A stretch of 33,684 nucleotides of DNA. It comes from Chlorobiota bacterium. Its GTDB lineage: Bacteria; Bacteroidota; Ignavibacteria; Ignavibacteriales; Melioribacteraceae. Positions within the stretch are counted from its first letter, which is position 1; each line of letters opens with the position of its first letter. The position numbers and the translations under genes were made by a program. Positions 1 to 33,684 of the stretch are shown here, in pieces. The stretch is from contig JAADIR010000122.1 of the NCBI GenBank assembly GCA_013151245.1, positions 1-33,684 of the forward strand, in the 5' to 3' direction. A model generated the notes under the pieces. The model was not told where the DNA came from, ran no database searches, and saw nothing but the letters and a program-made list of their open reading frames with translations.

Positions 1-52
1 GCAAAGCGATTGAAGCAATCTATCCGTTTTATACGAGTTGTTGAGCTAACAT

Positions 53-86
53 AAAAGGCGCAACCCATAAACGGGCGCGCCTTTTT
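53..86. terminator. Rho-independent terminator-like hairpin, possibly bidirectional
   Basis: AAAAGGCGC (53-61) / GCGCCTTTT (77-85) perfect arms, with T-tracts on both strands; sits between the window's left edge and the 3' end of the 140..1246 minus-strand CDS. Confidence 0.75.
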
Positions 87-139
87 GTTTGTTTTTATTT
101 TGCTAAATTAAAAATCATTTACTATTACGACATTTGTCG

Positions 140-1246
140 TTATTTCATCAAAATCATTTTCTTTGTTTGAACCGATTTGTTTGTTCGTAATGAATAAATA
201 TAAGTTCCGCTAGACAATCCTTTGGCGTTGAATTGAATTTGATAATAGCCGCGGCTTTTTTCTTCGCTGACGAGCGTAGTTATCTCGTTGCCGATGATAT
301 CGTAAACTTTTAATTCAACGTAAGAATTTTCCGGCACGGAATATTCAATAACCGTTGAAGGATTGAAAGGATTGGGATAATTCTGTTTCAACCGGAACTT
401 TTCTGTAACCGATTCGGAATTGTCATCTCCAATTCCGGTAACCGTTCCTTCGTTCCACATAATACCCTCAACAAATACATATCCGTTATCCTGCTGATTG
501 GTTCCGACGAGCGAAACCGAGACTTCTTCTCCCGTGCGGGTTAAAAAAGTGTAAAGTATTTCCTCTTCAACGTCGTCCGGACTGAAAGGAATGTGAGTAA
601 CCGTTACTCTGTCTTCATAAAGTCTGAGCGCTTCAACTCTTTTATTCCCCGGTAAAATCAACGTTCCGAATGCGTCTATTTTATAGGTTACATTGATATC
701 GGTAGTAATTATTACGGGAATTACCCCGACGCGGAGGGTTGTTGTTTCAGTTCCTTCGTAAGTCCATTCGGTTCCGAGCGTCATTGGATAAACGCCTCCA
801 ATTTCGGCGGGTTCATCAACGGCAAGAACGCTTCCGCTTCCCAAATCCGTCGTTCCGTTAAATCCGTATCCGTAAGAAACCGCTGTATTTCCTTCGCTTC
901 CGAAATACCGCCACAATTCGCCCGTTCCGTATTCGTTGTCGCCGTTCATATATATTGCGTAATCGGCGTTCGGAAAATTATCGGCGAATTCCGTTTCGGA
1001 CGGGTCAACGACAGTCTCGTTAAATATCATTGCCGCTTCGTTTTTGTCAAGAAAAGAATAATCCCAAATATTGGCGTTATTTCCGGGTGCGCCGATATCA
1101 ACTTGACGCATTAATGTATCGACATACTCGGTAATGTTTTTTTCGACGTAAACTTGGTTTTCTTCGTCGCTTAAAGTTATTGTGATTTGCGCGTTAGTTA
1201 TTGAAGCGAAAATCAAAACGAATATTGTTGTTATTACCTTTTTCAT
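140..1246 (-). CDS. Secreted protein with C-terminal T9SS type A sorting domain
   Basis: N-terminal signal peptide (MKKVITTIFVLIFASITNAQ); C-terminal FRLKQNYPNPFNPSTVIEYSVPENSYVELKVYDIIGNEITTLV...GTYIYSLRTNKSVQTKKMILMK is a classic T9SS CTD. Confidence 0.92.
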   Translation of the reverse strand: MKKVITTIFVLIFASITNAQITITLSDEENQVYVEKNITEYVDTLMRQVDIGAPGNNANIWDYSFLDKNEAAMIFNETVVDPSETEFADNFPNADYAIYMNGDNEYGTGELWRYFGSEGNTAVSYGYGFNGTTDLGSGSVLAVDEPAEIGGVYPMTLGTEWTYEGTETTTLRVGVIPVIITTDINVTYKIDAFGTLILPGNKRVEALRLYEDRVTVTHIPFSPDDVEEEILYTFLTRTGEEVSVSLVGTNQQDNGYVFVEGIMWNEGTVTGIGDDNSESVTEKFRLKQNYPNPFNPSTVIEYSVPENSYVELKVYDIIGNEITTLVSEEKSRGYYQIQFNAKGLSSGTYIYSLRTNKSVQTKKMILMK

Positions 1247-1606
1247 GGCTTTCTCCTTGTTTGTTTGAATTTGTTAAAAAATCTACCGGCAAATTACTTT
1301 TCAAAGGAAAGATTATCGTCTTATCCTATAAAAACAGACGCTCGAACGGTTAAGAACGGACGATTTCACTCATTTTAAGTTTGTTTTTGTTTGAATCCGA
1401 AATTTTCAAATAAATATATCCGAGAAAATATTTTTCGCTAACCGCTTGAAATAAAAGAAGTTAGGCGTTTTGAGGAAAACCTTTGTGGAGAAACGGAAGA
1501 TTTATTCCGAAAAAATGATTTTTTCATTCGTATTTTGTGACTGCAGTCAAGGATTTTTGCATTATTATGTTGAAAAAGAGTAATGCCTAAAACGAAAGTT
1601 TTAATT

Positions 1607-1861
1607 GGACGCAGATTTTCATGATTGATTATGATAGAATCAGGATTAATCTATGTCAATCAGAAAGATCAACGCTAAATTTTTTTAATATTGCAAAAAG
1701 TATAAAAAATGAAAAATTGGTCTGTGTAACTGACTGAATTAACGTTAATTCAGTCAGTCAAAAGTCTCATTTTAAGGTTTTTGTATATAACGCAGATTTT
1801 TTTGATCGGTCATGATTGATTATCGGCGAAAATCATAATCAATCATAACCGATCTGCGTCC
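1607..1861. repeat. Three degenerate copies of a GGACGCAGAT..CATGATTGATTATGAT repeat (two direct, one inverted)
   Basis: Copies at 1607-1635 (+), 1790-1823 (+) and 1832-1861 (-). The last two form a 16-bp stem with one mismatch (1808-1823 / 1835-1850). Confidence 0.8.
1729..1758. repeat. Perfect 30-bp palindrome ACTGACTGAATTAACGTTAATTCAGTCAGT
   Basis: Read directly; identical to its own reverse complement, no loop. Confidence 0.95.
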
Positions 1862-1867
1862 TATCAA

Positions 1868-3295
1868 TCAAATATCATAATAAAGCGCGAATTCAAACGG
1901 ATGCGGCTGAAGCGCCATCGGTTGAATTTCTTTTTCGAATTTGTATTTTATCCACGTGTTAATTACGTCTTCCGTGAAAACGTCTCCTTTCAAAAGATAT
2001 TCATGATCGTCTGCAAGAGCCTGCAGAGCGGCGTCTAAACTTGCCGGCGTTGAAGGAACGTTCTGCAATTCTTCCGGTTCCATGTCGTAAATGTCTTTAT
2101 CCAGCGGTTCGCCCGGGTCGATGCGGTTCATTATGCCGTCGAGCCCCGCCAACATTAAAGCCGAAAAAGCGAGATACGGATTAGCCGTCGGATCGGGACA
2201 GCGGAACTCGATTCGTTTCGCCTTTGGGTTTGCCGAGTAGAGCGGTATTCTGCACGCCGCGCTTCTGTTGCTTTGCGAATAAGCAAGTTTTACCGGAGCT
2301 TCGAATCCCGGGACTAATCTTTTATATGAGTTTGTAGTCGGATTTGTGAACGCCAGAAGCGAAGGCGCGTGTTTCAAAATTCCGCCCATAAAATAAAGCC
2401 CCATTTCGCTCAATCCTGCGTAGCCGTTTCCGGCAAAAAGCGGTTTCCCTTTTTTCCAAAGGGACATGTGAACGTGCATTCCGCTTCCGTTGTCGCTTTG
2501 AATCGGTTTCGGCATGTATGTAACCGATTTGTCGTAAAGCCGCGCGGTGTTTTTAACGATATATTTGAACATCAGCAGTTCGTCGGAGGCTTTAAGCAGC
2601 GGCGCGTATTTCAAATCGATTTCGCTCTGCCCGCCGCTAGCCACTTCGTGATGCTGCGCTTCAATTTCTATTCCCACTTTCATTAAATTTATTACCATTT
2701 CGTTTCGCAAATCGTTCAATGAATCAGTCGGCGGAACGGGAAAATATCCTTCCTTATAACGCGGTTTGTAGCCGAGGTTCGGACCTTCGTCGCGCCCGGT
2801 GTTCCAGCGTCCTTCAACGGAATCGACAAAATAGAACGATGCGTTCGGCTGCGAATCGAACCGAACGTCGTCGAAAATAAAAAACTCGGCTTCCGGTCCG
2901 AAATATGCCGTGTCCGCAATTCCGGTCGATTTAAGATACGCTTCGGCTTTTTGGGCGATGTTGCGCGGGCAGCGGGAATATCTTTCTTTTGTCGCCGGTT
3001 CGTGAACGTCGCAGATCATGCTGACCGTGGGCGCTTCGATAAAGCTATCTACAAACATCGTGTCGGGGTCGGGAATGATAAGCATGTCGCTTTCGTTTAT
3101 CGCCTTCCAGCCGCGGATTGAAGAGCCGTCGAACCCGAAACCTTCGCCGAACGAAGAAAGCGTAAGCTGATTTACGGGAACGGTGAAGTGCTGCCACTGT
3201 CCGGGGAAATCCATAAACTTAAAATCAACGAATAAAATTTTATTCTTCTTAATAAAATCAAGAACTTTCTCTTTTGACGATTTTGTTTTGCCCAT
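1868..3295 (-). CDS. glnA: Type I glutamine synthetase
   Basis: GSI signatures [54 protein letters not shown], and [10 protein letters not shown] around the presumptive adenylylation Tyr. Confidence 0.97.
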
Positions 3296-3298
3296 TGT

Positions 3299-3754
3299 TT
3301 ACTCCTTTAAATTTAAATTGATGTTTGTCGTCTCTTTGTTAGTGGAAAGAACAAAACTCGTAATTGTTCGAACTACGCCCGGCCAACTTTGAATTTTTGC
3401 GAGAAGTTTTTCCAAATCCGTTCTGCTCTTTGTAATTACTTTCAATATATGCGAACCCTCCCCGAGGACGGAATGACATTCCAAAATTTCCGGCGTGTTT
3501 ATCGTTTTTTCCGTAAGTTTTTCATAATTTTTTGACGATTCGGTGAGAACTTGAATAAACGCCATTATGTCGTATCCGAGTTTCGGACGATTTAGCTTCG
3601 CGTAATATGCTTCAATGTAATTCTGCTCTTCCAGTTTTTTTATTCGTTCGCTTAAAGAGGGAATTGAAAGTCCCACTTTCTCGGCAATAACGTTTCTTTT
3701 TATTCTTCCGTTGCCCTGAAGTAAATCGAGTATTTTTAAGTCTATTGAGTCCAT
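3299..3754 (-). CDS. Lrp/AsnC family transcriptional regulator
   Basis: MDSIDLKILDLLQGNGRIKRNVIAEKVGLSIPSLSERIKKLEEQNYIEAYYAKLNRPKLG: AsnC-type HTH followed by a RAM-like domain; 3 bp upstream of glnA on the same strand. Confidence 0.93.
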   Translation of the reverse strand: MDSIDLKILDLLQGNGRIKRNVIAEKVGLSIPSLSERIKKLEEQNYIEAYYAKLNRPKLGYDIMAFIQVLTESSKNYEKLTEKTINTPEILECHSVLGEGSHILKVITKSRTDLEKLLAKIQSWPGVVRTITSFVLSTNKETTNINLNLKE

Positions 3755-3967
3755 TAGCCTTAATTATTTAGTTATTTATTAAACAATGACTGTAAAAATA
3801 ATAATATTCGCTTAATTTGCAAAAATAATTATTATTAAATATTTGTAAACGATGTATCTTACTTTGCAATTAAAGAATATTAGCAAGCATTTAGAGTAAG
3901 TTAAAATATTAAGAATGATTATTGAGTTAAAGATTATTTCTAATATGAATAACGTTGTTTACAAATT

Positions 3968-3990
3968 GAACCGCTTTGCGGTTCTTTTTT
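3968..3990 (+). terminator. Terminator-like hairpin GAACCGC-TTT-GCGGTTC followed by T6
   Basis: Perfect 7-bp stem (3968-3974 / 3978-3984), TTT loop, then TTTTTT (3985-3990). No annotated + strand gene lies upstream of it. Confidence 0.6.
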
Positions 3991-4010
3991 GCTCTCCAGC
4001 GTTTGTTCCC

Positions 4011-4154
4011 CCTTATGCTTTGCATAAGGTTATTCAACTTCGACTGCTTTGCAGTCGCAATTATTTACAAGTCCGAAGGACTTGAATATGAATAACTTCG
4101 GGCGTAGCTCGGAGAAATTCAACTACATTTATTTTTGCAACTACAAAGTAGTTG
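4011..4154 (+). repeat. Hairpin array, copy A (five short palindromes)
   Basis: CCTTATGC-TTT-GCATAAGG (4011-4029), CGACTGC-TTT-GCAGTCG (4041-4057), CAAGTCC-GAA-GGACTTG (4068-4084), AACTTCGGGC-GTA-GCTCGGAGAA (about 4094-4116), CAACTAC-AAA-GTAGTTG (4138-4154). Confidence 0.9.
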
Positions 4155-4312
4155 AATTATCGCCCAACTACTTTTTACTGAATTTTTCTCTCTATCACAT
4201 TCATATTTGAACAAATGTAAAGCATATCAAATTAGTGGAACTTAAACTCCCTTATAAGGTTTACCCTGAAATTTCTTATTTTTGTTTAATCTTAATGAAA
4301 AGGAATTGCAAA

Positions 4313-6781
4313 ATGACGCTTACCAAAAAAAGACCTTCCAAAGAATTAAAACCGGAAGAACTAAAATGGTCGTGCGATTTAACATGTTTCGATTTTAGTT
4401 CGACGGAAACTATTAGTCCGGTTGACGGAATTGTCGGGCAGGAACGCGCGATGAAAGCTTTAAAAATCGGGGTCGATTTAAGAGGTCCCGGCTACAACGT
4501 TTTCATAACCGGTTTATCCGGCACCGGAAAGTTAACTTCGGTAAAACAGCTTTTGCAAAATATTTTACCCGACTGCAGCGAGTTAACCGATTATGCTTAC
4601 GTAAACAATTTTGACGATGAAGACAGACCTATTTTATTGACTTTTCCGAAAGGAAAATCGAAAAAATTCAAAGAAGATTTAAGCGCGGCAATTCGCTTTC
4701 TTCAGGAAAACATTCCAAGTATTTTAGAGTCGGAAAGTTTTATCGGCAAAAGAAATCGTTTGATTGCAAGATTAAAAAAAGACGTCGAAGCCAAATCGCT
4801 CGATTTTCAAAAGCGAATAAGTAAAGACGGGTTTACAATCGGCGAGATGAAAATCGGCGAAATGGTCGGTCCCGAACTTCTTTTTGTAAAAGACAAACAG
4901 GCGTATCATGTAAATGCAATACCGGAATTAATTGGCGCGGGAAAAATTTCGGAAGCCGAAGGAAAAAAGATCAAGAAAAAACACGCCGAATATAATAAAG
5001 AATTTTCCAAAGTCTTAAAAGCGTCAATCAAAACGAGTAAAGAAATTCAGCAAAAAGTAGGGGAACTGGAAGTTCGTACTATTAAAGGAATAATAGAAAT
5101 CGAAATAAATGATTTGAAAGAAAAATATCCCGATCCGAAAATAAGAGCTTTTCTCGATCAGGTTGCTAAAGACATTCCTGAAAATAAAGAAGTTTTCAAA
5201 GGCGTTAAACCCGTTGTTGAAGAGACGGGACAGGGTTACGTTATCGACTATTTGAAAAATTACGACGTAAATATTATTCTCGATAATTCCAACGCCGATT
5301 CTTGTCCCGTTGTAATTGAAACGTCTCCCACATATTCAAATCTTTTCGGAACGATTGAAAAATACAGCGACGGAATGGGCGGCTGGCACGCTGATTTTAC
5401 GCGGATAAAAGCCGGTTCGCTTTTAAGGGCGAACGGCGGATATCTTGTGCTAAACGCGCTCGACGCTTTCGAAGAAGCGGGAGTCTGGAAAAATCTAAAA
5501 CGCGTTCTCCTTCACAGAAAATTGGAAATTCAAGATTCTGCAAATCTTTATCATTTTTCCCCGAGCATTCTTCAACCGGAGGCGATTAATATCGATATTA
5601 AAGTTATTATGATTGGAAACAATTATATCTATTCGCTTCTGTCATCGTATCAGGATGATTTTAACAAGATATTTAAGATCAAAGCTGAATTCGATTACGA
5701 GATGAAACGGACGGATTCCGCTTTGGTTGAATATGCGCGAATTGTTAAAAAACTTGTCGAATCCGAAGGGCTGCTCGAATTCAACATCGCCGCCATCGGA
5801 AAAATTGTTGAATACGGCGCAAGATATGCCGAAAGTCAAAATAAATTAACGACGCGCTTTGCCTACATTGCCGACTTAGTCCGTGAAGCTAATTTTTGGG
5901 CAAAGGACGTGAATAGGAAAATTGTGGAAGATTTTCACGTTATTCAAGCGTACGAGTCGATGCGGGAACGACATTCCCTCGGCGATTCGAAAATTTCCGA
6001 TATGATTAACGAAGGGATTCTTCTAATCGATACGAAAGGATCCAGAGTGGGACAGGTAAACGGACTTGCAGTTTACGGAAGCGGAATGCACTCATACGGC
6101 AAACCTACGCGGATAACGGCTTCGGTGGGCTTGGGCAACGGAAACATTATAAACGTTGAGCGGGAAGCCGGTTTAAGCGGAAACACACACAATAAAGGCG
6201 TTTTAATTATCGGCGGATATTTCAGGGAAACTTTCGGAAGGAAACGACCTCTTTCATTTTCGGCGGGACTTGTATTTGAGCAAGGCTACGGAATGATTGA
6301 CGGCGACAGCGCAACCGCGGCGGAAATTTGCGCGCTTATCTCCTCGATTTCGCGAACGCCGATTAAACAAAATTTTGCTATAACGGGGTCTGTAAATCAA
6401 AAAGGAGACATTCAGCCGATCGGCGGAATTAACGAAAAGATTGAAGGCTTTTTCAAAGTCTGCAAAGCGCGCGGTCTTACGGGAAAAGAGGGCGTGATTA
6501 TGCCCGTTCAAAATAAGAACGATTTAATGCTGAGCGACGAAGTTGTTAAAGCCGTGGATGAGAAGAAATTTCATATTTACACGGTTTCCAGAATTGAAGA
6601 AGCGGTGGAACTTTTAATGGGATACAAAGCAGGAAAACTGCTGAAATCGGGACGGTACGAAGCGAACACCGTTTTCTGCGAAGTTGAAAAGAGGCTGAGA
6701 GAAATGAAGATGAGAGCGACGCCTCCTAAAAAAAATGATGCAACCGCCGATAATAAAAAAACAACAAAGAGGAAAAAATAA
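4313..6781 (+). CDS. Lon-like ATP-dependent protease (AAA + S16 peptidase, LonB-like)
   Basis: Walker-A-like GLSGTGK, long coiled-coil insertion, C-terminal S16 region IDGDSATAAE (Ser) and GGINEKIEG (Lys). Start chosen at ATG 4313 (MTLTKKRPSKEL) rather than ORF start 4235 because of upstream AAAAGGA. Confidence 0.9.
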   Translation: MTLTKKRPSKELKPEELKWSCDLTCFDFSSTETISPVDGIVGQERAMKALKIGVDLRGPGYNVFITGLSGTGKLTSVKQLLQNILPDCSELTDYAYVNNFDDEDRPILLTFPKGKSKKFKEDLSAAIRFLQENIPSILESESFIGKRNRLIARLKKDVEAKSLDFQKRISKDGFTIGEMKIGEMVGPELLFVKDKQAYHVNAIPELIGAGKISEAEGKKIKKKHAEYNKEFSKVLKASIKTSKEIQQKVGELEVRTIKGIIEIEINDLKEKYPDPKIRAFLDQVAKDIPENKEVFKGVKPVVEETGQGYVIDYLKNYDVNIILDNSNADSCPVVIETSPTYSNLFGTIEKYSDGMGGWHADFTRIKAGSLLRANGGYLVLNALDAFEEAGVWKNLKRVLLHRKLEIQDSANLYHFSPSILQPEAINIDIKVIMIGNNYIYSLLSSYQDDFNKIFKIKAEFDYEMKRTDSALVEYARIVKKLVESEGLLEFNIAAIGKIVEYGARYAESQNKLTTRFAYIADLVREANFWAKDVNRKIVEDFHVIQAYESMRERHSLGDSKISDMINEGILLIDTKGSRVGQVNGLAVYGSGMHSYGKPTRITASVGLGNGNIINVEREAGLSGNTHNKGVLIIGGYFRETFGRKRPLSFSAGLVFEQGYGMIDGDSATAAEICALISSISRTPIKQNFAITGSVNQKGDIQPIGGINEKIEGFFKVCKARGLTGKEGVIMPVQNKNDLMLSDEVVKAVDEKKFHIYTVSRIEEAVELLMGYKAGKLLKSGRYEANTVFCEVEKRLREMKMRATPPKKNDATADNKKTTKRKK

Positions 6782-8209
6782 ATGAATAGAAAAGTTAAAA
6801 CGAAAATATTAGCGACCGTTGGTCCTGCCACCGATTCGGTTGAAGCCCTTTCGGCGCTTATTAATGCGGGAGTTGACGCTTTCAGACTAAATTTTTCGCA
6901 CGGGAATCCCGAGTATTTTACAAAACTTTACGAAAACATTGAAAAAGTTTTTGCCGAAAAGAAAATCGAAATTCCGATCATCCAAGATCTGCAGGGTCCT
7001 AAAATCAGAATCGGAAAAATGCAAGAGGAAGGAATTGAAATAAAATCCGGCGACACAATTGAAATTACGACGGAAGACGTTGACGGAACTAAAGAGAAGA
7101 TTTCAACCTCGTACAAACAGTTATCCAAAGACATTACAATCGGAAACGCAATTTTAATAAACGACGGTTTAATCCGTCTCGAAGTAAAAGAAATAAACGA
7201 CGATTCGATTATTTGCAAGATTATTGAAGGCGGAAAACTCTTCTCCCGTAAAGGAATGAATCTGCCCGGCGCAAACATATCTGCTCCGTCGCTTACCGAC
7301 CGGGATATCGAGAACCTTGAATTCGCGCTAAAACATCGCGTTGATTACATAGCTCTTTCGTATGTTCGTCATCCCGACGATATTTTCGGATTAAAACAGT
7401 GGTTGAAGGCAAAGGGCATTGAAATTCCGATTATAGCAAAAATAGAAAAACCTGAAGGCGTTGATAATTTTGAATCTATTATGAAAGCGGCGGACGGAAT
7501 TATGCTCGCTCGCGGAGATTTAGGAGTCGAGCTTGCGCCGCAGCTTGTTCCGATAATTCAGAAAAATATTATCCGCAGATGTAACGCGGTCGGCAAATTG
7601 GTAATCACCGCCACTCAAATGTTAGAGTCAATGGTTAGTCATCCCGTTTCCACTCGCGCCGAAGCTTCCGACATTGCAAACGCCGTTTTCGACGGAACCG
7701 ACGTTGTGATGCTGAGCGAAGAGACTTCAATAGGGAAATACGCTGTTGAAGCGGTTTCGGTGATGAACCGGATCGTTCTCGTGGCTGAGTCGCAGTCGCA
7801 GTTTAAGCATGAAATTAAATTTGAAACCCCCGAAGATTTCCTTTCTAACGTTTTGGACGCAACGGGGAGAGCTTATGCAAAAATTTCCGATCAGATGAAC
7901 CTTCGCGCTATTTCGGTGTTTACCCACACCGGACGAGAAGCGGAAATATTAGCAAAATACAGACCGAACGCGCCGATTTACGCTTTCTCGGATAATCATA
8001 AAACGGTTTTAAAAATGAAACTTTATCACGGCGTTTATTCCTACCGTCTGCCGGACTTGCGCGATTATGAAATTGCGGTCAACGGTTCGCTTCTCACATT
8101 GAAAAAGGAAGGACTTGTTCAGCCCGGAGATTTGGTGATTTTTGTAGCCGGCGAACCGAAAAACAGAAACAGCAGAGAGAGTTGGATACGGTATCTTTAC
8201 GTTGATTAA
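6782..8209 (+). CDS. pyk: Pyruvate kinase
   Basis: KTKILATVGPATDS, RLNFSHG, QDLQGPKIRIG, IIAKIEKPEGVDN, MLARGDLGVE, ITATQMLESM; starts 1 nt after the Lon-like stop with GAGGAAA upstream. Confidence 0.98.
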   Translation: MNRKVKTKILATVGPATDSVEALSALINAGVDAFRLNFSHGNPEYFTKLYENIEKVFAEKKIEIPIIQDLQGPKIRIGKMQEEGIEIKSGDTIEITTEDVDGTKEKISTSYKQLSKDITIGNAILINDGLIRLEVKEINDDSIICKIIEGGKLFSRKGMNLPGANISAPSLTDRDIENLEFALKHRVDYIALSYVRHPDDIFGLKQWLKAKGIEIPIIAKIEKPEGVDNFESIMKAADGIMLARGDLGVELAPQLVPIIQKNIIRRCNAVGKLVITATQMLESMVSHPVSTRAEASDIANAVFDGTDVVMLSEETSIGKYAVEAVSVMNRIVLVAESQSQFKHEIKFETPEDFLSNVLDATGRAYAKISDQMNLRAISVFTHTGREAEILAKYRPNAPIYAFSDNHKTVLKMKLYHGVYSYRLPDLRDYEIAVNGSLLTLKKEGLVQPGDLVIFVAGEPKNRNSRESWIRYLYVD

Positions 8210-8217
8210 TAGAAACT

Positions 8218-8805
8218 CTAATATTTGGTATGTTTATTAATGCCAATCATTTTTATTAACGAATTTTGCGCGGCGAACAGATCATTCAAAACATCTTTGT
8301 TCGTCGTTGCGCTGTTTCCGTTCAACTCAAAATAGTTTCCTCCGATAGAAAAAACAACTACGCGTTGTTCAAAACCTTTTGAGTTTAGATATTTATATGC
8401 GCGGACGGGGATTTCATCCGATTTGAAATTTTCTTTTTCAATTATCCGAAGCGAAATTCCGGTTTTTTGAGATTTAATAATTTTACTATATTTGATTAAG
8501 TCCGTTAACGGTTCCTTTTCAATTCTTCCCGCAGAAACGTTATCCATAGCAACCGGAATCAGATTGAGCGAAGCCTTTAGCCCGTTGCGCATTAAAAGAA
8601 TATTATTACAATTGCATTCGTTGTCTTCAACTTGATACCATCCTTGTGGAATAGCGACGCTGAACGATGAATCGGACGGATAGGCGAGTTTGTCTGAAAA
8701 CGGGAAATCGAAATTGTAGCGCGATCGGCTCGAAGAACATGAAAAGAGAAGCGCCGCAAGCGCCGCGAACAATAAGGCTTTTAAAACGCGTTTGTTTAAA
8801 TTCAA
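8218..8805 (-). CDS. Hypothetical lipoprotein
   Basis: MNLNKRVLKALLFAALAALLFSCSSS lipobox; no family recognised. Confidence 0.7.
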   Translation of the reverse strand: MNLNKRVLKALLFAALAALLFSCSSSRSRYNFDFPFSDKLAYPSDSSFSVAIPQGWYQVEDNECNCNNILLMRNGLKASLNLIPVAMDNVSAGRIEKEPLTDLIKYSKIIKSQKTGISLRIIEKENFKSDEIPVRAYKYLNSKGFEQRVVVFSIGGNYFELNGNSATTNKDVLNDLFAAQNSLIKMIGINKHTKY

Positions 8806-8965
8806 AATATCCTAACCGTATAATTATCAAAAAAAATATTTGCGGTTAAATCCTTCCGTAAATTTAGTTTCATTTGCTCTTATTTGAAAATTATCGATTC
8901 TTTTATTTTGGACAATCTTTCTTTAGCTTGCGTCGTAATTTTTAGTAATTATTTTCCGTGATGGT

Positions 8966-10120
8966 TTGAGCGAAAACAAAAAATTTCAATCCGGCGGAGT
9001 TGCGTCGATTTCGATAGCTCATTTTTTGCACGACGTTTACTCGTCGATACTTGCGCCCGTTATGCCTCTGCTGATGGAGAAGCTCCAATTTTCATATTCC
9101 ATGGCGGGCTTGCTCTACGTTTTTCAAAGGTTTCCCGCGCTTTTTAATCCCCTTATCGGTCTCGCCGCCGATAAACTTCCCACGCGGATTATGCTTATCG
9201 CCGCGCCTTCGGTAACCGCTTTATCCATGGGGCTTATCGGAATCGCGCCTTCATATACAATCGTCGCGATTCTTCTTTTAATAACGGGAATAAGCGCCGC
9301 GACGTTTCACGTTCCCGCGCCGGTGGTTATTAAAAGCATTGCCGGAAACCGATTGGGCAAGGGGATGAGCTTCTTTATGTTCGGCGGAGAAATAGCGCGT
9401 TCGGCGGGACCGGTGTTAATACTCGGCGCAATTTCACTTTGGGGATTCGAAGGAATTTACAAAACAATTCCCGCCGGTTTTCTCGCTTCGGGAATCCTGT
9501 TTTTCAAATTGAGAAAAATCCGAATTGCCGAAGCGTTCAAAATAAAAAAGAATTCGCGGAAGGCTTCGCACACTTTGAAGAAAATTTATCCGCTTTTAAT
9601 TAAAGTCGCGGGAGTTTCTTTTTTTATGTCGATTATCAAAGCGGCGCTCACTTCATTTCTTCCCGTTTTCTTTTCAGCGCAGGGAAACACGGTTTGGGCG
9701 GGCGGAATCGCCCTTGCAATCGTGCAGCTCGCCGGCGCGTTCGGAACGTTCTCTTCGGGAACGATTTCCGACAAAATAGGAAGAAGAAACACGCTGCTTA
9801 TCATCGGCGCGGTTTCGCCCGTTTTGATGTGGGTTTTCGTTCTTTTCGGCTCGCTCGCCGGAGCGCCAATTCTGCTGCTTGCGGGATTCTTTCTTTTTTC
9901 CAGCACGTCGGTTTTGCTTGCCGTTGTAAACGAATTCAAATCGGAACGCCCGGCGTTTGTAAACGGTCTTTTTATGACGCTCAATTTCATATCCGGCGCC
10001 GGAAGCATTATGCTCATCGGACTTATGAGCGATTGGATAGGAATTGAACTGACTTACAAAATAAGCGCCTTACTCGGCTTCGGAGCGCTCCCGTTTGTAT
10101 TTATGTTGGGGAAGAAATAG
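8966..10120 (+). CDS. MFS transporter, fosmidomycin-resistance (Fsr)-like
   Basis: 12-TM MFS pattern, HFLHDVYSSILAPVMPLLMEKL N-terminal motif typical of the Fsr group; start codon appears to be TTG. Confidence 0.85.
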   Translation: MSENKKFQSGGVASISIAHFLHDVYSSILAPVMPLLMEKLQFSYSMAGLLYVFQRFPALFNPLIGLAADKLPTRIMLIAAPSVTALSMGLIGIAPSYTIVAILLLITGISAATFHVPAPVVIKSIAGNRLGKGMSFFMFGGEIARSAGPVLILGAISLWGFEGIYKTIPAGFLASGILFFKLRKIRIAEAFKIKKNSRKASHTLKKIYPLLIKVAGVSFFMSIIKAALTSFLPVFFSAQGNTVWAGGIALAIVQLAGAFGTFSSGTISDKIGRRNTLLIIGAVSPVLMWVFVLFGSLAGAPILLLAGFFLFSSTSVLLAVVNEFKSERPAFVNGLFMTLNFISGAGSIMLIGLMSDWIGIELTYKISALLGFGALPFVFMLGKK

Positions 10121-10227
10121 AAAATGTTTGCAAATGAAATTATTTGCATAACGCAGCAAGCTGCAAAAAGAGATTTAAGAACAAGGATTAACGATTTTCG
10201 ATTTCAGATCAAAACTTCAAAAATCGT

Positions 10228-10245
10228 TCCCGAAAACTTTCGGGA
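10228..10245. repeat. Intergenic hairpin TCCCGAAA-AC-TTTCGGGA
   Basis: 8-bp perfect arms; a second related hairpin TCCCGAT-GCTTTTT-ATCGGGA lies at 10316-10336. Confidence 0.75.
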
Positions 10246-10385
10246 TTAATCGATATTCGATATTACTTTGCAAAAAAAATGCATTTGTAAATTTCTTAAC
10301 AAAAAAAACAGCTTGTCCCGATGCTTTTTATCGGGAAGGATTTAATTGACAATACTATATAAATTGAATTAAAAATTTAACCTTT

Positions 10386-10596
10386 ATGAAAACTATTACC
10401 TTAAAACATTTTAATAAAATTCTAAAAAGAATAATACTCACACGGAAATTAAAAGCGGAATCAAAACTAGTTAAAAAAGAATCGCTCAAGGTTTTAAGAG
10501 AATTTGAGAGATTATAATAGACGGTTCATAAAAAAATTAGGTAGAGTTCCTGTTGGAATTCAAACTAAGCTAAAAAAGTTTATTTATCTTATTTGA
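10386..10596 (+). pseudogene. Probable remnant of an antitoxin / MazF-PemK-type toxin pair
   Basis: 10386-10517 encodes MKTITLKHFNKILKRIILTRKLKAESKLVKKESLKVLREFERL (short antitoxin-like peptide). 10522-10596 encodes RFIKKLGRVPVGIQTKLKKFIYLI*, resembling a MazF-family C-terminus without its body. Confidence 0.45.
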
Positions 10597-10642
10597 TTTT
10601 TTATAATAACAATCGAATTTCCCTTGCTTTTTCCGCCCCAAG

Positions 10643-10666
10643 AGTTTATATTAAAAAGTATAAACT
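10643..10666 (+). promoter_or_regulatory. Candidate promoter/operator of the Phd-VapC-type operon
   Basis: AGTTTATA (10643-10650) / TATAAACT (10659-10666) inverted repeat. A possible -35 TTGCTT (10624-10629) and -10 TATATT (10647-10652), 17-nt spacer, has its -10 overlapping the left arm. Confidence 0.55.
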
Positions 10667-10683
10667 TAATAAAGGAGAAAATT

Positions 10684-10923
10684 ATGTATTCCACCGCAAA
10701 AGAGCTTAGATTTCACACAAAGGAACTACTGGAATCGGTTTCCCGCGGAGAAGAAGTTATTATTACTTTCCGCGGAAAACCTTTTGCAAAATTAGTACCC
10801 GTGGAACAATCCGGCAAAAAGTCAAACGGAACGAACGATCTTTTCGGAATATGGAAAGACAGAACCGATTTGGACGACGTAAACGCTTATATTCGTAAAA
10901 TCAGAAAGGAAAGATTCTTATGA
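10684..10923 (+). CDS. Phd/YefM-family antitoxin
   Basis: MYSTAKELRFHTKELLESVSRGEEVIITFRGKPFAKLVPVE; AAAGGAG upstream of ATG 10684; ATGA overlap with the downstream PIN gene. Confidence 0.88.
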   Translation: MYSTAKELRFHTKELLESVSRGEEVIITFRGKPFAKLVPVEQSGKKSNGTNDLFGIWKDRTDLDDVNAYIRKIRKERFL

Positions 10924-11300
10924 TTATGATAGATTCGGACGTTCTGATTTGGTATATGCGCGGAAATCCAAAAGCAAAAAAGTCAATTGAAAAATTGAAC
11001 GGTTTCTTTATTTCCGTCGTAACTTATATGGAACTGGTTCAGGGGATGAGAAACAAAAAAGAACTTGCATTGTTAAGAGCGGCGTTGAGAAAATGGAACG
11101 CAAAAATTTTGTTTATTAATGAAGATATTTCCGCCAAAGCAATGTTTTTGGCGGAACAGCATTATTTAAGCGCTTCTCTCGTTTTAGCGGACGCGCTTAT
11201 TGCTTCAACCGCAATTTCAAACGGCGTAAAATTACTGACGGGCAATATAAAACATTACAAGCCAATCAAAAATATTGAATTGGAAAGCTTTAGACCGTAA
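10920..11300 (+). CDS. PIN-domain ribonuclease toxin (VapC family)
   Basis: MIDSDVLIWYMRGN, VVTYMELVQGMRN, LVLADALIASTAISNGVKLLTGNIKHYKPI: canonical PIN acidic residues. Confidence 0.92.
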   Translation: MIMIDSDVLIWYMRGNPKAKKSIEKLNGFFISVVTYMELVQGMRNKKELALLRAALRKWNAKILFINEDISAKAMFLAEQHYLSASLVLADALIASTAISNGVKLLTGNIKHYKPIKNIELESFRP

Positions 11301-11376
11301 ATTTTTAATGAGTTATTACATCCGGCGCATTTTCTAATTCCATACATTTGAAAAAACAAAAAGAATCGTTATCTTG

Positions 11377-11396
11377 ATAGTATCAAATGATACTAT
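11377..11396. promoter_or_regulatory. Perfect inverted repeat ATAGTATCA-AA-TGATACTAT upstream of fic
   Basis: 9-bp perfect arms, ending 13 nt before the preferred ATG at 11410. It can also be read as a direct repeat TGATAnTATnA (11375-11385, 11388-11398). Confidence 0.65.
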
Positions 11397-11409
11397 TATA
11401 TGTTTTGAA

Positions 11410-12366
11410 ATGAAACCGCCGTATGAAATAACGCCGACTATTTTACGTTTAATAACATTAATTTCCGAGAAAATCGGAGAGGTTAACGCTAGTTATATTG
11501 CCAAACCGTCCCCTCGGCTGCGAAAGCAGAATAAAATTAAAACTATTCATTCATCCTTAAAAATCGAAGGAAACTCTCTTTCGGAAGAACAAGTAACGGC
11601 AATAATTGAAAACAAACGGGTTATTGGAAAGCAAAAAGACATTTTAGAAGTTCAGAACGCGGTAGCGGTTTATGATAATATAGCTTCGTTTAATCCATCA
11701 TCGGAAGGATCTTTTTTGAAAGCTCATAAAATTTTAATGAAAAATTTAGTTGAGCGTCCGGGAAAATATAGAACTTCAAACGTTGGCATTTTTAAGAATG
11801 CTAAAATTACGCATCTAGCCCCTCCGCCGAAAAATGTTCCGTTTCTTATGAAAGAGCTTTTTAGATATTTAAAAAAATATGATGAAGTCGAGCTAATCAA
11901 AAGTTGCGTATTTCATTACGAAATGGAGTTTATTCACCCGTTTTTAGACGGGAACGGGCGTATGGGCAGGCTTTGGCAAACATTAATCTTATTGCAAAAA
12001 TATCCGGCGTTTGAAAATCTACCTTTCGAGTCATTAATTCGCTCAACGCAAAAGGAATACTACGCGGCTCTTGAAACAAGCGATAAAAACGGGAATTCCA
12101 CTGCGTTTATCGAGTATATGTTAAATGTTTTGAAAGAATCGCTGGATGAACTATTAAGTTTTAACAATAAAACTTTTACGAGCGAAGAAAGATTGGAATA
12201 TTTTCTTTCCTTAAATAGCGGAGAATTTACGCGGAAAGATTATATGAATTTGTTCAAGACAATTTCAACTTCAACCGCCAGCAGAGATTTACAACGCGGC
12301 GTGATAAATAAAAAAATAATAAAAATCGGCTTAAAAAATAAAACGAAATATAAACCTGCAACCTAA
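11410..12366 (+). CDS. Fic/DOC family protein with N-terminal inhibitory motif and C-terminal wHTH-like region
   Basis: HPFLDGNGRMGR (11935-11970) matches HPFx(D/E)GNGRxxR; SLKIEGN (11554-11574) matches inhibitory (S/T)xxxE(G/N)N; C-terminal FTRKDYMNLFKTISTSTASRDLQRGVINKKIIKIG is wHTH-like. Confidence 0.93.
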   Translation: MKPPYEITPTILRLITLISEKIGEVNASYIAKPSPRLRKQNKIKTIHSSLKIEGNSLSEEQVTAIIENKRVIGKQKDILEVQNAVAVYDNIASFNPSSEGSFLKAHKILMKNLVERPGKYRTSNVGIFKNAKITHLAPPPKNVPFLMKELFRYLKKYDEVELIKSCVFHYEMEFIHPFLDGNGRMGRLWQTLILLQKYPAFENLPFESLIRSTQKEYYAALETSDKNGNSTAFIEYMLNVLKESLDELLSFNNKTFTSEERLEYFLSLNSGEFTRKDYMNLFKTISTSTASRDLQRGVINKKIIKIGLKNKTKYKPAT

Positions 12367-12383
12367 TCGGAACAATACTTCAT

Positions 12384-12453
12384 CATCCTGCATCATGAAT
12401 CCTGCATCCTGAATCTTGTATCCTGTATCTTGCATCCAGAATCCTGCATCCGT
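12384..12453. repeat. Heptanucleotide tandem repeat, about 10 units, consensus (C/A/T)ATCCTG
   Basis: catcctg catcatg aatcctg catcctg aatcttg tatcctg tatcttg catccag aatcctg catccgt, read directly in register. Confidence 0.92.
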
Positions 12454-12529
12454 TTTCCCTCCTTTCAATTCCCTCATTCATTTCGTATTTTTGCTTTTCG
12501 TATTTTTATCAATTAGAGAAGATTTTTTC

Positions 12530-14227
12530 ATGAAACAGAGCAAAGCTTTTATACCTACGTTAAAAGAAGTTCCGGCGGACGCGGTAATTCCAAGTCATAT
12601 TTTAATGATAAGAGCCGGTATGGTTAAGATGTTGTCGGCGGGAATTTACAGTTTCCTCCCGCTCGGATATAAAGTGATAAAACAAATTACCGAAATTATC
12701 CGCGAGGAAATAGACGCTATCGGCGGACAAGAATTTCACCTTCCCGCGTTGAACCCGCGCGAAATATGGGAAGAAACGGGACGCGTAGAAGCTTTCGGCG
12801 ATACGATGTTTCATATAAAAAATAGAGATTACGTTCTTGCGCCTACGCACGAAGAAATAATGACTTTTCACGCAAAGGGCATTTTAAAATCATACAAAGA
12901 ACTGCCGCAGATTTGGTATCAGATTCAAACAAAATTCCGCAACGAAGCGCGTCCCCGCAGCGGCGTTATCCGCGGAAGACAATTCCTTATGAAAGACGCT
13001 TACTCGTTCGATAAATCGTTTGAAGATTTGGACGTTTCGTATGAAAAACATAACAAAGCTTACCGGAAAATATTCGACCGCTGCGGAATAAAATATTTCG
13101 TAGTCGGCGCTTCCAGCGGCGCGATGGGCGGAAGCAAATCGGAAGAATTTATGGTGCGCTCCGACGCGGGCGAAGACACGGTCGCTCATTGCGAAAAGTG
13201 CGGATACGCCGCAAACATTGAAGTTGCGCAGTCTGTAATAGAATCGGTTCCGCGACATGAGGAAAGCAAAGAGATTTACGAAATAAGCACGCCGAACGTA
13301 AAATCAATCGACGAGCTTTGCGATTTTTTAAAAATCGACGAAAGGGAAACGGCTAAATCCCGCGTTTATATTTGCAACGACGAACCCGTTCTCGCGCTTA
13401 TTTCCGGAAATGAAGAAATAAACGAAACGAAACTCGAAGCGGTTCTCGGCGCTCCGGTTCGCCCCGGACGTCCGGAAGAATTGAAAGAGATTAGCGGCGC
13501 GGACGCGGGTTCAATTGGACCTATCGGCTTCAAACATAGAATAATAGCGGACTTGCGCTTGAAGGACGGCAACAATCTTTACAGCGGCGCCAACAAAAAC
13601 GATTTTCACATCGGCGGAATTGATTTGAAACGGGACGTTCCGAACATCGAGTATTTCGATCTGCGCTCCGTCGAATCCGGCGAAACCTGCATCCGCTGCG
13701 GCGAAAAGCTGGAAGTGTTTAAAGCTATTGAACTCGGACACATTTTCAAACTCGGCACAAGATATTCCGAAGCTATGGGCGCAAACTTTCTGGACGTTAA
13801 CGGAAAAGACCACCCGCTTGTGATGGGAAGCTACGGCATAGGCGTCGAAAGGGTTTTGGCTTGCTACATCGAGCAGCACTACGACGACAAAGGAATTATT
13901 TGGGAAGGCGAACTGAAACCGTTCGATTTGCATATTGTTTCGCTAAACATTAAAAATGAAGACGTGCGGCGCGAAAGTAATAAACTTTACGACGAACTGA
14001 CCGCAAAAGGCTATTCGGTTCTCTTTGACGATAGAGCAAACGTTCAAGCCGGCTTTAAATTTAACGACGCCGATTTGATTGGCGTTCCGCTTCAAATTGT
14101 TGTCGGAGATAGGGGATTAAAAGAAAACTCCGTCGAAGTAAAAATCAGAAAATCCGGCGAAAGAACGAAAGTGAATCTCGACGAAATTTATTCGAAAATT
14201 GAAGATTTGGTAAAAGAAGCCGGTTGA
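12530..14227 (+). CDS. proS: Prolyl-tRNA synthetase (bacterial type with editing insertion)
   Basis: MKQSKAFIPTLKEVPADAVIPSHILMIRAGMVKMLSAGIYSFLPLGYKV, APTHEEIMT, FRNEARPRSGVIRGRQFLMKDAYSF, VMGSYGIGVERVLA. ORF call begins at 12416, but homology and context favour ATG 12530. Confidence 0.97.
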   Translation: MKQSKAFIPTLKEVPADAVIPSHILMIRAGMVKMLSAGIYSFLPLGYKVIKQITEIIREEIDAIGGQEFHLPALNPREIWEETGRVEAFGDTMFHIKNRDYVLAPTHEEIMTFHAKGILKSYKELPQIWYQIQTKFRNEARPRSGVIRGRQFLMKDAYSFDKSFEDLDVSYEKHNKAYRKIFDRCGIKYFVVGASSGAMGGSKSEEFMVRSDAGEDTVAHCEKCGYAANIEVAQSVIESVPRHEESKEIYEISTPNVKSIDELCDFLKIDERETAKSRVYICNDEPVLALISGNEEINETKLEAVLGAPVRPGRPEELKEISGADAGSIGPIGFKHRIIADLRLKDGNNLYSGANKNDFHIGGIDLKRDVPNIEYFDLRSVESGETCIRCGEKLEVFKAIELGHIFKLGTRYSEAMGANFLDVNGKDHPLVMGSYGIGVERVLACYIEQHYDDKGIIWEGELKPFDLHIVSLNIKNEDVRRESNKLYDELTAKGYSVLFDDRANVQAGFKFNDADLIGVPLQIVVGDRGLKENSVEVKIRKSGERTKVNLDEIYSKIEDLVKEAG

Positions 14228-14242
14228 CAAAAATGTAAAATG

Positions 14243-14280
14243 ACGACAAAGTCTATCGGAAAAGCAGACTTTGTCGTTTT
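14243..14280 (+). terminator. Rho-independent terminator of proS
   Basis: ACGACAAAGTCT (14243-14254) / AGACTTTGTCGT (14266-14277) perfect 12-bp stem followed by TTT, right after the proS stop. Confidence 0.88.
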
Positions 14281-14305
14281 CAGCGGCGCGCAATAACGAG
14301 GTTTA

Positions 14306-14656
14306 TTATTTGTTCAACTCGTCTTTTGCTTTTTTTGTCAATCCTTTTACTACAAGATCGTACGAATCGTCGATCCAATCGTAAATCAGTTTGACGTCGG
14401 TTATCAATTCCGGTTTAATTGTGTTCCAATGTTTTTTGTTCATGTGAAAACCGGGCTCTACTCCTTCGTGTCGTTCCCGAAGTTCAATCGCATTTTCGGG
14501 ATCGCATTTTACGTTGAGACTAACCGGCGGAATGATATTCAGCAGGCAGAACATTTTATTCATTACTTTGAATACGAGCGTTTCATCGTCGAAAGGAAAA
14601 CTTTCCGTCGTTCCTTTTTTTGCAAGGCAATGCGTTCTGATATTTTCTACAAACAT
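14306..14656 (-). CDS. MmcQ/YjbR family protein
   Basis: TTESFPFDDETLVFKVMNKMFCLLNI...VSLNVKCDPENAIELRERHEGVEPGFHMNKKHWNTI: MmcQ/YjbR pattern. Confidence 0.88.
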   Translation of the reverse strand: MFVENIRTHCLAKKGTTESFPFDDETLVFKVMNKMFCLLNIIPPVSLNVKCDPENAIELRERHEGVEPGFHMNKKHWNTIKPELITDVKLIYDWIDDSYDLVVKGLTKKAKDELNK

Positions 14657-14799
14657 AATTTAGTTTAGACCGTCAAATATTATATGAGACGCTTTAATAT
14701 TGGCAAGTTATCAAATATTAATTTTATTTCCACAATTTTGAAACAATTATTTTAATTTACTGTATGAAAAATTTACATATAAAAAATCAGGTTGAAATT

Positions 14800-16890
14800 A
14801 TGAAAAGATTTCTCACCGGGCTTCTTTTAGTCCTTTTTGTTCTTAGCTGCAACGCTCAAGATAAACATACCGAAGAACTGATTGCGCGCAATCAGAAAAT
14901 TGATTCCACAAAAGTTATTAAACCGGACGCGCTTCATTCTAAAATAGATAGAATAATAACTACAATTCTTACGCGGGCGCATTACAAAAAATTTGCGCTT
15001 AACGATTCTCTTTCCAACGTTATTTTAGATAATTATCTGAATACTCTCGACGCCAATAAATTATATTTTCTGCAATCGGACATTGACGAATTTGAAAGAT
15101 ATAAAAATAATTTCGACGATTATCTGAAGGCGGGCGATTTAACCGCCGCTTTCGATATATTCGACCGATACAAAAAACGGCTCGGCGAAAGAATTGATTA
15201 CATTATGAAAAGGCTCAAAACGGATTTCGATTATACGATTAACGAGGAATATCATCCCGATAGAAAAGACGCTAAGTGGGCGAAAACGCCCGAAGAACTT
15301 GACGAACTTTGGCGGCTGCGCTTAAAGAACGACGCGCTCAGCGCAAAATTGAACGGAGACGATTGGGAAAAGATTTCTTCGACGCTGAAAAAACGTTTCA
15401 AATATTTCCATAAAACTATTTTGAAATACGACCCCGAAGACGTCTTCCAATTATATATTAACGCTTTTGCAAGCGCGGTTGACCCTCACACAAATTACTT
15501 TTCTCCTATCAATGCGGAAAATTTCGGAATAAATATGAGTCTTTCTCTCGAAGGAATCGGCGCGCAGTTAACGACGCGCAACGATTATACTACAATTGTG
15601 AGAATCATTCCCGGCGGTCCCGCGTTCAAAAGCGGAAAGCTGCAAGTTGACGACAGAATTATCGGCGTAGCGCAGGGAAAAGACGGAGAAATGATCGACG
15701 TCGTAGGATGGAGATTGGACGACGTTATCCAGTTGATCCGCGGAAAAAAAGGAACCGTCGTTAGATTGAAAATTGAAAAGGGAGACAACCACGATTTACC
15801 GCCGGAAGAACTTGTTCTTGTGCGCGATAAAATTAAACTCGAAGAGCAGGCGGCGAAAAGCGAAATAATGGAATTGGAAAACAACGGAAAAACTTATCGT
15901 ATCGGTATTATTGACGTTCCGGGTTTTTATATTGATTTTAAAGGTAAGAACAGCGGCGATCTAAATTACAAAAGCTCCACCCGCGACGTTAAAAGACTTC
16001 TCGTAAAATTGGAAAAAGAAAATGTTGACGGAGTAATTATCGATCTGCGCAACAACGGCGGCGGTTCGCTGCAGGAAGCTGTGAATATGACGGGATTGTT
16101 CATCGACAGAGGTCCGGTTGTTCAAGTGCGTAATTCCGACGGTTCGGTTGACGTCGGCGAAGACAGAGATCCGCAAATTGTTTACTCCGGTCCGTTAGCC
16201 GTGATGATAAACCGTTTCAGCGCTTCGGCTTCCGAAATTTTTGCGGGCGCAATTCAGGATTACGGACGAGGGCTTATTATCGGCGCTCAGTCTTTCGGGA
16301 AAGGAACGGTTCAAAATCTTATCGACTTAAAACGTTTTATGCCGTCAAATAAAGAGAAGATGGGGCAAGTCAAATTAACCGTCGCAAAGTTTTACAGAAT
16401 TACCGGGAGCAGCACGCAGCTCAAAGGAGTTTATCCCGACGTCGCTTTCCCATCGGCTTTCGACGCAAAAGATTTCGGCGAAGCGGCGTCTAAAAGCGCG
16501 CTTCCGTGGGATACGATTGCGCCGACAAAATTTCATAAATATAACGAAGTCGCGCAATTCATTCCCGAATTGGAAAAGATGCACGAAGAACGTATCAAAA
16601 AGAGTCCGCTCTTTCAAAGCTACGTTGAAAACGTCGGCGAAGCCGTGAAAAGAAGGAATAGAAATTCCTTTTCCCTTTTGGAAAGCGTAAGAAAAAAACA
16701 GCGCGAAGAAGCCGAAGCCAAAAAGAAAAAGCGAGAGGAAGAACAAGCGCTGCAAACCACAATAAAAATTATTCCGCTTGAAGAAGTGAAGAAGGACGAC
16801 GAAAAAAAGGATAAAGATAAAAAAGAAGATCCGGTTCTCGAAGAATCCGGCTACATATTTTCCGATTACATATCGCTGAAAGTCGGGTAA
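14800..16890 (+). CDS. C-terminal processing protease (tail-specific protease, S41, PDZ domain)
   Basis: Lipoprotein signal FLTGLLLVLFVLSCNAQ; PDZ IVRIIPGGPAFKSGKLQVDDRIIGV; S41 core VIDLRNNGGGSLQEAVNMTGLF, RFSASASEIFAGAIQDYGRGLIIG, SFGKGTVQ. Confidence 0.94.
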   Translation: MKRFLTGLLLVLFVLSCNAQDKHTEELIARNQKIDSTKVIKPDALHSKIDRIITTILTRAHYKKFALNDSLSNVILDNYLNTLDANKLYFLQSDIDEFERYKNNFDDYLKAGDLTAAFDIFDRYKKRLGERIDYIMKRLKTDFDYTINEEYHPDRKDAKWAKTPEELDELWRLRLKNDALSAKLNGDDWEKISSTLKKRFKYFHKTILKYDPEDVFQLYINAFASAVDPHTNYFSPINAENFGINMSLSLEGIGAQLTTRNDYTTIVRIIPGGPAFKSGKLQVDDRIIGVAQGKDGEMIDVVGWRLDDVIQLIRGKKGTVVRLKIEKGDNHDLPPEELVLVRDKIKLEEQAAKSEIMELENNGKTYRIGIIDVPGFYIDFKGKNSGDLNYKSSTRDVKRLLVKLEKENVDGVIIDLRNNGGGSLQEAVNMTGLFIDRGPVVQVRNSDGSVDVGEDRDPQIVYSGPLAVMINRFSASASEIFAGAIQDYGRGLIIGAQSFGKGTVQNLIDLKRFMPSNKEKMGQVKLTVAKFYRITGSSTQLKGVYPDVAFPSAFDAKDFGEAASKSALPWDTIAPTKFHKYNEVAQFIPELEKMHEERIKKSPLFQSYVENVGEAVKRRNRNSFSLLESVRKKQREEAEAKKKKREEEQALQTTIKIIPLEEVKKDDEKKDKDKKEDPVLEESGYIFSDYISLKVG

Positions 16891-16899
16891 GCGCCGGAA

Positions 16900-17292
16900 A
16901 TGAAATTAATTGAATTCATTCTTTACGTATCGGATCAAAGCGTAAGTAAAAACTTCTACGAAAAACTTCTGAACATAAAACCGAGTTTGGACGTTCCGGG
17001 TATGACGGAGTTTGATTTGTCGGATTCCGTTAAGCTCGGCTTGATGCCGGAAGACGGCGTCGCAAAAATACTTTCCGATAAAACTCCGCATCCCGCGCAG
17101 GGCGGCGGAATTCCAAGATGCGAAATATATTTGAAAGTTAAGAACGCCGAGGAATATCTTCAAAGAGGAATTGCGCTCGGCGGAAAAGAAATCAGCGCAA
17201 TGCAAAACCGCGATTGGGGCGACAAAGTAGGATACATCGCGGATTTGGACGGACACGTCCTTGCCTTTGCGGAAAGCGAATTCGAAGAATAA
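16900..17292 (+). CDS. VOC/glyoxalase family protein
   Basis: Small betaalphabetabetabeta-like protein with VSDQSVSKNFYEKLLN and GYIADLDGHVLAFAE. Confidence 0.85.
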   Translation: MKLIEFILYVSDQSVSKNFYEKLLNIKPSLDVPGMTEFDLSDSVKLGLMPEDGVAKILSDKTPHPAQGGGIPRCEIYLKVKNAEEYLQRGIALGGKEISAMQNRDWGDKVGYIADLDGHVLAFAESEFEE

Positions 17293-17298
17293 AATCTT

Positions 17299-17766
17299 AT
17301 GCCCAAAACCAACGCCGTTCGTATTTTAGAGAGTAAAAGAATTGAATTCGATTTAATAGAATATGAATTCGACGACGACGAATTGGACGCTCTTTCCGTT
17401 GCGAAAAAGATTCCGGCAAATCCCGAAACGGTTTTCAAAACCCTTGTCGCCCGCGGCGATAAGAGCGGAATAAACGTCTTTGTCGTTCCCGGGAACTTCG
17501 AATTGAATCTCAAAAAAGCGGCGGCGGCAAGCGGCAATAAAAAAGCGGAGTTGATTAAAGTTAAAGAACTTCTTCCTCTTACCGGTTATGTGCGCGGCGG
17601 CTGTTCGCCCGTGGGAATGAAAAAGAACTTCCCCGTTTTCATAGACGAAACGGCGCAGTTGTTTGAAAAGATTTACGTCAGCGCAGGCGTTAGGGGAATG
17701 CAGATATTTATTTCGCCGTCTGATCTGCAAAATATTTGCGGCGGAGAATTTTATGATTTAATTTAG
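17299..17766 (+). CDS. ybaK: Cys-tRNA(Pro) deacylase, YbaK/EbsC family
   Basis: MPKTNAVRILESKRIEFDLIEYEFDDDELDALSVAKKI...VFKTLVARGDKSGINVFVVPGNFELNLKKAA...LTGYVRGGCSPVGMKK. Confidence 0.93.
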   Translation: MPKTNAVRILESKRIEFDLIEYEFDDDELDALSVAKKIPANPETVFKTLVARGDKSGINVFVVPGNFELNLKKAAAASGNKKAELIKVKELLPLTGYVRGGCSPVGMKKNFPVFIDETAQLFEKIYVSAGVRGMQIFISPSDLQNICGGEFYDLI

Positions 17767-18161
17767 TTCTCTAGTTCGTTCAGCAAACTCCAAAACGCCT
17801 GAGCGTCTTCAAAGACTTGCCATTGTGTGATTTTCCCGTTTTCAATTTTAACTTTCCAAGATAAAGGAAGCCGCCAAAATTTTTCGGCGCTGTTTTTATC
17901 TCGGATAAAACCGGAAACCTCGCCGGTAAAAACAACGCATCCCTCTTTCCCGAACATTTTGTCAACGGCAACGGAATAAGCGTCCACATTTTCGAAATGG
18001 CGTTTCCACATTTTAATTACTTTTGCGCGTCCGGCAATTTCATTTTCGTTAGAGTCAATAAACGCGTGCTTTTCGGCAAGCAGACTCTCCATAGCTTGAA
18101 TATTGTTGTCGTTTACCGCTCTCAAAAAATCTTTTACTATCTTTTTTGAAGAAGCGTCCAT
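17763..18161 (-). CDS. NTF2-like/SnoaL-type protein
   Basis: KKIVKDFLRAVNDNNIQAMESLLAEKHAFIDSNENEIAGRAKVIKMWKRHF pattern. Confidence 0.8.
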   Translation of the reverse strand: MDASSKKIVKDFLRAVNDNNIQAMESLLAEKHAFIDSNENEIAGRAKVIKMWKRHFENVDAYSVAVDKMFGKEGCVVFTGEVSGFIRDKNSAEKFWRLPLSWKVKIENGKITQWQVFEDAQAFWSLLNELEN

Positions 18162-18237
18162 TTCTTTTCCGTTTATATTTCTTTCTCAGAGAGCGAATTA
18201 AAAACTTAAGAGATAAAAATCATTTAATGAATCGGTT

Positions 18238-19038
18238 CTATTTCCCCTTGTAATATTTCAGCGCTTCGGGCGTCCATTCTTTTAATTGTTTGATCCTCGT
18301 TTCGTTTGACGGATGCGTGCTTAAAAATTCCGGCGGCGCGCTTCCCCCCTGCCGCGAGAAGCGTTGCCAGAAGATTGGAGCTTCCCTCGGATTGTAACCC
18401 GCCATCGCCATAAATATCAAGCCGAGATGATCGGCTTCGCTTTCGTGCGAGCGGCTGTAAGGCAGCATCACTCCCACTTCCGTGCCCAAACCGTAAGCGG
18501 TAAGCCACAAAGCTTTTGTTTCGGAAGGTTCGTCTTTTAACGCAATTGTTAAAGCGACTCCGCCGAGCGAACGGAGCAGACCTTGGCTCATTCTTTCGGC
18601 GCCGTGTTCGGCGATTGCATGAGCTATTTCGTGCCCTAAAACAACGGCTAATCCCGTTTCGGTTTTTGTGTATGGCAGAATCCCTTCGTAAACGACAACT
18701 TTGCCGCCGGGCATGCACCACGCGTTTGCTTCTTTGCTCCGAACGAGATTAAATTCCCAACGGTAGCCTTTTAATTCATTCTGTAAATTATTTTGCCGCA
18801 TAAATTTCTCAACCGCTTTCTGAATTCTTCTTCCCACTTTTTTAACAAGCTGCGTTTGAGTTCTGTTTGAGCTTAATTTATTTTGTTTCAGAAAATCGTC
18901 GTATTGCGAATAGCTCATTGAAAGTAATTCCGACGAGGAAATAAGATTTAGCTGCGACCGGTTTGTTAACGGAACCGTTCTGCAAGCCGCGATAATAAAG
19001 GCGATAATAAAGGCAATGGAAATTATTTTTGTTTTCAT
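18238..19038 (-). CDS. M48 family metallopeptidase (lipoprotein)
   Basis: Lipobox IIAACR; HEIAH zinc site in VVLGHEIAHAIAEHGAERMSQ; ESEADHLGLIFMAMAGY. Confidence 0.93.
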   Translation of the reverse strand: MKTKIISIAFIIAFIIAACRTVPLTNRSQLNLISSSELLSMSYSQYDDFLKQNKLSSNRTQTQLVKKVGRRIQKAVEKFMRQNNLQNELKGYRWEFNLVRSKEANAWCMPGGKVVVYEGILPYTKTETGLAVVLGHEIAHAIAEHGAERMSQGLLRSLGGVALTIALKDEPSETKALWLTAYGLGTEVGVMLPYSRSHESEADHLGLIFMAMAGYNPREAPIFWQRFSRQGGSAPPEFLSTHPSNETRIKQLKEWTPEALKYYKGK

Positions 19039-19067
19039 TGTATCATGAATCCCTTAATTATTCATTG

Positions 19068-19925
19068 TCAATATACTTCCGGAACGAAAGTCTGATCGCT
19101 AAAAGGCGCGCGAACATAACCTTCGCCTTGCTGTCTAGGCGGAAGTTTTACAGGCTCCGGCGTCAAATCTTTATAAGGGATTACGCTTAAAAGATGATGA
19201 ATTGTGTTAAGCCGCGCCCGCTTTTTATCGTCGGCGTTTACAACCCACCAAGGCGATTGTTTGATGTCGGTATATTTGAACATTTCATCTTTGGCTTTAG
19301 AATATTCAACCCACCTCGCGCGCGATTCCAAATCCATCGGGCTTAATTTCCAGCGTTTCGCCCTGTCGTTAATTCTGCTTTGGAACCTGCGCTCCTGTTC
19401 TTCGTTGCTTACTGAAAAATAATATTTTATTAAAATAATTCCCGAGCGGATTAGCATTCGCTCAAATTCAGGACAAGTGCGAAAAAATTCACGGTATTCC
19501 TCGTCCGTGCAAAATCCCATCACGCGTTCAACTCCGGCGCGGTTGTACCAGCTTCTGTCAAATAAAACCATTTCTCCGGCGGCGGGAAGATTCGGCGCGT
19601 ATCTCTGAAAATACCATTGGCTCTTTTCCTTTTCCGTCGGAGTGCCGAGCGCAACAACCTTACAGATACGGGGGTTCAGAGTTTGCGTGATTCTCTTTAT
19701 TACTCCTCCCTTTCCGGCGGCGTCGCGTCCTTCAAAGAGGATAACAACCTTCAAACCCTCGTGCTTAATCCATTCCTGAAGTTTAACCAGTTCTATTTGG
19801 AGCTTTTTTAGCTCGCTCTCATAGAAATGCTTTTTTAACTTTTTCCTGTTGTCGTCATGATCGTTTTTGTTTGAACCGCTTTGCGCGGATCCTTTTTTTT
19901 CATATTCTTTCTTTTTATGGCTCAT
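19068..19925 (-). CDS. ppk2: Polyphosphate kinase 2 family protein
   Basis: VVILFEGRDAAGKGGVIKRITQTLNPR, FDRSWYNRAGVERVMGFC, SPWWVVNADDKKRARLNTI. Confidence 0.95.
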   Translation of the reverse strand: MSHKKKEYEKKGSAQSGSNKNDHDDNRKKLKKHFYESELKKLQIELVKLQEWIKHEGLKVVILFEGRDAAGKGGVIKRITQTLNPRICKVVALGTPTEKEKSQWYFQRYAPNLPAAGEMVLFDRSWYNRAGVERVMGFCTDEEYREFFRTCPEFERMLIRSGIILIKYYFSVSNEEQERRFQSRINDRAKRWKLSPMDLESRARWVEYSKAKDEMFKYTDIKQSPWWVVNADDKKRARLNTIHHLLSVIPYKDLTPEPVKLPPRQQGEGYVRAPFSDQTFVPEVY

Positions 19926-20073
19926 TTCTTCCTCTGGAAAGTAAAATGATGATAACAGTTACTATTTAAGTTTTTTTATGAATAATTCAAAATATTTTTT
20001 AAAGTTTATTTTATGAATGATTTGCATTACTCGACTTATTTAACTTTTTTGAATCTTCAAATTTTTATTATTG

Positions 20074-20997
20074 ATGCATATTTTTGAAAATATATCGTTC
20101 GTTCTGATCTCGATAATTGCTCTTTGGGGCGGCGCGTATCTTGTGGTTGAATCGGCGTCGCGAATTGCTAAAAAGCTGGGACTTTCCGAACTTGTAATCG
20201 GACTTACGATTGTAGCCATCGCCACGTCTGCGCCGGAATTTGCCGTAACCGTGCTTGCCGCTTTCAGGGGACACATGCAGATATCGGTCGGCAATATCGT
20301 CGGGTCGAACATTTTTAATTTGGGAATAATTCTCGGATTGGTTTCAATCTTTTCCGTCGTTAAAATTTCTAAGCCTATGCTCTATAGAGACGGCGGGCTC
20401 TTAGTCGGCGCGGGCGTCCTCCTTCTTATTTTCTTTTATGATCTTTCTCTTTCGGTTTGGGAAGGATTGACGCTTATTGCAATATTAATTTCATACATAA
20501 TATATTTGGTTAGACACAAAGAGAATGTTGAAGAAGAAGAACTTCCTTCGGGAGGGTATCGCTGGTATGATCCGGTTCTATTTGCCGCCGGAATCGCCAT
20601 TATTTTAGCGGGCGCCGATTTTCTTGTTGACGGCGCAACGGGATTGGCTCGTTATTTCGGGTTGTCGGAGTGGCTGATTGCCGTTACTATTGTGGCTTCG
20701 GGAACTTCCATTCCGGAACTTGCAACTTCTATTGTCGCTCTTTCAAAAGGACGACACGGTATTTCGGCGGGAAATCTTATCGGCAGCGATTTGTTCAATA
20801 TGCTCGGCGTACTCGGCGTCGCAACGCTTTTTCGTTCGCTTCAAATTACTTCGTCCGATTATTTCAGTTTAATTCTTTTGGCGGGAAACTTAATTATTCT
20901 TGTGGTTTTAATGAGAAGGAAATGGCGGCTGACAACGGGAGAAGGAATTATACTTATTCTTATTGCGCTGGCGCGGTGGGCGGTGGTTATTAATTAG
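20074..20997 (+). CDS. Calcium/sodium antiporter (CaCA family, YrbG-like)
   Basis: Paired alpha repeats ATSAPEFAVTVLAAFRG..SVGNIVGSNIFNLG and ASGTSIPELATSIVALSKG..SAGNLIGSDLFNMLG. Confidence 0.95.
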   Translation: MHIFENISFVLISIIALWGGAYLVVESASRIAKKLGLSELVIGLTIVAIATSAPEFAVTVLAAFRGHMQISVGNIVGSNIFNLGIILGLVSIFSVVKISKPMLYRDGGLLVGAGVLLLIFFYDLSLSVWEGLTLIAILISYIIYLVRHKENVEEEELPSGGYRWYDPVLFAAGIAIILAGADFLVDGATGLARYFGLSEWLIAVTIVASGTSIPELATSIVALSKGRHGISAGNLIGSDLFNMLGVLGVATLFRSLQITSSDYFSLILLAGNLIILVVLMRRKWRLTTGEGIILILIALARWAVVIN

Positions 20998-21206
20998 GAT
21001 TAAGGTTGAGTTTTAGGTTGAGGACGGGAGATTACATTTGCGTAGAATTAGAAATGTTTTTATATGTCAGAATCTGATGAATTTATTTCTCCCATCTATT
21101 TTCCTCAATGTTCGATAGTAAGACGAGCGATAAAGAACAAAAAACCGGACGCTTATAATATATTTTATCAGAGAACCGTTTCCGTCTTACTTTATGCGAA
21201 AATATT

Positions 21207-22340
21207 TTAACCGGCAATTTCTTTTAAAGCGTCAACTGCAATATCTATTTCCTCTTTTGTATTGTAAAAATGCGGCGCCATTCTTATTAATCCTTCGCGG
21301 AGTTCTCCCGTAATATTCCGTTTTTTTAATTCCGCGAGAATGGTCTCCGGTTTGTTTATTGGAAAAGTTACAATGCCGGCTCTGTTAATATCCGCAACTC
21401 CGTCGAGCAGCGGAACTATTCCTATTGCGGTCAATTTCTCAATAAAATAATTTGTGTTTGAAAGGACTTCCTTTTCAATTTCATTGATTCCGACAGAATC
21501 AAAAAGTTCCAGCGATTTATCGAACGCGACAATACCGAGCGCGTTCATAGTTCCCGTTTGATATCGGGAGGCGTCCGGTTTTAATGAAAGATTGTAATCG
21601 GTTAGATTCCACGCGTCGTTAACGGAAAGCCAGCCGATTTCTGGCTGCTTCAAAATATCTTTCAGTCTGTCCGACAGATACAAGTAAGAAGTTCCCATAA
21701 TACTCATAAACCATTTCTGCGCTCCGCCGGCGAGAAAATCTATTTTTGATTTTTGAACGTCAATTTCCACAACGCCCGCGCCTTGAATTGCATCGACTGA
21801 AAAGATTATTCCTTTAGCGTCGCAAATCTCTCCGAGCGTTTCAACGTCCGTTCTAAAACCCGATAGAAACTGAACCAAACTGATTGAAATCAATTTCGTT
21901 CTTTCCGTGATTGCTTTTTCAATATCGCTTAATTCGACTATTCCGTTTTTCGATTTCACAAAATCAATTTCAACGCCGCGCTTTTTCAAATTTAAAAACG
22001 GGTAAACATTTGACGGAAATTCAATATCATTTAAAATAATTCTATCGCCGCTTTTCCATTCAATTCCGTTAGCCAAAACGCTCAAAGCGTTCGAAACGTT
22101 GTCTTTCCAAGCTATTTGTTCGGGTTTACAGTTCAGAACTTTGGCAAGTTTTAGTTTTGCTTTTTTATCGGCGAGCAAAAACATTTCAAATGATTTTTTC
22201 AAATTCAAACTTCGCGCTTCAAGATAGTCGTCAATTCTTTTTCTAACGCGCGTTGTCAGCGGTCCGATAGAAGCGTGATTAAAATATACCGCGCCCTCGC
22301 CGATGTGCGGAAAGGTATTTCTTATTTCATTTTTATTCAT
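21207..22340 (-). CDS. Aminotransferase class V-fold PLP-dependent enzyme
   Basis: GEGAVYFNHASIGPL, LFSVDAIQGAGVVEIDVQKSKIDFLAGGAQKWFMS (PLP Lys region). Start set at ATG 22340 (MNKNEIRNTFPHIG). Confidence 0.92.
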   Translation of the reverse strand: MNKNEIRNTFPHIGEGAVYFNHASIGPLTTRVRKRIDDYLEARSLNLKKSFEMFLLADKKAKLKLAKVLNCKPEQIAWKDNVSNALSVLANGIEWKSGDRIILNDIEFPSNVYPFLNLKKRGVEIDFVKSKNGIVELSDIEKAITERTKLISISLVQFLSGFRTDVETLGEICDAKGIIFSVDAIQGAGVVEIDVQKSKIDFLAGGAQKWFMSIMGTSYLYLSDRLKDILKQPEIGWLSVNDAWNLTDYNLSLKPDASRYQTGTMNALGIVAFDKSLELFDSVGINEIEKEVLSNTNYFIEKLTAIGIVPLLDGVADINRAGIVTFPINKPETILAELKKRNITGELREGLIRMAPHFYNTKEEIDIAVDALKEIAG

Positions 22341-22414
22341 CTCTGTAATCCGGAATAAAATAGTATAATGTTTCGCAAAAGTTAACAAATATGTAGATGA
22401 GAAGTAAACTGCGG

Positions 22415-22450
22415 TTTCCGAACGGAAAATAATTTTCGGACGTTCGGAAA
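22415..22450. promoter_or_regulatory. Inverted repeat in divergent intergenic region
   Basis: TTTCCGAACG (22415-22424) / CGTTCGGAAA (22441-22450), 10-bp perfect arms, enclosing an inner GAAAAT-A-ATTTTC. Confidence 0.6.
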
Positions 22451-22530
22451 GATTTCAATTAACAATTCGTTTTTAATTTAACTCCGACTTTTTTATTTTG
22501 AATTTTCGAAAACGGGAAAAGGGATTTACT

Positions 22531-23370
22531 ATGGATAATAAAAACTCAATCGTATTGATTACCGGCGCGTCGTCCGGAATAGGGAAAGCGCTGGCGTTAG
22601 AATTTTATAAAAACAATTATACGGTAATTGCGGCGGGAAGAAATAAATCAAAACTTGAACGGCTTGAAGCTCAAGGGATTCATACAAAACAATTTGATAT
22701 TACAAATTACGGGGAGATGGAAGAAGCTGTAAAAAGTATAATTGAAGAGTTCGGCGGCGTTGATATTTTGGTAAACAACGCCGGCTACGGTTTAATGGCT
22801 CCGATTGTTGACGTAACGCTTTCCGATTTTAAAAATCAATTTGAAACAAATCTATTTGCTCAGCTTGAATTAACCGGGAATGTGCTTCCTTCGATGAAAG
22901 AAAAGAGGAAAGGAACGATAATTAATATCGGCAGTATTTCGGGAATTGTAACGACTCCGTTTGCGGGGGCTTACTGCGCCAGCAAAGCCGCTTTTCATGC
23001 GGTTTCAGACGCGATGCGGATGGAGCTTTCTCCTTTTGGCATTGACGTAATTACAATCAAGCCGGGCGGAATCGTTTCGGAATTCGGCGCGAGAGCCGCA
23101 GACGAGACTTTAAATATAAATCTCAGCGCCGATTATCTTCCGATTAAAGACGATTTAATTATGCGCGCTAAAAGTTCGCAGATTGGCGCAATGCCCGCCG
23201 ATAAATTTGCCCGCAAAGTCGTTAAAACCGTCTCCGCCGGAAAAGCTCCCGCTGAAATGTTTTTAGGAACGATGAGTTTCCTTCTTCCTTTACTGAAGAA
23301 AACGCTTCCGATCAAAACGCTTGATAAAATTTTAAACAAAAGATTCGGAATCGACAAACTGAAAAAGTGA
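22531..23370 (+). CDS. SDR family oxidoreductase
   Basis: VLITGASSGIGKALA, VDILVNNAGYG, NIGSISG, YCASKAAFHAVSDAMRMEL. Start at ATG 22531 favoured. Confidence 0.95.
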   Translation: MDNKNSIVLITGASSGIGKALALEFYKNNYTVIAAGRNKSKLERLEAQGIHTKQFDITNYGEMEEAVKSIIEEFGGVDILVNNAGYGLMAPIVDVTLSDFKNQFETNLFAQLELTGNVLPSMKEKRKGTIINIGSISGIVTTPFAGAYCASKAAFHAVSDAMRMELSPFGIDVITIKPGGIVSEFGARAADETLNINLSADYLPIKDDLIMRAKSSQIGAMPADKFARKVVKTVSAGKAPAEMFLGTMSFLLPLLKKTLPIKTLDKILNKRFGIDKLKK

Positions 23371-23395
23371 AATCTTCTTTGTCGCTAAAAACGAA

Positions 23396-23581
23396 TTATT
23401 TTCCCCGTTTCTTTTTAATCAATTCGTCGTGATACGATCCTTCCCTAATCAATTTGGCTCCGCAGTTCGGGCATCGTTCTTCTTGGCATGGAATTCCTCT
23501 TTTATGAGGAGCCGCGTAATTGCATTTCGGGCAATAACAGTTTCCTCCACGTCCCATTGCATGTCTTTCCAATGACGGCAT
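23396..23581 (-). CDS. Small zinc-ribbon protein
   Basis: 61 aa with two CxxC pairs (CYCPKC, CPNC) in MPSLERHAMGRGGNCYCPKCNYAAPHKRGIPCQEERCPNCGAKLIREGSYHDEL. Confidence 0.8.
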   Translation of the reverse strand: MPSLERHAMGRGGNCYCPKCNYAAPHKRGIPCQEERCPNCGAKLIREGSYHDELIKKKRGK

Positions 23582-23596
23582 AATAATTTCTCCTTT

Positions 23597-24835
23597 TTAT
23601 CCGCAGTTAAGTTTGTTGACAAATCTGTAACTTAAAAGAGTTAAAAGCGCAACGACAATGAACGCCGCCGTATATCCGGTAAAAAGGATTATGCTTCCCA
23701 ACACAAGCGGAATAATTGCGACCGCTAAGTTGAAAGATCCGTAAATTCCCGTATATAGCGCGCGGTTGGCGTCGTTCGTAATTTCAATAAAAACTCCGGA
23801 CGAGGCAATTCTGTAACCGCTGAACGATATTCCGTTTACAAAAAATAAAATTGCAAAGAAACGAAAATCTAAAAATCCCAAGAACAAAATCGCCAGAAGC
23901 GGTATTGTAGATTGAATAACGACAACCGCTTTCATCACGCCTTTAAATTTATAAAGTTTAACAACTTTAGCCCATAAAAGGTTCGAAATTATCATGCCGA
24001 TAATCTGCGCCGCCAAAAAATTTCCAATCCAATAAGGCGGAACGTCGAAGCCGCTTTTTATTGAAGCGGTGATAAACGGAATGGAAGTAAAGCCCAAACC
24101 GTAAAGGTTTATGGCGAAAAGCAGATTCTTCATATTCGAATCGGTTCTTAAAACGTAAGGAACTTTTTTCAGCTGCGACCAAACGCTTATCTTTTTTTGC
24201 GGCGCAAACGATTCGGTCTCCTTAAGGAAAAGGAATCCGACGGCTGCGATAAATAAAAACAGCGGGGCAAAGGTAAACATCAATTCATAATTTTTGGGAT
24301 ACTCAAATTGGCGGAGCAACTGTCTTACTATTAAAGCGGAAAGGAAAAGTCCGATTGAACTTACCAACTGTCTTCTAACAAAAAACTTCTTTCTTAATTC
24401 TCCTTTGATTGTTTTGCCGAGGATGTCCGTGTAAGGCACGCCGGCAAGCGCGCCGCTGATGGAAAAAGCGAACATCCATAAAAAGACGAGAACGATTATC
24501 AAGTTTGCCGAGATGCTTTTGTGAACAAAGAGCGTAACGCCGACTCCGGCAAGCGCGGCTACTCTGAGATAAATTCCCAGCAGAAGAAATTTTTTCTTTT
24601 TCGGTTTGCTTGAAATATAACCGGCAAAAAGAATTTGCGAAATAAGAGGGACGCCGACCATAATTGAAGTAAGAATTCCAACGTGAAGCTGAGTTCCTCC
24701 GGAAGAAAGAATTAGCGAGGGCATAACCGTATTTGTATCGGCGAACGCTTTTGCCAGCGCCAGCCAAAAAGCATGCCACAAGAAAAAACGGTAGTTGTTA
24801 TTTTTTTCTATTCTAATCAATTTTAACTTCTGCAA
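23597..24835 (-). CDS. MFS transporter
   Basis: About 12 hydrophobic segments across 412 aa with MFS-type layout. Confidence 0.85.
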   Translation of the reverse strand: MQKLKLIRIEKNNNYRFFLWHAFWLALAKAFADTNTVMPSLILSSGGTQLHVGILTSIMVGVPLISQILFAGYISSKPKKKKFLLLGIYLRVAALAGVGVTLFVHKSISANLIIVLVFLWMFAFSISGALAGVPYTDILGKTIKGELRKKFFVRRQLVSSIGLFLSALIVRQLLRQFEYPKNYELMFTFAPLFLFIAAVGFLFLKETESFAPQKKISVWSQLKKVPYVLRTDSNMKNLLFAINLYGLGFTSIPFITASIKSGFDVPPYWIGNFLAAQIIGMIISNLLWAKVVKLYKFKGVMKAVVVIQSTIPLLAILFLGFLDFRFFAILFFVNGISFSGYRIASSGVFIEITNDANRALYTGIYGSFNLAVAIIPLVLGSIILFTGYTAAFIVVALLTLLSYRFVNKLNCG

Positions 24836-24855
24836 AGATTAAGCGGAACAAGGGC

Positions 24856-26514
24856 TTATCGCGGTAATGCGCCGTAAAGAAACGTGTTGCCTTCGGGTCT
24901 TTGATTGTTTGATATCTTTTCGTCCGTAACCCGAATCAAATTGATCTCTTTTTTGTCAACGTAAGGAAGTTTTGGAATGGCGTGAATTCCGTTGAAATTT
25001 TCCCGTCCAAGTTTCAGAATATCGAACGATTCGTTTTTACCGACAAACCAGCAATGATAGACTTTGTTCGAGTCCAAGTCCGGCAAGTTGTCAACTTTAA
25101 GCAATCCTTTCCCTTCGGAAAAAGAGAGGAAAAGTTTTCCGGTTGCTTCGGAAGAATTTCCGCTTCCGACAAGATTAACAATTTCAACGTCTTTCTTTTT
25201 CAAGAAATCAATTATCGCTTTGTTTGCCGTTATAAATTCCGATTGTTTTCGCAAATCGCTTCTCAGGTTATTTAGCGAGTTTGTTAAACGCAGAACTTTT
25301 GTTTTCAAATCGCCCGTTTGCTGATAGAAATATACGGTTGAAATTCCCGCCGCAACAAGAAGAACAAACAACAAAATCAGCGCCCAAGGCGCCGACCGTT
25401 TTTCCATCATAAGTTCCGTTTGGGCGTCGTAATCAAGCGGAAGTTTTTCTTTTTGAATCTCTCTTTTCTCTTTCTCTTTCTCCGGTTTGGGTTTCGGTTT
25501 CGCTTCCGGTTTTGCTTTTTCCTTTTTCGGTTCGTTTCCTTTTTCTTCCGTTTTTTCAACTGCGGGCTGAGCCGGTTCTGTAATTTTTTCGGGAGGAGCG
25601 GTTTCTTTTTGAACGGCTTTCGGTTTGCTTTTCACGTCTTCGCTTATTGACGTCTCTTCTTTTTGCTTTAAGATTTTTTCTTTTATTTCGTCTTTAAAAC
25701 CCAACAGTTTTTTTGCAACGTTATCCTTTAGTTTCGGATCGGGAATGTCGAGTTCAAGAACTGTGGGAATAAGAGAAACGACATTTTGAAGTTCGCCCAG
25801 TTCTTTGCGCGGAAGATAACCTCCGCCTTTAACATATTTTTTAAACCGAATAAAATTTGCAACGTCCAGACAGCCGAGAGCGAAAGCCGAAATCATTTCG
25901 TAAACGTCGGGATCGTCTTCGGCGTTTAAGGCGCTTTCGGCAACGAGAAGAAAATCTTTTAAACCGTAAAGAGCCGTCATTACTTTATTTCTAACGGTTT
26001 CAATAGGAAGAGAGAGTTTGTCTTTAATTTCATCCAGGGAATAACCTTCGTAATATGCAAGGTGGATGACAAACTTTTGCGCGTCGGAAAGATGATCGAG
26101 ACCGGCTTCGATTTTATGCCGGACTCTCATCGCCGTGTGCAGGTCCATCGGCGCAATATCGCGCGGTAGAAAGGGCAGAATAAAATAGTCTTCGTATTCG
26201 TCGTCGTAGAAATCCAGAGCCTGATTTGTCGGTCTGCTTCTTCTAACGGAGTCAACGGCTCTGTTGCGGGCAAGAGAGATCAGCCAAACATAAGGGTTGC
26301 CGTTTGTAAAATCAAATTTGTCGATCTTCCGCCAAATAATCGTGAAAACTTCAACAAGAATATATTCGGCGGATTTTGTGTCCGGCGCAATTTTTTTTAC
26401 GAGCGTAAATAGAAGCGAAGAGTATCTGTTGTATAATTCTTCGAGCGCCAGGGAGTGGTACTTGGAAACCTCGCGTAATAAATCTAAATCCGATAATTCA
26501 GAATATTTGCTCAA
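24856..26514 (-). CDS. ECF-type sigma-70 factor fused to an RskA-like membrane anti-sigma region
   Basis: sigma2-like YILVEVFTIIWRKIDKFDFTNGNPYVWLISLARNRAVDSVRR; sigma4-like LDHLSDAQKFVIHLAYYEGYSLDEIKDKLSLPIETVRNKVMTALYGLKDFL; RskA-like EMISAFALGCLDVANFIRFKKYVKGGGYLPRKELGELQNVVSLIPTVLELDIPDPKLKDNV; K/E/P-rich linker; one TM segment (about aa 375-397); C-terminal RskA-like extracytoplasmic domain. Start is TTG. Confidence 0.85.
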   Translation of the reverse strand: MSKYSELSDLDLLREVSKYHSLALEELYNRYSSLLFTLVKKIAPDTKSAEYILVEVFTIIWRKIDKFDFTNGNPYVWLISLARNRAVDSVRRSRPTNQALDFYDDEYEDYFILPFLPRDIAPMDLHTAMRVRHKIEAGLDHLSDAQKFVIHLAYYEGYSLDEIKDKLSLPIETVRNKVMTALYGLKDFLLVAESALNAEDDPDVYEMISAFALGCLDVANFIRFKKYVKGGGYLPRKELGELQNVVSLIPTVLELDIPDPKLKDNVAKKLLGFKDEIKEKILKQKEETSISEDVKSKPKAVQKETAPPEKITEPAQPAVEKTEEKGNEPKKEKAKPEAKPKPKPEKEKEKREIQKEKLPLDYDAQTELMMEKRSAPWALILLFVLLVAAGISTVYFYQQTGDLKTKVLRLTNSLNNLRSDLRKQSEFITANKAIIDFLKKKDVEIVNLVGSGNSSEATGKLFLSFSEGKGLLKVDNLPDLDSNKVYHCWFVGKNESFDILKLGRENFNGIHAIPKLPYVDKKEINLIRVTDEKISNNQRPEGNTFLYGALPR

Positions 26515-26758
26515 ATTCTACAACGTTTAGTTAGTGAATGTTTTAAAAGTAACTTTAAGTACAATGAAAATCAATTGCACTAAAATAATAAAAATAAGTT
26601 TCACAATTTAACCGATAGGAAAGCGGAAGATGTTTAAAGTCCGATTTGCAAGGGTAATATTATTGTAGGAAAAGATAAAAAAGAATGTTAAGAAACTCCG
26701 AAGGTCGCGGACTCTGTGAGAGCGACATTATCCGTCGCCGTTATCGGCAATAACATCG

Positions 26759-26832
26759 CCGCTTCGCGGTTTTGTAGCGCAGATTGTCTGTCTGCCGCAG
26801 ATTGCCCGCTGCGCTAAGCAATCTGCGCTACA
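26759..26832. repeat. Inverted-repeat cluster TGTAGCGCAGATTG...CAATCTGCGCTACA plus short hairpin
   Basis: 14-bp perfect arms (26773-26786 / 26819-26832), internal third partial copy CCGCAGATTGC, and CCGC-TTC-GCGG triloop hairpin at 26759-26769. Confidence 0.85.
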
Positions 26833-26900
26833 TTACTATCGTTTTCCGTTTCACTTTTCTCCAAACAAGTAAATTGATAAGCGACGACCTTTTTAAAAAT

Positions 26901-26927
26901 AAAAAGGCGGAAAAAAATCTTTCCGCC
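26901..26927 (-). terminator. Terminator for the PorV/PorQ-family gene
   Basis: GGCGGAAA (26906-26913) / TTTCCGCC (26920-26927) with a T-tract on the minus strand (26901-26905 and beyond). Confidence 0.8.
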
Positions 26928-26948
26928 CGTTCAAAAAATAAAACCGTT

Positions 26949-27989
26949 CTACATTCCCTTTCTCAGGAATCGCGGTTCTTCTAACGTTAGAATCAAAGAA
27001 ATTCTGTGCGTGTCGGGTAGTCTGTTTAACTCGGAATCGTTGAATCTTGCGAAAGAGTAATCGATATTGAGTTTCGGTAATTTAACGCCTGCGCCGACCG
27101 TGAACTGTTTTACGTCGTTGTAACCGCCGCGAATTTGGAAGACGCCTTTGAAATCGTATTCAAGACCGGCGTGCATATCAAAACTAACAGGACCTACGTT
27201 AAAATTAGCCGCGTATTTTCTTCCTTCAAAACGAACGTCGAGATCAAAAGCGGGCAAAAGCGTTCCGCCGAAAAGGTCTATTCCGTATGCGGTTCCTATT
27301 TTAAGCGTCGGAATAATCAATTCGTTTCTTCCGGTGCTCCACGCAACCAATGTTGTCGTAACGTCTTGTAAGTTTACGCCGAGAGAAAATTTTTCCGTCG
27401 GTTTATAAATTGCGCCAACGTCAAAACCGATTCCGAACGCGCTGTAAGACTCGATGCTGCGGGAAATAATTTTAACGTTTGCGCCCCACATAAATTTTTC
27501 GGAATGCTTTTTTGCGAATGTAAAATAAAACGCCCAATCGGTGTTGCTGAATTCTTTAATCAAATCGGGGTCGAGACGAGCGGAGGGGATATTAATATCA
27601 TAAATAACGCTTCCGGTCAATCCGTCAATCAACGCTTGTCGCGTATCGGGAATGCCGTCAACGCTCAAGCGGAAAACGCTTAATCCCATACTAATATCGG
27701 AACCTACGGGGATAGCGACCGCGCCGTAATCGTAATTAACAAGGTTGCCGAAATGTTCTTCGTGCATCAAACCTAATTGAGGATAATTCATCAATGCAAG
27801 TCCGGCGGGGTTCCAGTAACCGGCGGTAATATCTCCTACCGAAGCGACTTGCGCGCCGCCCATTGCAAGACCTCGTCCGCCCGCGCCGATGGCGAGGAAT
27901 TCTCCGGCATATTTACCGATTACGGTTTGACCGTTTGTTGCGCCTATTCCGGCTAACAGAATAGAAAGAATTAAAAGTGTTTTTTTCAT
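26949..27989 (-). CDS. PorV/PorQ family protein (T9SS-associated outer-membrane beta-barrel)
   Basis: Signal peptide; KYAGEFLAIGAGGRGLAMGGAQVASVGDITAGYWNPAGLALM motif of PorV/PorQ and UPF0164-type proteins. Confidence 0.88.
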   Translation of the reverse strand: MKKTLLILSILLAGIGATNGQTVIGKYAGEFLAIGAGGRGLAMGGAQVASVGDITAGYWNPAGLALMNYPQLGLMHEEHFGNLVNYDYGAVAIPVGSDISMGLSVFRLSVDGIPDTRQALIDGLTGSVIYDINIPSARLDPDLIKEFSNTDWAFYFTFAKKHSEKFMWGANVKIISRSIESYSAFGIGFDVGAIYKPTEKFSLGVNLQDVTTTLVAWSTGRNELIIPTLKIGTAYGIDLFGGTLLPAFDLDVRFEGRKYAANFNVGPVSFDMHAGLEYDFKGVFQIRGGYNDVKQFTVGAGVKLPKLNIDYSFARFNDSELNRLPDTHRISLILTLEEPRFLRKGM

Positions 27990-28072
27990 CTAGTCACAAT
28001 TCTTATTTATATGTATTTGAAACTCTTAAAATTTTACAAAAAAATCAAGGTCAATTTCTTGTCCACACAAGA

Positions 28073-28819
28073 CTACTTTTTTTTAGTTTGATTTGCAACC
28101 GAATTAATTGCGGCTTCAATTTCCGATTGATCGCCGAGATAATAATGTTTTATCGGTTTTAAATCTTCATCCAATTCATATACCAGCGGAACGCCGGTTG
28201 GGATATTTAATTTAACAATTTCTTCTTCGCTGATTTCATCGAGATGTTTTACCAACGCTCTTAAACTGTTCCCGTGCGCGGCGAGAATTACCCGCTTGCC
28301 CGATTTGATTGTCGGCGCGATTGTTTCATGCCAATACGGAATAAATCTTTCCACGGTTGACTTCAAACTTTCGGTCAGCGGAATTTCTTCTTTCGGCAAA
28401 TCGGCGTAGCGCGGGTCTTTACCGGGATATCTGTCGTCGGTTTCTTCCAGCGGCGGCGGAGGAGTGTCGTAACTTCTTCTCCAAATCAAAACTTGCTCGT
28501 CGCCGTATTTCTGCGCGGTTTCGGCTTTGTTCAATCCTTGAAGCGCGCCGTAATGGCGTTCGTTTAAACGGTAAGATTTAATCACGGGAATCCACATCAA
28601 ATCCATTTCGTCAAGAACGATGTTCAATGTGCGTATCGCTCTTTTAAGAACGGATGTGTAAGCGACGTCGAAAACGAAATTGTTTTCCTTCAGCAGTTTG
28701 CCGGATCTTGTCGCCTCGGCAATTCCTTTCTGCGTGAGGTCAACGTCCGTCCAGCCGGTAAAAAGATTTTTCTGATTCCACTCGCTTTCGCCGTGCCGCA
28801 ATAAAACTACTTTATACAT
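28073..28819 (-). CDS. gpmA: 2,3-bisphosphoglycerate-dependent phosphoglycerate mutase
   Basis: [67 protein letters not shown]. Confidence 0.97.
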
Positions 28820-28841
28820 TTTTCTTCCTCTTTACTTTTTA

Positions 28842-30230
28842 TTACGAATTACAAACTTCTTCAATTTCTTCCACGGTTTTCGGAATCGGTCTTCCGAGAA
28901 CTCTGTGTCCGTTTTCGGTTATGACAACGTCGTCTTCAATTCGTATCCCGCCGAATCCGATCATAGCTTCGGCTTTTCCAAAATTAATAAATTCTTCGTT
29001 CTTTTTCTCTACTTCCCAATTTCTTATTAGCTGAGGGATGAAATAAATTCCCGGTTCTGCGGTAAGAACTAATCCCGTCTCCAATTTTTTTCCGTAACGG
29101 AGATACGCCAAACCGAATTGATCGCTGCGCTGCGTTTCGGCGTCGTACCCGGCGAGCGTTTCGCCGAGCCCTTCAAGGTCGTGAACGTCCAAACCCATCA
29201 AATGTCCCAATCCGTGCGGGAAAAAGAGCGCGTGCGCGCCGGCGGCTACTGCGTCGTCGGGATTTCCTTTCATCAAACCCAAATCAATTAAACCTTCCGT
29301 AATTATTTTAGCCGCGCGTAAATGAATTTCTTTGTATTTGATTCCAGGTTTCATCATTTCAATCGCTTCCGTTTGGGAACGAAGAACCGTGTTGTAAACG
29401 TCCCTTTGCAGAGGACTGAATTTTCCGCTCACGGGAATTGTGCGGGTTATATCGCTGGCATAATGAAGCGCAGATTCCGCGCCTGAATCGAGCACTGCAA
29501 TATCTCCTTCTTTCAACGCGTTTTCGTGATGATGATTATGCAGCGTTTCGCCGCGGACTGAAAAAATAACCGGAAATGAAACGCCCGCTCCGTACGAAAG
29601 GGTAATTCCTTCGACGATGCCGTAAATTTCGCGCTCTATTAAACCCGGTTGTATCAGTTTCATTGCGGTTGTGTTCATAACGTAGCTGATATCAAGCGCC
29701 CGTTCAATTTCGGAGAGTTCTTCTTCCGTTTTTAACGAGCGCTGAATGATTACCGCTTTTACAAAATCTTGCGAAACTCCGCCTGCAATTGTATTGTGGC
29801 GAACGCCGAGTAAATCCGAAAGCTGTATGATTTTTTCAGCGCGGTATTGGGGAAGGTAATGAACAATTTGATTTTTGCTTTTCGCGGATGAAATATATTT
29901 TTCGACTTCGGCAAAGGGATGAGTCTCATTCACTCCGCACTTCAAAGCTCTTTCGGATAAAGGCGGTTCGGGTCCCATCCAAACGACGTCCTCAACTTCG
30001 CGGTCGTTTCCGAAAAGAATATCTTTGTCGTTGTCAACGTCGATTATCCCGAAAAGTCCCGGCGCGTCGAGTCCGAAATAATAAAGAAATGAACTGTCCT
30101 GTCTGAATTTATATGTGTTCGCCGGATAGTTGAAAGCGACGTCGTCGTTTCCGGGAATAAGCAGCAGACCGCCGCCGAGGATTTTTTTTAATTCTTTTCT
30201 TCTTTCTGCGTACGTTTCAGGTCTAAACAT
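28842..30230 (-). CDS. pepP: M24 family Xaa-Pro aminopeptidase
   Basis: N-terminal AMP_N-type domain; VLDSGAESALHYASDITRTIPVSGKF, HGLGHLMGLDVHD, VLTAEPGIYF metal/active-site motifs. Confidence 0.93.
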   Translation of the reverse strand: MFRPETYAERRKELKKILGGGLLLIPGNDDVAFNYPANTYKFRQDSSFLYYFGLDAPGLFGIIDVDNDKDILFGNDREVEDVVWMGPEPPLSERALKCGVNETHPFAEVEKYISSAKSKNQIVHYLPQYRAEKIIQLSDLLGVRHNTIAGGVSQDFVKAVIIQRSLKTEEELSEIERALDISYVMNTTAMKLIQPGLIEREIYGIVEGITLSYGAGVSFPVIFSVRGETLHNHHHENALKEGDIAVLDSGAESALHYASDITRTIPVSGKFSPLQRDVYNTVLRSQTEAIEMMKPGIKYKEIHLRAAKIITEGLIDLGLMKGNPDDAVAAGAHALFFPHGLGHLMGLDVHDLEGLGETLAGYDAETQRSDQFGLAYLRYGKKLETGLVLTAEPGIYFIPQLIRNWEVEKKNEEFINFGKAEAMIGFGGIRIEDDVVITENGHRVLGRPIPKTVEEIEEVCNS

Positions 30231-30368
30231 TTTTTACTCCGTAAAATAAAATTAAGCGGATATAGTTTTGAGTACTGACAAAATTATTAAACTGTAATTT
30301 AATAAATAATAAGCGTTATTTTTGAATTTATCTTGATGCGCTTTCCGTTTTACGCGAAGCAAAGATAT

Positions 30369-30529
30369 GGCACAAGTTTAAAATCAGTGGAAAAAGAATT
30401 TAAGAATAGATAAAGGCAACTATGGAAAGATTAAAATTTCTCGTTGTTTTTTTGACTTATCAAACTATTCAAAGATTTGACCTTATCAGATCGCTTTCGG
30501 TATTTTCCCGCTGATTTTAAACTTGTGCC
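30369..30529. repeat. 161-bp intergenic segment bounded by 19-bp perfect inverted repeats
   Basis: GGCACAAGTTTAAAATCAG (30369-30387) / CTGATTTTAAACTTGTGCC (30511-30529). Confidence 0.85.
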
Positions 30530-30583
30530 GTTTTGGCAATACGGTTTTAATTCCGAACTATCTAAATTAAGTTTGTAATAAGA

Positions 30584-31234
30584 ATGAAAAAGAAAAAACA
30601 TATTGTAACAAAGACGAATAAATCCGCGGAACTGTTTTCCCAACCGTTATTCCGGAAAGACGTTCCGGTTCTTACAATCGAAAATTATTTGTGGATGAAC
30701 AATAATTACGAACCGAAAACGGAAGTGAAAATTTGTTATTCCGACGATTTTCTTTTCCTGTTTTTCGAGGCGTTTGAAAAAGAGATTCGAGCGACTTACA
30801 CGGAAATCAATTCTCCGGTTTACAAAGACAGCTGCGTCGAATTTTTTTTCAATCCCTTTCCGGAGCTAACCGAAAAATATTTTAATTTCGAAATCAATCC
30901 TTTAGGAACAATGCTTTGCGAATTTGGACGGTTGCGCGAGAGAACTTTCTTATCGGTTGATGAAATAAGGGAAATTGAAATTGTCGCTTCGGTAACCGCG
31001 CCGGTAAAGGGTTTCCACGGTTCTGATAGCTGGAAGATTTTTTGCAAAATCCCAACCGCTCTTTTCGAAAAATATTATCGAAAAAAAATATCATTTGGTA
31101 AAGCGAGCGGCAATTTTTATAAGTGCGGCGACGAAACAAAATTCAAACATTACGGCGCGTGGAATAAAATAGTTTCCCGGAAACCGGACTTTCACTTGCC
31201 CGAGATTTTTGGCGAGCTGATATTTGGAAAATAA
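30584..31234 (+). CDS. CBM9-like (carbohydrate-binding family 9-like) protein
   Basis: PKTEVKICYSDDFLFLFFEAFEKEIRATYTEINSPVYKDSCVEFFFNPFPELTEKYFNFEINPLGTML, typical of CBM9-like domains. Confidence 0.82.
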   Translation: MKKKKHIVTKTNKSAELFSQPLFRKDVPVLTIENYLWMNNNYEPKTEVKICYSDDFLFLFFEAFEKEIRATYTEINSPVYKDSCVEFFFNPFPELTEKYFNFEINPLGTMLCEFGRLRERTFLSVDEIREIEIVASVTAPVKGFHGSDSWKIFCKIPTALFEKYYRKKISFGKASGNFYKCGDETKFKHYGAWNKIVSRKPDFHLPEIFGELIFGK

Positions 31235-31280
31235 AAGAATAATATTTTCGGTATATTTTAAATTATTCATTTGAGCGATT

Positions 31281-32009
31281 ATGATTGAAATTAAAGGCGT
31301 AACAAAAAGTTTTCAGGATAATAAAGTTCTACGGGGCGTTGATTTAACGATTGAAACCGGAGAAACAATCGCCGTTATAGGGCGGAGCGGATGCGGTAAA
31401 AGCGTTCTGCTGAAAATAATTGTCGGGTTGCTTCAAGCGGACGATGGAACCGTGAATATTGACGGACAGCTTGTAGGCGGACTTCCCGAAGCCGAACTTT
31501 ACAAATTACGGCGAAGATTCGGTTTCCTTTTTCAAGGCGCGGCTCTTTTCGATTCGATGACCGTGGAAGAAAATATCGCGCTGCCGATAGTTGAAAACGA
31601 ATACGATTGGAGCGAAGAATTTCTGAAAAAGAAGATAGCCGAAAAGCTTGAATTGGTGGGACTTGAAGGAATTGAAAAATTAAAACCGAGCGAACTTTCC
31701 GGCGGGATGAAAAAAAGAGTCGGGCTTGCCCGCGCTCTTATAACGGAACCCGATTTTATCCTTTACGACGAACCGACGACCGGACTTGATCCTATTTCTT
31801 CGGATAATATCGACGACGTAATCAAAGCTCTAAGCGGAAGACTTAACGCAACATCGATTGTAGTTACGCACGATATGTTTACGGTTAAAAACGTGGTTGA
31901 CAGAGTTGCGATGCTTCACGAAGGGAAAGTCTATTTTGTGGGAACGCCGGAAAAATTACTCGCGTCGGACGACGACGTAATCAAAGAATTTATCAAACGG
32001 ACCGATTGA
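31281..32009 (+). CDS. ABC transporter ATP-binding protein, MlaF/Ttg2A-like
   Basis: IAVIGRSGCGKSVLLKIIVGLLQADDGTV, FGFLFQGAALFDSMTVEENIALPI, LSGGMKKRVGLARALITEPDFILYDEPTTGLDPI. Confidence 0.93.
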   Translation: MIEIKGVTKSFQDNKVLRGVDLTIETGETIAVIGRSGCGKSVLLKIIVGLLQADDGTVNIDGQLVGGLPEAELYKLRRRFGFLFQGAALFDSMTVEENIALPIVENEYDWSEEFLKKKIAEKLELVGLEGIEKLKPSELSGGMKKRVGLARALITEPDFILYDEPTTGLDPISSDNIDDVIKALSGRLNATSIVVTHDMFTVKNVVDRVAMLHEGKVYFVGTPEKLLASDDDVIKEFIKRTD

Positions 32010-32010
32010 A

Positions 32011-33357
32011 ATGTCGAAATCAAAAGTGAAATATGTCTGCTCGTCGTGCGGTCACGAATCTCTGCGCTGGCTCGGCAAATGCCCGTCGTGCGGCGAATGG
32101 AACAGCTTTTCGGAGGAGATTGTCGAAACAAAAAAGAAAACGGCGAGGCAGGCGGCTGAATCGGATATCAAAAAACTTTCCGGCGATAGCGGCGACGAAG
32201 AGAAGCGCATCAAAACAAACATCGAAGAATTCGACAGAGTTCTCGGCGGCGGATTGATTTACGGTTCCGTGGTTTTGATAGGCGGCGATCCGGGAATCGG
32301 CAAATCGACGCTCGTAATGCAAGCCGCGGAAAAAGCCGACGGGCGGACTCTTTACGTTACAGGCGAAGAATCGATCAGGCAAATCAACATCCGCGCAAAA
32401 AGGCTCGGAGTGAAATCGGAAAATCTTTTCCTTCTTGCCGAAACCGATCTCGACGTAATAAAAGACGGGATTCTCAAATCGGAAGCGGATATCGTCATCA
32501 TCGATTCAATCCAAACGATAAATAATCCCGCGCTTGATAACGCTCCGGGAACCGTTTCGCAAATTAGGGAATCGACCGCCGAATTGCTGCGGCTGGCAAA
32601 GACAAAGGAGATTGTCGTTATTCTGATCGGGCACGTTACAAAGGAAGGCTACATCGCCGGACCGAAAATATTAGAACACATTGTCGATACCGTTTTGCAA
32701 TTTGAAGGAGAGAAGAATTATTCATACCGCATTTTACGCGCGCAGAAAAACCGTTTCGGAAGCGCTAACGAAATCGGCATTTTCGAAATGCGCGAAGACG
32801 GACTCCGGCAGGTAAAGAACCCGAGCGAAATATTTATCGGCGAACGCGAAGAAGAAATAAGCGGTTCGGTAATTACCGCAAGCATTGAAGGAACGCGTCC
32901 CGTGTTATTGGAAGTGCAGGCGCTTGTAACTCCGTCGCATTTCGGCAATCCGCAGCGGGTTGCAACCGGCTTCGATTACAGACGGCTTTCGATTCTCCTT
33001 GCCGTTCTCGAAAAACGCGCAAAGCTCCGTCTTTCCACGGCGAACGTTTTTTTGAATATGGCGGGCGGAATTAAAATCGACGAACCGGCGATCGACCTTG
33101 CCGTTTGCGTTTCGATAGCTTCGAGCTTGACGAACAGAGCGGCGAGAAGCGATTACGTCGTTATCGGCGAAGTCGGTCTCGGCGGCGAAGTGCGCAGCGT
33201 AGGACGTCTCGATAAAAGAATTCAGGAAGCCGAAAAACTCGGCTTCGGAAATATCATCGTTCCCAAAAACAATCTGAAACAAAAACCGAAAACTTCAACA
33301 ATCAACGTCATTCCCGCCGAAAGCATTCTGCAGGCGATTGATATTGTGTTGAGGTAG
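32011..33357 (+). CDS. radA: DNA repair protein RadA
   Basis: C4 zinc finger CSSCGHESLRWLGKCPSCGEW, Walker A GGDPGIGKSTLV, RadA motif KNRFGSANEIG, Lon-like C-terminal domain. Confidence 0.97.
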   Translation: MSKSKVKYVCSSCGHESLRWLGKCPSCGEWNSFSEEIVETKKKTARQAAESDIKKLSGDSGDEEKRIKTNIEEFDRVLGGGLIYGSVVLIGGDPGIGKSTLVMQAAEKADGRTLYVTGEESIRQINIRAKRLGVKSENLFLLAETDLDVIKDGILKSEADIVIIDSIQTINNPALDNAPGTVSQIRESTAELLRLAKTKEIVVILIGHVTKEGYIAGPKILEHIVDTVLQFEGEKNYSYRILRAQKNRFGSANEIGIFEMREDGLRQVKNPSEIFIGEREEEISGSVITASIEGTRPVLLEVQALVTPSHFGNPQRVATGFDYRRLSILLAVLEKRAKLRLSTANVFLNMAGGIKIDEPAIDLAVCVSIASSLTNRAARSDYVVIGEVGLGGEVRSVGRLDKRIQEAEKLGFGNIIVPKNNLKQKPKTSTINVIPAESILQAIDIVLR

Positions 33358-33432
33358 AAAAATAAAGGCGATAACAAACTATCGTCAAAAGGACATGTGT
33401 CAAAAATAGGAGTTTAGAAAAAACGTAAAGTT

Positions 33433-33577
33433 CAACTACTTCGTAGTTGTAAAATGGATTTTGAGTTATAACTCCGGGTTACACCCGAAGTTATTTACAT
33501 TCAAGTCCTTCGGACTTGTAATTTGTAATTGGACTGCGAAGCAGTCGAATTTTAATAGCCTTGTGCGAAGCGCAAGG
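33433..33577 (-). repeat. Hairpin array, copy B (inverted relative to copy A)
   Basis: CAACTAC-TTC-GTAGTTG (33433-33449), ATAACTCCGGGT-TAC-ACCCGAAGTTAT (33468-33494), CAAGTCC-TTC-GGACTTG (33502-33518), GACTGC-GAA-GCAGTC (33532-33546), CCTTGTGC-GAA-GCGCAAGG (33559-33577). Confidence 0.9.
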
Positions 33578-33684
33578 GAATTGAAATCAAAATAATAAAA
33601 GAATCGCAATCTGTCGCGGCGAAGACGGACGCGGTTCAATTAAAAGTAAATTTAAGTAATAGATAGTTTCTAAATCTGTTATTA

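Follow-up and report, generated by a model that had tools for sequence, protein, structure and literature searches.

A dispersed six-hairpin element in a Chlorobiota genome as a probable non-autonomous repeat of a Y1 transposase system

The window, a 33,684-nt stretch of a Chlorobiota draft genome (GenBank assembly GCA_013151245.1, contig JAADIR010000122.1), holds two copies of a six-hairpin element. We interpret this array as a non-autonomous REPIN/BIME-like repeat of a single-stranded DNA (ssDNA) transposase system, in which each half, or arm, would be the recognition end for a Y1 enzyme of subclass 1.2; we give this reading a probability of roughly 0.85. It builds on the anatomy of the arm, its covariation, its dispersal, its intergenic location and its tight association with transposase genes, all established at the level of sequence. 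An earlier note on this DNA had listed a REP/BIME-like mobile repeat among its options, and that option is now strongly supported, as the same arms adjoin Y1 transposase genes.

Anatomy and folding of the element

The earlier note had described an ordered array of five palindromes in two copies. Both copies are present where it had placed them and the order is real, but the copies are more than two, and the outermost, sixth hairpin had been missed, at 3968-3984 in copy A and 33601-33637 in copy B. The underlying plan is therefore not a list of five palindromes but two inverted arms of three hairpins each, set head to head in mirror symmetry and separated by 10-12 nt; hairpins 1-3 of the array are the reverse complement of the unit formed by hairpins 4-6. 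Read on its own strand, an arm consists of hpA (17 nt), an 11-nt linker (AATATGAATAA), hpB (19 nt), a spacer of 20-26 nt (about 23), hpC (17 nt) and AATTA. The linker is conserved among arms, with the consensus AATNTGAATAR. The features of the two copies are as follows, R1 being the covariance model of the arm, which was built from 14 arms, all from the source genome.

3963-4057, minus strand: copy A left arm, hpA-hpB-hpC on the minus strand (model R1, 88.2 bits, E 2.1e-12)
3968-3984, minus strand: copy A left hpC, GAACCGC-TTT-GCGGTTC on the plus strand (sequence; DNA fold)
4011-4029, minus strand: copy A left hpB, CCTTATGC-TTT-GCATAAGG on the plus strand (sequence; DNA fold)
4041-4057, minus strand: copy A left hpA, CGACTGC-TTT-GCAGTCG on the plus strand (sequence; DNA fold)
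4068-4159, plus strand: copy A right arm (model R1, 92.7 bits, E 4.1e-13)
4068-4084, plus strand: copy A right hpA, CAAGTCC-GAA-GGACTTG (sequence; model R1)
4085-4095, plus strand: copy A hpA-hpB linker, the conserved 11 nt AATATGAATAA (arm comparison)
4096-4114, plus strand: copy A right hpB, CTTCGGGC-GTA-GCTCGGAG (sequence; model R1)
4138-4154, plus strand: copy A right hpC, CAACTAC-AAA-GTAGTTG, followed by AATTA (sequence; model R1)
33428-33518, minus strand: copy B arm equivalent to the right arm of copy A (model R1, 91.3 bits, E 6.8e-13)
33531-33642, plus strand: the other arm of copy B (model R1, 78.1 bits, E 9e-11)

Folded as DNA, element A reaches -41.7 kcal/mol (z -8.0) and element B -36.4 kcal/mol (z -5.2), and no shuffled sequence folds as well as either. 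Across the 14 arms, standard pairs fill 99.0% of the pair cells, against 78.5% after shuffling and at most 36% when the pairing is slid. Both sides have changed at 15 of the 22 pairs, and each of the three helices shows compensatory substitutions. The arms have a covariation score of 0.652, compared with 0.252 after shuffling and no more than 0.10 when partners are slid. The selection on structure that had been suspected from the two copies is thereby borne out.

In copy B, about 21 nt are inserted at the tip of hpC (33601-33637). A second dispersed repeat, RTCTCGGCGAAGCGCAGCGRAGAC, occurs in the source genome in 23 copies at up to three mismatches, against 0 in the control, and is sometimes tandem; it lies inside the hpC tip on contigs C41 (5910-5933) and C171 (103-126), and the inserts in the hpC of C18 and in copy B (33604-33634) are shorter than this repeat but similar to it. 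Homology among some copies of the element runs tens of nucleotides past hpC. About 45 nt outside hpC, several copies carry a motif like TATTTTGGACAAATATG (window positions 4160-4220 and 33384-33427; C41, C171 and C295), which may be the end of the element or a promoter.

Copies and placement in the source genome

The source genome (3.58 Mb in 303 contigs) holds many more copies than those in the window. A DNA search returned six compact full copies, two on C167 and one each on C41, C295, C56 and C296, together with split or partial ones, and a search with model R1 returned 30 arms at E<=0.01. Paired arms always run minus then plus, with hpA innermost. The earlier note was prepared to drop its proposal if only two copies existed and no relatives carried the set; about 30 arms are present here, and arms occur in relatives as well. 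All 17 elements that we examined are intergenic, overlapping no open reading frame of at least 100 aa, and their neighbouring genes have varied orientations (divergent, tandem, or with the element after a gene); copy A sits between two divergent genes. The centre of a split element on C191, about 260 nt long, contained no gene when translated in three frames.

Members of a highly similar subfamily (C44, C107, C204, C76 and C293) lie where contigs end, which suggests that the assembly breaks at the arms. The draft contained no match at 1e-30 to the transposase clade that bears arms in other genomes. A cognate gene is either absent from this genome or unassembled; since the draft breaks at arms, it could have been lost with a short contig. 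The genome's own Y1_Tnp genes, on C69, C266 and C107, were considered as cognates and rejected, as each has hairpins of a different family on its flanks. The one on C69 (L039, G000:C69:817-1642) encodes a subclass 1.2-like protein of the MSVRSFTK type with the motif Y---Q--HH, and has mirror-symmetric four-hairpin arrays, 88% similar, on both sides, which belong to another hairpin family. Those on C266 (L040) and C107 (L041) have hairpin pairs of differing families, one of them GTAG-like.

Transposase genes flanked by arms in other genomes

When 29 relatives were searched at the DNA level with the whole array, only short matches came back, so a structure model was needed. With PF01797 (Y1_Tnp) genes mapped in 26 genomes, a Y1 gene was found to adjoin R1-detected arms directly in the relatives G002 (on C24 and C1), G057, G009, G037 and G036. 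We then scanned contigs with an alignment of five such arm-flanked proteins, selecting on protein alone with arms ignored, and kept the best 80 of 293 loci, a sample that is biased to near relatives of the query for that reason. The 80 loci include some from Ignavibacteria, Bacteroidales, Saprospiraceae, Balneola and Calditrichia, and also from Neomarinimicrobiota, a Cloacimonadota MAG and Parabeggiatoa. Named isolates are among them (Fulvivirga kasyanovii, Labilibaculum manganireducens, Mongoliibacter ruber and Gaoshiqia sediminis), which opens the system to experiment.

Model R1 found 262 arms in these best 80 of 293 loci. All 80 have an arm no further than 300 bp from the gene, and 57 have one on both sides; 154 of the 262 arms are no more than 200 nt away from the gene, where 25 would be expected from position, and 0 are inside it. 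At the same loci, the closest upstream arm is on the plus strand in 65 of 72 cases and the closest downstream arm on the minus strand in 59 of 65, the latter commonly no more than 4 nt from the stop codon; a minority of loci have the arm closest to the gene in the opposite orientation. The gene-bearing form in other genomes is arm(+)-tnpA-arm(-), often with more arms outside. A sequence-blind descriptor recovered 98 arms in 44 of the best 80 of 293 loci, compared with 1 in dinucleotide shuffles. In a survey of 200 genomes of the phylum, arms occurred in 17, the transposase clade (cut-off >200 bits) in 10 and both in 7, against 0.85 expected; the arm model was run with strict filters and therefore undercounts.

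The best match of an arm beside the gene is mostly another arm, dispersed or neighbouring, from the same genome. The upstream arm on C24 of G002, for example, has 21 matches of at least 45 nt within G002, compared with 1 in each other genome that has a match. As exceptions, arms of other genomes match the downstream arm on C1 of G002 just as closely, and the arms of G037 and G174 resemble each other's and those of G036. In Melioribacter-type arms (L145, L146 and L246; G037, G036 and G174), which are about 72 nt long, hpA, the linker and hpC are kept and hpB is lost, so hpB seems dispensable there. An orthologous intergenic site is occupied by arms in G174 and armless in G036, which has other hairpins there and flanks too diverged to place the ends of the element; we regard this comparison as modest evidence for movement.

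A strict rule parsed 127 of the 262 arms at the transposase loci, giving 381 hairpins. Of these, 300 are closed by a GNA loop, 57 by ANA and 4 by the complement, TNC or TNT, a strand asymmetry to which the model's own orientation contributes. G.T pairs make up 3.8% and mismatches 1.4% in the 127 parsed arms, the strict parsing itself favouring clean stems. The GNA triloop of the d(GCGAAGC) type is very stable in DNA. Together, GNA triloops on one strand and scarce G.T pairs point to folded single-stranded DNA rather than RNA.

The arm-flanked proteins are Y1/HUH enzymes of about 148 aa. The HUH and WQ motifs are present in all 80 proteins, and 77 of the 80 keep every motif intact, Y---Q--HH included (best 80 of 293 loci). 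A profile of the proteins matches the PDB entries of ISDra2 TnpA (2e-7) and ISHp608 TnpA (3e-7), and three of four arm-flanked proteins exceed the cut-off of NCBIfam NF033573 (IS200 transposase), the fourth scoring 54.8 against 55. Their signature (DH[IV]H, WQ, YIKNQKEHH, about 148 aa) is that of TnpA_Y1 subclass 1.2, an assignment made by comparing motifs with Table 1 of PMC6006769. The arm-bearing proteins form one clade (support 95/94), apart from other subclass 1.2-like proteins.

Proposed mechanism, alternative readings and known systems

We envision that, on a strand exposed at replication, the arm would fold into its trio of GNA-triloop hairpins. The Y1 enzyme, if it acts as IS608 and TnpA_REP do (PMC8266576), would bind this folded single strand and cut beside a hairpin foot, the linker AATNTGAATAR and the AAT after hpC being candidate sites; rejoining, on the same analogy, would then copy or move the repeat. 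Binding to ssDNA, cleavage at the foot and rejoining are proposed for TnpA_REP and REPs and established for IS608. In the dispersed form, present twice in the window, two arms face each other across 10-12 nt.

The compensatory changes in all three helices and the strong folding energy would also be expected of a transcribed array whose six hairpins act in cis, on stability or attenuation, or as a small RNA. We nonetheless consider such a structured RNA, which the earlier note had kept among its options, quite unlikely: the window gave 0 Rfam matches over the gathering cut-off, copies take all orientations to the neighbouring genes, G.U pairs amount to just 3.8%, and the arms, with their GNA triloops, tightly adjoin the gene of an ssDNA transposase. 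In addition, because the arms are inverted, one transcript would carry one GNA-loop arm and one complement. It is scarcely credible that the copies are bidirectional terminators, alike through selection on termination. A T run does follow the outermost hairpin of copy A on the plus strand, but the remaining hairpins of that copy lack one, copy A lies between divergent genes, where no terminator is expected, and termination needs no six ordered hairpins with conserved linkers.

A domesticated site for a host protein, acting in supercoiling, in the nucleoid or as a replication landmark, has been proposed for some REPs, and here would make the link to the transposase ancestral only. The intergenic placement would suit this role, and so would a source draft that has arms yet no gene for a cognate transposase. 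The highly similar copies of the C44/C107/C204/C76 subfamily instead suggest recent spread, and we judge the proposal improbable; host-protein use, the remaining option of the earlier note, would be compatible with a non-autonomous transposase repeat as a later or secondary role.

Among the known systems close to this putative transposase repeat are REP/BIME/REPIN elements with TnpA_REP (RAYT), as in E. coli, Stenotrophomonas and Pseudomonas: these are likewise dispersed intergenic inverted hairpin pairs with strand-specific hairpin features, and every family belongs with a Y1 gene that has repeats of that family on its flanks. Two broad hallmarks of REPs are found, namely dispersed extragenic copies often in inverted pairs (about 30 arms, 17 of 17 elements intergenic) and, in 80 of 80 loci of other genomes (best 80 of 293) but not in the source genome, a Y1 gene flanked by the repeats (a REPtron). 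The arms differ in that each has three hairpins at set distances, the triloops are GNA and the GT[AG]G foot is lacking. Read by eye, the arms of the source genome and the elements of the window had no 5' GTAG or GTGG within 0-2 nt of a hairpin foot; in the source genome hpB is preceded by AATAA, hpC by the A/T-rich spacer and hpA by the short centre. The enzyme differs too, with the class 1 motif Y---Q--HH (77 of 80, best 80 of 293 loci) and not the Y---NP of class 2, to which RAYTs belong. As the canonical GTAG foot is absent, the element would be a new REP variant and not a canonical REP; the earlier statement that it fits no feature class thus holds for the canonical form, but not for the REP/RAYT kind as a whole.

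Of the enzyme's relatives in the IS200/IS605 family, IS608 and ISDra2 have hairpin ends that are processed as ssDNA. Both of their ends bear a subterminal hairpin in place of inverted three-hairpin arms, and dispersed six-hairpin derivatives of the present kind are not known in that family. The GTAG- and CGTC-tagged palindromic repeats (PMC3733652) are likewise short and dispersed, some of them in Bacteroidetes/Chlorobi, but the arm hairpins inspected here show no such tag at their foot and the architecture differs.

Subclass 1.2 shares the protein signature of the present enzymes and is listed by Quentin et al. 2018 as 'REP: no', in Bacteroidetes (PMC6006769), whereas arms are present at all 80 loci of one clade (best 80 of 293). 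Their REP search demanded that the foot carry the tetranucleotide GTAG or GTGG (PMC6006769), so arms without one would have been missed. The arms are therefore a candidate DNA substrate for a transposase subclass described as having none, and hundreds of them offer a natural alignment for the Y1 choice of hairpins and cut sites. We hold the odds to be about even that subclass 1.2 Y1 enzymes and three-hairpin arms make up a separate, widespread class of ssDNA transposon plus repeat in Bacteroidota and neighbouring phyla, in which inverted arms, recognised by way of three GNA-triloop hairpins, would replace the GTAG-guided single hairpin of known REPs and the six-hairpin element would be the non-autonomous form.

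Other subclass 1.2-like genes (L115-L143 and L148-L149) vary in their surroundings. Some have no perfect hairpins nearby, and several have them no further than 220 nt away, with as many as 5 on one side where 0.1-0.7 would be expected for both sides together, contrary to the published absence of REPs.

Follow-up and report, generated by a model that had tools for sequence, protein, structure and literature searches.

On the minus strand of the window (the whole 33,684-nucleotide stretch of Melioribacteraceae DNA analysed), a single gene encodes an ECF sigma factor joined to an anti-sigma domain, a membrane segment and an outer domain (Table 1). The continuous 552-aa ORF of the original prediction is genuine, consisting of one uninterrupted frame of 552 residues plus stop, open throughout and with no internal stop codon. 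Its TTG start is supported by the same TTG at the same position in both nearest named relatives and by a promoter-like site that ends 30 nt upstream. Frame and domains together support the reading that sigma factor, RskA-like anti-sigma domain and transmembrane (TM) anchor are carried on one polypeptide. This fusion is known from one genome, fragmented into 303 contigs, and no second genome with the window's own fusion was found among the relatives compared.

Table 1. Features of the fused locus, with coordinates in the window and residue numbers (aa) of the fused protein.
Feature	Position	Strand	Basis
Bacteroidota-type housekeeping promoter-like site, TTG-N20-TAcTTT (TTGATTTTCATTGTACTTAAAGTTACTTTT)	26545..26574	(-)	Motif comparison, 88 loci
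Fused sigma/anti-sigma gene	24856..26514	(-)	552 aa, TTG start, stop TAA at 24856-24858
Sigma2 (aa 27-94)	26233..26436	(-)	PF04542, E 1e-10
Sigma4 (aa 139-185)	25960..26100	(-)	PF04545, E 4e-8
Fusion junction, flexible loop (aa 190-201), in place of the relatives' stop/start	25912..25947	(-)	Sequence and model
RskA-like four-helix anti-sigma domain, no zinc motif (aa 202-295)	25630..25911	(-)	Structure prediction and sequence
Disordered K/E/P-rich cytoplasmic linker (aa 296-376)	25387..25629	(-)	pLDDT <50 over 300-376
Transmembrane segment (aa 378-396)	25327..25383	(-)	Single hydrophobic segment and structure prediction
Helical stalk extending the TM helix (aa 397-438)	25201..25326	(-)	Structure prediction
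RskA_C-like beta domain, predicted periplasmic (aa 443-548)	24871..25188	(-)	Pfam, structure prediction, relatives

The N-terminal 190 residues form an ECF sigma factor that contains sigma2 and sigma4 only, without sigma3 (TIGR02937, 51.5 bits, cut-off 42.9). Both Pfam matches, Sigma70_r2 at residues 27-94 (41.8 bits, cut-off 24) and Sigma70_r4 at residues 139-185 (33.1 bits, cut-off 24.1), fall within the stretch of about residues 20-190 in which ECF sigma2 and sigma4 had been placed. The best model match of the whole sigma part is SigK (residues 11-191, E 5e-29), and it also matches the PDB entry for SigK, 4nqw_A (E 4e-19), but the label 'SigK-type' does not hold in the strict sense, as the protein scores 101 bits against the curated cut-off of 226 of the SigK (ECF19) model PRK09646.

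The RskA-like region expected at about residues 200-275 corresponds to four helices predicted with high confidence over residues 202-295, and CxxC is absent from residues 195-300. The K/E/P-rich linker proposed for about residues 285-365 is indeed predicted to be disordered (pLDDT <50 over 300-376), and the one TM proposed for residues 375-397 encloses the sole hydrophobic segment (378-396), itself contained in a single long predicted helix (residues 377-438). The proposed C-terminal RskA-like domain is a predicted beta domain, weakly RskA_C-like in this protein: RskA_C is matched by 28 of 32 aligned relatives (best E 1e-14), but the window protein itself scores 20.7 bits, below the Pfam cut-off of 29.4.

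An AlphaFold model of residues 1-300 (pLDDT 89.7, pTM 0.87) was built on an alignment that took in relatives translated through their stop. Among PDB structures, its sigma part superposes best on SigK as bound by RskA (4nqw; TM 0.88, 2.0 A); ECF sigmas bound to RNA polymerase superpose poorly on the same part, at about 23-29 A. The model predicts that the attached anti-sigma domain would keep sigma2 and sigma4 in an inhibited arrangement, with the RskA domain between them.

A match is carried by 138 of 164 genomes of the same order, and the nearest named relatives, two MAGs filed as Melioribacter roseus (Melioribacteraceae), are both two-gene. The expectation that sigma factor and RskA anti-sigma are normally separate, neighbouring genes is borne out: all 79 split relatives compared have two tightly coupled genes, with a median distance from sigma stop to anti-sigma start of 0 nt (range -26 to +12, one 116), an ATG (70) or GTG (9) start for the anti-sigma gene and a median ribosome-site (Shine-Dalgarno) energy of -6.8. 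At 16 split loci both genes lie in a single reading frame, with one stop codon and no more than a few other codons between them. Low-level readthrough at such loci, e.g. L003-L006, L008-L010 and L032-L036, would give a window-like fusion.

The original prediction held that a stop codon between the domains in relatives would indicate an assembly or strain-specific error, that is, a native locus of two genes and a fusion that is a sequence artefact. The stop is present in relatives, exactly one in-frame at the 16 loci; it is the error that does not follow. We generated 648 single substitutions, deletions and insertions over codons 181-207 and sought a start within -30 to +20 nt; none restores the sigma stop with an ATG or GTG in that range, and only three, all insertions, create a start, which is a TTG preceded by a weak ribosome site. 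A read error at the junction is thus ruled out as a single-base event. Since more than a stop has been lost, and no single-base change restores a stop and ATG/GTG like those of its kin, the window fusion is most likely genuine. An artefact is made conceivable by the single fragmented genome of 303 contigs and by the split state of every Melioribacteraceae-level relative, but we consider it very improbable: the 15-residue link between sigma and anti-sigma parts contains neither a start codon nor a Shine-Dalgarno, against the ATG/GTG starts and ribosome sites of the 79 split pairs, and other fused loci exist, some of which share the outer domain and some of which lack it. A related question is whether one frame gives two products, with the anti-sigma made additionally from an internal start. 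Codon 207 is an ATG whose position is conserved among relatives, and at the distant fused locus in G083 (L085) an internal ATG remains, with a ribosome-site energy of -6.5. The site upstream of ATG207 in the window, however, scores only -0.5, the linker has no other start, and initiation at residue 207 would cut the first anti-sigma helix (202-213), so that we give this reading hardly any weight.

In a tree of the sigma and anti-sigma domains, the window protein is nested among 40 split rows with a support of 99, and the window fusion is derived, by loss of the stop and start between two tightly coupled genes. It is not the only such fusion. Other sigma/RskA-like proteins in one frame occur at L052/L031 (G033), L082-L084 (g64), L085 (G083) and L125 (G317), the last in another family of the class and encoding 490 aa with a CxxC-bearing anti-sigma region and an RskA_C match of 27.5 bits. 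At L085 the internal ATG at the junction has a good ribosome site, and this locus may yield both products. A further, TonB-type form is found at L086 (G034), L087 (G078), L088 (G081, cut), L089 (G023) and L090 (G074), in the genera g24 and g34; within one frame of ~825-1000 codons it runs from an ECF sigma through an RskA-like domain, a long K/E/P linker and a TM to a TonB C-terminal domain, matched at E 5e-19 to 2e-19. The TonB-type fusion sits at the ancestral site beside alaS, as observed in G023 and G034, and G023, G034, G078 and G081 also have a separate sigma gene elsewhere in the genome, a split pair where checked.

On the same tree the fused state needs five changes, and the starred branches force at least four. 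One common origin for all fused forms is rejected (AU p = 0.00014). A single origin is not rejected for the window and G033 fusions (p = 0.56), although the G033 row is a very long one with identities of just 37%/24% to the window protein, nor for the g64 and TonB-type fusions (p = 0.38). A cautious count is therefore three origins within the order plus one outside (G317). A literature search found no papers on sigma/anti-sigma or sigma-TonB fusions in Ignavibacteria.

Among about 90 loci compared, alaS lies divergently upstream in 41 and a LiaF-like membrane gene lies convergently downstream in 52, followed in several by a PspC gene. This conserved neighbourhood of the split pair (loci L003-L130), with alaS, LiaF-like and PspC-domain genes, hints at a role in envelope stress. 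The window locus has no alaS, LiaF-like or PspC neighbours and no synteny with its relatives was found; its upstream neighbour is an outer-membrane-protein-like gene, and an MFS transporter gene follows downstream on its own strand. The MFS transporter gene (23597-24835, minus strand) starts 20 nt after the fused gene, and the two may form an operon. In relatives the sigma gene sits 145-255 nt upstream of alaS. At the alaS site of the window genome we looked for a split second copy, but the 336 nt between alaS and the contig end on its upstream side hold none. As the ancestral neighbours are absent from the window and no sigma gene precedes alaS within that stretch, the fused gene has apparently left its ancestral place beside alaS. 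A short repeated CCCGATTTATCCCGATGC-like motif, perhaps tied to the move, lies at positions 1-70 of L135 (G000:C303), close to the end of the contig on the upstream side of alaS.

Of 88 loci, 66 carry a promoter-like site similar to that of the fused gene at a distance of 14-43 nt from the start of the sigma gene, compared with 3.7 expected from shuffles. The site is of the kind described by the -33/-7 consensus of Bacteroidota housekeeping promoters. An autoregulatory ECF promoter was also considered; no shared ECF-like motif stood out, the housekeeping-type site being the one that did.

Taken together, we think it probable that the window gene encodes a constitutively made, membrane-tethered and self-inhibited ECF sigma factor that is activated by regulated proteolysis and trimming. 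The fused protein would be made constitutively and tethered at the inner membrane, where its anti-sigma domain would turn back and lodge between sigma2 and sigma4 in the manner of RskA on SigK and keep the sigma factor inactive, while the outer RskA_C-like domain would sense an envelope signal. By analogy with IutY, a substrate of the proteases Prc and RseP (PMC5411451), we infer that regulated proteolysis releases the sigma factor: the outer domain may be lost first, after which an RseP-like site-2 protease (S2P) would cut the TM helix. An RseP/S2P homologue, which the original prediction suggested looking for, is present in the window genome as an M50 protease carrying two PDZ domains (G000:C199), although M50 genes are near universal and were found in 14 of 14 control genomes. 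Because the cytoplasmic part of RskA by itself inhibits SigK (PMC7509140), cutting by S2P alone should leave the sigma factor blocked, so that a further step is needed. This extra step is most likely trimming, in which the soluble fragment would be degraded from the C-terminal, disordered linker back to the folded sigma4, where it is assumed to stop.

The main rival to trimming is activation without cutting, in which the outer domain or the TM relays a conformational change and the still tethered sigma factor binds RNA polymerase at the membrane. RskA is reported to activate SigK as well as to inhibit it, its membrane-extracellular part enhancing the activation (PMC7509140), and the flexible 80-residue linker would permit the necessary reach; yet IutY is cut, and with no precedent cited for transcription by a membrane-anchored ECF sigma we regard the uncut route as unlikely. 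The absence of the gene from the ancestral alaS neighbourhood could instead be the mark of a decaying or locked-off regulator, in which fusion has silenced the sigma factor for good and the gene is being lost. The outer domain would fit such decay, with an identity to kin of only about 30-34% across the anti-sigma half and with changes at conserved positions, e.g. YQLW to YHCW, but all 552 codons are open, identity to kin is 64% for the sigma part and 66% for the anti-sigma domain, the promoter-like site is kept, and in other genera fusions persist across species. We judge decay to be decidedly unlikely.

If proteolytic activation with trimming is correct, a 1:1 ratio of sigma factor to inhibitor would be built in and each molecule would fire once. 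Sigma/anti-sigma switches normally need two proteins made in balance, a need that the covalent form removes, and the fusion poses the question of how a sigma factor is freed from an inhibitor to which it is joined by about 12 residues. More broadly, and as a possibility rather than a probability, Ignavibacteriota may have repeatedly turned a two-gene switch into one piece with exchangeable outer domains (RskA_C-like, or TonB in two genera) that is activated by trimming to sigma4. The TonB outer domain of those two genera would physically tie outer-membrane energy transduction to a sigma factor, and the separate fusions, alongside split relatives as little as one stop codon apart, amount to a natural experiment on tethering.

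Covalent fusion of a sigma factor to an anti-sigma is already known, and the window protein is an RskA-type variant of it. The original prediction had noted that C-terminal extensions of ECF factors are not new, which agrees with both IutY and ECF48/52/53. The sigma/anti-sigma hybrid IutY (ECF243) of Pseudomonas putida (PMC5411451, PMC8999054) likewise unites an ECF sigma, a TM and an outer anti-sigma part within a single polypeptide and is activated by Prc and RseP. IutY, however, has 374 aa and belongs to the iron cell-surface-signalling systems, whereas the window protein joins a predicted cytoplasmic class I RskA-like domain of ~95 residues to a long linker predicted to be disordered and, in place of an IutY-like FecR/STN outer domain, has one that resembles RskA_C; Pfam gave no FecR match, and no TonB-dependent receptor gene was identified among the window neighbours scanned. 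ECF48, ECF52 (SCO4117) and ECF53 of Actinobacteria, for which proteolysis is predicted (PMC8999054), also carry an anti-sigma-like C-terminal extension with a TM within the sigma polypeptide, but their domain is a zinc finger (HxxxCxxC), whereas that of the window protein has no CxxC.

SigK/RskA of M. tuberculosis (ECF19, 4nqw) is the best sequence and fold match of the sigma part and shares the predicted inhibited arrangement, the zinc-free anti-sigma domain and the RskA_C-like end. There, however, RskA is encoded by a separate gene beside the sigma gene, whereas the window has one frame, and the window protein falls below the cut-offs of both the SigK and RskA_C models. The split alaS-linked pair of Ignavibacteriales provides the direct relatives of both halves, with the same promoter type, and differs in having two ORFs with a median gap of 0 nt beside alaS and LiaF/PspC-like membrane genes. 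The window protein is set apart by the pairing of a zinc-free, predicted class I RskA-like domain with an outer domain resembling RskA_C, by the lineage that carries it, and by the repeated appearance of such fusions beside split relatives that are one stop codon apart.
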